From assembly GCF_001278755.1 (NCBI RefSeq), contig NZ_CP012601.1, positions 1,984,001 to 2,048,000 of the forward strand: a DNA stretch of 64,000 bases, read 5' to 3'. Source of the DNA: Bacillus sp. FJAT-22090 (GTDB lineage: Bacteria; Bacillota; Bacilli; Bacillales_A; Planococcaceae). Shown in pieces: positions 1 to 64,000 of the stretch (within the stretch, counting starts at the first letter, position 1; every line of letters starts with the position of its first letter). Position numbers and translations under genes: made by a program. The notes below the pieces were generated by a model that was not told the DNA's origin, ran no database searches, and was given only the letters and a program-made list of their open reading frames with translations.

Positions 1-576
1 AGTTGGCTAATTGCAATTTGCCATGCCCCAAGCCCAATGTTTGTCATTGGTTTTGTTGGTATAGATATATTTAATGCAGAAATAGCTGGGCTGAAGTTGT
101 TATTAATTATTCATATTGTAAATTTGTTATTCCTTTTAGTATTCATTATTCGATCTCCTGCTATTCAGACAAATATTGAGACTGTTAAATTTTCTTCTTC
201 GCCGTTTCAAGAGAGTATCAAAGAAACCTCTCAAATATTACTATTAATCGGTACTACGGTTGTCTTTTTTACGACGGTTAGTATTATTGTGTTTGAATCC
301 GTAAAAGAGGTTTTACCTAATTTATCTCCACTTCTATTAGTATTTGTAGCATCCTTTTTTGAAATGACTGGAGGAATAAGTCTTGCCGGTGAAATATTAT
401 CTGGAAATGAATTTCTTCCTGTAATTGTAGCGCTGATCATTGCATTTAGTGGTATAAGCATACATATGCAAATAATCGTTCTGGCGCAAAAAGCAGGTAT
501 TTCCATTCGCCGTTACATAGTCTTCCGTTTTCTTCACATAATCATAATCCCAATCCTTTTCTACTTTTTCGCATAA
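1..576 (+). CDS. ylbJ: YlbJ-type sporulation membrane protein (3' part)
   Basis: The reading frame is open from base 1, so only the last 191 codons are present and the start lies outside the window. The protein is strongly hydrophobic, with about five membrane-spanning stretches and a short polar loop near the middle. In spore formers YlbJ is a sigma-E-dependent integral membrane protein needed for heat-resistant spores. The call rests on the hydrophobic profile and on synteny: it is convergent with coaD and rsmD exactly as in Bacillus subtilis. I cannot see the N-terminal half, so a related permease of the same superfamily is not fully excluded. Confidence 0.75.
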   Translation, partial: SWLIAICHAPSPMFVIGFVGIDIFNAEIAGLKLLLIIHIVNLLFLLVFIIRSPAIQTNIETVKFSSSPFQESIKETSQILLLIGTTVVFFTTVSIIVFESVKEVLPNLSPLLLVFVASFFEMTGGISLAGEILSGNEFLPVIVALIIAFSGISIHMQIIVLAQKAGISIRRYIVFRFLHIIIIPILFYFFA

Positions 577-583
577 GTAGGAA

Positions 584-632
584 TGTTACGGTTGGATTAC
601 TGGTGCCAGGCACCAGTAATCTACTCGTAACA
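584..632. repeat. 49-bp two-tier palindrome
   Basis: A perfect 13-bp inverted repeat (GATTACTGGTGCC at 595-607, GGCACCAGTAATC at 609-621) has a one-base centre. It is flanked symmetrically by four unpaired bases and then a second 7-bp arm pair (TGTTACG at 584-590, CGTAACA at 626-632). It sits between the convergent ylbJ and coaD. No T-tract follows on either side, so it is not a classical intrinsic terminator. It may be a dispersed palindromic repeat. Confidence 0.75.
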
Positions 633-656
633 ATAAGGAAATGAGAGGAAAATAAA

Positions 657-685
657 CAGAGAAAAACCTTGCAATGGTTGCAAGG

Positions 686-687
<2 letters not shown>
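657..687 (-). terminator. Intrinsic terminator of rsmD-coaD
   Basis: Read on the minus strand, a 10-bp stem AACCTTGCAA/TTGCAAGGTT with a three-base loop is followed by TTTCTC and begins at the coaD stop codon. Confidence 0.75.
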
Positions 688-1739
<1,052 letters not shown>

Positions 1740-1841
1740 TTTAATACTCCTAGCTATCAAATTCGCCTTAGCGAATTTGTGTGACAAGATTTTTCGCCTA
1801 CCTATAGGCTATCTCCCTAAAAACAGAAGACTTTTACTAAA

Positions 1842-3260
1842 TTAAAATAACCCAGATTGTTTAATATTAATACGCTTTTCTTCCTTTTCTACATCCAGTA
1901 AAAATAAGCGAATCATCCATGCTTCTTCGATATAATAAACGGCACCAATTTTTTCGAACGGTTCGGACATAGCATCATATCTTTTTTGGTTTAATACATA
2001 AAAAGGCTCTTGAATAGGAAAACGGAAGGCTCTTGTAGCATTTTGTACATATAATCCCTTATCCGTATCATTTATCGTATAACCTAATTCAGAAAGTAGT
2101 GGTTCTACCGAGTACAATACTTTTCCTTCTTTAAATAGCACCTTCATATTTTCCTGTTCTAATTCATTTATATAAACTGGTCTAGAATCCTCAAACAGCA
2201 ATGGAAAATGCTCAGCACCGGCTTGTACATTAAAGGTAAAAAAAGATGTTTTCAATTTGAGAATATTTGTTAACATAGTATCTAATTTTTCAGCATCAAC
2301 CTGTTTATTTTTCTCTAAAGCTAGTTTCCAATTTTCCAATTGATCTGTTGTAAGATAGCTAACAAGTGTATCATACATCCATCTCGCCTTTTCAGATCCA
2401 ATAGGTTGGTCTAGTAGAAAACTACTGATTACTTCTGCTAACAACGTGTCTGGCAAGTCTATTCCGTATATTAACTGAACATGTTTAACAATTAGCTCTC
2501 GCTGAATAGAGACTATATCCTCACTTTCAATAAAAGCAATTCTAGAAGAATTCATTTCAAGTTTTTTATTTGAAAAAAGTACTGACACATGTTCTCTGTT
2601 TGGTAAATGTAATTGTTCTAACTGTCCTATTAACTCTTTTGGTATTTCTTTATGAGAATAGAGACTGTAGTTGTTATCTTCATATTGAATAGGTACCACT
2701 TCTTTTTGCCAATATAATTCTTTAACATCTCCTTCACCGATGGAAAGAGAGTAGTCAATTAAATCTAATGACGTGTTGCCTATAACTGACAATCCACTTA
2801 CCCACATTCCACCTCTTTTTAACTCATCCGTTATATGAAGTGTTGTATAGGAAACGCCACCTTTATCTAATTTCACCAGAAAGTCAGAAAAAATTTGAGC
2901 CTCTTTTAATCCATCTAGAAGTGGAATTTCATATGAAATACTTTGGCTTGAAGATTCTCCTTCTTTAAAGGCTGTCAAGTCTTCTGTTAAACGATCACAG
3001 TCAGAGTTTTTACTTAAATCACAACTTCTATTTTCACTAGAAATTGGCCAAACTACAGCAATTTTTTCTGAAGGCAAGTTATTAAAATGTTGTTTTACAA
3101 TAATTTTATCTGCTTTGAATTTCAATTCAATCTCTTGCTCGTAAAAGTATGAAGCCTCATCAGCATCCAAGCTAGAGGAGTAGACGTGATACTGCGATAA
3201 CAATAAAACGCTATTCGTCACAATGAGTAACATAGATATAAAGCTAATAATAAATTTCAT
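1842..3260 (-). CDS. Secreted or membrane-anchored stalk-domain-like protein, unknown function
   Basis: The 472-aa product begins with a clear N-terminal hydrophobic segment (residues about 3-25), so it is exported or membrane-anchored. No lipobox is seen. The long middle region is acidic and contains two cysteines close together near residue 80 (SCDLSKNSDCD). The last 110 residues resemble the short beta-rich copper-amine-oxidase-N-like (stalk) domains of Firmicute surface proteins, with the pattern EPLLSELGYTIND followed by a second hydrophobic repeat. That resemblance is by eye. ATG 3260 was chosen for its GGAGG eight bases upstream. The gene lies between rsmD and a divergent small gene, a place not occupied in Bacillus subtilis. 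Confidence 0.6.
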   Translation of the reverse strand: MKFIISFISMLLIVTNSVLLLSQYHVYSSSLDADEASYFYEQEIELKFKADKIIVKQHFNNLPSEKIAVVWPISSENRSCDLSKNSDCDRLTEDLTAFKEGESSSQSISYEIPLLDGLKEAQIFSDFLVKLDKGGVSYTTLHITDELKRGGMWVSGLSVIGNTSLDLIDYSLSIGEGDVKELYWQKEVVPIQYEDNNYSLYSHKEIPKELIGQLEQLHLPNREHVSVLFSNKKLEMNSSRIAFIESEDIVSIQRELIVKHVQLIYGIDLPDTLLAEVISSFLLDQPIGSEKARWMYDTLVSYLTTDQLENWKLALEKNKQVDAEKLDTMLTNILKLKTSFFTFNVQAGAEHFPLLFEDSRPVYINELEQENMKVLFKEGKVLYSVEPLLSELGYTINDTDKGLYVQNATRAFRFPIQEPFYVLNQKRYDAMSEPFEKIGAVYYIEEAWMIRLFLLDVEKEEKRINIKQSGLF

Positions 3261-3312
3261 AGAAATGTCCTCCAACAAAATGGTAAGATGAATTGGAAAG
3301 GAAGTGTTATCA

Positions 3313-3699
3313 TTGATTCAACGTTTTATTGAGCTTGGCGAGGGCTATGGAGATATTTTTGAGCTTTGTGAACTTGCACGAGTAAACAAAAATCGAATTC
3401 ATCGGGCTTTTATTTTTACTTCTAAAAAAGAGAATAAAGAATACTGTTCTATTGCAATTGCCCTAAAACCAATTAATTCTGCTAATTTTTTCCCGATTTA
3501 TATATGTCGTGAAGGAATACCTAATACCAATCCAATTACACAAAGGCTATCGACCTTTCAGGCAACATTAGATGAATTAAAAATTATACCAGTTCAATTG
3601 GAAATCAAACATTCATCCATTTATGATGATAAGGAACTATTCTATCAGTACGTGATCGGAGTTTTACGTTTAAATCATTTAATACCGCCGTTACAATAG
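3313..3699 (+). CDS. Conserved small cytoplasmic protein, unknown function
   Basis: A 128-aa soluble protein starting MIQRFIELGEGYGD, with no signal peptide or membrane segment. The TTG at 3313 is preferred over the GTG at 3304 because AAGGAAG lies at suitable spacing. Relatives that I recall from Bacillaceae sit near ylbG and have this same N-terminus. No catalytic motif is visible, so I assign no function. It converges on ylbG with only six bases between the two stop codons. Confidence 0.6.
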   Translation: MIQRFIELGEGYGDIFELCELARVNKNRIHRAFIFTSKKENKEYCSIAIALKPINSANFFPIYICREGIPNTNPITQRLSTFQATLDELKIIPVQLEIKHSSIYDDKELFYQYVIGVLRLNHLIPPLQ

Positions 3700-3705
3700 A
3701 TTACG

Positions 3706-3978
3706 TTACAAACCGATTTTATAATCATATTCTTTCGCTTTATCAGGCTTACTATTTTCAAATTCAGTTTTTAAAAACGGCCGATAGGATTCTAAAATTT
3801 CTTTCACAAAAGGTAGTTTACTCATCTTTTGTTTTGCAATTTCAATCATATCTTGGTCACAGTATAAGACTACATATTTTAATCTTTTCGAAATATAATG
3901 GACATGCCCATATTTACGTAAAGACTTTGCTTGTTTTAAATGATGCACATAGACAATTAATCCTTGTCTTTCTGTCAT
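3706..3978 (-). CDS. ylbG: YlbG family protein (DUF2129)
   Basis: A 90-aa cytoplasmic protein with the family core [20 protein letters not shown] and [10 protein letters not shown]. It is conserved in Bacillales next to ylbF and rsmD, and its role is unknown. Here it is separated from ylbF by a forward GDPD gene, so the usual ylbF-ylbG adjacency has been broken by an insertion. Confidence 0.85.
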
Positions 3979-4045
3979 ACGATTCCCTCATTTCTTCTTA
4001 TAAAAAGAATAACATATGGAGGAAAATGATAGCAACAACAACTAG

Positions 4046-4074
4046 CTGACAGTTTTGCATCAATTCGATATAAT
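4046..4074 (+). promoter_or_regulatory. Sigma-A promoter of the GDPD gene
   Basis: CTGACA at 4046-4051, a 17-base spacer and TATAAT at 4069-4074 lie 39 bases before the GDPD start codon. Confidence 0.7.
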
Positions 4075-4112
4075 TAAAACTACCTTTCGTTAAAAAGGAG
4101 GATTAGAAAGTA

Positions 4113-5015
4113 ATGGGTAAAAAAACAAATGTAGCAATCGCCATTGCAGCAGCAGCTGGAGCAGCTTGGGCAAGTACAAAGGCTCTCTCTAAGCCACTTA
4201 GCCGTTCTGCAAAAGAAGCACTAGAATACAATCAACCAATTATTCTTGCTCATCGTGGAGGATCTGCTCTTGCACCCGAATGTTCTCCATCCGCTTTTGA
4301 AAATGCAGCTAAGCTTGGTGTTCATGGTTTTGAAATAGATATAAGACTAACAAAAGATGAAGAGATTGTGGTTTTTCACGATGAATACACTGACAGAGTG
4401 ACTAATCTTACTGGAAGAGTTGCCGATTATACGTTAGTAGAGCTTAAAAAAGCAGATTTAGGATTTCACTTCCTAGATTTAAATGGAGAAAATTCTTATA
4501 GAGATTGTGGAGAACAAATAATGACATTAGGAGAGTTGCTAGACAAGTACCCTCAAATGCTTATTAATCTGGATATCAAAGATGCCCCACAGTCCTATGA
4601 AGGAAGCTTAATGCCATCTAAGCTTTGGAGACTATTAGAAGAAAAACAGGCATTTCACCGGGTTGTCGTCACCAGTTTTTATGACGAACAAATTGATCGA
4701 TTTAATCTTTATGCTCAAAACACAGTAGCACTTGGGGCTGGAGAAAGAGAAGTACGAAAAGCATATACAGCATTCACTAGTCAATTCAAACACTTATATC
4801 ATCCAAAGGCTGATGTATTTCAAATCCCAGTGCGATCAAATATGTTCCCTTTAGATAGTGCAAGTTTCATAAAATTTTTAAATTCTTTAAATATCCCAGT
4901 TCACTATTGGACGATCGATGATCCAGTTGTTATGAGAAGACTAATTGACAATGGTGCAAAAGGTATTATCACAGACCGACCGGACCTAGCTATTGAAGCA
5001 CTTAAGCTAGATTAG
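4113..5015 (+). CDS. Glycerophosphodiester phosphodiesterase family protein
   Basis: A 300-aa GDPD-family TIM-barrel protein. Such enzymes hydrolyse glycerophosphodiesters to glycerol-3-phosphate and an alcohol. The family HRGG motif is at residues 47-50, EIDIR around 73-77 and the HDE metal/catalytic element around 89-91. A C-terminal WTIDDP and GIITDRPD pair closes the barrel as in other members. Residues 6-21 are alanine-rich and hydrophobic and may act as a weak signal anchor. The start has GGAGG 12 bases upstream and its own sigma-A promoter. It lies alone between ylbG and ylbF on the opposite strand, so it is probably an acquired single-gene unit. The exact substrate is not deducible. 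Confidence 0.85.
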   Translation: MGKKTNVAIAIAAAAGAAWASTKALSKPLSRSAKEALEYNQPIILAHRGGSALAPECSPSAFENAAKLGVHGFEIDIRLTKDEEIVVFHDEYTDRVTNLTGRVADYTLVELKKADLGFHFLDLNGENSYRDCGEQIMTLGELLDKYPQMLINLDIKDAPQSYEGSLMPSKLWRLLEEKQAFHRVVVTSFYDEQIDRFNLYAQNTVALGAGEREVRKAYTAFTSQFKHLYHPKADVFQIPVRSNMFPLDSASFIKFLNSLNIPVHYWTIDDPVVMRRLIDNGAKGIITDRPDLAIEALKLD

Positions 5016-5035
5016 TTCAGTAAAGCATTGTAAAA

Positions 5036-5068
5036 AAAAGGATGTGTGCCAATGCACACATCCTTCCT
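5036..5068. terminator. Bidirectional terminator between the GDPD gene and ylbF
   Basis: Stem GGATGTGTGC/GCACACATCC with a four-base loop (CAAT). On the minus strand it is followed by a run of eight T; on the plus strand by TTCCTTATT. Confidence 0.8.
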
Positions 5069-5078
5069 TATTCCATAC

Positions 5079-5528
5079 TTAAGCTGAACAAGAGCAGGAA
5101 CCACCTGTACCACAGCCACTGCCACAGCTAGAACCGCTTGATGCAAAAAATGGATTGCTTACTGGCACTTTGACACCTTCTGAAACAGATTTACCGATTA
5201 ACAAGCTCACTTCGTCCAACAAGTCTTGCAAGTCATTTTCAGCGATTTTTAATATCGCAACTTCATCCACCATATCGAGCTTTCTTTTCGTAACTCGAAT
5301 ATTCTTCATTACTGTTGAATAATCTGGATGGTATTTTCCGAAACGTTGAACCTCTTCGTATTGGTCCTTAAGTCTTGCAAAATCATTAATTTCTCTGACT
5401 AAGCTAGAATTTGTATATACAGCACGATGTGCGTCTAAGTAACGATAAAATTGTTCAGAGGAAAGTATCATACTACATAGTTCGTCTGATTGGTCCATTA
5501 TTGTGGCCCATTCATAGGTCATAATCAT
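5079..5528 (-). CDS. ylbF: Y-complex subunit YlbF (RNase Y regulator)
   Basis: YlbF works with YmcA and YaaT in the Y-complex, which directs RNase Y cleavage and promotes Spo0A activation, competence and biofilm formation. The 149-aa product matches the Bacillus subtilis length and has the helical core RFGKYHPDYSTVMKNIRVTKRKLD. The Cys-rich tail (SSCGSGCGTGGSCSCSA) contains five cysteines, the feature tied to Fe-S binding in the complex. I chose the ATG at 5528 because GGAGG sits seven bases upstream; ATG 5534 is too close to it. It is transcribed alone and ends in a strong terminator. Confidence 0.92.
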   Translation of the reverse strand: MIMTYEWATIMDQSDELCSMILSSEQFYRYLDAHRAVYTNSSLVREINDFARLKDQYEEVQRFGKYHPDYSTVMKNIRVTKRKLDMVDEVAILKIAENDLQDLLDEVSLLIGKSVSEGVKVPVSNPFFASSGSSCGSGCGTGGSCSCSA

Positions 5529-5610
5529 TTCCATTCCTCCAATCATCTTTATCATAACAAAAACTAGAAACAATTGCTAAACTATTATCTTATCGTTAGG
5601 AGTAAAATAA

Positions 5611-6108
5611 ATGAATGAATTATACTCTTTAATAACTCAAGTTACAGAAAATGCATCAGAGGTAGAAATAAACTTACTAAAAGAATTTTTAAAAGGTATA
5701 CAAAATAAACAACAAGAAAAAGCTCCTACCTATTTAAATGCAGTTTTTCATATGGATACTCAATATGAGGAAAATAAATGCATTGTAACTCTACCAATCA
5801 CTCCATTATCTTATAATAGTTTTGATATTCCACATGGTGGCGTAATTGCAACACTTGCAGATAATGCGATGGGTTTTCTCGTTAATAAAGATTTACGTTC
5901 CGAAGGAAAAGGTGCTGTAACAACAAATATGACGATCCATTATGTAAAAGCAGCAACAGAAAACACTTTAGTTGCTACTGCTACTTACTTACACAAAGGT
6001 CGCCAAACATTAGTTATGGAATGCACGGTAACACAACCTAATGGCAAAAAAATTGCTTATGCAACCGGATCATTTTTTGTTATTGATCCAGCTAACTCTT
6101 CAAAATAA
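5611..6108 (+). CDS. PaaI-family hotdog thioesterase
   Basis: A 165-aa single hotdog-fold protein with the PaaI-family signature IPHGGVIATLADNAMG (residues about 73-88), in which the HGG and the following D form the thioesterase active site. The C-terminal part shows the expected IHYVKAATENTLVATA beta strands. It probably hydrolyses acyl-CoA or aryl-acyl-CoA thioesters; the substrate is unknown. It is divergent from ylbF, and its last 52 bases overlap the 3' end of the convergent murE-type gene. Confidence 0.82.
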   Translation: MNELYSLITQVTENASEVEINLLKEFLKGIQNKQQEKAPTYLNAVFHMDTQYEENKCIVTLPITPLSYNSFDIPHGGVIATLADNAMGFLVNKDLRSEGKGAVTTNMTIHYVKAATENTLVATATYLHKGRQTLVMECTVTQPNGKKIAYATGSFFVIDPANSSK

Positions 6109-7520
6109 CTTTTCACTACTTCATGATCAGAAAAAGGGACTACGAGATCATTCACGATTTGCTCTTGTTCATGTCCCTTTCCTGCAATTAATACAATATC
6201 CCCTCTCGTTGCGATACTTAATGCTAATAATATTGCTTGTTTTCGGTCCATCTCTACGATGGCTTTATCTCTTTTCGTACCTTGTAAAATATCCGCGATA
6301 ATGTCAACAGGATTCTCATATCTAGGATTATCATTCGTTATAATAGCCTTTGTAGCATACTTAGTAGCTACTTCTCCCATCCCTCTTCTCTTTTGCCTGT
6401 CACGATTTCCACCACAGCCAAAAACAACATAAACTTCTTTTTTAGCATATGTTTTAATTGCACCTAAGCTAGCCTCTAGTGCATCCGGAGTATGTGCGTA
6501 ATCTATTAATACTTCGATTCCTTGTTCATTTTCAATCCTTTCTAATCTACCTTTTGGGAGCTTTACAGGTTTTAACTCTTCAATCGATATACCTAGAGCT
6601 TTCATAACTGCTATTGCTGCTGCTAGGTTCGACCCATTATAATATCCACTATTAGTCATCTCAGTATGCAATGCTTTTTTACCAACCAAAAATTTATACT
6701 TTATCTTTTCCTTTGTATAATCTACCTTTTGATAAATTACATCATTTTTTTGATTTTCTCCAAAACGTGTTACAGGTAAATAAGTCTTCTCTGCGATGGA
6801 TTTACACCATGCATCATCATCATTAATCACCAAATGCTTGGAAAGTAAAACAAGCAGTTCTTTCGATTTTTTATATGGAACCATTCCGCCATGGAACTCA
6901 ATATGATCTTTACCTATATTTAAAAATACACCTACATCAATTGGATAATTACACAATCGTTGATCTAGTAAACCTTGAGAAGATGCTTCCAAAACAATAT
7001 AATCTACTTTCTTCTCATAACAATACTTCACTACTTGAATAAAATCATAAAAAGGTAAAGTAGTATTGCTTCGTAAATAATGATCTAGTCTATTACCATT
7101 CTCGAATACACCTAGCGTTCCAATGACACAAACTGATTTTTTTTGTTGCCTCAATAGCTGTCCAATAAAGGATGCTACTGTAGTTTTACCATTTGTGCCA
7201 GTTATACCTATTGTTTTTATTTTACTACCATATAGTTCATATGTTAATGTTGATAGTTTTCTTTTAAAATGATGCATATCTGTAGGAATGATTATTTGTG
7301 GAACCATACAATCCGGTATAAAACACTCGGTTAGGATTGCAACAGCTCCTCGTCTTATCGCTTCATCTATAAAGATACGATTGTTCGTTTGAGAGACAAA
7401 AACATCTCCCACTGTTATTTGCTTTGAATGATCAATACACCTGTTTATTGAAACGTTTTGAAAATCACCAATAATCTCGTACTGTAATCCTTTTAATAAT
7501 TCTTTTAAAGGATAAATAAT
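6057..7520 (-). CDS. murE: UDP-MurNAc-tripeptide synthetase, meso-DAP-type MurE
   Basis: ATP-dependent ligase that adds the third amino acid to UDP-MurNAc-L-Ala-D-Glu. With the start used here the product is 487 aa, the normal MurE length. The Mur N-domain (SINRCIDHSKQITVGDVFV) is followed by the P-loop GTNGKTT at about 108-114, the central ligase motifs, and a C-terminal domain with DNPR at about 397-400 and GKGHE near 447. DNPR is the motif of meso-diaminopimelate-adding enzymes; lysine-adding enzymes differ there. No ATG, GTG or TTG is present in frame between the spacer and residue L5. An ATT at 7520, six bases after AGGGAG, is the best start, though 7517 or ATA 7523 are possible. It is divergent from an aspartokinase gene, and a mother-cell-type promoter lies in the spacer. 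Confidence 0.88.
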   Translation of the reverse strand: MIYPLKELLKGLQYEIIGDFQNVSINRCIDHSKQITVGDVFVSQTNNRIFIDEAIRRGAVAILTECFIPDCMVPQIIIPTDMHHFKRKLSTLTYELYGSKIKTIGITGTNGKTTVASFIGQLLRQQKKSVCVIGTLGVFENGNRLDHYLRSNTTLPFYDFIQVVKYCYEKKVDYIVLEASSQGLLDQRLCNYPIDVGVFLNIGKDHIEFHGGMVPYKKSKELLVLLSKHLVINDDDAWCKSIAEKTYLPVTRFGENQKNDVIYQKVDYTKEKIKYKFLVGKKALHTEMTNSGYYNGSNLAAAIAVMKALGISIEELKPVKLPKGRLERIENEQGIEVLIDYAHTPDALEASLGAIKTYAKKEVYVVFGCGGNRDRQKRRGMGEVATKYATKAIITNDNPRYENPVDIIADILQGTKRDKAIVEMDRKQAILLALSIATRGDIVLIAGKGHEQEQIVNDLVVPFSDHEVVKSYFEELAGSITKNDPVA

Positions 7521-7534
7521 TATCCACTCCCTAC

Positions 7535-7561
7535 ACCATTCTTGTATGTTCGCATAAAGTA
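7535..7561 (+). promoter_or_regulatory. Putative sigma-K-type promoter of the aspartokinase gene
   Basis: AC at 7535-7536 (in the context CACC), 16 bases, then GCATAAAGTA at 7552-7561, matching the sigma-K pattern AC-N16/17-CATAnnnTA. No convincing sigma-A promoter is seen in the same spacer. Confidence 0.45.
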
Positions 7562-7575
7562 AAATGAATTCCTTG

Positions 7576-7605
7576 TATCGTATGAACGGAGTGTTTAAAA
7601 TGTCA
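7576..7605 (-). promoter_or_regulatory. Putative sigma-E/sigma-K promoter of murE
   Basis: On the minus strand TGACATT (7605-7599), 14 bases, then CATACGAT (7584-7577). This resembles the sigma-E pattern KMATATT-N14/15-CATACAMT with 5/7 and 7/8 matches. The same bases read as AC-N17-CATACGATA fit sigma-K. The predicted start of transcription is about 50 bases before the ligase start. Confidence 0.45.
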
Positions 7606-7629
7606 CGAGTAAAGTTGATGAGGTTATGA
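7600..7629 (+). CDS. Nine-codon leader ORF coupled to the aspartokinase gene
   Basis: ATG at 7600 follows GGAGTG at six bases and encodes MSRVKLMRL. Its TGA overlaps the aspartokinase ATG (TTATGA at 7624-7629). The main gene has a poorly spaced ribosome site of its own (GATGAGG two to three bases from ATG), so the leader may deliver ribosomes by translational coupling. It is too short for any homology argument. Confidence 0.4.
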   Translation: MSRVKLMRL

Positions 7630-8360
7630 TTGTTCAGAAGTATGGTGGTGTTGCTATGCAGAATCATCAAAGTAGACAATTAGTTATATCACATATCAGA
7701 AAAGCTATTAGCAAACACCAGAAAGTGCTTGTTGTTGTTTCTGCCATGGGAAGAAGAGGTCAATATTATTCAACCGATACACTTTTAGATCTAATACCAA
7801 CATCTAATAATAATAGCGTGGAAACGGATTTACTATCTGCCTGTGGCGAATTAATCTCTGCATCTGTTTTGTGTGCAGAAATAAAAAAGGAAGGAATTCC
7901 TGCTACGATCCTATATGGAAAAAGTGCAGGTATAATTACAAATGAGGCATATGGTAATGCAGATATTTTATATGTAGAAACTAAAGAAGTAACTAATACG
8001 TTTAAGGATTATCCTTGCATTATAGTTCCAGGCTTCCAAGGTCTTTCGGAAAATCTTCAAACTTTTACTACATTAGGTAGAGGTGGGAGTGATTTAACAG
8101 CAGTCGTTTACGGGCATCATTTAAATGCAGATATTGTTGAATTTTACAAAAATGTTCCAGGTGTTATGACTTCCGATCCTTTTAAAAACGAATCAGTACA
8201 ATTAATTTCTACCATGTCATATGAGGAATTACAAAACATAATCATAGAGCCTGTTGAAATCATACAAAAAAGAGCAGCGAAATTTGCTGCTCTTCACAAA
8301 GTACCTTTGCACATACGTTCTTTATATGAAGAAAGAGATGGAACTTATGTTTTTCAATAA
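7626..8360 (+). CDS. Aspartate kinase catalytic domain without ACT domains
   Basis: Phosphorylates L-aspartate, the first step toward diaminopimelate, lysine and dipicolinate. The 244-aa protein contains the amino-acid-kinase core: KYGG near residue 5 (the usual KFGGTS is altered to KYGGVA), SACGEL, TLGRGGSDLTAV around 155-166 and VEFYKNVPGVMTSDP, ending soon after HKVPLHIRSLYEERDGT. Ordinary aspartokinases are 400-450 aa and carry two ACT domains for feedback inhibition; here the chain stops where they would begin, and the downstream convergent gene follows after three bases. The reading frame is intact, so this is a natural short form and not obviously a truncation. It is paired divergently with a DAP-type murE. 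Confidence 0.88.
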   Translation: MIVQKYGGVAMQNHQSRQLVISHIRKAISKHQKVLVVVSAMGRRGQYYSTDTLLDLIPTSNNNSVETDLLSACGELISASVLCAEIKKEGIPATILYGKSAGIITNEAYGNADILYVETKEVTNTFKDYPCIIVPGFQGLSENLQTFTTLGRGGSDLTAVVYGHHLNADIVEFYKNVPGVMTSDPFKNESVQLISTMSYEELQNIIIEPVEIIQKRAAKFAALHKVPLHIRSLYEERDGTYVFQ

Positions 8361-8363
8361 CTG

Positions 8364-9437
8364 TTATCTGTCTTCTTTTGGTATAGCTCTTTCAATAAAG
8401 TTTTGTGTGTAATAATTACCGTAAACCCCTACTCCAGTATGTGTATACCATTTTCCTAATATTGTATCTCGATGATCTTTCGAGTTTAACCATCCATTGA
8501 CTGCATCTCCTGCATCAAAATAAAAAGCTGCTGTATTTCCACCAGCTCTGTTAAAATCAATTGCTGATTCCTGTAATGTATCACTAAATTTAGGTACCTC
8601 AAAAGAATCGTTTTTTACAATATTGTTCTTTGCCATTTCTTCACTTTGTTGCCTTGCAATTTTTTGAAGATCTATATCAGATTCTAGAACTTTATAGCCA
8701 TGTCTCAGTCTAAACAAATTGGTGATTTCAACAATTTGTCGTTCATTTGCTCGGTCTACAGAAACTTGCAAATCAGATGGTGGAGTTGTAGATTCCACCA
8801 TTGACCCATTGTATAAAATATCATATGGTTTTTGTAAAAGAAGCGTTTCTGCATCAGAAAATCGAACAGCTTCTAATTGATTATCTTTCCCGTCTATATA
8901 TAACATTGCATATAAGTTCTCAAATGGAACTAAAATTCTATTTGTTATGTCTTCCTTATTTAAAGAGAACGTATATATATTGGAGTCAATGGTCATTGTT
9001 ATCTCAGATTGTACTATCGTAAAACGATAAATTTCCTCCAATGATTGACCAATATCATATGGTGTTACGTCAATCTTATTCCCGATAGCAAGAATCTGTG
9101 AAACTTTATCTTCTGATACACCAATCATTTGATAATTTGAAAAAGAAGAATTATATATCCACCAATCATATCCAAAAACAGAAGGTTCTACTCGATTCGG
9201 CTTTCCTAATAGTTTTACTACCTCGCTAGAAGATTGACCTATTAGAACTGAGATACCTGTATTTGGTCTTGTAAAGATATTGTTCGATTCCACTACCTCT
9301 GTTGTTTCTTGAGGAATAACCTGTCCTGAGTTCTTTGATCCTGTAATTAGCTCATTTTCTTTCACAGGATTATCCAAATATATAAATATCACTAGTACTA
9401 TAGCAATAAAAATTAAGATTCTAAATAGATTTTTCAT
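8364..9437 (-). CDS. ylbC: CAP-domain exported protein YlbC
   Basis: A 357-aa protein with an N-terminal membrane segment (residues about 5-22), a middle domain of the CAP-associated N-terminal type (LLGKPNRVEPSVFGYDWWIYN) and a C-terminal SCP/PR1 (CAP) domain of about 125 residues (ITNLFRLRHGYKVLESDIDLQKIARQ...). The CAP domain shows the conserved H-x-x-T style end KDHRDTILGKWYTHTGVGVY. The function of bacterial CAP proteins is uncertain; some are spore- or wall-associated. ATG 9437 follows GGAG at nine bases and excludes 25 unconserved residues. It converges on the aspartokinase gene. Confidence 0.88.
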   Translation of the reverse strand: MKNLFRILIFIAIVLVIFIYLDNPVKENELITGSKNSGQVIPQETTEVVESNNIFTRPNTGISVLIGQSSSEVVKLLGKPNRVEPSVFGYDWWIYNSSFSNYQMIGVSEDKVSQILAIGNKIDVTPYDIGQSLEEIYRFTIVQSEITMTIDSNIYTFSLNKEDITNRILVPFENLYAMLYIDGKDNQLEAVRFSDAETLLLQKPYDILYNGSMVESTTPPSDLQVSVDRANERQIVEITNLFRLRHGYKVLESDIDLQKIARQQSEEMAKNNIVKNDSFEVPKFSDTLQESAIDFNRAGGNTAAFYFDAGDAVNGWLNSKDHRDTILGKWYTHTGVGVYGNYYTQNFIERAIPKEDR

Positions 9438-9528
9438 CTTATATAACTCCTTACCAATTACTCCATTATCACTAGTATAACAAGCTTCTATAGAAATACA
9501 CAATGTTGTCATTGCAACATTTTCAAAT

Positions 9529-9557
9529 TTGAATTAATATTAATGAGAACGTACACT
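9529..9557 (+). promoter_or_regulatory. Possible sigma-A promoter of yugN
   Basis: TTGAAT at 9529-9534, a 17-base spacer and TACACT at 9552-9557, 33 bases before the start codon. Confidence 0.5.
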
Positions 9558-9589
9558 ATGGTATATTGAACGTGAAGGAGGACAATTTA

Positions 9590-9955
9590 ATGTATTTCGA
9601 AAACACAGGTATTGAAAACACGGTCATCGATCTAAATGTATTAGATGATGTTATGAAAAAACATGGTTTAGTTCGTGAAGGCCAATGGGACTACGAACGA
9701 GTTACTTACGACAAAAAGTATGAAATTAAAGAGGGTATTTTTTACCTTCGTGTATTTGGTTTTACTAAAGATGGTGATGTTGGTGCACACGATGCAAATA
9801 TCACTTTACTTAAACCAGTTGTTGGTAAGCATTATTACCCTCATGGTGTTGAATATGGAGAAAATGAAGTTTTCCCAAATCACTTAGTTAAATCTTGTGA
9901 ACAAACTTTAGCTGCTTTAAAAGAAGATTTAAAAGCTTTTGAAGCACGTGTATAA
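9590..9955 (+). CDS. YugN-like family protein
   Basis: A 121-aa soluble protein beginning MYFENTGIENTVIDL, recognisable as the YugN-like family of Bacillales, of unknown function. The ATG at 9590 has AAGGAGGACAATTTA upstream; the ORF can be extended eight codons further but without ribosome-site support. It is a single-gene unit with its own promoter and terminator. Confidence 0.8.
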   Translation: MYFENTGIENTVIDLNVLDDVMKKHGLVREGQWDYERVTYDKKYEIKEGIFYLRVFGFTKDGDVGAHDANITLLKPVVGKHYYPHGVEYGENEVFPNHLVKSCEQTLAALKEDLKAFEARV

Positions 9956-9968
9956 TAGTATTACTTAT

Positions 9969-10003
9969 AAAACGTTAGAGAATGTGTTCTCTAGCGTTTT
10001 TAT
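9969..10003 (+). terminator. Terminator of yugN-like gene
   Basis: Stem AAACGTTAGAGAA/TTCTCTAGCGTTT (one G-T pair) with loop TGTG, followed by TTATCTGTT. Confidence 0.8.
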
Positions 10004-10066
10004 CTGTTCAATTATAAATATCTTGTCTATACTAATAAAAAGAATAGAAAGGAGGAATTATAAAAC

Positions 10067-11131
10067 ATGGTATGGAAAATTTTAAAAAAAGAATACGTTA
10101 AGTACATAATAGTAGCCATTTTCCTTTTAATAATTGCTTTTTTTATCCTTCCAGTTTCTGTTCCTATTATTTTAGCATTGCTTACTGCAATTATAATTGA
10201 ACCTGCTGTAAAATTTACTCAAAAAACATTTAAATGGAAACGAAAGCCGGCAGTAATTACTAATTTCACATTTTTCATCATTATTATTTCAGGCCTATTA
10301 TACTTCGCAGTCACTAAACTAATAAGCCAGTTGATATATACATCTAAAGTTTTCCCATTCCATGTAAATAACCTCACTGGTATTTGGATAGATATTCAAA
10401 ATAACCTTTTTAAATATACGGAAGGCTTGCCAAAAGAAGTGGTAACATCCATTCAAGATAAAGTGGATTCAACATTAAACAGCATGAAGGAATCTTTACT
10501 TGATTTACTTAGCTATTCTAATATATCTGCTATTCTCACAAATATCCCGAATTTTTTAATAAGTTTCATTGTTTTTATCATCGCTCTCTTTTTATTCATG
10601 TTGGACTTAGCTAAATTACGAGCGAAGCTATTTTACTATTTATCCGATAGTACCGCAGAAAAAGTACGATTTATGTCATCAAGTATTAAAAAAACTGTTA
10701 TTGGTTTTTTCAAAGCTCAAATATTAGCAAGTTTTATCATTCTAGGAGCAGCATTTTTAGGATTGCTTTTTATTATTACACCAAAGTACGCTTTTATTAT
10801 GGCGGTTGTAATTTGGATTATCGATATTATCCCAATACTCGGTTCCATTGCAGTATTGGCACCTTGGGCAATTTATCACTATTTAACTGGAGACATCGTT
10901 CTAGGCACAAAACTTACTGTTCTTGCAATTATATTATTGATTATAAGAAGAGCGGTAGAACCAAAACTAATGGGGTCCCAGATGGGGATTTCTCCACTTG
11001 CCATACTAATAGCTATGTTTATTGGTGCAAAACTTTTTGGATTTCTCGGTTTTATGATAGGTCCTCTTATGGTAATCCTTTTTATTACCGCTAAAGAATC
11101 CGGAATGATCAAACTAAACTTCAAATTATAA
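10067..11131 (+). CDS. AI-2E-family permease, YtvI-like
   Basis: A 354-aa polytopic membrane protein of the AI-2 exporter superfamily. It has two N-terminal membrane helices, a third at about 66-84, a soluble amphipathic region (residues about 95-165), and a C-terminal bundle with the family signature VIWIIDIIPILGS and a late PLAILIAMFIGAKLFGFLGFMIGPL. The best-matching subgroup in spore formers is YtvI, an integral sporulation membrane protein. The RBS AAAGGAGG is well placed. Family membership is secure; the YtvI assignment is by general resemblance. Confidence 0.82.
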   Translation: MVWKILKKEYVKYIIVAIFLLIIAFFILPVSVPIILALLTAIIIEPAVKFTQKTFKWKRKPAVITNFTFFIIIISGLLYFAVTKLISQLIYTSKVFPFHVNNLTGIWIDIQNNLFKYTEGLPKEVVTSIQDKVDSTLNSMKESLLDLLSYSNISAILTNIPNFLISFIVFIIALFLFMLDLAKLRAKLFYYLSDSTAEKVRFMSSSIKKTVIGFFKAQILASFIILGAAFLGLLFIITPKYAFIMAVVIWIIDIIPILGSIAVLAPWAIYHYLTGDIVLGTKLTVLAIILLIIRRAVEPKLMGSQMGISPLAILIAMFIGAKLFGFLGFMIGPLMVILFITAKESGMIKLNFKL

Positions 11132-11172
11132 ATAAAACAGTAACCACCTAGATGCGGTTACTGTTTTATTTT
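11131..11172. terminator. Bidirectional terminator between the AI-2E permease gene and ctaM
   Basis: Stem AAAACAGTAACC/GGTTACTGTTTT with a ten-base loop and T-rich flanks on both strands. Confidence 0.85.
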
Positions 11173-11181
11173 TGCTTTTAA

Positions 11182-11643
11182 TTAGCTACCAATTATAGCT
11201 TTAATAACGGAAGTAGTTTCCCCTCCATGGTAAAAAACATAAAGTAACAGGTAGACGGCCACGCCTGTAATTGCAACAAAGAACCAGATAACGCTCGTAA
11301 TTGGCCCAATTTTACGATGTTTTACTATATTATTTTTATAACCTAAATACAAGGTTACTATTCCAAAAACTGCGCCAACTGTTGCTAAAGTAATATGAAA
11401 AATTAAAAATATCGTGTAGTAAATTTTAATATCATCAGGACCACCAAAAGCAGTATTCCCTATAAAGATTGTCCGAGATGCGTAGATAATAAAAAAAGTT
11501 AATGCAGATAGAGCTGCAGCAAACATTGTTTTTTTATGTGCTTCTATTTTTCTTTGTTTTACTAGTATCCAACCAATTGCTACTAATACTGCACTTAATA
11601 CGATAAAAAAGGTACTAATTGTAGGTAATAAAGGTAAACTCAT
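11182..11643 (-). CDS. ctaM: Cytochrome oxidase assembly protein CtaM (DUF420)
   Basis: A 153-aa membrane protein with four predicted membrane helices and conserved histidines in helix contexts (IEAHKKTM, IFHITLATVG, HRKIGP). DUF420 proteins (YozB/CtaM) are needed for maturation of heme-A oxidases in Firmicutes. Three ATGs stand in tandem; the third (11643) is seven bases from GGAG and begins MSLPLLPT, so it was chosen. It lies 36 bases after ctaG and is probably co-transcribed with it. Confidence 0.87.
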   Translation of the reverse strand: MSLPLLPTISTFFIVLSAVLVAIGWILVKQRKIEAHKKTMFAAALSALTFFIIYASRTIFIGNTAFGGPDDIKIYYTIFLIFHITLATVGAVFGIVTLYLGYKNNIVKHRKIGPITSVIWFFVAITGVAVYLLLYVFYHGGETTSVIKAIIGS

Positions 11644-11679
11644 CATCATTCTCCTCGGTAACAAAAATTAAATAATTAG

Positions 11680-12591
11680 TTAGGCTCTACTTGAATTATG
11701 AAGATCATCTAATGCCTTTTGCGTAATTTCATCAGCAGTTTCCTGTTCTTTACGATACCATTGGAAGAAGATTGAAAATAGCACTACTCCATAAATTATT
11801 TCTTGAATAATTTTCATAATAATTCCACCAAGTTGTTGATCCTCGAATGGTGGCATATCTGAAAATAACTCAGGTCCAGATAATGATAGACCCGATAACG
11901 TACTTGTTGGTACACATAGCTCCATTGCTTTTAACCATGAATCAGGATTTGTATACGTATCATACATTGGAGATCCAGAAAAAATGATAAGTGCACATGC
12001 AGGAGTAATTAATACTGCACTTGCAATAAGGTAACCTATTTTCTTTAATCCATGTAATCCTTTTTCATCTTTAATAATTTCAACAACTGACCACCACATG
12101 AAAATCGCTGACATAAACAAGATGAACGTATATGTTCCATGTAATACCTCATTCAACTTAATATAATCGAAAATTAAAGGTATATGGTAAAAAGAGAATA
12201 GCCCTGAAAACACGATTAATGCAAACAAAGGTTTTGTTAAGAGAGGGAATACTTTTCGAACTACTGGTAATTCAATTACTACCTTCCAAACCCACCAAGG
12301 AATTCCCTTCATCATGAGAGGTGGAACTAGTAATAACAAAATAGCCATTTGTGTCATATGAAAAGAAAACATAATATGGCCCATCAAATCTATAGGCGAT
12401 CCCTTAATAATATATAAAAGAACTAAGCTTGTTAAAAAATATGCAGCTTCTTTACCTTTTAATGGTTCGGAGATTTTAAAATCCTTTCTCCATTTTACAG
12501 TGATTAAAAAATACAATATTGTAATAAATACTAAAACGCCAATCATGACAGGACTCCACAATGCTTGAAAACCAAATATACTTAAAGGCAT
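11680..12591 (-). CDS. ctaG: Cytochrome c oxidase assembly factor CtaG
   Basis: A 303-aa integral membrane protein of the caa3 CtaG family with about seven helices. It is required to form active cytochrome caa3, probably by assisting copper delivery. Conserved elements include GHIMFSFHMTQMAILLLLVPPLMM with paired His/Met residues and the later GSPMYDTYTNPD. In Bacillus subtilis it ends the ctaCDEFG operon. Here it is cut off from ctaF by a repeat-filled gap and has a separate promoter. Confidence 0.93.
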   Translation of the reverse strand: MPLSIFGFQALWSPVMIGVLVFITILYFLITVKWRKDFKISEPLKGKEAAYFLTSLVLLYIIKGSPIDLMGHIMFSFHMTQMAILLLLVPPLMMKGIPWWVWKVVIELPVVRKVFPLLTKPLFALIVFSGLFSFYHIPLIFDYIKLNEVLHGTYTFILFMSAIFMWWSVVEIIKDEKGLHGLKKIGYLIASAVLITPACALIIFSGSPMYDTYTNPDSWLKAMELCVPTSTLSGLSLSGPELFSDMPPFEDQQLGGIIMKIIQEIIYGVVLFSIFFQWYRKEQETADEITQKALDDLHNSSRA

Positions 12592-12625
12592 ACGTATCCT
12601 CGCTCCTTTTTACATTACTCACACT

Positions 12626-12654
12626 ATTATAATGCTCTATCGCTATAACTTCAA
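12626..12654 (-). promoter_or_regulatory. Sigma-A promoter of ctaG-ctaM
   Basis: On the minus strand TTGAAG (12654-12649), a 17-base spacer and TATAAT (12631-12626), 35 bases before the ctaG start. Confidence 0.75.
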
Positions 12655-12720
12655 TGAACGAACTATGACAAATGAGATTGCAAACTATAAGAGCCCGAAG
12701 AGAAGAGGCACCTTAGCCTT

Positions 12721-13420
12721 CCTTCCTCTAGTACAACTGAGGGTACTGAGAAAGTTGATAAAACTTCTTTACTATGTAATGTCGTCCGATAAATAAGAAT
12801 ATCGCTGAAACGGCTCCCTTTCCGCGGGTGTGGCCTTAGCCTCCTAGGCCAACACGATGTTGGTCATGCAATCGTTGCCGCAGGATGCAGCGAACTTAGA
12901 TTGCCTTCCCCTCAACTGCGGGGTCTTCGGCTAACCCTATTGCTGCAGGAGTGTCGCCTTCTTCAACGATTTTCTATAAATCCTAATTAAAATACCTTAA
13001 GTGATAAAAACTTTCTCTATTAATCGCATGATGGGTTTCAATTTCAAAAGCGGAAAATAGTTGATTGGAGTAAGGCGGCGACTCCAGCCGGAATAGCAAA
13101 TGTTTTCTGGACCGAAAGCGAAGCGGCAGGTGTTTGAGCGAAAAGATCCTGGACTGAGCGTAGCGAAATTAATTTTTGTGACGAGCTTGCTCAGGAGCAA
13201 GGGGATCCGCTGAGGCCATGCCGACCGGAACGCGTCAGCCTGGAACGTAAATTAGCGGGTCCAAAATGAGAATATGTGAACAACTTATCGTTCACATATT
13301 CTTATGACATCTCATCCAGGACTTTTTCAGTGCCCTCGCTACGCTCCTACTGGGTCCTGTTTGTCTCGCTTTTCGGCAGGAATCGAGTGGAGGCTTCTCC
13401 AAACTAATCCTTATAGTTTT
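12721..13420. repeat. Dispersed GC-rich repeat, copy A
   Basis: This 0.7-kb gene-free block is alignable along most of its length with 47440-48010. Shared pieces include CGGCTCCCTTTCCGCGGG, GCAGGAGTGTCGCCTT, ACTCCAGCCGGAATAGCAAA and TCGAGTGGA.GCTTCTCCAAA. Compared with the other copy it has an extra stretch of about 65 bases at about 12846-12912 and a second insertion near 13165-13203. Its left and right GC-rich halves are imperfect inverted copies of each other. No RBS or conserved protein is seen; the short ORFs in it are fortuitous. Confidence 0.8.
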
Positions 13421-13469
13421 TTAACGTGTTTGCCAACTGGCTCCTACGCTCGCTCTCTAAAAGTGATTA

Positions 13470-13509
13470 TAAAAAAAACGAGACTAAGCATAAACTTAGT
13501 CTCGTTTAA
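13470..13509 (-). terminator. Terminator of ctaCDEF
   Basis: On the minus strand, stem AAACGAGACTAAG/CTTAGTCTCGTTT with a five-base loop is followed by TTTTT. Confidence 0.9.
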
Positions 13510-13515
13510 TAAATA

Positions 13516-13848
13516 TTACCACCAAATAATCGTTAAGAATGTAAGGAGCATTGTAAAGCCAATAGTGGCTGCTGTATATAAGAAGAACGTTGTAACAGCA
13601 TGACCCTTTTCACTCATATGCATGAAATAATAAAGTTGCAATACTACTTGAATTGCAGCCAACAATAAAATTATTGGAACAATATAGTATTTTGAAAAAC
13701 CAGCAGCTACTGAAGTAAATGAAACAAGTGTCAAGAAAATCATTATTGCAAATGTTGTTACTTGAGCACGCATATCTTCTCTTCTCTTGCGGCGAGTATA
13801 TTCATATTCTGTTTGTGATTTCACATATACGTGAGCGTCGTGTGACAT
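13516..13848 (-). CDS. ctaF: Cytochrome c oxidase subunit IV
   Basis: A 110-aa subunit of the caa3/aa3-type terminal oxidase with three predicted membrane helices and the family stretch QVVLQLYYFMHMSEKG. It follows ctaE by one base, so it is translationally coupled; the ATG at 13848 begins MSHDAHVYVKS. It is the last gene of the ctaCDEF unit before a strong terminator. Confidence 0.92.
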   Translation of the reverse strand: MSHDAHVYVKSQTEYEYTRRKRREDMRAQVTTFAIMIFLTLVSFTSVAAGFSKYYIVPIILLLAAIQVVLQLYYFMHMSEKGHAVTTFFLYTAATIGFTMLLTFLTIIWW

Positions 13849-13849
13849 A

Positions 13850-14476
13850 TTAACCAACAACTCCCATCAAGTATACTACTGTAAAGATGAATACCCACAC
13901 AACATCGATGAAGTGCCAGTATAAAGAAGCAGTATAGTATTTTGGTGCATTATACAAGCTAAATCCACGTTTAGCATTACGGATAATCAATAAGATAATC
14001 CAGCCTAAACCGATTACAACGTGAAGACCATGCGTTCCTACCAATGTAAAGAACGCTGATGAAAACGCACTTTGTCCATAAGTAAAACCGATGTGTACAT
14101 AATGATAAAACTCATAAATCTCTAATGCTAAGAATCCGAAACCAAGTAATACAGTAATCGCCAACCAAGTTTGCATTCCTCTAAAATTATGGTTCTTCAT
14201 GTGGTACATTGCGTACACACTTGTTAGAGAAGATGTAAGAAGTAACATCGTCATAACAAAGGCAAGTGGTAATTCATATAGAGATTGAGTTGAAAACTCC
14301 ATACCACTTGGCCCTTTGTTTTTAAGAGCCAAATAAGTAGCAAACAAACTAGCAAATAGTACAGTTTCTCCACCTAGAAACAGCCAGAAACCTACGAATT
14401 TGTTTTTACCTTCTAAGGTTACTTGCTCTGGATGATCTGGCCAAGATTGTGGGGTGTACTTAGTATTAAAGTCCAT
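13850..14476 (-). CDS. ctaE: Cytochrome c oxidase subunit III
   Basis: A 208-aa membrane subunit with five helices typical of bacterial caa3 subunit III. Recognisable stretches are NKFVGFWLFLGGETVLFASLF near residue 25 and GTHGLHVVIGLGWI near 150. Part of the membrane oxidase complex that reduces oxygen with electrons from cytochrome c. It is two bases downstream of ctaD with a GGGGG ribosome site. Confidence 0.95.
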   Translation of the reverse strand: MDFNTKYTPQSWPDHPEQVTLEGKNKFVGFWLFLGGETVLFASLFATYLALKNKGPSGMEFSTQSLYELPLAFVMTMLLLTSSLTSVYAMYHMKNHNFRGMQTWLAITVLLGFGFLALEIYEFYHYVHIGFTYGQSAFSSAFFTLVGTHGLHVVIGLGWIILLIIRNAKRGFSLYNAPKYYTASLYWHFIDVVWVFIFTVVYLMGVVG

Positions 14477-14478
14477 TA

Positions 14479-16341
14479 TTAATTACCCCCTTCTTCATTC
14501 ATTAAATCTTCTTTGTGAATATGGAAACCATGGTCATCTTTTAATGAACGTACTGCCATTGAAAGTAATGTAATTGCTAATCCAAGAACGATAACTGGAA
14601 CTGCCCATGATTTTTCACCATTGTAAAGAGCACCGAATGCTGCTACGAATAATCCAAATGACATTACAAAAGGAATAAATGAGTTATTTGGCATATGAAT
14701 ATCAGATAATGGCTCTGCATATGTCATACCTTCTTTATTACCCTCTTGTTTTTCAATCCAGAAAGTATCAAGTCCACGAACAAGTGGAGTTTGTTTAAAG
14801 TTATAAAAAGGAACTGGTTGTGGAATAGCCCATTCTAATGTACGGCCATCTTCCCAAGGATCTTTTCCAACAGGAACATTCTTAACAACTGTAATGATGA
14901 TATTGATTACTAAAATGATTACACCAATTGCCATGAAAATCGCACCGAGTGAACTGATTAGGTTGAATAGATCCCAACCTTGATTTGCTCCATAAGTGAA
15001 AACACGACGTGGCATACCCATTAGACCTAAGAAATGTTGAATAAAGAAAGTAAGATGGAAACCGATAAAGAAGAACCAGAATGTCCATACACCAAGTTTT
15101 TCACTTAACATTTGGTTAAACATTAAAGGCCAATATAAGTGCAATGCTGCTAAGATTGCCAGTACTACCCCACCAACGATTACATAGTGGAAATGGGCAA
15201 CGATAAAGTAAGAATCGTGTAACTGATAGTCAAGAGGTGCTGCAGCTTGCATAACACCAGTAACCCCACCTGCTACGAATGAAGGAATGAATCCTAATGC
15301 ATAAAGCATTGGAGTGGTTACTTTAATACTACCTCCCCAGATCGTAAGAAGCCAGTTAAAGATTTTCATACCAGTTGGTACAGCAATAGCCATTGTAGCA
15401 ACAGCAAATATCGCATTAGCTGTTGGTCCTAATCCAACTGTAAACATATGGTGAGCCCAAACCATGAATCCTAAGAATCCAATTAATACTGTAGCAAATA
15501 CCATGGATGAGTAACCAAATAAACGTTTACGTGAGAAAATAGCAAAGATTTCTGAGAAAATACCGAATGCAGGCAATATTAAGATATATACTTCAGGATG
15601 CCCAAATATCCAGAATAAATGCTCCCAAATAATTGTATTACCACCCATTGTATGGTCAAAGAAGTTTGCTCCAAACATACGGTCAAAGATTAAGAAAAAT
15701 AATCCAATTGTTAAAGGTGGGAAAGCGAATAATATTAACGCACTTGCAACAAATGTAGTCCAAGTCATTAATGGCATACGCATGTATGTCATACCAGGAG
15801 CTCTCATATTAATAATTGTTACAAGAAAGTTAATACCGGCTATATATGTACCGGCACCGGATATTTGAAGTCCTAGTGCATAAAAGTCAATCCCATGACC
15901 TTCGGATGCTAGCGATAGAGATGCATAAGAAGTCCATCCAGCATCAGGTGCTCCACCCATAAACCAAGATAGGTTAAGGAAGATACCACCAAAAAGGAAT
16001 AACCAAAAACCAAGTGCATTTAAGAATGGGAATGCAACGTCACGTGCACCAATTTGTAAAGGCACAACAGCGTTCATATATCCAAATAATATTGGCATGG
16101 CTGCTAGAAAGATCATTGTTGTACCATGCATTGTAATAATTTCGTTAAATAAACCAGCACTTACAAAATCGTTGTCCGGTTTTGCCAATTGTATACGAAT
16201 AAGCATTGCCTCGATACCACCGATTACAAAGAACAATCCGCCGGCAGCGAGGTAAAGGACAGCGATTTTTTTATGGTCAACCGTTGTTAAATAGTCCCAT
16301 AAAGTTGCGCCAAAGCCTTTTTTCTTAGCGATAGAACTCAC
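14479..16341 (-). CDS. ctaD: Cytochrome c oxidase subunit I
   Basis: A 620-aa heme-copper catalytic subunit holding the low-spin heme and the heme a3-CuB centre. The heme ligand stretch MHGTTMIFLAAMP lies near residue 70, the CuB-binding and His-Tyr cross-link motif GHPEVYILILPAFG near 255-268, HHMFTVG near 306, and HDSYFIVAHFHYV, with the CuB and heme a3 histidines, near 383-395. The C-terminus carries the extra helices seen in caa3-type subunit I. The GTG start at 16341 follows AAAGGAGG at eight bases. Confidence 0.97.
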   Translation of the reverse strand: MSSIAKKKGFGATLWDYLTTVDHKKIAVLYLAAGGLFFVIGGIEAMLIRIQLAKPDNDFVSAGLFNEIITMHGTTMIFLAAMPILFGYMNAVVPLQIGARDVAFPFLNALGFWLFLFGGIFLNLSWFMGGAPDAGWTSYASLSLASEGHGIDFYALGLQISGAGTYIAGINFLVTIINMRAPGMTYMRMPLMTWTTFVASALILFAFPPLTIGLFFLIFDRMFGANFFDHTMGGNTIIWEHLFWIFGHPEVYILILPAFGIFSEIFAIFSRKRLFGYSSMVFATVLIGFLGFMVWAHHMFTVGLGPTANAIFAVATMAIAVPTGMKIFNWLLTIWGGSIKVTTPMLYALGFIPSFVAGGVTGVMQAAAPLDYQLHDSYFIVAHFHYVIVGGVVLAILAALHLYWPLMFNQMLSEKLGVWTFWFFFIGFHLTFFIQHFLGLMGMPRRVFTYGANQGWDLFNLISSLGAIFMAIGVIILVINIIITVVKNVPVGKDPWEDGRTLEWAIPQPVPFYNFKQTPLVRGLDTFWIEKQEGNKEGMTYAEPLSDIHMPNNSFIPFVMSFGLFVAAFGALYNGEKSWAVPVIVLGLAITLLSMAVRSLKDDHGFHIHKEDLMNEEGGN

Positions 16342-16374
16342 AACTTTAACCTCCTTTATTTTTTATCTATTGAT

Positions 16375-17457
16375 TTACTTTTCAATAGATAATCCCATTA
16401 AATATTCCGCAAGAGCATCTAATTGCTCTTCACTAAATTTGTTGCCATTGTTGATTGCTTCAGGCTGTGGCATTAGGTTGCCTGGTTTGTGACTTTGTGG
16501 ATCATTGATCCAAGCTTTTAAGTTTTCTTCGTTATGCTCCATGAATCCTGCAACACGGTTACGGTCTCCAAATGCAGCTAAGTTAGGACCTACTCCGCCA
16601 CCAGTACCTGCAGCAGAAGTTGCGTGACAAGCGATACAACTTGTGTTAAAGATTTCTTCACCAGATTTAGCAAGTTCGCCATCAGCAACAGCTTCTGTTG
16701 TTTTAGCAGACTCTACCCATGCGTTAAAATCTTTTCTTTCCATAGTTTTAACTTTGAAATCCATCAAAGCATGTGAAGGACCACAAAGTTCAGCACATTT
16801 ACCATAGAAAACACCTTGTTCTAATCCAGCAGACGCTTGATCAAATTCTAGATAGAATTGGTTTACGTTTTCCACGTTTGTATCCATTTTACCACCAGCT
16901 GATGGAATCCAGAATGAGTGCTTAACATCTGCAGCTTTTAAATTAAAGTACACTTTTTCACCAGTAGGAACTACTAATTCCTGAGAAGTAACTACACCTA
17001 AATCTGGGTATTCAAACTCCCACCAGTATAATTTTGCTGTAACATTTACAGTAACTGCTGTTTTGTTACCTTCCTCATCTACTTTTTCCATTCCTGCGAC
17101 ATCCGCATGCTTATAAGTTAAATAAACAGTTGGAACAGCAAGTACTAATAATAGAAGAATAGGAATAACTGTCCAAATAATTTCTAGAGTATGACTTCCT
17201 TCCACTTGCTTTGGAATGACGTTTTCTCCTACTTTTTTACGACGGAATTTCACTAGTGCAAGAACATAAATAATTACTACTACTATAATAACTAAAGCCA
17301 TAATAGCAGATGACAGTAATAGTAAGTTAAATTGATCCCTTCCGACTTGTCCTGCAGGTGTAAGCGTAGATAGATATTCTTCGCCACAACCCGATAGAAA
17401 AATCGTAAGAGCTGCTAACAGTGAAAAAAGTCGCCATTTTTTAAGCCCTTTCATCAT
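16375..17457 (-). CDS. ctaC: Cytochrome c oxidase subunit II with fused cytochrome c domain
   Basis: A 360-aa lipoprotein subunit of the caa3-type oxidase. The signal peptide ends in the lipobox LSGC (Cys near residue 24). Two membrane helices follow, then the cupredoxin domain with the CuA ligands CAELCGPSHALM, and finally a C-terminal cytochrome c domain with one heme site CIACH and the distal methionine region NLMPQP. The fused heme domain marks the oxidase as caa3-type. Start choice is between two adjacent ATGs (17457 and 17454) after GAGGGG; the ORF opens further at 17493 but without a better site. Head of the ctaCDEF unit, 100 bases after ctaB with no terminator between. Confidence 0.96.
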   Translation of the reverse strand: MMKGLKKWRLFSLLAALTIFLSGCGEEYLSTLTPAGQVGRDQFNLLLLSSAIMALVIIVVVIIYVLALVKFRRKKVGENVIPKQVEGSHTLEIIWTVIPILLLLVLAVPTVYLTYKHADVAGMEKVDEEGNKTAVTVNVTAKLYWWEFEYPDLGVVTSQELVVPTGEKVYFNLKAADVKHSFWIPSAGGKMDTNVENVNQFYLEFDQASAGLEQGVFYGKCAELCGPSHALMDFKVKTMERKDFNAWVESAKTTEAVADGELAKSGEEIFNTSCIACHATSAAGTGGGVGPNLAAFGDRNRVAGFMEHNEENLKAWINDPQSHKPGNLMPQPEAINNGNKFSEEQLDALAEYLMGLSIEK

Positions 17458-17557
17458 AGCTAAATCAAACCCCTCTTTCATAGTTGTATTCATGTGCAGT
17501 TGGACTGTGGTTCTGTTCTATATGAATTCTCATTAATTAAAGAAAGAATTCCAGTAG

Positions 17558-18481
17558 TTAAATAAAGATAGAGAAGATTATCATTGATACGAACAGGATG
17601 GTCATATAGTTTAATGAATAAACAAACATACGAGTAGCCCATTTCAAATCGTCTTCAGCTCGGAAACCTTTAATAGCAAGTATGAGCCAACCAATATTAA
17701 GAGCGGTAGCCAATACGATAAAGAATGTTCCAAGTTCCATTAGCAAAAATGGTAATGGGAATAAGAATATTACCCATAAAAGCATAGAACGCTTCGTACG
17801 TTCAAATCCTTTTACAACTGGAAGCATTGGAATATTAGCTGCTCTGTATTCCTCTGTTCGTTTCATAGCAAGTGCATAAAAGTGCGGTGGTTGCCACACG
17901 AACATTATTAAGAACAGAGCTAGAGCTCCAAGGCTTAAACCAGGTTCTACTGCTCCCCATCCAATTAAAGGTGGTATTGCACCAGAAATACTGCCGACTA
18001 CTGTGTTACTCACATGTTTTCTTTTTGACCACATGGAATAAAGAACTACATAACTAATGATACCAGCAAGTCCCCAAACTCCCGCAGAAGTTGAAGCCAT
18101 AAATAACAAAATTTCACCTACAACTAACAAAGTAAGAGAAGTTATCAGCACGGCCGTAGGATTAAACCTTCCAGTAACAGTTGGTCTTGCTCTTTTACTC
18201 TTCATAATAGGATCTATATCACGATCTATATAGTTATTCATCGCACCTGATCCAGCGATAATTAAAGCCGCCCCAAATAGTGTGTAGAACAACAAATCTA
18301 ATTCATGAAGAAAATTACGGTTAGTAAATTGAAAAGCTAACCAAATACCAGTAAACGTCGTTATTAGATTTGAATTTACAATCCCAATCTTAATAAGTGC
18401 AAGAAAGTCTTTGATGAATGACGCTGTTTCTGGATTTTTGTCAGTCTCGGTATTCGCGGTAATTGATTGACTATTCGACAT
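17558..18481 (-). CDS. ctaB: Protoheme IX farnesyltransferase (heme O synthase)
   Basis: Adds a farnesyl group to heme B to form heme O, the precursor of heme A. The 307-aa UbiA-family membrane protein shows the first Asp-rich motif NNYIDRDIDPIMKSKRARPT and the second region around YALAMKRTEEYRAANIPMLPV. ATG 18481 has a perfect AAAGGAGG seven bases upstream. Its product feeds the divergent ctaA and the oxidase encoded downstream by ctaCDEF. Confidence 0.95.
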   Translation of the reverse strand: MSNSQSITANTETDKNPETASFIKDFLALIKIGIVNSNLITTFTGIWLAFQFTNRNFLHELDLLFYTLFGAALIIAGSGAMNNYIDRDIDPIMKSKRARPTVTGRFNPTAVLITSLTLLVVGEILLFMASTSAGVWGLAGIISYVVLYSMWSKRKHVSNTVVGSISGAIPPLIGWGAVEPGLSLGALALFLIMFVWQPPHFYALAMKRTEEYRAANIPMLPVVKGFERTKRSMLLWVIFLFPLPFLLMELGTFFIVLATALNIGWLILAIKGFRAEDDLKWATRMFVYSLNYMTILFVSMIIFSIFI

Positions 18482-18806
18482 GCTGCCCCCTCCTTTCAAA
18501 GTTGTAAGCATATTCCGCTATCTTTTACTATATCGAAAATCATCTCTAATTTCTATAGCGAAATATGTTTTTCGACTTATAAGTATTAAAAGATTCTCCT
18601 AAACAATACAACAATATTAATAGTAAATCATTTCTTTTTATTATTTGTGAAGGTTCAGGCACGAATTTATGAACAATTTGTGAAATGGCATTATCATACC
18701 CTATTCATTAAATGATAAACATTGTATTTTCTTCTATGTTTCGATATTATCAAAAGGCAGATACCGTCTTTTTAAGACGATCAAGATACATAAAGTAGGT
18801 GGCATA
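18482..18806. other. Divergent ctaB-ctaA control region
   Basis: 325 bases without a gene between two divergent heme A biosynthesis genes. The ctaA promoter is clear (listed separately). On the ctaB side only a weak candidate is seen (TAGAAA-N17-TATAGT upstream of ctaB). In Bacillus subtilis this region is the target of ResD and CtaA-linked control; I could not identify a definite ResD site here. Confidence 0.5.
18722..18750 (+). promoter_or_regulatory. Sigma-A promoter of ctaA
   Basis: TTGTAT at 18722-18727, a 17-base spacer and TATTAT at 18745-18750, 56 bases before the start codon. Confidence 0.7.
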
Positions 18807-19718
18807 TTGCACATTCACAAAAGTTTAAAATGGTTAGCTGTGGCCTCTACAGTTGGTATGCTTCTCATTCTATTAGGTGGAGCTCTTGTAACCAAAACCG
18901 ACAGTGGAATGGGTTGCGGTAGACATTGGCCAGGCTGTAATGGACAACTTATACCTGATGAAATAACGACAGAAGTACTTATTGAATTTTCACACAGACT
19001 TGTTACAGGTGCTGTTGGAATACTCATTGTAGCTTTGGCAGTTTGGGCATGGCGCGCATTGGGAAATGTTCGCGAAACAAAGTTTTTATCGTTTATGGCA
19101 ATTTTCTTTTTGGTTCTACAAGCTTTAATTGGAGCAGCACAAGTTAAGTGGGGTCAAGGCGATTTCATTCTAGCACTACATTTTGGAATATCACTCATTT
19201 CTTTTGCAGCAGTCTTATTGTTGACCTTACTGATCTTTGAAGTTGATCGAAAATTTGACACAGATAAAATTAGAATTGGTAAAACTTTAAAGTTTCATAC
19301 AATCGGAGTCACATTATATTCATATATAGTAGTTTATACTGGTGCATTAGTAAGGCACACAGAGGCAAGTTTGGTTTGTAAAGATTGGCCTTTATGTAGA
19401 AATGATGAGTTTACACTACCTACCAATTTATATGAGTGGGTTCAGATGGGGCATCGTGCTGCAGCTGGCTTGATAATCATATGGATATTGATTATTGCTA
19501 TTCATGTAATTAAGAACTATAAAGATCAACGTGCTCTTTATTGGGGCTGGATTATTGCATTAATTCTTGTTGTGTTACAAGGTTCTACTGGTATGCTAGT
19601 AGTATTAACTAAACTTAATCTTTATATCGCATTATTGCATTCTTTATTTGTTTCATTACTTTTCGGATTGCTCTGCTATATGATTTTACTTTTATCTAGA
19701 AGTCGGATGAAAAAATAA
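18807..19718 (+). CDS. ctaA: Heme A synthase
   Basis: Oxidises heme O to heme A in the membrane. The 303-aa protein has eight helices in two similar halves. The first extracytoplasmic loop has a cysteine pair (C37 and C44 in GMGCGRHWPGC), and a second pair occurs in LVCKDWPLC. Conserved heme-ligand histidines lie in EFSHRL, LHFGIS, QMGHRA and LLHSLF. The TTG at 18807 with AGGTGG upstream gives the standard length. Divergent from ctaB, its substrate supplier. Confidence 0.95.
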   Translation: MHIHKSLKWLAVASTVGMLLILLGGALVTKTDSGMGCGRHWPGCNGQLIPDEITTEVLIEFSHRLVTGAVGILIVALAVWAWRALGNVRETKFLSFMAIFFLVLQALIGAAQVKWGQGDFILALHFGISLISFAAVLLLTLLIFEVDRKFDTDKIRIGKTLKFHTIGVTLYSYIVVYTGALVRHTEASLVCKDWPLCRNDEFTLPTNLYEWVQMGHRAAAGLIIIWILIIAIHVIKNYKDQRALYWGWIIALILVVLQGSTGMLVVLTKLNLYIALLHSLFVSLLFGLLCYMILLLSRSRMKK

Positions 19719-19798
19719 TAAGCCGATTCACCTTTGTCCTTATTTGATCAGTAACTGTTCGCTAGTGACAATTACAGATACTAAACCAATTCCTATGA

Positions 19799-19841
19799 GC
19801 GTGGAGAGAAGAGATGTTGTCCCTTCTCTCCACGCTTTTTT
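19799..19841 (+). terminator. Terminator of ctaA
   Basis: 13-bp perfect stem GCGTGGAGAGAAG/CTTCTCTCCACGC, 11-base loop, then seven T. Confidence 0.92.
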
Positions 19842-19920
19842 GGTATATCTCGTTAAGATTAGCTACTAGTCTAAACATTAATATAATTGATGTTTCCTAA
19901 TAGAGATTAAGAGTTGGAAA

Positions 19921-20390
19921 CGTATGTGCACTTGCCGCACGCTACGTCTAAGCCACTGCAGAATGAATCGCTCATCTGTCGCTCTCACATCCTTTACGGG
20001 GTCTCATTCTTCGCGATCTTGCGGTGTGTAAGGCGCACATCTTGGATGCATCAGTTTAAATTGAAACAATCCATTAAAAAGATAAGCCTACTCAGGATTA
20101 TTGATTAACAACCATATAACAGAATCTACTTTATTATTAGAGAAGATACTGGTATTCGCGCATTGCCAGCCGTATGAAACAGAGAAATACGCTAGTGCAT
20201 ACAGCGGCACTTGCGGACGGGCGGCTAGCGCGAATGTTAATAAAGAGTAGATGCCCCTTTCACTTAAGCCCAATGATTCCGCTCCATAGAAAATAGAAAT
20301 TCGTATATGCGCTTGCCGCACGCTACCCAGGATGAATCTCTCCTTTGTCGCTCTCACATCCTTCGCGCTCTTGCGACGTCTAAGTCGCTT
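19921..20390. repeat. Direct repeat pair in the ctaA-pycA gap
   Basis: Two copies of a GC-richer unit occur at about 19921-19994 and 20302-20363. Both contain CTTGCCGCACGCTAC and the exact 18-mer TGTCGCTCTCACATCCTT. Unit 1 has about ten extra bases in the middle. Between them an 8-bp inverted repeat ATTCGCGC/GCGCGAAT (20154-20161, 20228-20235) brackets another GC-rich piece. The rest of the 19842-20414 gap holds no gene that I can support; short ORFs here are products of the repeat. Confidence 0.7.
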
Positions 20391-20414
20391 ATGCTGGAAA
20401 TAGTTTTACTCACA

Positions 20415-20454
20415 TCAAAAAGACTGTTTGACAATTTATATCAAACAGTCTTCA
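20415..20454 (-). terminator. Terminator of pycA
   Basis: Stem AAGACTGTTTGA/TCAAACAGTCTT, nine-base loop, T-run on the minus strand. Confidence 0.85.
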
Positions 20455-20457
20455 TAA

Positions 20458-23400
20458 TTATTCTTTTTCTATTTCAATTAATAAATCACCAGTGGAAATA
20501 GCTTCCCCTGCGACTACATGAATCTCTTTAATTACTCCGTTGAAAGGTGCTTGAACTGTTGTTTCCATCTTCATGGCTTCCGTAATAAGTAAGTGTTGCC
20601 CTCTTTTCACTTTACTTCCAATCGAAACAGCTACTTTTAGTACAGTACCTGGCATAGTTGCACCTATATGTTGCTCATTAGTTACATCTACTTTCGGTCG
20701 AGACAAATGACTAACTTCGATTGTCAGATCTTGAATGGAAACTTCACGTGGCTGACCATTCAATTCAAAGTAGATAATTCTGTTGCCATCGTGAGTTGGC
20801 TCACTAATAGAAACCAATTTAATCATTAAAGTCTTTCCTACTTCAATCTCTACTTCGATTTCTTCTCCAAGCTTCATGCCATATAAGAAAGTAGGTGTAT
20901 CTAGTACTGAAACATCTCCGAAGTTCTTTTCTGTAGTAGCATATTCATCGAATACTTTAGGATAAAGCGTATATGCTAAAATTTCTTGACTCGTTACAGG
21001 GCGTCCTAGTTTATTGAATAATTCTTCTCTCACTGCTTTAAAATCAATTGGCTCCAGTAATTCTCCAGGTCTTACTGTAATTGCCTGACGATCCTTTAAT
21101 ATTACTTCTTGCAGTTCTTTTGGGAACCCACCGTACGGCTGACCAATATACCCTTCAAAAAACTCGATAACAGAGTCTGGGAAATCAATCGTTTTTCCTC
21201 GTGTTATCACTGAAATTTCATCCAGATTATTTTGTACCATGAACAGCGCCATATCCCCAACAATTTTAGATGAAGGCGTAACTTTTACCACGTCTCCAAA
21301 GAGTAAGTTAACTCGAGAATACATCTCTTTTACTTCTTCCCAGCGTTCGCCTAGTCCTACACCCTTTGCTTGTTGTTGAAGATTACTATATTGTCCTCCT
21401 GGCATTTCATGTACATAAATCTCTGTATGTGGACTCATCATTCCACTTTCAAAATCTTGATAGTATTTACGTACATCTTCCCAATAATAGGATAACTTTT
21501 CAAAAGCATTTATATCACCGATAACTTCTCTGTTGCTCCCTTTTAACGCATAACTCAATGTACTTGCGCTCGGTTGAGATGTCAAACCAGCCATCGCACC
21601 TAAAGCCGTATCTACAATATCTACTCCAGCTTCTATAGCTTTTGCATACATATAAATTCCGTTTCCACTTGTATCATGTGTATGCAGATGAATTGGTAGA
21701 TCCACTGTGCTTTTAAGTTCACTAATCAATCTAAAAGCCGCTTCTGGCTTTAATAGACCCGCCATGTCCTTAATCGCCAAAATATGCGCTCCTGCGGCTT
21801 CTAACTCTTTTGCCATATCTTTATAGTACTGCACCGTATATTTGGCACGTGAGTCATCTAAAATGTCTCCTGTGTAGCATATAGCCGCCTCAGCTATCTT
21901 TCCAGATTGTCGAGTAGCATCTATTGCAACTTCCATCCCTTTGATCCAGTTCAGGCTATCAAAAATTCGGAATACATCTATACCTGCTTCTGCCGACTCT
22001 TGAATAAACTCTCGAATGACATTATCCGGATAGTTTTTGTATCCAACAGCATTTGCCCCTCGGAATAACATTTGAAAAAGAACATTTGGAATCATTTGTC
22101 GCATTTTTAGTAGACGATCCCATGGATTCTCTTTTAAGAAACGGTAGGCAACGTCAAACGTAGCTCCTCCCCACATTTCAAAAGAAAACAAGTCGTGCAT
22201 CCCATGGGCTGATTCTGTTGCTATTTCAAACATATCGTACGATCGAACACGCGTAGCGAGAAGTGACTGATGGGCATCCCTAAAAGTTGTGTCTGTTAGT
22301 AATACACCTTTTTGTTCCTTCACCCAGTTGACTACCCCTTCTGGGCCATGTTGCTCTAAAATTTGTTTTGTTCCAATTGTAGGTAGTGCTGTTAAGTCAA
22401 CTTTTGGTTTTCTTGCAGTACTAAAAATAGGTTTAGATTTTTTCTTCTCCACACCAGGAAAACCATTAACAGAAACATTACCAATATAATTTAATAGCTT
22501 TGTTCCCCGGTCTTTCCTATTAGGGAATAAAAATAGTTCAGGAGTTGAATCAATAAAACTTGTATTAAATTTTCCTGAAAGGAAGCTTGGATGCTTTACA
22601 ACATTTTCTAAAAAAGGAATATTAGTTTTTATCCCTCTTATTCTGAATTCCTGCAAATTTCTGTCCATTTTAGCTGCAGCTTCCTTAAATGTCATGCCCC
22701 AAGTCGAAACCTTCACTAACAATGAATCATAATAAGGAGTGATAACAGCTCCTTGAAACCCGTTTCCAGCATCTAAGCGTACACCAAAACCACCACCTGA
22801 CCGATAAACCATAAGCTTTCCTGTATCAGGCATAAAATTATTCAAAGGGTCTTCTGTTGTTACTCGTGACTGAATCGCAAAACCAAAGAGTGGAATATTA
22901 TCCTGACTCGGGATTCCCATTTCTTCACTGTTTAAAGCTAAACCATCTGCGATTTTGATTTGTGCATGTACAATATCAACACCAGTAATCATTTCTGTTA
23001 TCGTATGTTCTACTTGTATACGAGGATTTACTTCAATAAAATAAAAATCATTTTCCGTTACTAAAAATTCAACTGTTCCTGCATTTATGTAAGATACATT
23101 TTTCATCAACTGAACTGCAGCTTGGCAAATGCTATCTCGTAATTCGGAACTCAAAGAATTAGAAGGAGCAATCTCTACCACCTTTTGATGTCTTCTTTGA
23201 ATCGAACAGTCCCGTTCATACAAATGGATGAGATTACCTTGATTATCTCCTAGAATTTGGACTTCTATATGTTTTGGCTGATCAATGAATTTTTCTACGT
23301 ACACTTCATCTGATCCAAATGCCGCCTTCGCTTCTGATTTTGCACGTTCATATGCACTATCCAATTCCTCTTCTGTTTGAACGACACGCATTCCACGTCC

Positions 23401-23901
23401 TCCGCCACCAAGAGACGCTTTAATCATTAGCGGATAGCCATGTGCTTTACCAAACGCACGAACATCTTCCAAGTTTTCTACTGGACCATCGCTTCCTGGA
23501 ATAACAGGTATACCAGCCTTCACAGCCTGATCACGTGCTTTAACTTTGTCTCCAAACATATCGAGATGCTCGGATGTAGGTCCAATAAAGATTATGCCTT
23601 CTTCCTCACAACGTCTTGCAAAGTCAACATTCTCTGAAAGAAAACCATATCCTGGATGAATAGCATCAGCATTACTTTTTTTCGCTATTCGTATAATATC
23701 TTCTATATCCAAGTAAGCGTCAATTGGTTTTTTTCCATCTCCAACCAAGTAAGATTCATCTGATTTAAATCGATGAAAAGAGCCAATATCTTCTCTTGAA
23801 TAAATAGCTACTGTACGTAGATTTAACTCTGTACAAGCCCGGAAAATTCGAATCGCTATTTCCCCTCTGTTAGCGACTACTATTTTATTGATTTTTTTCA
23901 T
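20458..23901 (-). CDS. pycA: Pyruvate carboxylase
   Basis: Biotin enzyme that carboxylates pyruvate to oxaloacetate to refill the TCA cycle. The 1147-aa chain runs biotin carboxylase (1 to about 450; glycine-rich KASLGGGGRGMR, later FIEVNPRIQVEH), carboxyltransferase (about 525-800; TTFRDAHQSLLATRVR, metal site LHTHDTSGNG), the allosteric linker, and the C-terminal biotinyl domain with EAMKMET, whose lysine carries biotin. ATG 23901 follows AAGGGG. It is on the same strand and just after ftsW (overlap only in the unused upstream extension), as in Bacillus subtilis. Confidence 0.97.
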   Translation of the reverse strand: MKKINKIVVANRGEIAIRIFRACTELNLRTVAIYSREDIGSFHRFKSDESYLVGDGKKPIDAYLDIEDIIRIAKKSNADAIHPGYGFLSENVDFARRCEEEGIIFIGPTSEHLDMFGDKVKARDQAVKAGIPVIPGSDGPVENLEDVRAFGKAHGYPLMIKASLGGGGRGMRVVQTEEELDSAYERAKSEAKAAFGSDEVYVEKFIDQPKHIEVQILGDNQGNLIHLYERDCSIQRRHQKVVEIAPSNSLSSELRDSICQAAVQLMKNVSYINAGTVEFLVTENDFYFIEVNPRIQVEHTITEMITGVDIVHAQIKIADGLALNSEEMGIPSQDNIPLFGFAIQSRVTTEDPLNNFMPDTGKLMVYRSGGGFGVRLDAGNGFQGAVITPYYDSLLVKVSTWGMTFKEAAAKMDRNLQEFRIRGIKTNIPFLENVVKHPSFLSGKFNTSFIDSTPELFLFPNRKDRGTKLLNYIGNVSVNGFPGVEKKKSKPIFSTARKPKVDLTALPTIGTKQILEQHGPEGVVNWVKEQKGVLLTDTTFRDAHQSLLATRVRSYDMFEIATESAHGMHDLFSFEMWGGATFDVAYRFLKENPWDRLLKMRQMIPNVLFQMLFRGANAVGYKNYPDNVIREFIQESAEAGIDVFRIFDSLNWIKGMEVAIDATRQSGKIAEAAICYTGDILDDSRAKYTVQYYKDMAKELEAAGAHILAIKDMAGLLKPEAAFRLISELKSTVDLPIHLHTHDTSGNGIYMYAKAIEAGVDIVDTALGAMAGLTSQPSASTLSYALKGSNREVIGDINAFEKLSYYWEDVRKYYQDFESGMMSPHTEIYVHEMPGGQYSNLQQQAKGVGLGERWEEVKEMYSRVNLLFGDVVKVTPSSKIVGDMALFMVQNNLDEISVITRGKTIDFPDSVIEFFEGYIGQPYGGFPKELQEVILKDRQAITVRPGELLEPIDFKAVREELFNKLGRPVTSQEILAYTLYPKVFDEYATTEKNFGDVSVLDTPTFLYGMKLGEEIEVEIEVGKTLMIKLVSISEPTHDGNRIIYFELNGQPREVSIQDLTIEVSHLSRPKVDVTNEQHIGATMPGTVLKVAVSIGSKVKRGQHLLITEAMKMETTVQAPFNGVIKEIHVVAGEAISTGDLLIEIEKE

Positions 23902-23917
23902 CCCTACACCCCTTATC

Positions 23918-25084
23918 TTATCCTTTGGTTTTCTCATACTTTACAAACATTGAGACATTCATCAGTATCCCCATTGCTGCGGATAACAATATAATGGAGG
24001 TCCCCCCGTAACTGATAAACGGTAAAGGCACTCCGGTAAGTGGGATTATTCCCAGCATGCCACCTAAGTTAACAAATGTTTGAAATCCTATAATACTACC
24101 AATTCCAGCAGCTATCATACGAGCCTGAGGATCTTTTGTAGTGATGGCAATCATTATTGCCTTGAATACAAGAAAAAACAGTCCTAATAAAACGATTAAT
24201 ACCCCTATAATCCCAAGTTCCTCGGCAATAATTGCCATTATAAAATCCGTATGTGGTTCCGGAAGATATCCAAATTTCTGATTCGAGTTCCCCAACCCTA
24301 AACCTTTTAAACCACCAGAACCTATAGCAATATAACCATTTACAATCTGATAGCCATAGCCTTGTTCATAATCAAAAGGATTAAAGAAAGCTTCTAGTCT
24401 GCCTCTTCTATGTGGAGTCAATAAAGTATCCTTCATCAAGTAAATCGCAACGAGACCTAATGTAATTACCATACCAATTAATCCAATAATTTTGGAAAAT
24501 GACTTAAATTTTATTCCACTAGCAGCAATTACAGAAATTGCAACAAAGCTAATTATCATTGTATTTCCTACGTCTGTTTCCATCATAATTGACACAAATA
24601 CAAAAAATAACACGATGAGAGGCGGCCCAACAGATTCGTTTAGTTTATCTAATGTTCCATTTTCATATTTCTTCGTAAATATCCCTGCAAAATATAAAAC
24701 TATTACAATTTTCGCAACTTCTGATGGTTGAATATTACCAAAACCTAAGTGAATCCAACTCTGTGAACCACTTTCCCCACCCGAACCAATAAAATGCACT
24801 AAAAATAAAAGCGTAAACATCACGAGTAGCATTAACTGCATTACAACTTTATTTTTATAATGTTTATACGGAAAAAAAGCAGTCAGGAAGAAAACTGGAA
24901 TACAAAGTAATAAGTTTAGCTTTTGCTTGTTAAAAAAATAGTCGGGTTCCCAACCATAATTAAGAACCGACCAACCAAAACTAGCACTATATATCATTAC
25001 TAAACCAAATAGGCAAAGTAACAAATAAACAAAGAATAACGGATAATCAAAGTTTTTTACATAACGTTTAATATACGGAATCAT
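23918..25084 (-). CDS. ftsW: Septal peptidoglycan glycosyltransferase FtsW (SEDS)
   Basis: A 388-aa SEDS-family membrane protein with about ten helices. SEDS proteins polymerise lipid II with a partner class B PBP during division. Family landmarks are QPSEVAKIVIVLYFAG, the HRRGRLEAFFNPFDYEQGYGYQIVNGYIAIGSGG loop and LPEPHTDFIMAIIAEELG. The location between ylaN and pycA marks it as FtsW and not RodA or SpoVE. The ribosome site is weak. Confidence 0.93.
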   Translation of the reverse strand: MIPYIKRYVKNFDYPLFFVYLLLCLFGLVMIYSASFGWSVLNYGWEPDYFFNKQKLNLLLCIPVFFLTAFFPYKHYKNKVVMQLMLLVMFTLLFLVHFIGSGGESGSQSWIHLGFGNIQPSEVAKIVIVLYFAGIFTKKYENGTLDKLNESVGPPLIVLFFVFVSIMMETDVGNTMIISFVAISVIAASGIKFKSFSKIIGLIGMVITLGLVAIYLMKDTLLTPHRRGRLEAFFNPFDYEQGYGYQIVNGYIAIGSGGLKGLGLGNSNQKFGYLPEPHTDFIMAIIAEELGIIGVLIVLLGLFFLVFKAIMIAITTKDPQARMIAAGIGSIIGFQTFVNLGGMLGIIPLTGVPLPFISYGGTSIILLSAAMGILMNVSMFVKYEKTKG

Positions 25085-25145
25085 TTTAAAACCTCTATTT
25101 CATAATTTAAAACTATTATTTTAATATAACAAATAAATATTTCTA

Positions 25146-25184
25146 GAAAAAAAACTCAAACAGTATTTTTGTTTGAGTTTTATA
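25146..25184 (-). terminator. Terminator of ylaN
   Basis: Stem AAACTCAAAC/GTTTGAGTTT with a nine-base loop and a T-run on the minus strand, between ylaN and ftsW. Confidence 0.75.
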
Positions 25185-25185
25185 A

Positions 25186-25467
25186 TTATTTTTCTGTATG
25201 GATCTCATGTAAAATTGATAACTCTTTTTCAAGTGAAGCTATAATTTCTTTTCCTTCACTTTTCTCTAAAAGCCCTAGCTTTACCGCAAAGTCAATTTCA
25301 CGTGACAAACCAAACATTTGAGTGTCCAGAACCTCTTCATAGAGAGGGCATTGAGGCATCGTTAAGTTATCCATCTGCACTTTTATAAGTTGTGCAATCT
25401 TTTCCGCATCTTTTTTCAAAAGCTCTAATGCTTTATCTTGATACGAAATTTGTATATTAGTATCCAT
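25186..25467 (-). CDS. ylaN: YlaN, iron/Fur-linked regulatory protein
   Basis: A 93-aa helical cytoplasmic protein whose core [47 protein letters not shown] is diagnostic of YlaN. Work in Bacillus subtilis and Staphylococcus aureus ties YlaN to ferrous-iron sensing and relief of Fur repression. The product has the usual length. It has its own sigma-A promoter and terminator, so it is not strictly coupled to ftsW. Confidence 0.92.
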
Positions 25468-25513
25468 GAGGACGCCCCCATTATTATAATTTCTAATTGT
25501 TTTACCTCCCTAA

Positions 25514-25542
25514 AGTGTATCTTTTGCGTAAGAAAAATGCAA
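25514..25542 (-). promoter_or_regulatory. Sigma-A promoter of ylaN
   Basis: On the minus strand TTGCAT (25542-25537), a 17-base spacer and TACACT (25519-25514). Confidence 0.6.
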
Positions 25543-25563
25543 GTGTTCTCTCATCTTACATTT

Positions 25564-25572
25564 TGATATAAT
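25564..25572 (+). promoter_or_regulatory. Extended -10 element upstream of the 25646 gene
   Basis: TGATATAAT, a TGn extended -10 with perfect TATAAT at 25567-25572; the -35 is poor, as is usual for extended -10 promoters. Confidence 0.5.
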
Positions 25573-25645
25573 TAATTATTCTTTGAGACTTTTCGATTTA
25601 AAGGTATACTTATATAGATTAGATAGTCTAGAGGAGGCAATTGTT

Positions 25646-26143
25646 TTGGAACAAATTATTCCTATTAAGGGTGCAGTAAAATTTAATATTACTTTAGATC
25701 CTACCGTATGGATTTTTGATGATCGTAGAATCGATTTGGATGATTTCTTTTCTGGTAAGTACGAATATAAAGATGAGTTAGAGGAGTATACAAAAGTTAC
25801 TTCTGCTCATTGGTCTCGAGAAATCATTGAAGGCTCAACTAACCCACCGACATTAAAAACTGAAAAAAAATACGAGCGCACAAAAGTATTAACAAGTACT
25901 TTTGGTATTGACCTAAAGCAATTCATTTTAAATGCTGAGCCTTTAAATGATGCTACTACACTTGTTGTGGAAACTACTGATAGTGAACATACATTTTCTT
26001 TAAAAGAACTAGACTCCCTATTATTGAAGTTTAGCCATAAAGGAAAGCCACTACGAGAAGATGGTCCTGTTCACATACTAAAAAAAGATGGATCCAATAT
26101 CAATAACCCCATCAATAATATTACAGCATTTCGTATAGAATAG
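25646..26143 (+). CDS. Conserved Bacillales protein of unknown function
   Basis: A 165-aa soluble protein beginning MEQIIPIKGAVKFNITLDPTVWIFDDRR. This N-terminus and the later FSHKGKPLREDGPVHI are familiar from a Bacillales family of unknown function that accompanies ylaI. The TTG at 25646 follows GAGGAGG at eight bases; the upstream in-frame ATG at 25583 lacks a site. I see no catalytic motif. The gene is 11 bases before ylaI and forms a two-gene operon with it. Confidence 0.7.
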   Translation: MEQIIPIKGAVKFNITLDPTVWIFDDRRIDLDDFFSGKYEYKDELEEYTKVTSAHWSREIIEGSTNPPTLKTEKKYERTKVLTSTFGIDLKQFILNAEPLNDATTLVVETTDSEHTFSLKELDSLLLKFSHKGKPLREDGPVHILKKDGSNINNPINNITAFRIE

Positions 26144-26154
26144 GAGGTAGCTTT

Positions 26155-26358
26155 ATGAAGGTACAATGTGCCATTTGCGACCGAATTGACGAGCTTCCAA
26201 ATGACTTGCCATTAGCGAAGAAATTAAGAAATCGACCTATTCACACTTATATGTGTCCAACCTGCCATGACAGAATAGAAGAAAAAACACTTGACCGATT
26301 AGCAACCGGCAAATTTATTTTTTACAAAACTTCAAAGCTTATTGAAAATGAATTTTAA
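26155..26358 (+). CDS. ylaI: YlaI family zinc-ribbon-like protein (DUF2197)
   Basis: A 67-aa protein with two CxxC pairs (CAIC at residues 5-8 and CPTC near 35-38), which predicts a small zinc ribbon. GGAGG lies seven bases upstream. Function is unknown. Second gene of a short operon ending in a bidirectional terminator. Confidence 0.87.
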   Translation: MKVQCAICDRIDELPNDLPLAKKLRNRPIHTYMCPTCHDRIEEKTLDRLATGKFIFYKTSKLIENEF

Positions 26359-26365
26359 CTAGAAA

Positions 26366-26408
26366 AGAAAAAGCTCGACTACACTAAGTAGTCGAGCTTT
26401 TTCTTTTC
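26366..26408. terminator. Bidirectional terminator between ylaI and ylaH
   Basis: 13-bp stem AAAGCTCGACTAC/GTAGTCGAGCTTT with a T-run on both strands; it overlaps the ylaH 3' end. Confidence 0.88.
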
Positions 26409-26710
26409 TCAAGTCGTAAGCGAATTTTATAAATAATGAGGATTAATGCTGCAACAATTAGCCCTTCTACAACAGGAAGGAAAAAAGCTAAAAATGTTAG
26501 CATCAAACATCCGATAAATAAAAACGCATAAATGACTATATTTTGACCAATACGTAATTTTTTTGCAAATCCTAGCTTATAAACAAGGACGGATAGCAAG
26601 AAAATCACTAAAAATAATACATAACCCGCTATATCGTAGGATGGCATTGCCTCGTAAATATATCTTGCAATACTAGACATTCTACCAAATACGAATTGCT
26701 TTTCCTCCAA
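26384..26710 (-). CDS. ylaH: YlaH-like membrane protein
   Basis: A 108-aa protein with three predicted membrane helices and a basic C-terminus (RLRLEKRKS), matching the YlaH-like family of Bacillales. The TTG at 26710 follows AAGGGTGA; an internal ATG ten codons later is a possible alternative. It lies just after typA as in Bacillus subtilis. Confidence 0.85.
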
Positions 26711-26731
26711 GGTTTTTCACCCTTTCAGTTC

Positions 26732-28579
26732 CTATTCCAGTTCTGCATTTTTCTTTTTCTTTGCGACACGTTCGCGTTCATTTTTATCTAAAATTTGTTT
26801 ACGTAAACGAATTGATTGTGGAGTAATTTCTAGATACTCATCTTCGCCTAAATATTCTATCGCTTCTTCAAGAGTTAAAATACGTGGTTTTTTAATCACG
26901 TTTGTTTGATCTTTGTTAGCTGAACGAATATTCGTTTTTTGTTTCATTTTTGTAATATTAACAGTGATATCAGCATCACGAGTATTCTCTCCGACAACCA
27001 TACCTTCATAAATTTCAGTACCTGGTTCTACGAATAATGTACCACGATCTTCTATTTGCATCATTCCATAAGTTGATGCTTTACCAGTTTCCATTGAAAC
27101 AAGTACTCCTTGGTGACGTCCACCAACACGACCTGAAACTACTGGTTGATAACTATCAAAAGTGTGGTTAATGATACCAAATCCTTTAGTCAGAGACATA
27201 AATTCAGTAGTATACCCGATTAATCCACGAGCAGGAACCATGAAGATCAAACGAACTTGACCATTACCATTGTTGACCATGTCAATCATTTCACCTTTAC
27301 GAGTACCCATAGATTCGATAATAGAACCTACACTATCTTCTGGCACATCAATTTGAACACGCTCAACAGGTTCGCATTTTACACCATCAATTTCTCTAAT
27401 AATTACTTTCGGTTTGGAAACTTGTAATTCATATCCTTCACGACGCATATTTTCGATTAAAATCGATAAGTGAAGCTCACCACGACCAGAAACTGTCCAA
27501 GCATCAGGAGAGTCTGTATCTTCAACTCGTAATGATACATCTGTTTGTAATTGAGCACGTAAACGTTCTTCTATTTTACGTGAAGTAACCCATTTACCTT
27601 CACGACCAGCGAATGGTGAGTTATTTACTAAGAATGTCATTTGTAGAGTTGGTTCATCGATACGTAATGGTGTTAAAGCTTCAGGATGGTCTGTAGGACA
27701 AACTGTCTCACCTACATTAATTTCTTCCATACCAGATACCGCAATTAAATCTCCTGCTTTAGCTGACTGGATTTCTTCACGCTTTAATCCAAAGAAACCG
27801 AAAATTTTTGTTACACGGTAATTTTTCACCGAGCCATCTAATTTCATAAGAGAAATTTGTTGCCCTACTTCAATTGTTCCGCGGAATACACGACCAATAC
27901 CAATACGTCCTACATAATCATTATAGTCAAGTAATGCTACTTGGAATTGTAGTGGTTCGTCTGAGTTATCAATCGGTGCCGGAATTGCTTCGACAATCAT
28001 GTCGAATAGACATTTCATGTTTTCTTCTTGGTTAGCAGGGTCTGGATCTAATGAAGCAGTACCGTTTACACCAGAAGCATATACAACTGGGAATTCTAAT
28101 TGATCTTCATCTGCACCTAATTCTATTAATAGTTCTAAAACTTCATCTACTACTTCTAGTGGACGAGCAGAATCTTTATCTACTTTGTTAACTACAACGA
28201 TTGGTGTTAATTTTTGTTCTAATGCTTTTTTCAATACGAAACGCGTTTGAGGCATACAACCCTCATATGCATCGACAACTAGTAAAACGCCGTCTACCAT
28301 TTTTAAGATACGTTCTACCTCACCGCCGAAATCAGCATGTCCAGGTGTATCTAGGATATTGATGCGAGAACCATTATAATCTACTGCTGTATTTTTAGCT
28401 AAAATCGTAATACCGCGTTCACGCTCAATATCATTCGAGTCCATTGCACGTTCTTCAACGTGTTCATTTGAACGAAATGTACCAGATTGTTTTAATAATT
28501 GATCGACTAGTGTCGTTTTTCCATGGTCAACGTGTGCTATAATTGCAATGTTTCGTAAATCTTGACGAATTTTTGTCAT
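26732..28579 (-). CDS. typA: Ribosome-associated GTPase TypA/BipA
   Basis: Translational GTPase that acts on the 50S subunit in stress and cold. The 615-aa chain has the G1 loop AHVDHGKTT at about 15-23, G3 DTPGHADF, G4 [10 protein letters not shown], then EF-G-like beta-barrel and alpha/beta domains and the BipA-specific C-terminal domain ([23 protein letters not shown]). ATG 28579 follows GGAG at seven bases. Divergent from ylaF. Confidence 0.97.
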
Positions 28580-28685
28580 ATTTCCACTCCATATTCTTTT
28601 TTTCGCGTCCATAACTGTGTTATTATAGCACAAGTGAAACTAAAGTAATAATATTTTTTATCATTATTTTTTGGAGGTAATCATT

Positions 28686-28871
28686 TTGGGCAACATTAAA
28701 TGGATTTTCGTTCTATTTTCTATTGGTGCAATATTATCTATGGCTTTTGTTGGAATTGCGATTGCACTTAGAAGTATCCCATTAGTAATACTAGGACTTG
28801 TCTTACTTTGCGTGGTTATGGGATATGGTTTTAAAACAAAGAAAAGAATGAGAGATCAAGGTCTACTATAA
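28686..28871 (+). CDS. ylaF: YlaF family small membrane protein
   Basis: A 61-aa protein with two membrane helices and a basic tail (FKTKKRMRDQG). The TTG at 28686 follows GGAGG at eight bases; the ORF can open at 28671 but that codon is inside the ribosome site. Divergent from typA as in Bacillus subtilis. Function is unknown. Confidence 0.85.
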   Translation: MGNIKWIFVLFSIGAILSMAFVGIAIALRSIPLVILGLVLLCVVMGYGFKTKKRMRDQGLL

Positions 28872-28910
28872 TAAATCGTCGACAAGAGTTTTCTTGCCGA
28901 CGATTTTTAT
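28872..28910. terminator. Bidirectional terminator between ylaF and suhB
   Basis: Stem AAATCGTCGACAAGA/TCTTGCCGACGATTT with one mismatch, loop GTTT, T-rich on both sides. Confidence 0.85.
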
Positions 28911-29698
28911 TTTAACTTTATATAATTTGTTACTAATTCCTTATGAAGACCCGGCTTTGCAATTAAAAAAGTATTTTGTGTCAATAAATTTATTGGTTTA
29001 TCAGCCAGATCCGTAACAATCGCCCCCACCTCTTTTGCAACGACCATTCCACCTGCTATATCCCATGGTGATAGCCGCATCGACATATAGGCATCCAGTT
29101 TTCCAGTTACAACATAGGCTATTTCCAATGCAGCTGACCCATATGATCTAGTTCCACGTACTGTTTGTAAAAGCTTAATCATCCCATCATTTTCAATGTA
29201 TTTATTTGGTACTACCCAACTGGCATTAATTCCAATAATGGATTGTTCAATCCTTGCTTTCTCTACGTTTGGTATTCGTAAATCATTATAATATGCTCCT
29301 TCACCAAGCGATGCAGATATTAAATCATCTTCCATCACATTATAAATATAGCCAAGTAGACCTACTCCATCCTTATAAATACCTAGTGAAATAGCAAAGT
29401 TCTTTTTTTGATGAATAAAATTCATTGTTCCATCTATTGGATCCAACATCCAGACATACCCATTTAAATCTTCAATATCGTCACCAAATCCTTCTTCTCC
29501 AAAGATTCGATGTTCAGGAAAATCCTTTTTTATATGGCTTATAAAAAATTGTTCTGTTTCTTTATCAATATTTGTAACCAAATCGTTTGCTTCGGATTTT
29601 GTTTCAATAATAAGCTCAGTAGTAAAAGATGCTTGTATTCTACCCGCAGCTTCTTTGATGAGCGACTTTGCATATTTATCTAACTTATGTATATCCAC
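28907..29698 (-). CDS. suhB: Inositol monophosphatase family protein (YktC)
   Basis: A 263-aa Mg-dependent sugar phosphatase. The metal-binding motifs are GEEG near residue 70, the hallmark WMLDPIDGTMNF near 85-96, and WDIAGGMVVAKEVG near 214-227. Such enzymes hydrolyse inositol-1-phosphate and related substrates; in bacteria they may also assist rRNA transcription. GTG 29698 (MDIHKLDKY) is better spaced from AAAGGGTGG than GTG 29707. Same block as yktA, yktB and ykzI in Bacillus subtilis. Confidence 0.92.
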   Translation of the reverse strand: MDIHKLDKYAKSLIKEAAGRIQASFTTELIIETKSEANDLVTNIDKETEQFFISHIKKDFPEHRIFGEEGFGDDIEDLNGYVWMLDPIDGTMNFIHQKKNFAISLGIYKDGVGLLGYIYNVMEDDLISASLGEGAYYNDLRIPNVEKARIEQSIIGINASWVVPNKYIENDGMIKLLQTVRGTRSYGSAALEIAYVVTGKLDAYMSMRLSPWDIAGGMVVAKEVGAIVTDLADKPINLLTQNTFLIAKPGLHKELVTNYIKLK

Positions 29699-29739
29699 TG
29701 CTCCCACCCTTTCTTTCCATCTACTATTCAGTATAAAGA

Positions 29740-29780
29740 AAAAAACACCGGCTGTCTTTTAAATAGCAGGTGTTTTTTAT
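29740..29780. terminator. Terminator between ykzI-like gene and suhB
   Basis: Imperfect stem AACACCGGCTGTC/GCAGGTGTT, AT loop, T-runs on both strands. Confidence 0.65.
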
Positions 29781-29801
29781 CTGGTATCCGAAATTATATC
29801 A

Positions 29802-29999
29802 TCAGTTGAGCGCATTAAGTTCTCCTAACTGTTGATGTATTTCTTTAAGTCTTTCCTTTGACTTATTAATGTCATCTTCACTCTCATCTGTCATGGCATC
29901 AAAAAGAGTCGCCAATTCATAATCCAATTCCAATTTCAAAGTTTGAATTTTTTCTTTTTCCAAGTCATTTTTACGAATAATGTGAACAACCTGTCTCAT
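29802..29999 (-). CDS. YkzI-like small protein
   Basis: A 65-aa acidic, strongly helical protein (ending KSKERLKEIHQQLGELNALN) that probably forms a short coiled coil. It occupies the position between yktB and yktC where Bacillus subtilis has ykzI; the symbol is therefore suggested only by synteny. ATG 29999 follows AAGGGG. Confidence 0.65.
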   Translation of the reverse strand: MRQVVHIIRKNDLEKEKIQTLKLELDYELATLFDAMTDESEDDINKSKERLKEIHQQLGELNALN

Positions 30000-30157
30000 A
30001 ACTAACACCCCTTCTCTTTTGAGTTGTTTCGTAATATTCGGAACTTTTTTAATAATTTATGCTGGCTATAAATTATTGGCAACTTTAAAATCCTACTTAC
30101 AAGATTTTTACCCATATTTGCTATAAAATAAACATAGGAATTGAAAGGAGTTTTAAA

Positions 30158-30805
30158 ATGAGCAATCAATTTTGGGAAAGTAAAGATTTTAATGTATTCC
30201 AAATAGATGGGTTAGAAAATAGAATGGAAGCACTCATCTCAAATATAAGACCAAAGTTTGAATTATTAGGTGAACGTTATAGCCTCTATTTTTCTGGTGT
30301 TCTTGGTGATGAATATTTTGCCCATGTTGCAAAACATGCAAGGCGTTCCGTCAATCCTCCAAAGGACAGTTGGGTAGCATTTTCTCCTTATAAACGTGGA
30401 TATAAAGCTTTACCTCATTTTCAAATAGGACTTTGGGGAAGCCATTTATTTATTATTGTGGCTGTTATTTATGAAGCCCCAGATAAAGTTGCTATTGCCG
30501 AACTCTTATTAAAGAAAAAAGCGTTGTTCAATAAACTTCCTAAGGATTTTATTGTATCGGGAGATCATATGAAGCAGGATGCTATACCTTTAAAGGAAGC
30601 CAAGAAAACGGAACTTGAGCAATTATTGACTCGCCTTCGTGATGTAAAAAAAGGAGAGTTTCTAGTGGGTAGACATATCCCTAGGGAAGAAGCAGTTAAA
30701 CTAACGGAAGAAGAATTTTTGCGAATAGTGGAAGATACTTTTGAGCAGCTTTTACCTATTTATAAAACAATGACAAATATGAAAGTAGCACGCGCTACTA
30801 AATAA
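30158..30805 (+). CDS. yktB: YktB, UPF0637 family protein
   Basis: A 215-aa soluble protein with the family pattern FWESKDFNVFQIDGLENRM and HVAKHARRSVNPPKDSWVAF. Function is unknown. GGAG lies seven bases before the ATG. It is divergent from the ykzI-like gene and ends in its own terminator. Confidence 0.9.
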   Translation: MSNQFWESKDFNVFQIDGLENRMEALISNIRPKFELLGERYSLYFSGVLGDEYFAHVAKHARRSVNPPKDSWVAFSPYKRGYKALPHFQIGLWGSHLFIIVAVIYEAPDKVAIAELLLKKKALFNKLPKDFIVSGDHMKQDAIPLKEAKKTELEQLLTRLRDVKKGEFLVGRHIPREEAVKLTEEEFLRIVEDTFEQLLPIYKTMTNMKVARATK

Positions 30806-30814
30806 TTTGATAAA

Positions 30815-30848
30815 TTAGCCCCTTTTTTAAAGGGGCTTGTTTATTTTT
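30815..30848 (+). terminator. Terminator of yktB
   Basis: Stem AGCCCCTTT/AAAGGGGCT with a three-base loop, then TGTTTATTTTT. Confidence 0.85.
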
Positions 30849-30885
30849 ACTGGATAGAAAACATTTTACACAAAGTCTGTTTACA

Positions 30886-31155
30886 TTAACCTTTTATAAT
30901 GGTGCTATCATCTTTTTCTTTCATTTGTTTTATGATGGGATAACTTGCATATCCACTTTCTTTTTCAAAATCACGAAAATACGTTTTTTCTTCTGCAATA
31001 GAAGGGACTATTTCTTTAAAACGACGATACTTTTTCAATAATTCCTCTCGTTTTATACCCTTTTCATAAGCTTTTTCAATTGCCTCGAAAAACTGAACGA
31101 CATCAACTATTTCTTCCGTCGACCAGTCAATGGAGAATGGATATGTATATTCCAT
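30886..31155 (-). CDS. yktA: YktA, UPF0223 family protein
   Basis: An 89-aa helical protein; the stretch YPFSIDWSTEEIVDVVQFFEAIE identifies UPF0223. Function is unknown. The ATG follows GGAGG. It lies 12 bases after the NMO-type gene and is probably co-transcribed with it, which is an arrangement different from Bacillus subtilis, where yktA follows speA directly. Confidence 0.9.
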   Translation of the reverse strand: MEYTYPFSIDWSTEEIVDVVQFFEAIEKAYEKGIKREELLKKYRRFKEIVPSIAEEKTYFRDFEKESGYASYPIIKQMKEKDDSTIIKG

Positions 31156-31167
31156 TTCCTCAACCTC

Positions 31168-32127
31168 CTATAATGACCATTTTTTCCTTATTTCTGTAGC
31201 ATCTGAAACCATTTGTTGAAATAATTCTTGTACAGAAGGGATGTTATTTATCAATCCGACCCCTTGACCCGCCCATCCAAATCCTTTTTCAGCGTTACCT
31301 TCATAAATGAATTGTTTGTTTGCCTCACCACTAATATAGTCCTTTAAAGCATCATATGTCGGATTTTCCTTTTCAATACTCAGAATCGTTTGGGTCCAAT
31401 TACCTTTAAGCGCTCTAGCTGGAGCTCCGATCGACCTTTTAATAACTACTGTGTCTGTTTCTCCACTTTCTAATATGGCATTTTTATATGCAGGAGATGC
31501 ATGTACACACTCCTTAGTAGCGATGAAACGAGTACCCATTTCGATTCCCTCAGCCCCTAATGCATGTGCTGCCATCCAACCTCGTCCGTCTGCTATTCCA
31601 CCAGATGCTATTACAGGAATCGATACTGCGTCTACAACCTGTGGGATAAGTACCATAGAACCTATATCATCTCTTCCAAGGTGCCCCCCACCTTCTTGTC
31701 CGACTACCATTACTGCATCAGCACCAAGCTGCTCCGCTTTTTGTGCTTGTCTTTTTGCCGCTACCAATACTAATTTTTTAATGGACGTTTTTTCCAAAGC
31801 CTCTAATATTGGAGCTGGATTTCCACCAGTCATTGAAATAACAGGAACGTTTTCATCAATTGCCACTTGCAGCATATGTTCATAAGGTCGTCCTGTTTGT
31901 CCAATAGCAAAATTTACTCCAAATGGTTTATCTGTTAACTCTCTTACTTTTTTAATTTCCTCTCTTAATTCTTCTGGTGTTTTTAAGCTCATTGCCGTCA
32001 CTTGACCGAGTCCACCTGCATTTGATACTGCCGCACATAAGTCCGAATATGCCAAGTAGGCAAGTCCACCTTGAATAATTGGATATTCTATCCCTAGTAG
32101 ATCCGTTACATTTGTTTGAAAATTCAT
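31168..32127 (-). CDS. NMO/FabK-family flavin oxidoreductase
   Basis: A 319-aa FMN-dependent TIM-barrel protein of the nitronate monooxygenase / enoyl-ACP reductase II superfamily. It shows YPIIQGGLAYLAYSDL, SNAGGLGQV, MVVGQEGGGHLGRDD (the GGxxGxxxG phosphate-binding style loop), IPVIASGGIADGRG and GAEGIEMGTRFIATKE, in the usual order. Which reaction it performs cannot be told from sequence alone. ATG 32127 has AAGGGAGGG upstream. It replaces the direct speA-yktA adjacency. Confidence 0.85.
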   Translation of the reverse strand: MNFQTNVTDLLGIEYPIIQGGLAYLAYSDLCAAVSNAGGLGQVTAMSLKTPEELREEIKKVRELTDKPFGVNFAIGQTGRPYEHMLQVAIDENVPVISMTGGNPAPILEALEKTSIKKLVLVAAKRQAQKAEQLGADAVMVVGQEGGGHLGRDDIGSMVLIPQVVDAVSIPVIASGGIADGRGWMAAHALGAEGIEMGTRFIATKECVHASPAYKNAILESGETDTVVIKRSIGAPARALKGNWTQTILSIEKENPTYDALKDYISGEANKQFIYEGNAEKGFGWAGQGVGLINNIPSVQELFQQMVSDATEIRKKWSL

Positions 32128-32214
32128 CCTATTCCCTCCCTTGATTTTAAGTGTAAAATAATTAATCACTTGAATCAATTCACAAATATTTTTATAGTAA
32201 TAGAATTAACGAAG

Positions 32215-32223
32215 TGCTATAAT
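32215..32223 (+). promoter_or_regulatory. Extended -10 promoter upstream of speA
   Basis: TGCTATAAT: perfect TATAAT at 32218-32223 with an upstream TGn; -35 TAGTAA is weak. The leader would be about 100 bases. Confidence 0.45.
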
Positions 32224-32329
32224 TCATTTGTTTTAAAAAAAGTGTTTGAAGTTGTTGAACTATGTCAAAATTTGTAGTAATTAATGTCATTAAACTAGAC
32301 AAAAAATAATATTAGAGGTGGTATGAGCG

Positions 32330-33799
32330 TTGTCACAATTAGAAACTCCTTTGTTCGATGCATTATTGAAGCATCGTAACCGTCATCCTATCCAGTTTCA
32401 TATTCCTGGGCATAAAAAAGGGAAAGGGATGGATCCTGCATTTCGAGAGTTTGTTGGAGATAATGTACTTTCCATAGATTTAATCAATATTGCTCCTTTA
32501 GATGACTTACACTCTCCTAAAGGTGCTATAAAAAAAGCACAACATTTGGCTGCTGAAGCCTTCGGAGCAGATCATACATTTTTCTCTGTCCAAGGTACGA
32601 GTGGTGCCATTATGACGATGATTCTTACTATTTGTGGTCCTGGAGATAAATTACTAGTCCCACGAAATGTTCATAAATCTATTATGTCAGCAATCGTTTT
32701 TGCAGGAGCAATACCTATTTTTATCCATCCAGAAGTTGATAAAGAGTTAGGAATTTCTCATGGGATATCTGCTGAATCTGTTGAAAAAGCGCTACAAGAA
32801 CACCCGGACGCAAAAGGTTTACTTGTTATTAATCCAACTTATTTCGGATTTGCGGCTGACTTAAAAAAAATTGTAGACATCTCACATAAACATGGGATTC
32901 CTGTAGTTGTAGATGAGGCACATGGTGTCCATATTCATTTCCATCCTTCCTTACCAATTTCAGCTATGCAAGCAGGAGCAGATATGGCAGCTACATCTGT
33001 ACACAAATTGGGTGGTTCGATGACACAAAGCTCTGTGTTAAACGTGAGAGAAGGTTTAGTTTCAGCAAAACGAGTACAATCCATTATTTCAATGCTTACG
33101 ACAACTTCCACTTCTTATCCACTTCTAGCGTCATTAGACACTGCTAGACGCCAATTAGCGATTCATGGGGAGGATTTAATAGGAGAGGTCATAAGGCTTG
33201 CTAAAGATACACGTAAGCGTATTAATGTAATACCACATTTGCATTGTGCAGGAGAAGAAATTTTACAAACTTCTGCTACCTTTGATATGGATCCAACAAA
33301 ATTATTAATAAGTGTAAAAAACTTAGGTATAACTGGTTATGCTGCAGAATCTTGGTTAAGAGAAAATGCAAATATAGAAGTTGAACTTTCCGATTTATAT
33401 AATATTCTATGCTTATTTACTATTGGAGATACGAAGAAAGAAGCAAACATCTTAGTCAATGCACTCACTAGAATGGTAGCAGCATTTGAATCTGAAGCTG
33501 TTATTGTGGAGCCATCGGTTTCTTTACCAGATATTCCAGGTTTAGCGATGTCCCCACGCGATGCTTTTTATGCGAAAACGGAATCTATCCCTTTAGCTAA
33601 AGCAAGTGGGCGTATTTCTGCAGAGTTCGTAATGGTTTATCCACCTGGTATTCCTATTTTTATTCCCGGGGAAATAATTACGCAAGGGAATATCGATTAT
33701 ATTCAAATGAACATAGAAGCAGGGCTACCTGTACAAGGCCCCGAAGATGATACGTTAGAGACGATTCATGTGATTAGAGAACAACAAGCAATAAAATAA
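32330..33799 (+). CDS. speA: Orn/Lys/Arg decarboxylase, SpeA type
   Basis: A 489-aa PLP-dependent fold-I decarboxylase of the Gram-positive arginine/lysine group; in Bacillus subtilis the orthologue SpeA makes agmatine for spermidine synthesis. PLP-binding is seen at ATSVHKLGGSMTQ (Schiff-base Lys near 225) with VVDEAHGVH just before it. N-terminal HIPGHKKGKG and C-terminal YPPGIPIFIPGE are diagnostic. TTG 32330 follows AGAGGTGG. Substrate (Arg versus Lys) is not certain from motifs. A potABCD uptake operon lies elsewhere in the window. Confidence 0.9.
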   Translation: MSQLETPLFDALLKHRNRHPIQFHIPGHKKGKGMDPAFREFVGDNVLSIDLINIAPLDDLHSPKGAIKKAQHLAAEAFGADHTFFSVQGTSGAIMTMILTICGPGDKLLVPRNVHKSIMSAIVFAGAIPIFIHPEVDKELGISHGISAESVEKALQEHPDAKGLLVINPTYFGFAADLKKIVDISHKHGIPVVVDEAHGVHIHFHPSLPISAMQAGADMAATSVHKLGGSMTQSSVLNVREGLVSAKRVQSIISMLTTTSTSYPLLASLDTARRQLAIHGEDLIGEVIRLAKDTRKRINVIPHLHCAGEEILQTSATFDMDPTKLLISVKNLGITGYAAESWLRENANIEVELSDLYNILCLFTIGDTKKEANILVNALTRMVAAFESEAVIVEPSVSLPDIPGLAMSPRDAFYAKTESIPLAKASGRISAEFVMVYPPGIPIFIPGEIITQGNIDYIQMNIEAGLPVQGPEDDTLETIHVIREQQAIK

Positions 33800-33802
33800 A
33801 CA

Positions 33803-33856
33803 CAAAAAACAGTCTTGCCTGAGCATTAAAATCTCGTTGGCAAGACTGTTTTTTTA
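33803..33856. terminator. Bidirectional terminator between speA and lrgB
   Basis: 14-bp stem AAAACAGTCTTGCC/GGCAAGACTGTTTT with a 19-base loop; overlaps the lrgB stop. Confidence 0.8.
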
Positions 33857-34528
33857 TATGATTAAAGCAAATAGTGGACATATAAAAGCTCCTAATACTG
33901 CACTTAGAGTCATTGATACGGACCCCATTGATAATACCTGTTCCCCGTATTCTGAGAGTTTAGCTAATCCAATTCCATGTGAAGCACTGCCTATAGAGAC
34001 TCCTCTACTAATAGCTTTTTCTATATGACAAATTTTAAAAATAAAAGGTCCTAACAACGAACCTGTTAACCCTGCTACTATTACGAATACGGCCGTCAAA
34101 GCTGGATTTCCATCTATCGATTGACTAATTTGCATTGCTACAGGTGTTGTAATAGATTTCGATAGCAATGAAAGTATTAACTCATCATCTAATCTTAATA
34201 GTTTTGCAAATAATATTATGCTTATTAGCCCTGAAAACATGGCCACAACAATACTTGTCATAATAGGGAGTTTATATTTTTTTATAATACCTCTTTGCAT
34301 ATACAGTGGATATGCAAGGCTTACTATAGCAGGACCTAGCATCGCATCAATCCACTTGGCCCCACCCATATATTGATCATATGGAACTGAAAGCGAGCTT
34401 AATAGAATGATTAAAATAATCGTAGTCGTTAGCATTGGGGAAAAAAAAGGTGATGGATAACGCTTATATAACTTTGTCATTAAGTAGTAGATTAGTATAG
34501 TACCCAAAACCATAGCGAATACATCCAT
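33854..34528 (-). CDS. LrgB/CidB-family membrane protein
   Basis: A 224-aa polytopic membrane protein with the LrgB signature SKSITTPVAMQISQSIDGNPALTA and SRGVSIGSASHGIGLAKLSE. With its holin-like partner it modulates murein hydrolase activity or export of small metabolites. It starts one base after the cidA/lrgA-type gene stops, so the two are translationally coupled. Confidence 0.9.
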   Translation of the reverse strand: MDVFAMVLGTILIYYLMTKLYKRYPSPFFSPMLTTTIILIILLSSLSVPYDQYMGGAKWIDAMLGPAIVSLAYPLYMQRGIIKKYKLPIMTSIVVAMFSGLISIILFAKLLRLDDELILSLLSKSITTPVAMQISQSIDGNPALTAVFVIVAGLTGSLLGPFIFKICHIEKAISRGVSIGSASHGIGLAKLSEYGEQVLSMGSVSMTLSAVLGAFICPLFALII

Positions 34529-34912
34529 TTATTCTTCCTCCTTTAACGCAATTTTGTTTTCCAAGTATTGACCTACTCTTCCTGAAATGATTATTGTAAA
34601 AATAGTACTTATAACAACTGATATTATAAGCAATAAACCATGGAAAGATAATAGTTCAGGATAGTTCATTACTCCAACTGTCGCTGGTACAAAAAACAAA
34701 GTCAATACACTAAGCAAAAAACCAGCTCCATCTTTTATCAAGGAAACTGGTATTAATTTGAAATATAAACATCCAAACAGTAAAATCAAACCTACGATAC
34801 TACCAGGAAATTTAATATGCAATCCTTCTACTATGACTGTTCCTAAAAAAGAAAACATATATAAGATAAGAATTTGAAATACAACTCGTAAGTATTTAAA
34901 TATATATATCAA
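34529..34912 (-). CDS. CidA/LrgA holin-like protein
   Basis: A 127-aa protein with four membrane helices; LHIKFPGSIVGLILLFGCLY is the family core. I chose the TTG at 34912, seven bases after AGGAG; the frame is open to 35011 but the extension is unconserved and crosses the upstream terminator. It is the first gene of the pair with the LrgB protein. No lytSR-type regulator is adjacent. Confidence 0.88.
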   Translation of the reverse strand: MIYIFKYLRVVFQILILYMFSFLGTVIVEGLHIKFPGSIVGLILLFGCLYFKLIPVSLIKDGAGFLLSVLTLFFVPATVGVMNYPELLSFHGLLLIISVVISTIFTIIISGRVGQYLENKIALKEEE

Positions 34913-34979
34913 TTTAAAGCTCCTAACAATTAGTAATATGCAATATTTTACTCCTTTACGTTCCATCGGTCTATTAGAA

Positions 34980-35024
34980 CAAAAAAACATCTGGGAGAAT
35001 ATATGAATCACCCAAATGTTTTAA
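34980..35024 (-). terminator. Terminator of the polysaccharide deacetylase gene
   Basis: Stem AAACATTTGGG/CCCAGATGTTT (one mismatch) followed by TTTTGTTC on the minus strand. Confidence 0.75.
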
Positions 35025-35030
35025 AGATTT

Positions 35031-35846
35031 TTATTCGATTCCTTTAATAGTATGTGGATCAATTAGGTCATAACCTTTTGCTCTAAAACCTTCCACAATA
35101 CTAGGCAATGCACCTGCTGTCCATGAACGATCATGCATCAACAAGTTTGCACCATCAGTCAAATATTCTGTATTCAACATGATTTCTGTAAGGCTATCTG
35201 CATCCATATATTGTTTTTCCCAGTCATAGCCATACGTCCAGTTCATGAGTAGCATACCTTCACTTTGGACCAAGGATCTACTGTAATCTGTATTAACACC
35301 AAAAGGAGCTCTGAAAAATTTAGGCTTCTCTCCTGTTACTGCCTCCACTGTCTCATTTACTCTAATTATTTCTTCTCTTTGTTCTTCCTCTGAGCTATCC
35401 TTTAAATTTACATGTGTCTGCGTGTGATTGCCTATAGAAAAGCCCATATCATATATCGCTTTTAAATTAGCTTTTTCTTCCTCTGTGTCAATAAAATGTC
35501 CATTAACAAAAAAGATGGCAGGCGCATTCAATTCTTTCAATGTTTTCGCCATTTCTAAAGCATTTTTATCTGGTGCATCATCAATTGTTAATAAAACAGC
35601 CTTCGGATTAGCGGCTCCAATAGGTTTCAATGTCCAGTTTGCTTCGTTTAATTCATAAAGTATTTCCGGTACCTCTTCTACAGGTTCCTCTTCTTGTTTT
35701 TCTGTATCTTGTACAATCTCTTCGTCAGCTGTTACTTCAATCTTTTCTTCACTTTCTTTTTTTACTGTCGGTTCTTCCTTTTCTGCTCTACAAGCTGAAA
35801 GTACAAGAATCAATGCTGCAAGTATTACCCATTTTGTAAGTTTCAA
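35031..35846 (-). CDS. Lipoprotein polysaccharide deacetylase
   Basis: A 271-aa exported lipoprotein: lipobox VLSAC with Cys near residue 18, then an acidic linker rich in Glu/Lys, then a NodB-type carbohydrate esterase-4 domain. Metal and catalytic elements are TIDDAP (Asp-Asp), GNHTQTH (HxxxH type) and FRAPFG. It probably de-N-acetylates peptidoglycan or another glycan at the cell surface. TTG 35846 is preferred; GTG 35855 is possible. Confidence 0.88.
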   Translation of the reverse strand: MKLTKWVILAALILVLSACRAEKEEPTVKKESEEKIEVTADEEIVQDTEKQEEEPVEEVPEILYELNEANWTLKPIGAANPKAVLLTIDDAPDKNALEMAKTLKELNAPAIFFVNGHFIDTEEEKANLKAIYDMGFSIGNHTQTHVNLKDSSEEEQREEIIRVNETVEAVTGEKPKFFRAPFGVNTDYSRSLVQSEGMLLMNWTYGYDWEKQYMDADSLTEIMLNTEYLTDGANLLMHDRSWTAGALPSIVEGFRAKGYDLIDPHTIKGIE

Positions 35847-35884
35847 TATGATCACCCTGCCCTTCCATATGTATTTTACCACTA

Positions 35885-35930
35885 AAAAAAGGATGTTGTG
35901 TAGAGTATTTCCACACAACATCCTTCAAAC
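35885..35930 (-). terminator. Terminator of the RND exporter gene
   Basis: Stem AAGGATGTTGTGT/ACACAACATCCTT, 11-base loop, T-run on the minus strand. Confidence 0.88.
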
Positions 35931-35933
35931 TAT

Positions 35934-38900
35934 TTAGCTATTTAAACCTTTCTTTCTTCTAAATTTTGCAAAAAACTCATATACCATTGGTACAAAAATT
36001 AGAGTAAGTAAAGTCGAACTTGTTAAACCACCTATAACCGTAACTCCTAGACCTTTTGAAATAAGTCCACTACCTTCTGCTCCGATTGCAAGTGGAATTA
36101 AAGCACCTATAGTTGCAAGGGCAGTCATTAGAATAGGGCGTAATCTTGTAGCTCCAGCTTCTAAAATAGCTTCTCTTGTAGGGTGGCCTTCATTTTCTTT
36201 ATGAATAACACGGTCGATCAATACTATGGCATTTGTTACAACAATACCTATTAACATTAGCAACCCTAACATTGCAGACACACTTAATGTTTCTCCCGCA
36301 ATAGCTAATCCTACTAATGCTCCAATAATCGTAAATGGAAGAGAGAATAGAATTGCAAACGGAGCAAGCCCTCCACCAAATGTGATGACTAAAATTAAGT
36401 AGACGATAGCAATTGCCGCTAGCATCGCCAATCCTAACTGTGTAAACGCTTCTGTAATGTCTTCTGTAACTCCAGAAGTATTAATTTCTACTCCTGCCGG
36501 TACACCTAATTTGTCAATTTCTGCTTGAATATCTTGAGATGTTTTAGCTACATCCTTAGCAGTTAATGTTCCTGATACACTCGCGAAAACTTTTCCTTCA
36601 CGGCGATTTACAGTATCTGCACTTGTACCTTCTTTCACTTGGACAAGTTCAGAAATAGGCACCTCAATTCCAACTGGAGTCGCAACTGTTTCGTCTAATA
36701 AATCTTCCAACGAAGTCTGTTTTTCCTTTTGTTGATCAATATATACATCCACTGTTTGTTCATCTTTTGTAATGGTTGTTAATACTTCTCGTTGGACATT
36801 TGGGTTTAACTTCATTCCAATTTGCGCTGTCGTTAAACCATATTGCGTTAACTTTTCTTTATCAACAACAAAAGTATACTCAGTGTATGATTTTGATAAA
36901 CTTGTATCTACATCTTTTAAGTCTTTCTCGTCTTCCATAATAGCTGCGATATCTTCTACTACTGGTTGAATAGCCTCTTTGTCTTTACCGTATACAAAAT
37001 AACTAATTTGATTACTCGATCCGCTAGTAGAGAAATCTTGAGATTTCCATTCTCCTTTAACCTCAAATTCCTCAATTTCTTTCATTACATTCTCTTTTAC
37101 TTTTGCAAATTCTTCCGTTTCTGGGTCGAATGTAACGAACATCAAAGAACCATTACTAGCTCCTGGAGCCATTGGATTTGCGCCACCGATAGATACTTGA
37201 ACAATATCTACTTGATCTTTATCTAGGAAATAATTTTCTACTTGTTCTACACTCGCACTAATATCATTAGCAGTTTCCCCAGCATCAGGCGTATAAGTTA
37301 CATACATCATCTTTTGCTCTTCTTCAGGTAAGAAACTTACTCCCACTACTGGTATTAGGAATAAACTTGCCACTAGAACTGCAACCGCTGCAATGGATGT
37401 AATCAGCTTATGATTTAATGCACCATTCAATATTTTTTTATAACCGGCTGCAAGCTTACCTTGCGACTCTTTATGAGCCATCTTTCCATTTTCCATATTC
37501 TTTCTAAATAATGTATGAGCTAGCATTGGAACAATTGTAATTGCCACCAATAAGGAAGCAAGTAATGCAAATACCATTGTTAATGCAAATGGTAAAAATA
37601 ATTCCCCTACCATACCACTAACTAACCCAAGTGGTAGGAATACCGCTATTGTTACTAAAGTGGAGGATGTTATTGGAATAAACATCTCTTTTGTTGCTTC
37701 ACGAATTAAATCTTTCCCTCTTAGTTTTTCTCCAGGAAGATTCATTCGTCTGAAAATATTTTCTACAACTACGATTGAATCATCAATTACACGAGCAATA
37801 GCAACTGTCATTGCTCCGAGTGTCATCATATTTAATGTAATATCCATTTGGTTTAATAATATAAACGCAATTAATATAGACAATGGAATGGAAATAATCG
37901 AGATAATTGTAGACTTAAAGTTTCTTAAGAACAATAGGATGACAATTATTGCAAATAATGCTCCAAATAATGCTTTGCTGACCATTGTTTCTACTGAAGC
38001 CTCTATTGGTTCACCTTGATCTAATGTTATTTGAACATCTATGCCATCAAAATCTTTTTTTATCTCAGGAATCATATCTTTTACAGCGTTTGCTACCTCA
38101 ACGGTATTTGCTTCTTGCGCTTTTACTATTTGAATGGCAATTGCTTCTTGCCCATTTGTACGTGAGATAGATTCTGCTTTTCCTATAAATTCAATTTTAG
38201 CTATTTCTTGTAAGGTTACTGTAGACATTCCTGTAGGACTAACTACTGGAATTTTTAGATTTTCTAAGTCTTCTAATGTAGCTACCTTTCCATCAACTAC
38301 AACCGATTGTTCTTCTTTTTCAAATTGGAATAATCCTAAAGGCATAGTTATGTTAGTACCTTGCACAATTCCTTTAACTGTAGCTTCATCAAGTCCAAGT
38401 TCAGCCAATTTCTCTTGGTCGAAAACTAAACTTACTTCTTCTACTTGTTGACCTGAAACAGCAGCAGAAGAAACACCTTCAATACCTTCAATTTGTGGAA
38501 CTATAATATTTTCTACGTCATCTGTAAGTGCCTCTAAATCTTTTTCACTATTAGAAACACTTAAAGCGATAATAGGAAATGCATTTATACTAATTCTAGC
38601 AACCGAAGGATCTTGAACATTTTCGGGTACTTTTGCATTAGTTAATGCTTCTTTTACTTCCGCTTCAGCTTCTTTCATATCAATTCCGTACTCATATTCA
38701 ATTTGTAGGGATGATGCATTTTGATACGAAGTGGAACTTACCGTTTTAACACTTGATAAATTACTTACTGCTTTTTCAAATGGCTCTGATACATCTTTTG
38801 CCACTTGTTCTGGTGTTGCGCCAGGGTAAACAGTAGTAACAGTTACTACTGGAATTGTAATATCAGGAATAGTTTCAAGTTTCATTTGTGTTCCTGCATA

Positions 38901-38981
38901 AATACCTGTCGCCGAAATGATTAACGTTAATAACCATACCGCAAGTTTATTTTTCATAACAAAGTTAATGATGGAATTCAT
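35934..38981 (-). CDS. RND-family efflux permease (SwrC/AcrB type)
   Basis: A 1015-aa proton-driven exporter with 12 membrane helices in two repeats, each followed by a large extracytoplasmic domain. The N-terminus (LAVWLLTLIISATGIYAGTQMKLETIPDITIPVV) and helix 4 stretch TLGAMTVAIARVIDDSIVVVENI, with the proton-relay Asp pair, are typical; the second repeat ends LIGIVVTNAIVLIDRV. In Bacillus subtilis the relative SwrC (YerP) exports surfactin and supports swarming. No membrane-fusion partner is adjacent. Divergent TetR regulator with two operators in the spacer. Confidence 0.92.
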   Translation of the reverse strand: MNSIINFVMKNKLAVWLLTLIISATGIYAGTQMKLETIPDITIPVVTVTTVYPGATPEQVAKDVSEPFEKAVSNLSSVKTVSSTSYQNASSLQIEYEYGIDMKEAEAEVKEALTNAKVPENVQDPSVARISINAFPIIALSVSNSEKDLEALTDDVENIIVPQIEGIEGVSSAAVSGQQVEEVSLVFDQEKLAELGLDEATVKGIVQGTNITMPLGLFQFEKEEQSVVVDGKVATLEDLENLKIPVVSPTGMSTVTLQEIAKIEFIGKAESISRTNGQEAIAIQIVKAQEANTVEVANAVKDMIPEIKKDFDGIDVQITLDQGEPIEASVETMVSKALFGALFAIIVILLFLRNFKSTIISIISIPLSILIAFILLNQMDITLNMMTLGAMTVAIARVIDDSIVVVENIFRRMNLPGEKLRGKDLIREATKEMFIPITSSTLVTIAVFLPLGLVSGMVGELFLPFALTMVFALLASLLVAITIVPMLAHTLFRKNMENGKMAHKESQGKLAAGYKKILNGALNHKLITSIAAVAVLVASLFLIPVVGVSFLPEEEQKMMYVTYTPDAGETANDISASVEQVENYFLDKDQVDIVQVSIGGANPMAPGASNGSLMFVTFDPETEEFAKVKENVMKEIEEFEVKGEWKSQDFSTSGSSNQISYFVYGKDKEAIQPVVEDIAAIMEDEKDLKDVDTSLSKSYTEYTFVVDKEKLTQYGLTTAQIGMKLNPNVQREVLTTITKDEQTVDVYIDQQKEKQTSLEDLLDETVATPVGIEVPISELVQVKEGTSADTVNRREGKVFASVSGTLTAKDVAKTSQDIQAEIDKLGVPAGVEINTSGVTEDITEAFTQLGLAMLAAIAIVYLILVITFGGGLAPFAILFSLPFTIIGALVGLAIAGETLSVSAMLGLLMLIGIVVTNAIVLIDRVIHKENEGHPTREAILEAGATRLRPILMTALATIGALIPLAIGAEGSGLISKGLGVTVIGGLTSSTLLTLIFVPMVYEFFAKFRRKKGLNS

Positions 38982-39005
38982 TATTTTCCCCCGTATAGAT
39001 ATATT

Positions 39006-39034
39006 TTGACCAGTCAGTCACATTACTTTATAAT
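39006..39034 (+). promoter_or_regulatory. Sigma-A promoter of the TetR-type gene
   Basis: TTGACC at 39006-39011, a 17-base spacer and TATAAT at 39029-39034; the -35 lies inside the first operator. Confidence 0.85.
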
Positions 39035-39054
39035 AGTAATTGACCAGTCGGTCA
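39007..39054. promoter_or_regulatory. Pair of TetR operators between the RND and tetR genes
   Basis: TGACCAGTCAGTCA at 39007-39020 and the fully palindromic TGACCAGTCGGTCA at 39041-39054. Each covers the -35 of one of the two divergent promoters. Confidence 0.8.
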
Positions 39055-39055
39055 T
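39027..39055 (-). promoter_or_regulatory. Sigma-A promoter of the RND exporter gene
   Basis: On the minus strand ATGACC (39055-39050), a 17-base spacer and TATAAA (39032-39027). Its -10 overlaps the -10 of the divergent tetR promoter. Confidence 0.75.
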
Positions 39056-39085
39056 TCGTCAACTAATAAGGAAGTAGGGGTTCAT

Positions 39086-39712
39086 TTGCCTGACAAAAAA
39101 GTTTTAATAATTGAAAAAGCGGTAGAGCTCTTTGCTAAAAACGGTTTTGAGTCTACTTCTGTTCAAGAAATTACAGAAGCTTGCGGTATTTCAAAAGGTG
39201 CATTCTATTTACACTTTAAATCAAAAGAAAGTTTACTTTTTAGCATCTTTGAAATTTTTATTGATAGAGCAATTCAAAAGATCTCAAGCGTTTTTGAAAT
39301 GGAAATATCACCGAAAGATAAACTAGAACTTTTTTTATGTATCCAATTTGAAGAAATTGAACAATACTCTGACTTCATCTTGATGCTCTTAAGAGAACAA
39401 ACTAAACCAGATGAGACCGAATTGTTTGTCCTTATGCAAAAGATGGATCACCAACTTAACAACGCATTGAATACACTATTAATTGAAGTCTATGGAGAAG
39501 ACATCAATAAGCACGTTGCTGATATGACCGTCATAATAAAAGGAATTATTAAAGGCTATATTGAATTAATTGTCTTATCTAATCAAAATTTTAATTTGAA
39601 AAAATTGTCAAACTTTCTTCTACATCGAATTGATTCAATAGTATTAGGGTTAACAAACCCTTTTTTAGAAGAAGATTTGTTATTAAACATTTGCTATAAA
39701 AAAACTACTTGA
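39086..39712 (+). CDS. TetR/AcrR-family repressor
   Basis: A 208-aa regulator with the N-terminal TetR helix-turn-helix (ILIIEKAVELF then TSVQEITEACGISKGAFYLHFKSKESLL, residues about 5-52) and a variable ligand-binding domain. The TTG start follows GTAGGGG. The divergent RND gene and the paired operators indicate control of that exporter and of itself. The ligand is unknown. Confidence 0.92.
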   Translation: MPDKKVLIIEKAVELFAKNGFESTSVQEITEACGISKGAFYLHFKSKESLLFSIFEIFIDRAIQKISSVFEMEISPKDKLELFLCIQFEEIEQYSDFILMLLREQTKPDETELFVLMQKMDHQLNNALNTLLIEVYGEDINKHVADMTVIIKGIIKGYIELIVLSNQNFNLKKLSNFLLHRIDSIVLGLTNPFLEEDLLLNICYKKTT

Positions 39713-39746
39713 AGATGAACTTTTCATCTGACAAGTAGTTTTATTT
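39700..39746. terminator. Bidirectional terminator between tetR-type gene and SDR
   Basis: Stem AAAACTACTTG/CAAGTAGTTTT with an inner GATGAA/TTCATC extension. Confidence 0.8.
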
Positions 39747-39758
39747 TGCAAATAACAA

Positions 39759-40544
39759 TTACATAGCTGCACCAGATCCACCATCAATGTTGACGGAAGT
39801 TCCAGTTACATACGATGCTGCATCAGATACTAAAAAAGTGATGACATTAGCAGCCTCAGATGTATCCCCAATTCTCTGAAGAGGAATAGTAGGTCCTACA
39901 ACACTTTTGGAATATTCATCCCAACTTAAATCTGGTGCTTCATTTTTCCAACGCTTCTCAATTTGCTCACTTCTTATTAATCCGATGCATACTGTGTTTA
40001 CACGAATATTATCTTTTCCTAAATCTTTGCTCATTGCTTTTGTTAATGCCATACCAGCAGCACGGCTAACAGTTGTTGGTAGAGAAGATGCAGGAGGAGT
40101 TTTTCCTAATACTGCTGTTACATTCACAATAGCCCCTCCACCTACTTCACGCATAAATGGAATCGCTGCTTTAGATGTGTGAATGGCACCAAATAGCTTT
40201 AAATCCAAATCTGTTTGCCATAATGCAGTTTCAACAGATTCAAAAGGATTTGCTGAAGAAGTACCCGCATTATTAATCAGAATATCAAGACGACCGTAAT
40301 AATCCACTGTTTTCTGAATGATTTTCTTGCATTGTTCTTCTTTTGTAATGTCAGCAGGAACAACCAAAACCTCTTCTCCAGTTACTTGCTGGATGAAATC
40401 GGCAGCTTCTTGTAAACTTTCTTCACCTCGTGCACAAAGAGTCACTTTTGCTCCTTCTTTCACTAATTGTAAAGCTGTATGTAGTCCAATGCCCTTACTA
40501 GATCCAGTAACAATTGCTACTTTACCTGTTAATCCTAAATCCAT
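39759..40544 (-). CDS. Short-chain dehydrogenase/reductase
   Basis: A 261-aa classical SDR: cofactor site TGSSKGIG near residue 12, NNAG near 90, and an active-site region in which the usual YxxxK is replaced. The stretch runs VTAVLGKTPPASSLPTTVSRAAGMALTKAM, so the expected catalytic Tyr is a Thr and the Lys an Arg (TTVSR). It ends with the usual NIDGG. It may therefore be catalytically atypical. AAGGAG precedes the ATG. It sits alone between the TetR gene and pdhD. Confidence 0.85.
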   Translation of the reverse strand: MDLGLTGKVAIVTGSSKGIGLHTALQLVKEGAKVTLCARGEESLQEAADFIQQVTGEEVLVVPADITKEEQCKKIIQKTVDYYGRLDILINNAGTSSANPFESVETALWQTDLDLKLFGAIHTSKAAIPFMREVGGGAIVNVTAVLGKTPPASSLPTTVSRAAGMALTKAMSKDLGKDNIRVNTVCIGLIRSEQIEKRWKNEAPDLSWDEYSKSVVGPTIPLQRIGDTSEAANVITFLVSDAASYVTGTSVNIDGGSGAAM

Positions 40545-40861
40545 AAAATCATCTCCTTATTTTTATTACATTTCTTCTACCATAGTAACATCCTTTTAAT
40601 AATTTGTTTGAAAATTACTACTATAATATCATATAAGAAAATGCTGGCTCCCTTTAAAAGCTGTCCCTCTGCAACTTTTGTAGACTCGTTGATAGGATAC
40701 TAAAAAATAGATTCTATGCTTTCCTATTGTGAGGTCCCTTCTACTCTATGTTTTGGTGACTGTTTAATATTTACAACCTTCATGGTAATAAACGTAATGT
40801 TCAAAGCAACCCTAATACAATAATGATAAAAAGAGTGATCATATACATTTCAACTAACATG
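40545..40861. other. Gene-free gap between the SDR gene and pdhD
   Basis: About 320 bases, AT-rich, with no ORF, promoter or repeat that I can support beyond the SDR upstream region. Confidence 0.5.
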
Positions 40862-40898
40862 AAAAAACCACTCAAAGCAAGGTTGCTTTGAGTGGTTC
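40862..40898 (-). terminator. Terminator of the pdh operon
   Basis: 15-bp perfect stem AACCACTCAAAGCAA/TTGCTTTGAGTGGTT with a two-base centre, followed by TTTT on the minus strand. Confidence 0.92.
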
Positions 40899-40907
40899 CG
40901 AAATAAA

Positions 40908-42320
40908 TTATTTTGAAATGATATGAATTGGGTGACCCATAACAACTTCAGCAGCTTCCATTGCTATTTCACCTAATGTTGGATGTGCGTGAATAGTCAT
41001 TGCGATATCTTCAACTGTCATTCCAGCCTCAATAGCTAAACCTAGCTCAGCAATCATATCAGAAGCTCCTTGACCTACAATTTGAGCTCCAAGAAGTAAT
41101 CCATCTTCTTTACGAGAAACAAGTTTTACGAAACCTTCTGCAGCATTGAGTGCAAGTGCACGACCATTTGCACCGAATGGGAATTTCCCAGCAGCTACAT
41201 CATATCCTTGTTCTTTAGCTTGCGCCTCGTTTAAACCTACTGTAGCCATTTCTGGATCTGTAAAGCAAACTGCAGGAATCGCTAAATAATCTACAACTGA
41301 TGATTGACCAGCAATAGCCTCAGCAGCTACTTTACCTTCGTAAGAAGCTTTGTGTGCAAGTTGAGGTCCTGCTACGATATCACCGATTGCATAGATATTA
41401 CTAATGCTAGTACGGCATTGTTTATCTACTTCAAGTAATCCGCGTTCACCGAACTTAATGCCAATTTCTTCTAGACCCATTTCGTCTGTATTAGGACGAC
41501 GACCTACTGTTACTAATACATAATCAGCTTCGACTTTTTTCTCTTCTCCGCCTGCTTCATAAGTTACAACAACACCATTTTCAGTTTCTTCTACACCTTT
41601 AGCAGAAGCTTTAACTGAAATCTCGACACCTTTTTTCTTAAGGCCTTTTTTAACGATTGTTGTCATTTGCTTTTCGAAGCCAGCTAAAATGTCATCGCCG
41701 CCTTCAATAATTGTTACTTTTGAACCTAGGTTAGCATATGCAGAACCTAATTCAGTACCAATATATCCTCCACCAATTACAACTAAGTTCTCTGGAATCT
41801 CAGGTAAACTTAAAGCACCAGTTGAGTTAAGTACGCGTTTTGAATATTTGAATGTTGGGATTTCAACTGGGCGAGAACCAGTAGCAATAATCGCATTTTT
41901 AAATGTATACGTTTGAGCAGATTTTTCGTCCATAACACGAACAGTGTTAGCGTCTACAAAATATGCTTCACCCATTACTACTTCGATATTGTTACCTTTT
42001 AATAACCCAGAAACACCGCTTGTTAATTTTTTTACTACGCTATCTTTGAAAGCTTGTGCTTTAGAAAAGTCAATTTTCACATCAGTAGCAGTAATACCCA
42101 TGTCGTCCGCATGTTTTGCTTGTTCAAAACGGTGACCAACAGAAATTAATGCCTTTGATGGAATACAACCAACGTTTAAACAAACGCCACCAATATATTC
42201 TTTTTCTACTACTAAAACTTTTTGTCCAGTTTGTGCTGCACGAATTGCAGCTACATATCCACCAGGTCCTGAACCAATTACTAAAGTATCTGTTTCAATC
42301 GGAAAATCTCCTACAACCAT
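40908..42320 (-). CDS. pdhD: Dihydrolipoyl dehydrogenase (PDH E3)
   Basis: Reoxidises the lipoyl groups of the pyruvate dehydrogenase complex with NAD+. The 470-aa flavoprotein has the FAD site [15 protein letters not shown] near 17-31, the redox-active pair [16 protein letters not shown], an NAD site [17 protein letters not shown] and the C-terminal catalytic His in [13 protein letters not shown] precedes the start. Last gene of pdhABCD. Confidence 0.97.
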
Positions 42321-42323
42321 TTT

Positions 42324-43688
42324 TTACGCCTCCATTAATAATAATTCTGGACTGCTTAGCAAACGTTTAATATGGTTCAACGCATGTTGAGCAGTCGCAC
42401 CATCGATCATTCGATGATCAAAGCTCAATGATAATGCTAACACAGGAGCAGCTACAATTTCACCATTTTTTATTACAGGTTTTTCTGAAATTCGACCAAT
42501 TCCAAGTATTGCTACCTCTGGATGGTTAATAACTGGAGTAAACCATTGTCCACCAGCAGAGCCAATATTCGTTATAGAGCAGGAAGCACCTTTCATTTCA
42601 GAAGGTGAAAGTTTTCCTTCACGTGCCTTACCAGCAAGTGAATTAATTTCATCCGAAATAGCAAATACAGATTTTCTATCCGCATGTTTAATGACTGGAA
42701 CAAGCAATCCTTTTTCAGTATCAGCTGCAATTCCAATATTAAAGTAATGCTTTTGAATTACTTCACTTGTTTCATCATCATAAGAAGTATTTAATTGCGG
42801 GAACTCACGTAATGTACTTACTAATGCTTTCACCACATATGGTAAGTAAGTTAACTTGATATTTTTTTCCGCTGCAATATCCTTAAACTTCTTGCGATGA
42901 GCAACAAGTTCCGTCACATCCACCTCATCCATTAAAGTTACATGAGGAGCAGTATGTTTTGAATGAACCATTGCTTTAGCGATCGCTTTTCGAATACCAG
43001 AGATTTTCTCGCGAGTTTCAGGGAATTCTCCTTCTATAGAAACTGGTGCAGATGTTTTTACTTCTGCTTTTGTTTCTTTTGATATTTCTTCCCCTTGTAC
43101 ATTACTTGAAACCTCTTCAGATTTCTGATCACCAGATAAGAATGATTCAATATCCTCTTTTAGTATTCGTCCATTTTTTCCTGTTCCAGAGACATCTGCA
43201 ATATTCACTTCATTATCACGAGCAAACTTACGAACAGATGGCATTGCAATCACACGTTTGTCGCCTTTTGGATCCACTCTTGGCTGTTCTGTTGTTTCTG
43301 TTGTTTCTGTTGATTTCTCAGATTTTTCAGGAGCCTTTGTTTCTTCTTTATCTATAGATTGACCAGCCTCAGCTGTAGATTGTACTTGTGCTTCGGTTTT
43401 CTCGTTTGCCGCTTCGTTATCATGCCCTTTAAAATGTAGATCCTCATATCCAGGAGCATCTAATCGTATAAGCACATCTCCAACGACTGCAACTGTACCT
43501 TCGCTTACTAATACTTCCGTAACTTTCCCTTTTACAGGAGAAGGAATTTCTACTACAGCTTTATCGTTTTGGACTTCGCATAAAATATCATCTTCTGCTA
43601 CTTCGTCTCCTACTTTGACAAACCATTTAACGATTTCGCCTTCATGTATACCTTCACCGATATCCGGTAATCGAAATTCAAATGCCAC
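42324..43688 (-). CDS. pdhC: Dihydrolipoamide acetyltransferase (PDH E2)
   Basis: Core acetyltransferase of PDH. The 454-aa chain has one lipoyl domain (residues 1-80; [14 protein letters not shown] carries the lipoylated Lys), a Glu/Thr/Lys-rich linker, a peripheral subunit-binding domain ([25 protein letters not shown]), and the catalytic domain ending [10 protein letters not shown] with the active-site His and Asp. GTG 43688 gives [18 protein letters not shown], the family N-terminus, nine bases after AAAGG. Confidence 0.96.
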
Positions 43689-43719
43689 AGTATTCACCCT
43701 TTCTTTTAAATGCTATTTA

Positions 43720-44697
43720 TTAAAACGTTAAGACTTTTTTAGCTGTTTCTACTATATCCTTTACTCCAGGTAACCAAACTGTTTCTGCTTGAGAAAATGG
43801 AAATACTGTATCAGGAGCAGCAACTCTTAGCACAGGCGCTTCTAAGCTTAAAATAGCTCTTTCTGTGATTTCAGCTACTACGTTTGCAGCGATACCAGCT
43901 TGTCTTTGAGCTTCTTGAACGACTATTGCACGTCCTGTTTTTTCAACAGAAGCAATAATTGTTTCAATATCAAGAGGTTGAACTGTACGTAAATCTACAA
44001 CTTCTACAGAGTGACCTTCTTTTTCTAGCTCTTCCGCAGCTTTAATACTTTCATGTACCATTGCTCCATAAGTGATGATAGATAAATCTGTACCTTCACG
44101 TTTAACATCCGCTTTACCTAGTGGAATTGTATATTCTTCTTCTGGAACCTCACCACGGAATGAGCGGTACAATTTCATATGCTCTAGATAAATAACAGGG
44201 TCATTATCTCGAATAGCCGAAATCAATAATCCTTTTGCATCATAAGGTGTAGAAGGAATAACTACTTTTACCCCTGGAGTAGATGTCATTAATAGTTCTA
44301 AGCTATCTGCATGCATTTCTGGTGTGTGCACACCTCCACCAAATGGTGAACGAATTGTAACAGGGGCATTAAAAGATCCTCCTGTACGGAAACGCATACG
44401 AGATAGTTGTCCACTAATAGAATCCATTACTTCATAAACGAATCCAAAGAATTGAATTTCAGGAACAGGTCTGAATCCTTGAAGTGCTAGACCAACTGCA
44501 AGACCACCGATCCCAGACTCTGCTAGAGGTGTATCAAATACTCGATCTTCTCCAAACTCTTTTTGTAGACCTTCAGTTGCACGGAATACTCCTCCGTTAA
44601 CGCCTACGTCTTCACCGAAGACTAGAACGTTTTCATCATTCTTAAGCTCAGTACGGAGTGCGTCCGTAATTGCTTGAATCATCGTCAATTGTGCCAT
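43720..44697 (-). CDS. pdhB: Pyruvate dehydrogenase E1 beta subunit
   Basis: A 325-aa subunit that forms the thiamine-diphosphate active site with E1 alpha. Typical stretches are [35 protein letters not shown] at the N-terminus and [19 protein letters not shown]. It starts three bases after the end of pdhA. Part of pdhABCD. Confidence 0.97.
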
Positions 44698-44700
44698 CGG

Positions 44701-45849
<1,149 letters not shown>

Positions 45850-45885
45850 TTATAAGACATAGTGATACAACAATATTTCATTTTT

Positions 45886-45914
45886 AGTATACTCAAGTTT
45901 AAATCTACGGTCAA
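45886..45914 (-). promoter_or_regulatory. Sigma-A promoter of pdhABCD
   Basis: On the minus strand TTGACC (45914-45909), a 17-base spacer and TATACT (45891-45886). Confidence 0.8.
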
Positions 45915-46027
45915 TCATATAAAACTAGGGTTTGTTTTTGCAAGAAAATTTAAAACCTTTCAAACTGTATCACTAACAATTTTTGTCTGTATTATATCAG
46001 TTTACTAATGTAACAGTTATATATAAT

Positions 46028-46068
46028 ACAAAAGGCTATCCTAATGTTTCCCATTAGAATAGCCTACT
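46028..46068 (-). terminator. Terminator of ykyA
   Basis: Stem AGGCTATTCTAATG/CATTAGGATAGCCT with one mismatch, loop GGAAA, then TTTTGTATT. Confidence 0.85.
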
Positions 46069-46070
46069 GG

Positions 46071-46718
46071 TTATTTTTTTTCTTCTTGCAAGGAAGTAAA
46101 TATATCTTCCTTCACTTTGTTTAACTGTGTAGTAAGCTCATTAAACTTCTCTACCGCTTTCTTGACCACTTCATTCTGTTCATTCACTTCTGCAACTTTG
46201 TTTTGAATTGTTTTTACTTCTGCTTCTTCAGTAATTAGTAAGTTATATAATTCTTCTTGCAAGCTAGCAAGAGAATTATACTCTTCAGTTAAAGCATCAT
46301 AGGCTGCATATCTATTTTTTAATGCTTCTTCCATTTTTTCTAAATTTGCTTTTTCAGATTCATCTTTTGTTTCGGATATTAATGTTTGTAATTGTTTCAA
46401 TTTTTCAGATGCTTTAGTAATGGAAGCTGCTTCTTTTTCTACTAAAACTAACCGTTCTTCCAAAAGTTTAGAAGTTTCACCTACTTGTTTTGTAAGCTCT
46501 TCTTTTTGGTCTTTTGTTAATTCCATCATACTTTGAAAATTAGCTTGCTCTTTTTTTTCGATTGCTATTAACTCTGATTGTACAGCTCTATAATCAGATT
46601 CAGATTCATATAATTCAGTTAAGATGTTAGATAGCTTTTCTTCTGTTTGTTGACCAAAAGAGCATGCAGACAGAAATAAGATAGAGCATAGAATAACTAG
46701 ATATTTCATTTTTTTCAT
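46071..46718 (-). CDS. ykyA: YkyA-type cell-wall-binding lipoprotein
   Basis: A 215-aa lipoprotein with lipobox LSAC (Cys near 19). The rest is almost entirely charged helix with long heptad patterns and so is a predicted coiled coil, as in the YkyA family of Bacillales. AGGAGG lies seven bases before the ATG. It is next to pdhA and def as in Bacillus subtilis. Its precise role is unknown. Confidence 0.88.
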   Translation of the reverse strand: MKKMKYLVILCSILFLSACSFGQQTEEKLSNILTELYESESDYRAVQSELIAIEKKEQANFQSMMELTKDQKEELTKQVGETSKLLEERLVLVEKEAASITKASEKLKQLQTLISETKDESEKANLEKMEEALKNRYAAYDALTEEYNSLASLQEELYNLLITEEAEVKTIQNKVAEVNEQNEVVKKAVEKFNELTTQLNKVKEDIFTSLQEEKK

Positions 46719-46851
46719 AAAGCAACCTCCTATATTCTTAACACTATAATTGTTCTTATCTTTAAATTCAACAGACCAATCGGCTCTTTTTGTTTAGTTA
46801 ATGACCTTTTTTCGATATAATAGCTATATGAATATGGAAAGGACGATTCAA

Positions 46852-47409
46852 ATGATACTTATGAACGACATTATAAGAGATGGTCATCCCACTCTTCGTA
46901 AAAAAACTTCTGAAATGACTTTCCCTTTATCAGCAGAAGATCAAAAACTTGCAGCAGACTTATTAGAATATGTTATAAACAGCCAAGATGAAGAAATGGT
47001 TGAAAAATATAAGCTAAGACCAGGAATAGGCATAGCTGCACCACAAGTGAATGCTGAAAAAAGAATGTTTGCATTACACTTAACAGATGAAGAAGACAAT
47101 ATTGTTAGCTTTGTTGCCGTAAATCCAAAAATTATTAGTCATTCAGTTGAAAAAACCTATATTTCTGCAGGCGAGGGCTGCTTGTCAGTAGATGAAGTAA
47201 TTGAAGGCTATGTTCCTAGATATGCAAGAATTACAGCAACTGGTTTTTATCCAGATGGTAAACCGTTTAAAAAACGTTTAAAAGGATTACCGGCAATTGC
47301 TTTCCAACATGAGTTAGATCACTTAAATGGAATTATGTTTTATGATCATATTAATAAAATGAACCCTTATGCAGAAATACCCGATTCTACACCTTATGAT
47401 CGTGGATAA
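46852..47409 (+). CDS. def: Peptide deformylase
   Basis: Removes the formyl group from nascent N-termini. The 185-aa type-2 enzyme has the three metal-site motifs GIGIAAPQV, EGCLSVDE (metal Cys) and QHELDHLNG (metal His pair, catalytic Glu). ATG 46852 follows AAAGGA at eight bases and matches the YkrB/DefB N-terminus; earlier in-frame ATGs are upstream of that site. Preceded by TATAAT near 46816. Confidence 0.96.
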   Translation: MILMNDIIRDGHPTLRKKTSEMTFPLSAEDQKLAADLLEYVINSQDEEMVEKYKLRPGIGIAAPQVNAEKRMFALHLTDEEDNIVSFVAVNPKIISHSVEKTYISAGEGCLSVDEVIEGYVPRYARITATGFYPDGKPFKKRLKGLPAIAFQHELDHLNGIMFYDHINKMNPYAEIPDSTPYDRG

Positions 47410-47439
47410 TAAAATAAGCGCCTCCTTGGCACCTCTCTA

Positions 47440-48010
47440 GCTGTTGAAAAACTCAAAAAAAGAGTTGTTACAGTTACGCTGAGGGCACTGAAAAAGTATA
47501 TAGAATTTGACTTTACTAAATAATGTCGTCCTATAAATAAGAAAATTGTTGAAACGGCTCCCTTTCCGCGGGCGTTGCCTTAGCCTCCTCGCTGCGCTGC
47601 GGGGTCTTCGGCTAACGCTATCCCCGCAGGAGTGTCGCCTTTTTCAACGATTTTCTATAAATACTAATTGAAAAAATTTAAGTGATATAAACTTACTCTA
47701 TTAATAGCGTGATGGCTTTTTAATTGAAAAGCGGATAATAGTTGATTGGAGTGGAAGGTGGCGACTCCAGCCGGAATAGCAAATGTTTTCTGCACCGAAA
47801 GCGAAGCGACAGGTGCATGAGCTGAAGACCCTGGACTGAGCGTCGCGAGGGAAGCGGCTGAAGCCATGCCGGCGGAACGCGTCCGCCTGGAACGGAAATC
47901 AACGGGTCCGAAATAAAAATCTAGTATGTGAAAAACCTGTCCTTCAACTACTGTCTCTTCTGCATCTCTTTCCTGCAGGAGTCGAGTGGACGCTTCTCCA
48001 AAATAACAAA
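47440..48010. repeat. Dispersed GC-rich repeat, copy B
   Basis: The same element as at 12721-13420, more compact. It has two GC-rich halves that are imperfect inverted copies (around 47550-47655 and 47740-47905) followed by the shared tail TGCAGGAGTCGAGTGGACGCTTCTCCAAA. It fills the 0.67-kb gap between def and the PfkB gene. No protein-coding evidence. Confidence 0.8.
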
Positions 48011-48077
48011 ACGCTATATTTTTCAATTTGTCTTTAATCTAAGAGGCGCCTAAAAAGGCACCTCTTTTATTTTATTG

Positions 48078-49013
48078 TTAACTTAATTCTTCTATTCTCG
48101 GCATTGCCGATAATGCGCCAAATTTTGTCGCACAAATTGCTCCTAGCTTGTTGCCGAATGATACATAGTCCTTCCATACATCTATAGTAGTAGGGGCTCC
48201 ATAAAGATGAATCTGTCTTAATATCCCTGCCATAAATGCATCACCAGCACCTGTTGTATCTACAGGGTCGACTTTGACAACTGGAATGTGAACTATCTGT
48301 TCATTCATCACAATATAAGCTCCCTCTTCTCCCATTGTAATAAGAATTGTTGGTATGGAGTAATACTGCAACTTTTCAATACCCGCTTCGAGCGTATCTG
48401 TTCTTGTTAAGAAAAAAAGCTCTTCTTCTGTTAATTTTAATAAATTTACATCTGTGAAAAAAGAAATAATTGTATTTCTACATTTTTCTTCATTTTCCCA
48501 TCTTAATGGTCTAATATTGGCATCAAATGATAAGAAAGTTCCTGTCTCTTTCAATGTAGCTACTATTTCTTTTGTAGTATTAAAGGCAACGGGGTGAAAT
48601 AAAGTTCCCGAACAAAAATGAAAAAGAGAAGCATTTTGAAAAGCTGATTGTTCTAACGTACAGTATTCTACTTGAACATTTGGCGTTTCATCTACATACT
48701 TATTAAAAATTCGGTCATTGTCAGTGGTCAAATGAACATATACTCCACTCACTCTTTTTTCTGGAATGACTTTTGCGTAAGTAAGATCTACACCTTCTCC
48801 CTCTAGTTCAGTTCTAACAAACTCTGATGTTTCATCTTCGCCAGTCACCGTTATAAAAGACGCTGGAGCTCCTAATCTAGAGATGCCAGCTGCGACATTT
48901 ACAGTAGCCCCCCCTAAAAACTTCGTGAATTGTGTATTGCTTGAATCACTTGCAATATAATCGACAAATGCATCCCCGTATATTAGTACATGTTTATTTT
49001 GCATGTTTTTCAT
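48078..49013 (-). CDS. PfkB-family carbohydrate kinase
   Basis: A 311-aa ribokinase-fold sugar kinase, fructokinase-like. It has the N-terminal GGATVNVAAGISRLGA signature near residue 34 and the C-terminal DTTGAGDAFMAG near 255-266, whose Asp is the catalytic base. The sugar is not predictable. The ATG follows AAGGAG. The gene is inserted, relative to Bacillus subtilis, between def and ykrA and is co-directional with ykrA 16 bases upstream. Confidence 0.9.
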   Translation of the reverse strand: MKNMQNKHVLIYGDAFVDYIASDSSNTQFTKFLGGATVNVAAGISRLGAPASFITVTGEDETSEFVRTELEGEGVDLTYAKVIPEKRVSGVYVHLTTDNDRIFNKYVDETPNVQVEYCTLEQSAFQNASLFHFCSGTLFHPVAFNTTKEIVATLKETGTFLSFDANIRPLRWENEEKCRNTIISFFTDVNLLKLTEEELFFLTRTDTLEAGIEKLQYYSIPTILITMGEEGAYIVMNEQIVHIPVVKVDPVDTTGAGDAFMAGILRQIHLYGAPTTIDVWKDYVSFGNKLGAICATKFGALSAMPRIEELS

Positions 49014-49029
49014 GTATATCTCCTTATTA

Positions 49030-49806
49030 CTATTGTATAAGTTCTAACTTCTTCATAGCATTTATTAAACCATTTTCAGAAACATGCTCAGTGACAATTG
49101 TCGCACGATCCTTTAATGCATCTACAGAATTTCCCATTGCAACGCCTATCCCAACAAAATCGATCATTTCTATATCATTGAATCCATCTCCGAAAGCAAT
49201 ACTATCATCTGGAGATTTCCCTAAATGTTTAAGCAATAATTCAATACCTTTAGCTTTTGAAACTCCTTTTGGTAGAACATCACAAGATACTCGATGCCAA
49301 CGAACAAATTTTAAGTTTGGAAATGCATTTTCATATTCCTTTTGTTCTTCTAAGCTACAAAATATTAAAGCTTGATGGATGTCATTTGTTAAAAAGAAGT
49401 TTTCTTCTGTTCGAGGTAGCGCCATTTTTAAAGATGAAATACTTTCAAATACATCTTCATGGTCAGGTATATTCGATACAAATTCCTTACTATCCATATA
49501 AACTACCGGTTGCTCCCTATTTTGAGCAAAATCTGTTAACTGTTGCAACTCTTCTTTTTCTAGTACTCCTTTATAGATCGTTTCGCCTTTATACTGCACG
49601 ATTTGGCCATTATAGCAAACAAAGGAGTCTAGGTTTAACTGGTCTAAAACAAATTTAGCTGTAAATGGAGCTCTTCCTGTAGCAATTATAATTTCATGCC
49701 CGTTCGATTTTGCTTCATTAATAGCTTCTATTACACCTGTGGGGATATTTTTATCACCATCTAGAATCGTTCCATCAATATCAAAAAATAAAATTTTATT
49801 TTTCAT
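49030..49806 (-). CDS. ykrA: HAD-superfamily hydrolase (Cof type), YkrA
   Basis: A 258-aa Cof-type phosphatase with motif I FFDIDGTILDGD (nucleophile Asp in DIDGT), motif II IIATGRA and the C-terminal motif FGDGFNDIEMIDFVG. Probable sugar- or nucleotide-phosphate phosphatase. ATG 49806 follows GAGG at nine bases. Likely transcribed with the PfkB kinase, suggesting a linked sugar-phosphate function by inference only. Confidence 0.9.
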   Translation of the reverse strand: MKNKILFFDIDGTILDGDKNIPTGVIEAINEAKSNGHEIIIATGRAPFTAKFVLDQLNLDSFVCYNGQIVQYKGETIYKGVLEKEELQQLTDFAQNREQPVVYMDSKEFVSNIPDHEDVFESISSLKMALPRTEENFFLTNDIHQALIFCSLEEQKEYENAFPNLKFVRWHRVSCDVLPKGVSKAKGIELLLKHLGKSPDDSIAFGDGFNDIEMIDFVGIGVAMGNSVDALKDRATIVTEHVSENGLINAMKKLELIQ

Positions 49807-49859
49807 AAAAATAATCCTCTTTTCATTATGCAAATAGTTTGACTTTTCTGCGAAAATCC

Positions 49860-49888
49860 TTTACAATTTTTCCATTCTTGTATATAAT
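49860..49888 (+). promoter_or_regulatory. Sigma-A promoter of the 23-codon gene
   Basis: TTTACA at 49860-49865, an exact 17-base spacer and TATAAT at 49883-49888. Confidence 0.85.
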
Positions 49889-49910
49889 GTAGTACAAGGA
49901 GTGGGTGGCC

Positions 49911-49982
49911 ATGTTGAAACGCCTGAAAAGGAAACTGTTGAGACGGCTCGGTGGAATGCTCAGAGAAAAAACGATAGCATAG
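49911..49982 (+). CDS. 23-aa strongly basic amphipathic peptide
   Basis: ATG 49911 opens a 23-codon frame starting MLKRLKRKLLRRLGG and ending in TAG at 49982. The ribosome site AAGGAG stands 11 bases upstream, with GTGGGTGGCC between. It has nine Lys/Arg before residue 20 spaced with Leu, which predicts an amphipathic helix. A consensus promoter lies 22 bases before it and a hairpin with T-run eight bases after it, so it is a complete small transcription unit of about 125 bases. It may be a real microprotein or part of a small RNA. I do not recognise it. Confidence 0.6.
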   Translation: MLKRLKRKLLRRLGGMLREKTIA

Positions 49983-49990
49983 ATTTTTAT

Positions 49991-50020
49991 GCCCTTCAAA
50001 TTTTGGAGGGCTTTTCTTTA
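49991..50020 (+). terminator. Terminator of the 23-codon gene
   Basis: Stem GCCCTTC/GGAGGGC with a seven-base loop followed by TTTTCTTTATTTT. Confidence 0.8.
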
Positions 50021-50089
50021 TTTTAAATAAGCGTCATGATAATATAAAGAGAATTGATTTATTTTGAACGTGAAAAAGGAGAGTATAAA

Positions 50090-50299
50090 ATGATTTATAA
50101 AGTTTATTATCAAGAAAATGCACTAGAAGTACCAGTTCGCGAAAACACTAAGAGCCTATATGTAGAAGCAGAATCAGAACGTGAGGTTCGTTCTCTTCTG
50201 AAAGATCGAAAGTATAATATTGAATTAATTCAATTGCTTGAAGGTAGTCATTTAGAATACGAACAAGCAAGCGCGAATTTCAATGTTGAGAAGATATAA
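50090..50299 (+). CDS. rpoY: RNA polymerase epsilon subunit
   Basis: A 69-aa accessory subunit of Firmicute RNA polymerase, with the family start [20 protein letters not shown] and the end VEKI. ATG 50090 follows AAAGGAG; the ORF start at 50054 is upstream of this site. It is three bases before rnjA, so the pair is translationally coupled, as in Bacillus subtilis (ykzG-ykqC). Confidence 0.93.
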
Positions 50300-50302
50300 T
50301 CT

Positions 50303-51970
50303 ATGAAATTTGTAAAGAATGATCAAACTGCGGTTTTCGCCCTCGGCGGACTAGGCGAAATCGGCAAAAATACTTATGGCGTTCAATTTCAAGATGAAAT
50401 AATTTTGATTGATGCTGGAATCAAGTTTCCAGAAGATGATTTATTAGGAATTGACTATGTTATTCCTGACTACACGTATTTGGTAAAAAATGTGGATAAA
50501 ATTAAAGGCCTTTTTATCACACATGGTCATGAGGATCACATCGGTGGAATTCCTTATTTATTGAAGCAACTCAACGTTCCTGTTTATGGTGGAAAGTTAG
50601 CCCTCGGCCTACTACGCAATAAATTAGAAGAACATGGTTTACTTCGTCAAACTAAAATGAATGTTATTGAAGAAAACGATGTCATTAAGTTTAGAAAAAC
50701 TGCAGTTAGTTTTTTTAGAACAACACATAGTATTCCAGATGCGTTCGGTATTGTAGTAAAAACCCCTCCAGGTAATATCGTTCACACGGGAGATTTTAAA
50801 TTTGATTTCACACCTGTTGGTGAACCAGCAAACTTAACGAAAATGGCTGAAATCGGTAGTGACGGAGTGTTGTGTTTACTTTCCGATAGTACAAATGCAG
50901 AAGTCCCTAACTTTACAATGTCTGAACGTAAAGTAGGCGAAAGTATGGATTCTATCTTTAGAAAAGTAAATGGTCGTATTATATTTGCTACTTTTGCTTC
51001 TAATATTCATAGACTTCAGCAAGTAACAGATGCTGCTGTACATCATAATCGTAAAATCGCTGTATTTGGTAGAAGTATGGACAATGCAATCACGATTGGG
51101 CGTGAGCTTGGATATATCACTGCTCCTAAGGAAACTTTTGTTGACGTTAGTACATTAAATCGATTACCAGCAAATGAAGTACTTATTTTATGTACGGGTA
51201 GCCAAGGTGAACCAATGGCAGCTCTTTCACGAATAGCAAATGGCACTCATCGTCAAATTCAAATCCAGCCTGGAGATACTGTAGTATTTTCTTCCTCTCC
51301 AATTCCTGGAAATAGATCAAGTGTAAATCGCACGATTAACTTACTTTATCGTGCAGGAGCAGAAGTAATTCATGGATCTTTAAATAATATTCATACGTCT
51401 GGTCATGGTTCACAAGAAGAGCAAAAGCTTATGCTACGCCTGATGAAACCAAAATTCTTCATGCCAATACACGGTGAGTATCGTATGTTAAAAATCCATT
51501 CGGAACTTGCTATCGATTGTGATGTACTTCAAGAAAATACATTTATCATGGAAAATGGAGATGTACTTGCATTGAGTGCAAACGAAGCACATGTAGCTGG
51601 TAGAATCCCTTCTGGTGATGTATACATCGATGGTAGTGGGATAGGTGACATTGGCAATATCGTACTTAGAGATCGTCGTATTTTATCTGAAGAGGGATTA
51701 GTTATTGTCGTTGTCAGCGCAGATATGGAAAAGAAAAAAATTGTTTCTGGACCAGATATTATTTCACGAGGATTCGTTTATATGCGTGAATCGGGGACGA
51801 TGATTAACGAGGCTCAACAAATGTTAAACAAGCACTTACGATTAACAATTCAGGACAAGCCTGCTGAATGGTCTGAATTAAAAAATGAGATTACAGACGT
51901 TCTAAGTCCTTATTTATATGAAAAAACAAAAAGACGACCAATGATTTTACCAATTATCATGGAAGTTTAG
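50303..51970 (+). CDS. rnjA: Ribonuclease J1
   Basis: 5'-to-3' exoribonuclease and endoribonuclease of the RNA degradosome. The 555-aa metallo-beta-lactamase/beta-CASP protein has the zinc site [10 protein letters not shown] near residues 74-83, HTGDFKFDF near 160-170, SDSTNAE, the beta-CASP domain, and IHGEYRML near 390 with the third zinc ligand. It ends with the C-terminal dimer domain (MILPIIMEV). Operon with rpoY, ending in a strong terminator. Confidence 0.97.
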
Positions 51971-51980
51971 TATGTATGCT

Positions 51981-52017
51981 TAAACCTCAGATTTCTATAA
52001 TCTGAGGTTTTTTTTTG
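51981..52017 (+). terminator. Terminator of rpoY-rnjA
   Basis: 12-bp stem AAACCTCAGATT/AATCTGAGGTTT, loop TCTAT, run of nine T. Confidence 0.92.
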
Positions 52018-52098
52018 AATAATTTTGTTTGTATTTAGTTGTACAAGACACTCCAAATGAATAAGATACAAGATATCTATTTCGATGGAGGACATACA

Positions 52099-52725
52099 AT
52101 GAATTCAATTTTCACTTACATCTTGTTAGGAATTTCTTTAGCGGCACCAGTTGGACCTGTTAATGCTGCACAATTAGATACAGGAATCAAAAATGGTTTT
52201 TTTCATGCATTCATTTTTGGTTTTGGTGCATTAACAGCGGACATCCTCTATATGATTATGGTTTATTTTGGGGTTGGGCAATTCATAGATTCACCTTACA
52301 TAAAAATATTTTTATGGACTTTCGGGTGTTTCGTTCTAACTTATACAGGCATAGAAAATTTACTAACCCTAAACAAAATTAAAATTAACATGTCATCTGG
52401 AAAGCGCATTCGTCTTAGGCAGGCTTTACTGTCCGGATTCCTAATTTCCCTGTTGAATCCTCTAACGATTCTTTTTTGGTTGGGAATATACGGTTCTATC
52501 CTTGCGCAAACATCCGTCTCTCTCCAGGACGATCAATTAATTATTTTTAGCTTAGCAATTATAGTTGGAGTAATTTTGTGGGATACGATTATAGCTTTTC
52601 TTTCAAGTGGTGCAAGAAAGTACCTATCAACTAGGTTTCTTATTATTATCTCCTTACTCTCTTCCCTATCGATGATTGCATTTGGTATATATTTTGGCAT
52701 TCAAGCTTATCACACACTCTTTTGA
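52099..52725 (+). CDS. LysE/RhtB-family amino-acid exporter
   Basis: A 208-aa membrane protein with six helices. The N-terminus MNSIFTYILLGISLAAPVGPVNAAQLDTGIKNG carries the LysE-family GPxN element, and LLNPLTILFWLG is the second conserved site. Substrate unknown. ATG 52099 follows GGAGG at seven bases; the ORF opens 20 codons earlier without support. Its last 16 bases overlap the 3' end of the convergent APC gene. Confidence 0.88.
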   Translation: MNSIFTYILLGISLAAPVGPVNAAQLDTGIKNGFFHAFIFGFGALTADILYMIMVYFGVGQFIDSPYIKIFLWTFGCFVLTYTGIENLLTLNKIKINMSSGKRIRLRQALLSGFLISLLNPLTILFWLGIYGSILAQTSVSLQDDQLIIFSLAIIVGVILWDTIIAFLSSGARKYLSTRFLIIISLLSSLSMIAFGIYFGIQAYHTLF

Positions 52726-54059
52726 GACTCTTCCTTTTCCCAGCGCTTACGTAACACTAAAATGACTAGTGCAATTACAGATATGAACACTAAACTGATA
52801 AAAAAACCTGGTCGACTCGTAGAATGAACAAGTGATCCGCTTACTGCAGCGACTACAAGAATTATGCCGATAGTTCTTTTAACTTTATCCGCATTAGTCA
52901 GCTCAATCAATTTGTGATAAAACATTAACATAAATAACCAGTTATAAAGCAACATTAATGCTGCAGCAGTCGTTATATATTCATACACTTTATTAGGTAA
53001 CACTAAAGAAGTTACAATAGATATTACAAGTCCTAAGGAAGTTAATGCAATAGCAGGTAAAGGCATTTTGAATTTTTTTTTCGTTTGTTTACTGAATATT
53101 GCTGGAGCATCTCCCTCTTCCGATAGCGTCGTAAGGATTGTGGTGACCGAAAATAAGGAAGCAGACATTGTTGAAAACCCAGCAATAATAATAGCCGCAG
53201 TAAAAACGTGGGGAAAAAAATCTAAATTAAAATCCGCTAAAGCAGTAACAAAGGGACTTTTCTTATCTTTAAATTCTGTATAGGGAACGAGCAATAGCGC
53301 CAAAGTAAGTGAAATTACATAAATTAAGCCAAGAAGAGCTAACATTACTTTCCCTGATTTTGGTGCATCTTCTTTCTTTTTTAGATGAATAGCCATAACA
53401 CCCATTACTTCTATTCCACCATGAGCGAAAAAGGCAAATAATAGTGCACTCCAAAATCCAAAGACTCCTTTTGGAAATAATTCACCCATGTTTTTTGGAA
53501 TATCTCCTTTTGGATTTCCATCAATAACACCTGTTAGAGCTAAGATAGCAATAACAATAAACATAAAGATTGCTGCAATTTTCATAATAGCAAATATACT
53601 TTCTACTTTTCCAAATGCTTTTGCTCCTATAAAAAGCACGATAAGTCCACAAATGGCGTATATTAAAGCAAAAATCCACAAACGTACACCTGGGAACCAA
53701 AGCTTTGTCAAAAGTGAAATTGCAGTCAACTGACTACCTATTATCAATATTTCAGAACACCAATAAACCCATCCACTACTAAATCCTGCCCAACGACCAT
53801 ATGCTTTTTTTGCGTATGTTCGAAATGTCCCCTTTTGTGGATCTTTAGCAGACATTTTCGCAAGAGCTTCAAACACAATGTATGTCGCAGTAGCTGCCAA
53901 TATAAAAGCAAAAATAACGGATGGCCCGGTCATTTGAATGGCAATACTTGATGCCAAGAAAAAACCTGTCCCAATTATACAACCAACCCCGATTAAGGAT
54001 AGTTGCCACCAAGAAAGATGCCCCTCACTATTATTTTTTTCAGACGTTTGTTTTGCCAC
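52710..54059 (-). CDS. APC-superfamily amino-acid permease
   Basis: A 449-aa permease with 12 helices. The APC signature IGVGCIIGTGFFLASS (residues about 23-38) and PQKGTFRTYAKKAYGRWAGFSSGW are typical of the amino-acid transporter (AAT) group. GTG 54059 follows GGAGG at eight bases. Substrate is not predictable. Confidence 0.88.
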   Translation of the reverse strand: MAKQTSEKNNSEGHLSWWQLSLIGVGCIIGTGFFLASSIAIQMTGPSVIFAFILAATATYIVFEALAKMSAKDPQKGTFRTYAKKAYGRWAGFSSGWVYWCSEILIIGSQLTAISLLTKLWFPGVRLWIFALIYAICGLIVLFIGAKAFGKVESIFAIMKIAAIFMFIVIAILALTGVIDGNPKGDIPKNMGELFPKGVFGFWSALLFAFFAHGGIEVMGVMAIHLKKKEDAPKSGKVMLALLGLIYVISLTLALLLVPYTEFKDKKSPFVTALADFNLDFFPHVFTAAIIIAGFSTMSASLFSVTTILTTLSEEGDAPAIFSKQTKKKFKMPLPAIALTSLGLVISIVTSLVLPNKVYEYITTAAALMLLYNWLFMLMFYHKLIELTNADKVKRTIGIILVVAAVSGSLVHSTSRPGFFISLVFISVIALVILVLRKRWEKEESQKSV

Positions 54060-54215
54060 AATTCGCACCTCCTTGTAATAGTCTTTCACAAGGAATTGTA
54101 ATTATGATGTTTTTGTTTTTGTAAAAAAATGGTTCTGGAATGTATGAAAAAGATTGAAATATTTTATCTTTTTATAAGAAAGCTCTTGTGGGAGATTATT
54201 TTAGAGGTTTCGTGC

Positions 54216-54248
54216 GCAAATAAAAAAGCCCACATTTGGGCTTATGTT
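54216..54248 (-). terminator. Terminator of ktrC
   Basis: On the minus strand, stem AAGCCCA/TGGGCTT with a short loop (AATG) followed by TTTTTATTT. Confidence 0.8.
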
Positions 54249-54267
54249 TTAAGTATTTACAGTTCTA

Positions 54268-54927
54268 TTAAGATAAAACTTTTTTCTCAAAACGATTAAT
54301 ATCGACATCTGCTCCAATAATGATGAGCACATCATTTAATTGAAGCTGCTCATCTGGAGGTGGTGAAACAAAAATATCGTTTCCTCTTTTCACAGCAACA
54401 ATATTTATTCCGTATTTTGCGCGAATATCTAAATCGATAATTGAATGACCTGCTATTTTTTCATTTACCTTTATTTCCATAATTGAATGTTTGTCAGATA
54501 GTTCAAGATAATCGAGAACATTACTAGATATTATATTATTTGCAATTCTAATACCCATGTCTCGCTCTGGATGAACAACTTGATCTGCCCCTATTTTGCG
54601 GAGTACTTTTTCATGATAATCATTTTGTGCTTTTACAGTAATTTTTTTGACACCAATCTCTTTAAGCATTAGTGTTGTAAGAATACTGGATTGAATATCA
54701 TCTCCAATAGCAACAATTACATGTTCAAAATTCCGAATACCAAGAGATTTTAAAGCTGCTTCGTCTGTGGTATCTGCTACAACGGCTTGTGTTGCAATTG
54801 CTGCAAATTCATCTACACGTTCTGGTACTATATCGATTGCCATTACATCTGCACCTTGAGTAATCAGTTCTCGTACAATACTTCCTCCAAAACGACCTAA
54901 TCCAATAACTACGAATTCCTTTTGCAC
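54268..54927 (-). CDS. ktrC: Potassium channel regulatory subunit KtrC
   Basis: A 219-aa cytoplasmic gating ring subunit for a Ktr potassium channel. RCK-N domain with GLGRFGGSI (residues 8-16) and the nucleotide-binding Asp in AIDIVPERVDEF, then the RCK-C domain (about 135-219), which binds c-di-AMP in relatives. GTG 54927 follows GGGAGG. The membrane subunit KtrD is not in the window. Position near rnjA agrees with Bacillus subtilis ykqB. Confidence 0.92.
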   Translation of the reverse strand: MQKEFVVIGLGRFGGSIVRELITQGADVMAIDIVPERVDEFAAIATQAVVADTTDEAALKSLGIRNFEHVIVAIGDDIQSSILTTLMLKEIGVKKITVKAQNDYHEKVLRKIGADQVVHPERDMGIRIANNIISSNVLDYLELSDKHSIMEIKVNEKIAGHSIIDLDIRAKYGINIVAVKRGNDIFVSPPPDEQLQLNDVLIIIGADVDINRFEKKVLS

Positions 54928-54999
54928 GCCAATACCTCCCTACCATTCGACTGCACTTAGTTTACCATATGGAATCAAATAGTAGTTAGATTTATCGTC

Positions 55000-55443
55000 C
55001 TATTTTTCTTTCATTAAAAGAGTCAATCGTTTTTCAAGCATATGCATCCCGTTCTCACCAGATTGGACATGTCTTAACAAACCATTTTTATCAAATAAAT
55101 AAAAGGAAGGAACAATTCTATTTTGAAATGCTTTGGTAACAATTAATTGATGGTCTAAGCAAACGGGATGGTTCATGTTCCATTTCTTAGTAAGAACTTG
55201 AATTAACTGTTCATCTATATCCTCTTGTTTTCTTGGCATATGCACACTAACGATTTTAAATTTTCCACTGTATAACACTTTCCATTTATTGATTTTTTCC
55301 ACTGAGGTCTTACATAAATTACAGCTTACTGACCAAAAATGGACAAGAAGGGGTACTTCTCCTATCAATTGCTCCTTTGTCTGTTTGCCATTCATCCACT
55401 TTAAATCCCGAGAAAAATCAGGTAACTCCTCTCTTAGCTTCAA
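55000..55443 (-). CDS. Thioredoxin-fold (TlpA/AhpC-TSA-like) protein without signal peptide
   Basis: A 147-aa single thioredoxin-fold domain. The redox motif is CNLC (HFWSVSCNLCKTSVEKI, near residues 41-44), and the fold continues to the cis-Pro region RIVPSFYLFDKNG. It lacks the N-terminal anchor of ResA/TlpA proteins, so it should be cytoplasmic. TTG 55443 follows AGGAG. Partner unknown. Confidence 0.83.
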   Translation of the reverse strand: MKLREELPDFSRDLKWMNGKQTKEQLIGEVPLLVHFWSVSCNLCKTSVEKINKWKVLYSGKFKIVSVHMPRKQEDIDEQLIQVLTKKWNMNHPVCLDHQLIVTKAFQNRIVPSFYLFDKNGLLRHVQSGENGMHMLEKRLTLLMKEK

Positions 55444-55550
55444 TTACTTCTCTCCTTTTTTGTATAAGTCCAAAGCTATTGTATGCAAATGAAAGTAAAT
55501 TGACTGTTCCTTTTATAGAAGTACTAACAATTTTTTGATATTAATAAAAT

Positions 55551-55592
55551 AAGTTGTTAAAGTAAACTTTAAGTTGTGTTAAAATAAACTTT
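55551..55592. promoter_or_regulatory. Tandem operator-like repeats upstream of the XRE-pot operon
   Basis: Two adjacent copies AAGTTGTTAAAGTAAACTTT (55551-55570) and a 22-base variant, AAGTTGT then GTTAAAATAAACTTT (55571-55592). Each is bounded by AAGTT/AACTT inverted ends. A TAAAAT -10 (55596-55601) with TTGTGT 16 bases upstream overlaps the second copy. Confidence 0.6.
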
Positions 55593-55637
55593 GTTTAAAA
55601 TAGGAATTCATTTTCGCTTACGAAGGAGTTTCTTTAT

Positions 55638-56180
55638 ATGCAAATAGGGAAAAAAATAAAGAGGTTGCGTTTAAAAAAAGGACTAACACAAGAAGAACTT
55701 GGAGAAAGAACAGACCTTAGTAAAGGTTTTATATCTCAATTAGAAAGAGATATAAATTCGCCGTCTATTGAGACCCTTTTTTCCATATTAAGTGTGTTAG
55801 GAACAAAACCGAAAGATTTTTTTGACGATGAATACGCAAGGACAAAGGTTGTTTTCACGCAAGAGGAACAGACTATTTATGAAGATGAAGATAAGAACTA
55901 TGAACTAAGATGGCTTATTTCTGAATCCAATGATAATGAAATGGAGCCTGTTTATCTTAAGTTTGGAGTTGGCGGTCAATTTAAACAATTTGAGCCTTCA
56001 CTTTCTGAGACTTTTATTTATGTATTACAAGGAAGAGTTAAACTTACTTTAGGAAAGCAACAATACATAGCTTTAAAAGGAGAATCTATTTACTTTGAAG
56101 CGTCTGATCATCACCTGCTTGAAAATAATTCTACTGAAGAAGCACACGTTATTTACGTAGTTACAAATTCATATTTATAG
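55638..56180 (+). CDS. XRE-cupin transcriptional regulator
   Basis: A 180-aa regulator with an N-terminal XRE helix-turn-helix (LRLKKGLTQEELGERTDLSKGFISQLER, residues about 9-36) and a C-terminal cupin domain (FEPSLSETFIYVLQGRVKLTLGKQQY, residues about 110-175), the architecture of PuuR-type polyamine regulators. AAGGAG precedes the ATG. It is the first gene of the unit with potABCD, so it probably controls this operon in response to polyamine. Confidence 0.92.
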   Translation: MQIGKKIKRLRLKKGLTQEELGERTDLSKGFISQLERDINSPSIETLFSILSVLGTKPKDFFDDEYARTKVVFTQEEQTIYEDEDKNYELRWLISESNDNEMEPVYLKFGVGGQFKQFEPSLSETFIYVLQGRVKLTLGKQQYIALKGESIYFEASDHHLLENNSTEEAHVIYVVTNSYL

Positions 56181-56198
56181 AAGTTATGGAGGGATTTT

Positions 56199-57305
56199 AT
56201 GTCGGAAACAACAATCATTCGTTTCGAGAATGTTACAAAATTCTACGATTCAGACACTACAGTACTCGATAATATTAACTTGGAATTAGAACGTGGAAAG
56301 TTTTATACTCTTCTAGGACCATCTGGTTGTGGGAAAACAACAATATTGAGATTAATAGCAGGATTTATGCAGCCTTCCAGTGGAAACATTTATTTCAATG
56401 GGAAACTAATTAATAACGTTCCTGCAAATGAACGTCAAGTAAATACCGTATTCCAAGACTATGCATTGTTTCCACATTTAAATGTGTTTGAAAATGTTGC
56501 ATTTGGTCTTCGTATTAAAAAGTTAGGAAAAAAAGAAATAGAACAAAAAGTATTTGAGGCACTTAAATTTGTTAATTTGACAGGATATGAAAATAGAGAA
56601 ATCGTTGAAATGTCTGGTGGGCAAAGACAGCGTGTTGCAATAGCTCGTGCAATCGTCAATGATCCTGAAATAATTTTATTAGACGAGCCTCTATCAGCTC
56701 TTGACTTGAAACTTCGCTCTGAAATGCAATACGAGCTTCGTGAATTACAACAACGGTTAGGAAAAACTTTTATTTTTGTGACACATGACCAAGAAGAAGC
56801 ACTTGCAATGTCTGATGAAATTTTCGTATTAAATGCAGGTCACATTGAACAAAGCGGTACTCCTATGGACATTTATGATGAACCAATTAATCGCTACGTA
56901 GCTGATTTTATTGGGGAATCTAATATTGTATCAGGAACGATGGTTGCGGATTTTCAAGTTCGAATTGGTGGAAAAGTATTTGAGTGTGTCGATCAGGGGT
57001 TAAATACAAACGAAAAAGTTGATATTGTAATCCGTCCAGAAGATTTAGAAATCACAGAAGTTGAAAAAGGAAAAATGAAAGTAAAAGTAGATACTCAGCT
57101 ATTTAGAGGGGTTCACTATGAACTTTCAACTTACGATGATGAGGGAAATGAATGGCTTGTTCACTCAACCAAAAAAGCAGAAGTCGGTGAATTTATCGGT
57201 TTAGATTTTGATCCAGAATCTATTCATGTAATGCGTCTCAATGAAACAGAAGAAGAATTCGACAAACGTTTAGAATCTTACGGAGAAGAACAGTATGCAA
57301 ACTAA
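56199..57305 (+). CDS. potA: Spermidine/putrescine ABC transporter ATPase
   Basis: A 368-aa ABC ATPase of the PotA group: Walker [10 protein letters not shown] (residues about 38-46), Q-loop [21 protein letters not shown], signature [14 protein letters not shown], Walker [13 protein letters not shown], switch His in VTHDQEEAL, and a C-terminal TOBE domain. GGAGG precedes the start. Its 3' end overlaps potB by 11 bases. Confidence 0.95.
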
Positions 57306-58119
57306 AAATACGAAAATTTTATATTTAGTACCGTATTTTGCTTGGATTCTATTATTTGTAATAGCTCCAATAGCATTGATTGCTTATTATTCTTTCTTTG
57401 ACTTAAACGGTAACTTTACGCTTACAAATTATCAAAACTTCTTTACTTCTGTTTATTTAAAATTGACCATTAGCTCTTTCTGGTATGCTTTTTTAATTAC
57501 ATTGTTTTCTTTACTAATTGCTTACCCTACAGCATATTTTTTAACAAAAACAAAACATAAACAATTATGGCTATTATTAATCATTATTCCGTCTTGGATA
57601 AACTTACTTCTAAAAACATATGCTTTCATTGGAATTTTTGGTTTATATGGACCTATAAATGCATTTTTAAATGTATTTGGAATCGGAGAGCAGCAAATAT
57701 TATTTACTGATTTTAGTTTTATTTTTGTCTCCGTCTATATTTTTATTCCTTTTATGATTCTACCTATCTTTAATGCACTGGATAAGTTAAATCCATCCTT
57801 AGTTGATGCTGGTAGAGATTTAGGTGCATCAAGTTGGACGACCTTTACAAAAGTGATTTTCCCATTAACGACGAATGGTGTGAAAGCTGGTATTCAAGCA
57901 GTATTTATCCCTTCCCTTTCCCTCTTCATGATTACACGTTTAATCGCTGGAAACAAGGTAATTACACTAGGTACAGCTATTGAACAACAATTTTTAGTTA
58001 CACAAAACTGGGGAATGGGTGCAACAATTGCAGTGTTCCTAATTATATTCATGGTAATAATAATGATAATTACAGGCCAAAGAGATAAGGGGGCTAATTT
58101 ACATGGAAAAAACAAGTAA
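57295..58119 (+). CDS. potB: Spermidine/putrescine ABC permease PotB
   Basis: A 274-aa permease with six helices and the EAA loop [27 protein letters not shown] near residues 165-190 that docks with the ATPase. The start overlaps potA and the end overlaps potC by 17 bases, so translation is coupled. Confidence 0.95.
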
Positions 58120-58906
58120 GTCAGCAAAGCTATATTTAGCCCTCGTATTTATTGTTTTATACGCACCGATTTTTTATCTAATCTTTTATTCTTTTAATAG
58201 TGGCGGTACGATGAATTCTTTTGAGTCATTTACATGGGAACATTATGGAGCTGTCTTTTCTGACACTCGACTGATTATGATACTTATTAATACTATAATT
58301 GTTGCATTACTTTCTGCATTAATAGCAACGATTATTGGTGTGTTTGGTTCCCTTGGTATTGTCTATATGAGAAATAAATCTATCCGTAATTCCATTTTAT
58401 CTTTAAATAACGTATTAATTGTAAGTCCAGATGTTGTTATTGGTGCTTCCTTCTTAATCTTGTTTACAATGGTCGGTGTTAAATTGGGATTTGCTTCTGT
58501 GTTAATTTCTCATATCGCATTTAGTATTCCTATTGTTGTACTTATGGTTCTTCCAAAGCTACAAGAGATGAACAGCTCTTTAATCGATGCTGCAGCTGAC
58601 CTTGGAGCGACGAACAAAGATATATTATCTCGAGTGATTATTCCATTTATCAAACCGGGAATATTTGCGGGATTTTTTATGGCATTAACCTATTCACTAG
58701 ATGATTTTGCAGTGACTTTTTTCGTTACAGGGAATGGTTTCAGTACGCTTTCTGTTGAAATTTACTCCATGGCACGTGCTGGTATAACCTTAACGATTAA
58801 TGCGCTATCTGGTATCATTTTTGTAGTTACTTTGTTCCTAGTAGTTGGTTATTACTTTATTAGTCAACGTGGTAAAAACCCTGTTGGAATGGGGGAAAGA
58901 AAATGA
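58103..58906 (+). CDS. potC: Spermidine/putrescine ABC permease PotC
   Basis: A 267-aa permease with six helices; EAA loop MNSSLIDAAADLGATNKDILSRVIIPF near 157-183. Pairs with PotB in the membrane. Overlaps potB and, by ATGA, potD. Confidence 0.95.
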   Translation: MEKTSKSAKLYLALVFIVLYAPIFYLIFYSFNSGGTMNSFESFTWEHYGAVFSDTRLIMILINTIIVALLSALIATIIGVFGSLGIVYMRNKSIRNSILSLNNVLIVSPDVVIGASFLILFTMVGVKLGFASVLISHIAFSIPIVVLMVLPKLQEMNSSLIDAAADLGATNKDILSRVIIPFIKPGIFAGFFMALTYSLDDFAVTFFVTGNGFSTLSVEIYSMARAGITLTINALSGIIFVVTLFLVVGYYFISQRGKNPVGMGERK

Positions 58907-59976
58907 AGAATATTATAAGAGCTACAGTTGCAATAATCGTTGTATGTATTTTATTATTTCTTGTTAATGACTATTTAAATAAAAGCTCAGGAAAAGCTGG
59001 GAATGATACCGTTACTATTTATAACTGGGGAGAATATATTGACCCAGAGTTAATCGCACAATTTGAGGAAGAATCCGGATATCGGGTCGTATATGAAACG
59101 TTCGATTCGAATGAAGCGATGATGACTAAGATTGAGCAAGGTGGGACTTCCTACGATATTGCTGTCCCCTCTGAATATGCAATAGAAAAAATGAAAGAAA
59201 ATAATTTACTATTACCAATTGACCATTCCAAAATACCGAATTTAAAAAATATTGATCCATATTTTTTAGACTTGTCCTTTGATCCTAAAAATGAATTTTC
59301 TATTCCTTATTTTTGGGGAACTGTAGGAATCGTTTATAATCCGAGCTTGCTCGATGGACAAACCTTTGAAAGTTGGGAAGCACTCTGGGATCCATCTTTA
59401 AAAGGAGAAATTCTATTAGTAGACGGTGCCAGAGAAGTTATTGGAATGGGCTTGAATAGTTTAGGCTATTCTTTAAACTCAACAAACGAAAACGAGTTGC
59501 AAGAAGCTACTGATAAGTTGAAAAAACTTACACCTAATGTAAAAGCTATTATTGGAGATGAAGTAACTCAACTAATGGTTAATGAGGAAGCTGCTGTGGC
59601 ACTTACTTGGTCAGGACAAGCTGCTGATATGATGTGGGAAAATGAAGAACTTGACTATGCAGTTCCACAAGAAGGATCCAATTTATGGTTCGATAATATG
59701 GTTATACCGAAAACCGCTGCTAATGTGGAAGGAGCCCATGCATTTATTAACTTTATGTTAGATGCTGAAATTTCTGCTCAAAATGCAGATTATGTAGGTT
59801 ACTCTACACCAAACGTTGCAGCAGTTTCCTTAATGGATGAAGAAGTCACCTCGGATGAACGTTTCTATCCTCCAGAGGAACAACGAGACAATTTAGAAGT
59901 TTATAATAATCTCGGTCTTGAATTACTCGGTAAGTACAATGAATTATTTTTAGAGTTTAAAATGAGTACAAACTAA
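58903..59976 (+). CDS. potD: Spermidine/putrescine-binding protein PotD
   Basis: A 357-aa periplasmic-type binding protein: TIYNWGEYIDPELIAQFEEESGY at the start of the mature part, YDIAVPSEYAIEKM, WGTVGIVYNP and WFDNMVIPKTAANVEGAHAFINFML, all typical of PotD/PotF. The N-terminus is a single hydrophobic helix (residues about 4-22) without a convincing lipobox, so it may be held by an uncleaved anchor instead of a lipid. Last gene of the operon; terminator follows. Confidence 0.94.
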   Translation: MKNIIRATVAIIVVCILLFLVNDYLNKSSGKAGNDTVTIYNWGEYIDPELIAQFEEESGYRVVYETFDSNEAMMTKIEQGGTSYDIAVPSEYAIEKMKENNLLLPIDHSKIPNLKNIDPYFLDLSFDPKNEFSIPYFWGTVGIVYNPSLLDGQTFESWEALWDPSLKGEILLVDGAREVIGMGLNSLGYSLNSTNENELQEATDKLKKLTPNVKAIIGDEVTQLMVNEEAAVALTWSGQAADMMWENEELDYAVPQEGSNLWFDNMVIPKTAANVEGAHAFINFMLDAEISAQNADYVGYSTPNVAAVSLMDEEVTSDERFYPPEEQRDNLEVYNNLGLELLGKYNELFLEFKMSTN

Positions 59977-60016
59977 AAACCTAGATCCGTCTTTGATAGG
60001 CGGTTCTAGGTTTTTA
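59975..60016 (+). terminator. Terminator of the XRE-pot operon
   Basis: Stem AAAACCTAGATCCG/CGGTTCTAGGTTTT with one mismatch, then TTAATT. Confidence 0.82.
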
Positions 60017-60128
60017 ATTATCTAAATATAAAATTAACAATAATTCGTGTTGCGAAAGTTTTTATTATGATAAGAATGTGATAGAATCGATAGACGTATA
60101 TAAGTATTTTTTAGAAAGTAGGAAACGT

Positions 60129-61313
60129 ATGAAGAAGAAATCAAATCAATTTGCCCTTTACATATTAATGTTTAATATGTTTATAGCGATGGCAGGAATC
60201 GGTTTAGTTATTCCAGTTATGCCTCAATATCTTGAAACGTTTGGTGTAGCAGGACAAGCACTCGGATTTATTATTGCTTCCTTTGCATTAGGTCAGTTTT
60301 TATTTTCTCCTTTAGCTGGAGATTTATCTGATTCACTGGGACGCAAAAAACTAATTATAGTTGGCCTAGTTATATTTTCTGCCTCTCAATTATGGTTCGG
60401 TATGGCTACTCATGAATGGATGCTTTATTGTGCACGTTTTGTTAGTGGAATTGGAGGGGCCTTTTTAATTCCTGCAACGATGGCATTTGTTGCAGATATT
60501 ACCACTCTTGAAGAACGAGGAAAAGGAATGGGACTCCTTGGTGCTTCTATGTCTCTTGGATTTATGATAGGCCCAGCAATAGGAGGATTTTTAGCTAACG
60601 TTAGCTTAACTTTCCCATTCTATATGGCTGCCCTAGCAGCAATCCTTTCTGCCTTTATATCTTTTTTCATTTTGCCGGATATTAAAAATGCTGTTTCGGC
60701 AAATCCTCCTGAAGAGAAAAAACGACAAGATATTTTTGTTCAAATGAAGAACTCTGTTAAAACACCTTATTTTATGATGCTTATCATCATCTTTGTTTTC
60801 TCATTTGGTATTGCCAATTTCCAAACGACCTTCTCATTATACGTGGATCATAAATACAATTACACTCCACAAGACATAGCAGTCGTATTAACAGTTGGTG
60901 GATTTATCGGTGTAATTGTTCAAACAGTCGTTGTCGATAAATTGTTCAAGCGTTTCGGAGAAATAAATGTTATCTTAATCAATTTAGTAGTGGCTGCCTC
61001 TGCTTTATTACTATTCTTCCTAGTAGATGGTTTCTGGCTAGTATTAACAGTGGCTTCAATATTTTCTACTGCAACTACTCTTATTCGTCCAGCGGTCAAT
61101 ACGGTTGTTTCAAAATTGGCAGGGCATGAACAAGGATTTGCTGCAGGTATGAATAATGCTTATATGAGTTTAGGAAATATGATAGGTCCTGCACTAGCGG
61201 GAATATTTTTTGATATTAATATCAACTTTCCATTTGTCATAGGTTCGGTCATATTACTATTTTCATGGGGTTTAACTCTAGTTTGGGTTAAGAAAAAGAA
61301 TCCCGTAATATAA
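60129..61313 (+). CDS. MFS multidrug exporter
   Basis: A 394-aa major facilitator with 12 helices in the DHA1 drug-proton antiporter pattern: loop 2-3 motif GDLSDSLGRKKLI near residues 67-79, and in helix 5 the antiporter motif C-like GLLGASMSLGFMIGPAIGGFL. It resembles Bacillus Blt/Bmr and staphylococcal NorA. ATG 60129 follows GTAGGA. Substrate unknown. Confidence 0.9.
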   Translation: MKKKSNQFALYILMFNMFIAMAGIGLVIPVMPQYLETFGVAGQALGFIIASFALGQFLFSPLAGDLSDSLGRKKLIIVGLVIFSASQLWFGMATHEWMLYCARFVSGIGGAFLIPATMAFVADITTLEERGKGMGLLGASMSLGFMIGPAIGGFLANVSLTFPFYMAALAAILSAFISFFILPDIKNAVSANPPEEKKRQDIFVQMKNSVKTPYFMMLIIIFVFSFGIANFQTTFSLYVDHKYNYTPQDIAVVLTVGGFIGVIVQTVVVDKLFKRFGEINVILINLVVAASALLLFFLVDGFWLVLTVASIFSTATTLIRPAVNTVVSKLAGHEQGFAAGMNNAYMSLGNMIGPALAGIFFDININFPFVIGSVILLFSWGLTLVWVKKKNPVI

Positions 61314-61314
61314 C

Positions 61315-61357
61315 ACAAAAGCTGCTAGTGAATTTTTTATCACTAGCAGCTTTTATT
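61315..61357. terminator. Bidirectional terminator between the MFS gene and the vWA gene
   Basis: Stem AAAAGCTGCTAGTGA/TCACTAGCAGCTTTT with loop ATTTTTTA. Confidence 0.9.
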
Positions 61358-63953
61358 ATCGTTTCTTTTTCTCTTTTACAAGTTTTTCAACATTACTTGT
61401 CGACGTCACGTTCGGTATTTTTTCTTTTCTTTTCAATTTATAGAATGGAGTTATAAGTTGTCTAAAACCAAACCTTCTAATCGTAATATCTATAAAAAAC
61501 AAAATAATCGCAGCAAGTACAAGCATTTGTTGGATCGATTGTTTTTCAGAGCTTTTTATCTCTATAGGTCGAAATACTTCAGATGCTTCTGTAAGCAGCC
61601 TGCCCCCTGTTTGACTTGCAATCTGCTCCAGCAAATTTGAATTTGCCTTCTGCACCTTATATTCTGCACTATATGGTATCGATATGCCTGCTTGGTATAG
61701 GGCATCTTGTTCATTTGAAACACGGAAAAATACAAGACCAGGATCACTTTCAACTGTCACTCTTGATTTTCCAGGTGCTATCGGTTCTGACGTAACAGGT
61801 AATTCTTCTCCTTTTTCATTGACTGCAGTTACTTCAATAAACGAAGACTTCCCAGTAGGATCCGCTACAGAATAACTACCATCACTTGATTTTTGAATCG
61901 TGAAAGGTACCTCACTATATGCAGGTAAAAGTCGAGAAACTGCTGTGTTCCAAAAATCACCCAAATTATTCCAATTTGCGAAATCACCACTCCACTCTCC
62001 TGTGGAATCAGATGTAAAAGCAATTGTTCTTCCTAACCCATACATCCATTCTGCTAGAACAGGATCTTCTTTTTCACTTTCCGCAATAATAGATGCTGTT
62101 TGTTTAGGAGTAGTCGCGATATACGCGTTCATTTGTGGTACACCATCGGCAAATAAACTCGTCCATGCTGCATCTCCATAAATGGTGGGATAAAACGGAT
62201 TATCTTCAATATACGTGCGGGAGATCATGGCCGTTTCGGTAGACATTATGGCTGGAATAGTAGATTCATCTGCCACATCATAAAAAGATCCACCACCGAT
62301 TTCAGCAATATTTTCCAATAACGCTCTGTCTGCATCCTGCCCAACTGCAACAGTAGACACTGTTATTAAATCCTGCGAGCCTTCCTCAATTAATGCCTCG
62401 TAATCGTTTGAAGTAGCTGACTGTCCATCTGTTAATAAAATGATATGCTTTCTTTGCAGTTTTAAAGGAGATAGGCGTTCATAAGCTAAAGCTAAACTCG
62501 AATATATTTCTGTGCCCCCGCCTACCCCTACAGATAAAATAGTATCTAAGGCTTTTTCTTTATTCTTTAAAGATGCTGTCTCTATAATTTCCCAAGGGCG
62601 ATCATCGAATGCTATGAATCCAAGCGTATCTCCTTCACGTAACATTTCTACTGAACGGGCTGCTGCTTCTTTCGCATATTCGAATTTTGAGCCACTCATA
62701 CTTCCAGAACGATCCATAACAATTACTAATCCAAGAGAAGGCAATTGATGCTTACCTTTAATTTCCATCTCCACTGGAAGTAACTTTTCAATAGGAGTTT
62801 TAAAGTATCCACCTAAGCCAAAGCTGTTTTTGCCACCAACCATCATAAACCCTACACCGAAGTTCTTCACTGCTTGTTCGATGACGGTCATTTTTTGCTC
62901 TCCCACAACATGCCCAGGAACATTATCAAAAATAATGGCATCATACGCCAAATAATTGGATAGATCGAATGGAAGCTCGGTAGAATCAATCACGTCCGTC
63001 TTGATAGCAGCTTGATCGATAACTGATGCAATATTAGAGTTATTTCTTTCATGTGTCACGATTAGTAGTTGTGGTGAACTTTCAACATTCGTGACACTTG
63101 TCAGTTTATTATTTTCAATTAAACCATCCCCCGCAATGACTACTTGAACCTCATACTTTAAAAGGCCCTCCCCAGCAGATGAATTTCGAAAAGTATACGT
63201 ATTTGTACCTTGTTCAAGCGTTAAATGCTGACGTGATATTAACTCATCATTTTGATAAAGAAGTATTTCTCCTTTTGTATTAGTAGTGGATTCTAATTCG
63301 ACGTTTAACTGTTGTTGCTCTCCTTCAAACGCAACGGGTGGCGTCTCAAAAGAGGTTATTGCAACATCTTCTGTAGCTATCCTATTCAGTTGAACTACGT
63401 CAATCGTTACATTTCCTCCAGTAATTTTAACTAACTCATCTGTAACAGAACCTGTAGTTTCGATACCGTCTGTGAAAAGAACAATACGTGTAGCTTTGTT
63501 GGGCTCCACAATACCCGTAGATAGTTGTAATGCTCTTGCTATATCTGTATCACCTGAGTCTTTCATTGGCGCAAAAACAGGTAAATTTACTTCTCCACTC
63601 GTCAATGCGACTTCTGATTGAAAGTCTTCTGCAAATGTATAAACGCCTACAAGATGAGAATCCTTTCGGGTAGACATGCTTTTTTCAATCCATTCTGCCA
63701 CTTGTTGATCAGTTCCTTGAACAGATGCCGAACGATCGACTAAAAACAAAACTTGTTCTTCTTTAATAGGTAATAATAGATATGGATTTGTTAATCCTAG
63801 GATTAAACAGAAGATAGCAAGTAGACGTATAAAAAATACTACTTTTGCTTCTTTTCGAAAACTATTTTTATCTCTTCTCCATGTCCAAATCAAGTAAATC
63901 AAAATTGGAATAAATAATAGTAGCCATAGTGGTTGATCAACTCGTAAATCCAC
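61356..63953 (-). CDS. Membrane protein with two vWA domains
   Basis: An 865-aa protein with two N-terminal helices (about 8-24 and 38-60), a first vWA-like domain with MIDAS DRSAS at 73-77, an Ig/beta region (about 200-290), a class I glutamine-amidotransferase-like segment (about 295-385), a second vWA domain with MIDAS DRSGS at 414-418, and a C-terminal helix near residue 820 followed by a basic tail. This is the Bat-like / YfbK-like architecture of proteins found with MoxR ATPases; those partners would lie upstream, out of view. GTG 63953 is the only early start and overlaps the previous gene by 17 bases. Confidence 0.85.
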   Translation of the reverse strand: MDLRVDQPLWLLLFIPILIYLIWTWRRDKNSFRKEAKVVFFIRLLAIFCLILGLTNPYLLLPIKEEQVLFLVDRSASVQGTDQQVAEWIEKSMSTRKDSHLVGVYTFAEDFQSEVALTSGEVNLPVFAPMKDSGDTDIARALQLSTGIVEPNKATRIVLFTDGIETTGSVTDELVKITGGNVTIDVVQLNRIATEDVAITSFETPPVAFEGEQQQLNVELESTTNTKGEILLYQNDELISRQHLTLEQGTNTYTFRNSSAGEGLLKYEVQVVIAGDGLIENNKLTSVTNVESSPQLLIVTHERNNSNIASVIDQAAIKTDVIDSTELPFDLSNYLAYDAIIFDNVPGHVVGEQKMTVIEQAVKNFGVGFMMVGGKNSFGLGGYFKTPIEKLLPVEMEIKGKHQLPSLGLVIVMDRSGSMSGSKFEYAKEAAARSVEMLREGDTLGFIAFDDRPWEIIETASLKNKEKALDTILSVGVGGGTEIYSSLALAYERLSPLKLQRKHIILLTDGQSATSNDYEALIEEGSQDLITVSTVAVGQDADRALLENIAEIGGGSFYDVADESTIPAIMSTETAMISRTYIEDNPFYPTIYGDAAWTSLFADGVPQMNAYIATTPKQTASIIAESEKEDPVLAEWMYGLGRTIAFTSDSTGEWSGDFANWNNLGDFWNTAVSRLLPAYSEVPFTIQKSSDGSYSVADPTGKSSFIEVTAVNEKGEELPVTSEPIAPGKSRVTVESDPGLVFFRVSNEQDALYQAGISIPYSAEYKVQKANSNLLEQIASQTGGRLLTEASEVFRPIEIKSSEKQSIQQMLVLAAIILFFIDITIRRFGFRQLITPFYKLKRKEKIPNVTSTSNVEKLVKEKKKR

Positions 63954-64000
63954 GTCGTCTTTGCACCTCCCACTCTAGGACAAATAGTAACAATAAAACA
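63937..64000 (-). CDS. 3' end of a BatA-type membrane protein gene
   Basis: A frame open to the window edge on the minus strand encodes the last 20 residues, a hydrophobic VLLLLFVLEW then EVQRRRGFTS, and stops at 63937. The hydrophobic-helix-plus-basic-tail end and the 17-base overlap with the vWA gene fit a BatA N-terminal-domain protein in the same operon. Too little is present for a firm name. Confidence 0.5.
   Translation of the reverse strand, partial: VLLLLFVLEWEVQRRRGFTS

Follow-up and report, generated by a model that had tools for sequence, protein, structure and literature searches.

A divergent murE and ACT-less aspartokinase pair in Planococcaceae, a candidate mother-cell module for spore-cortex precursor synthesis

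The stretch of DNA analysed here, hereafter the window, comprises 64,000 nucleotides of Bacillus sp. FJAT-22090 (contig NZ_CP012601.1, positions 1,984,001 to 2,048,000 of the forward strand), whose genome belongs to Psychrobacillus. At positions 6057-8360 of the window, the gene of a MurE ligase with the motif DNPR lies divergent from that of an aspartokinase without ACT domains. This arrangement, a DNPR MurE facing away from a catalytic-only aspartokinase, had been described in the initial annotation, and is borne out by family models, by the motif, and by a Pfam search in which AA_kinase stands alone. Two neighbours provide context: a conserved gene for a CAP/YkwD-like protein (8364..9512, minus strand), which lies outside the module, and a hotdog thioesterase gene (5611..6108, plus strand), which is found beside the pair in many, not all, genomes.

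The MurE open frame as called extends from 6057 to 7679 on the minus strand (540 aa) and passes two MurE family models, namely NF001126 with 405.7 bits (cut-off 373) and TIGR01085 with 395.2 bits (cut-off 257.3). Its GTNGKTT stretch, T106 to T112, and K219 are invariant columns of the MurE alignment, which we take to be the P-loop and the invariant Mur lysine, respectively. The called frame is most likely too long, and translation most likely begins at an ATT codon (7515..7517, minus strand, read from 7517 to 7515), which would give a protein of 486 aa (6057..7517). All 33 Psychrobacillus rows have an in-frame ATT at this position, 7 of them with an in-frame TGA shortly upstream, and a Shine-Dalgarno-type GTGTAGGGAG (7527..7536, minus strand) is found 9 bases ahead of it; the start at 7679 that had been assumed before is given up in its favour. 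We refer to this MurE and its counterparts in the family as class B. The motif reads ITNDNPRYENP in the window, and a pattern search recovered DNPR in 70 of 71 named pairs, with L174 not matched by the pattern; DNSR, DNAR or DNCR replaces it in class B of three loci. The Arg of DNPR has a role in DAP-type MurE, as described in PMC3829189. The motif alone is not decisive, because its Arg also occurs in a TTDDPR class of the family, and DAP is, on sequence grounds, the most likely substrate of class B, for which we propose the function of a DAP-adding ligase of sporulation.

The divergent gene (7626..8360, plus strand) encodes a putative aspartokinase of 244 aa, the AA_kinase domain (PF00696, 111.2 bits) of which aligns to the PRK08210 model over the first 245 of its 405 residues (1-245), and which stays under the aspartokinase cut-offs (NF006068, 257.3 versus 474; TIGR00657, 144 versus 208.7). 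The tree places it closest to DapG, which we take to be the aspartokinase of the spoVFA-spoVFB-asd-dapG-dapA operon. Both share the segment SAMGRxGDxYATDTLL, and the short kinases form a single clade (100/100) that groups with DapG at 88/91 and is reached by a long branch (2.46). The closest solved folds are aspartokinases (first TMq 0.87), and seven named genera keep the kinase frame intact. The short kinases differ from DapG in their position divergent from murE, in their length (all 72 short loci encode 242-256 aa, and the 8 full-length ones 399-413 aa), in the absence from those 72 loci of the two C-terminal ACT domains of DapG type, and in several conserved residues. Among the 18 short kinases compared, T9, S10, T175, R186 and H214 are altered in every one while being identical in 7 DapG, LysC and AKIII, whereas K5, G7, G8, S39, T50, D51, E75, R152 and GGSD are retained in all; among these residues are some presumed to contact ATP or aspartate. 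Aspartokinase activity is unsure, because all 18 have altered residues conserved in DapG, LysC and AKIII, and, given these losses, the short kinase can be said only to be a candidate supplier of DAP. In the host genome dapG is not between asd and dapA, where a full-length dapG lies in both Bacillaceae loci read.

The pairing seen in the window is conserved in Planococcaceae: all 73 genomes with a short kinase carry it next to a class B MurE, and the same holds for all 71 named loci whose upstream side is covered. The spacer had been said to hold promoters of mother-cell type on both strands; both motifs are present, and the one on the MurE strand is conserved across genera, but the kinase-strand match is weaker and, taken alone, could be chance. 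On the minus strand, a sigma-E-like TGACATT-N14-CATACGAT (7577..7605), also fitting the sigma-K pattern AC-N17-CATANNNTA, occurs without mismatch at a single place in the window (7605-7577), and with up to three mismatches at 3 places versus 2.8 expected. Scored as a match to the window's own site, this promoter reaches at least 12 of 15 in 72 of 72 pairs, including 58 of 58 outside Psychrobacillus (a level reached by 0.0003 of shuffles), and its columns carry 1.57 bits at -35 and 1.79 at -10 versus 0.61 in the spacer, values that are inflated by the best-fit anchor. A chance match as its source was considered, and the conservation across genera speaks against it. On the plus strand, AC-N16-CATAAAGTA (7535..7561), which precedes the aspartokinase gene and resembles a sigma-K promoter, is fully matched in 14 of 14 Psychrobacillus sequences scored and less well in other genera; since the pattern occurs at 1 place in the window versus 2.9 expected by chance, one sequence proves nothing for it, and a sigma-K promoter of the kinase is less well supported than the putative murE promoter.

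The promoter on the MurE strand is closer to the sigma-E and sigma-K patterns than to that of sigma-A. The sigma-E consensus scores 12 of 15 in Psychrobacillus versus 10.48 in shuffles, and the sigma-A consensus, out of 12, lies slightly over shuffles in Psychrobacillus (9.07 versus 8.34) and Paenisporosarcina (9.20 versus 8.35). Sigma-G is modestly over shuffles in several genera (e.g., Bhargavaea, 9.71 versus 8.22 of 13), but sigma-K and sigma-E stand out more in most groups, and sigma-F equals or falls below shuffles in every group scored. Genera having the MurE only show a poor fit, with 7 of 8 at -10 and 4 of 7 at -35 in L045, L048 and L050, and no convincing site in a scan of L128-L132; nor was a clear copy of the motif seen by eye in the spoIVA upstream region of the host genome.

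As the initial annotation had held, this MurE lies outside any dcw cluster, spoVD standing directly before mraY in that of the host. Three murE genes of the host exceed the family cut-off, none of them in the dcw cluster and two without DNPR, and the murE of the window is thus not the sole one. The open frame preceding mraY lacked the murE pattern in all 20 family genomes examined, unlike that of Bacillaceae (pattern present in 2 of 2). The dcw MurE of Bacillaceae (e.g., Neobacillus and Robertmurraya), likewise over the family cut-off and presumed to use DAP, shares DNPR with class B (TSDNPRSEDP), whereas class B forms a separate, faster-evolving clade with its own locus and a tie to sporulation. 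Class B is one clade (96/93) in the unrooted tree, which speaks neither for nor against its descent from the lost dcw copy. A second, non-DNPR MurE with TTDDPR was found in five loci read from other genera and in five named genomes; this class A adjoins a prfC-like gene in the loci read, a position presumably shared by murE of Staphylococcus aureus. The Psychrobacillus counterpart, class A3, is divergent and likely the ornithine-adding vegetative enzyme. Two other candidates for the vegetative role were set aside, namely the MurE of the window, as further MurEs are encoded in the genome and class B forms a clade of its own, and class C (L002), which is patchy, with an intact copy in 8 and a partial one in 2 of 19 Psychrobacillus.

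The distribution was surveyed in 200 family genomes, with spoIVA over its cut-off as the sporulation marker (149 genomes). All 149 spoIVA-positive genomes have a class B MurE (141 by score, 7 Sporosarcina and G020 by reading the locus), and the remaining 51 divide into 1 with class B, 3 with broken remnants, 42 lacking it at the locus, and 5 of genus g9 judged by score alone. The one exception, G098, has a spoIVA match below the cut-off. The score survey, which took 7 candidates per genome, overlooked 7 genuine class B genes in Sporosarcina. Because absence cannot safely be concluded from the score, the locus was read in 32 more non-sporing genomes, a set in which 4 of 4 positive controls were recovered. 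Neither MurE nor kinase is present at the 42 readable non-sporing loci (10 plus 32, six genera), and in most of these the CAP gene abuts the next conserved neighbour. In genus g2, all 3 genomes with a decayed spoIVA keep only 3' parts of the pair, while their congener G020, with spoIVA, has both MurE and kinase as open, though diverged, frames. Thus none of the 45 readable loci that are non-sporing or decayed has a whole class B copy: class B MurE is kept in sporers, and deleted or broken where sporulation has been lost. The original spore-module reading is supported for the MurE, which tracks sporulation and has a conserved promoter, but not for the kinase as an obligatory part, since of 149 genomes from spore-forming genera 77 lack it.

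We consider it probable that the pair is a mother-cell module for the synthesis of spore-cortex precursors of DAP type. In cells whose growing wall would have lysine or ornithine as the third residue of its stem peptide, class B MurE would be turned on in sporulation from the sigma-E-like promoter and add meso-DAP to UDP-MurNAc-L-Ala-D-Glu, leading to cortex peptidoglycan of DAP type. The divergent aspartokinase would be a DapG that has shed its ACT domains and been relocated from the spoVF operon to the murE locus, and, without feedback domains, it could push aspartate into the DAP pathway, and that of dipicolinate, when both products are in demand. We infer the substrate of the MurE, the sigma factors, the flux role of the kinase, the direction of its move and the composition of the cortex from these comparisons. 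A broader proposal, to which we give somewhat less than an even chance, is a developmental switch of wall chemistry in Planococcaceae, in which a sporulation-only MurE, joined in many genera by its own feedback-free aspartokinase, would turn the mother cell from Lys (in Psychrobacillus from Orn, added by a new divergent class A3 MurE) to DAP, the AUU start of Psychrobacillus helping to silence the DAP ligase in growing cells.

It is conceivable, although rather unlikely, that the MurE alone is the spore enzyme, and that the short kinase, having ceased to be an aspartokinase, regulates or partners MurE or phosphorylates a different substrate. The five residues altered in all 18 kinases, the long branch, the scores under the aspartokinase cut-offs and its absence from roughly half the genomes in spore-forming genera would fit such a fate, which is countered by the residues retained in the same 18 proteins, by aspartokinases being the closest solved folds, and by intact frames in seven named genera. 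We regard it as improbable that class B is a backup or stress ligase also used in growth, with its link to sporulation a by-product of genome reduction in non-sporers: sporing and non-sporing genera do differ in many genes, the distribution is phylogenetically non-independent, and sigma-A scores slightly exceed shuffles in two genera, but the pair is open in the spoIVA genome of g2 and broken in its three relatives, the CAP gene mostly abuts its next neighbour at non-sporing loci, and the promoter is closer to sigma-E and sigma-K. A little more improbable still is an action of class B in the forespore or at germination, on the germ-cell wall, which the distribution and the modest sigma-G scores would allow, and which the sigma-F scores and the prominence of sigma-K and sigma-E over sigma-G in most groups oppose.

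Under the preferred reading of a mother-cell module, the closest precedent is a DAP-adding ligase activity induced by sporulation in Bacillus sphaericus, reportedly described by Linnett and Tipper in the 1970s, and a DAP cortex in a lysine-walled sporer is said to have been shown biochemically half a century ago. The proposed step is the same, a DAP precursor for the cortex of a lysine-walled sporer; the former is known as an activity, whereas class B is a gene. Our literature search found neither a gene assignment for that ligase nor an earlier description of the murE-aspartokinase module. The present data would provide a wall switch known since the 1970s with a likely gene, whose promoter is conserved and whose natural losses serve as an experiment, and suggest domain loss and relocation as a route to an ACT-less aspartokinase. 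They also separate putative DAP, Lys and probable Orn classes of MurE within one family, which would help the prediction of wall chemotype from sequence. The lysine-adding MurE of S. aureus has DNPA at the motif, according to PMC3829189, as opposed to TTDDPR in Planococcaceae class A and DNPR in class B.

The two divergent genes are a DNPR-type MurE and a catalytic-only aspartokinase, as the initial annotation had described them, and both frames are confirmed in the window (C1:1984001-2048000 of a complete 4.21-Mb genome). The MurE frame (6057-7679, minus strand) scores over the cut-offs of the NF001126 and TIGR01085 family models and carries the motif ITNDNPRYENP; the DNPR and DNPA motifs and the Arg contact are among the matters treated in PMC3829189. 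The kinase (244 aa, 7626-8360, plus strand, open frame) covers positions 3-245 of PRK08210, a model of 405 residues, and has no sequence beyond that point. The MurE gene also stands outside the dcw cluster, in which mraY directly follows spoVD in the host; when the 1.5 kb preceding mraY was examined, its longest frame showed a MurE pattern in 0/20 family genomes vs 2/2 Bacillaceae (L282-L303). Further MurE genes, for which the initial annotation had proposed a check, do exist: three are over the cut-off in the host genome, namely the window gene (class B in our own nomenclature), C1:751821 (class C, with TFDDLN) and C1:3324283 (class A3, with SRSHV).

The distribution of these genes was followed in 200 family genomes from 19 genera (g1-g19), drawn evenly from a larger group and all searched with MurE, kinase, A3, spoIVA and class C queries. 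Coordinates that recur at named loci equate g1 with Psychrobacillus, g3 with Sporosarcina, g4 with Bhargavaea, g5 with Viridibacillus, g11 with Paenisporosarcina and g17 with Rummeliibacillus. The sporulation marker spoIVA was over the cut-off in 149 genomes, and class B MurE was present in all of them; the 150th class B genome, G098, has a spoIVA match under the cut-off. These 150 comprise 142 listed matches (E <= 5e-70) and, by inspection of the locus, seven Sporosarcina genomes and G020 of g2. Where a genus lacks the kinase, class B was called by score, and inspection of the locus or placement in the tree confirmed it in nine genomes. DAP-adding ligase activity is reportedly induced in sporulating Bacillus sphaericus (Linnett and Tipper), and Guinand, Michel and Tipper are said, by their title, to have dealt with a DAP peptidoglycan hydrolase in the same sporulating organism. 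Bhargavaea (g4) is described as non-sporing, and the whole pair is found there (L154, L160, L165, L167, L169, L199, L204), with spoIVA over the cut-off in 8/8 genomes.

Because the MurE search scored only seven candidates per genome and missed seven true class B genes, absence was re-read at the locus via a conserved neighbour gene. Among 47 genomes without any spoIVA match, 42 were readable (g6, 3; g7, 29; g8, 2; g9, 3; g12, 2; g16, 3), and neither MurE nor kinase was found at the locus in any of these 42 (10 and 32 read in two rounds); in the other five, all g9, no neighbour gene was obtained and absence is by score alone. In the round of 32, four sporing loci served as positive controls and all were detected, and the CAP gene, a conserved neighbour of the pair, lay 22-311 bases from the next conserved neighbour in 31, the exception being the G027 locus, where the CAP gene was not found. 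Three g2 genomes with a decayed spoIVA, below the cut-off (G001, G038, G053; loci L322, L323 and L324), have the divergent pair cut through its shared 5' region, which is lost. Of MurE they keep only 3' parts; of the kinase, two keep 3' parts as well, and the other has a trace of 25 residues (E 0.001). In G020 (spoIVA, 470 bits), both genes are open frames, strongly diverged. The initial reading of the MurE as part of a sporulation module has good support, and that of the kinase has moderate support; the MurE would add DAP, and the cortex would be of the DAP type.

The kinase is present in 73 genomes (g1, 19/19; g3, 30/30; g4, 8/8; g5, 3/3; g11, 8/8; g17, 4/4; and G020), and it is divergent from class B in all 73 (65 by coordinates, eight by locus reading); 77 genomes of g10, g13, g14, g15, g18 and g19 have class B without it. 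Among the best 80 of 186 matches, all at named loci, 72 are short kinases and eight full-length Bacillaceae-type proteins; a divergent MurE is found in 71/71 short-kinase loci with the upstream side present, the 72nd being at a contig end. The nearest 13 loci, 66-83% identical, belong to 'Bacillus sp. FJAT-22090' and to 12 records of Psychrobacillus, the genus to which these relatives assign the host. One locus, L195, titled Arthrobacter beigongshangensis, is Sporosarcina-like, and its label looks wrong. A longer protein of the kinase type was listed in none of the 200 genomes. The short kinases form one clade (support 100/100), which joins DapG at 88/91 through a long branch, with several inner forks open. 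Among alignment columns that do not vary between seven sequences of DapG, LysC and AKIII, the clade retains K5, G7, G8, S39, T50, D51, E75, R152, G153, G154, S155 and D156, and T9, S10, T175, R186 and H214 are altered in 18/18 short kinases. Since conserved residues are partly kept and partly changed, and the structure model (pLDDT 89.1) finds aspartokinases as its first matches, catalytic activity is predicted as likely.

Sigma-E and sigma-K promoters had been proposed for the spacer. When the window's MurE-strand site, TGACATT-N14-CATACGAT, was scored in 72 sequences, always over one set range of distances from the start of the kinase, the minimum was 12 of 15 and the mean 13.9, with at least 12 in 58/58 sequences outside Psychrobacillus and the exact -10 CATACGAT in 51/72; dinucleotide shuffles averaged 7.8 and reached 12 in 0.0003, and the opposite strand averaged 7.7. 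Against consensus sequences, the Psychrobacillus MurE strand scored 12/15 for sigma-E (shuffles 10.5), 8/8 for sigma-K (6.1) and also 9.07/12 for sigma-A (8.34); dependence on sigma-E or sigma-K is thus a prediction. Support is weaker on the kinase strand, where 14/14 Psychrobacillus match the sigma-K pattern in full, other genera averaging 6.7 to 7.0 of 8 vs 5.7 to 6.2 in shuffles. In MurE-only genera, L045, L048 and L050 carry CATATGATA at a fitting distance, though their -35 matches poorly; in L128-L132 no site that the scan picked out was convincing. In single loci of three genera also without the kinase, the class B motif DNPR is replaced by DNSR (L129), DNAR (L130) and DNCR (L131).

An in-frame ATT, the likely MurE start, occupies the same position in all 33 Psychrobacillus rows, which comprise the window and, with overlapping species, 13 loci with names and 19 without. 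It lies 9 bases past GTGTAGG[GA]AG, or 10 in two rows. Seven rows have an in-frame TGA at the end of that motif or one base beyond, and their first ATG, GTG, TTG or CTG comes 7 to 10 codons past ATT; two others have GTG two codons ahead of it, and Paenisporosarcina has ATG at the aligned start. Automatic annotation would likely miss this ATT (window 7515-7517).

An earlier description of the MurE-kinase pair was not found in the literature searched, subscription papers being mostly outside its reach; the main text of PMC3533761 contains none of MurE, DapG, aspartokinase or diaminopimel- (see also PMC11376405, PMC5962572, PMC9781867 and PMC4015370).

In a tree of 45 MurEs (root unknown), class B (18 rows; support 96/93), class A of other genera (9), A3 (6), C (6) and Bacillaceae dcw enzymes (5) each form one group, and the place of G020 is unsure because its row is very long. 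A second MurE with TTDDPR occurs in five loci of other genera, four with a prfC-like gene visible beside it in our reading, and in five named genomes; the solved MurE 4bub, named LD-lysine ligase, likewise shows DDPR. This type was not found in Psychrobacillus, the three host MurEs being of other classes and those of P. insolitus over the cut-off only B and A3. Class A3 (L003, C1:3324283-3325644 in the host; L086-L109) is divergent, lacks DNPR, GKGHE and DYAHT, and occurs in 19/19 Psychrobacillus at 84-100%, in 4/4 g2 and in G181; it is a candidate L-ornithine-adding MurE. In G181 (L109), a fragmented g10 genome, A3 matches at 60%, and the highest score obtained with the class C query is at the low level of Psychrobacillus; either contamination or a second ornithine lineage may account for this A3.

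The host has three aspartokinases, the two besides the window kinase being full-length, and in its spoVF operon dapA directly follows asd with no dapG between; full-length dapG sits between them in Robertmurraya and Neobacillus loci. Three dapA-family genes are over the cut-off (C1:1771289, 1032498 and 3479669). The class C MurE (L002, C1:751821-753122, TFDDLN) adjoins what we read as a DNA polymerase IV-like gene, and its class is patchy across the 200 genomes.
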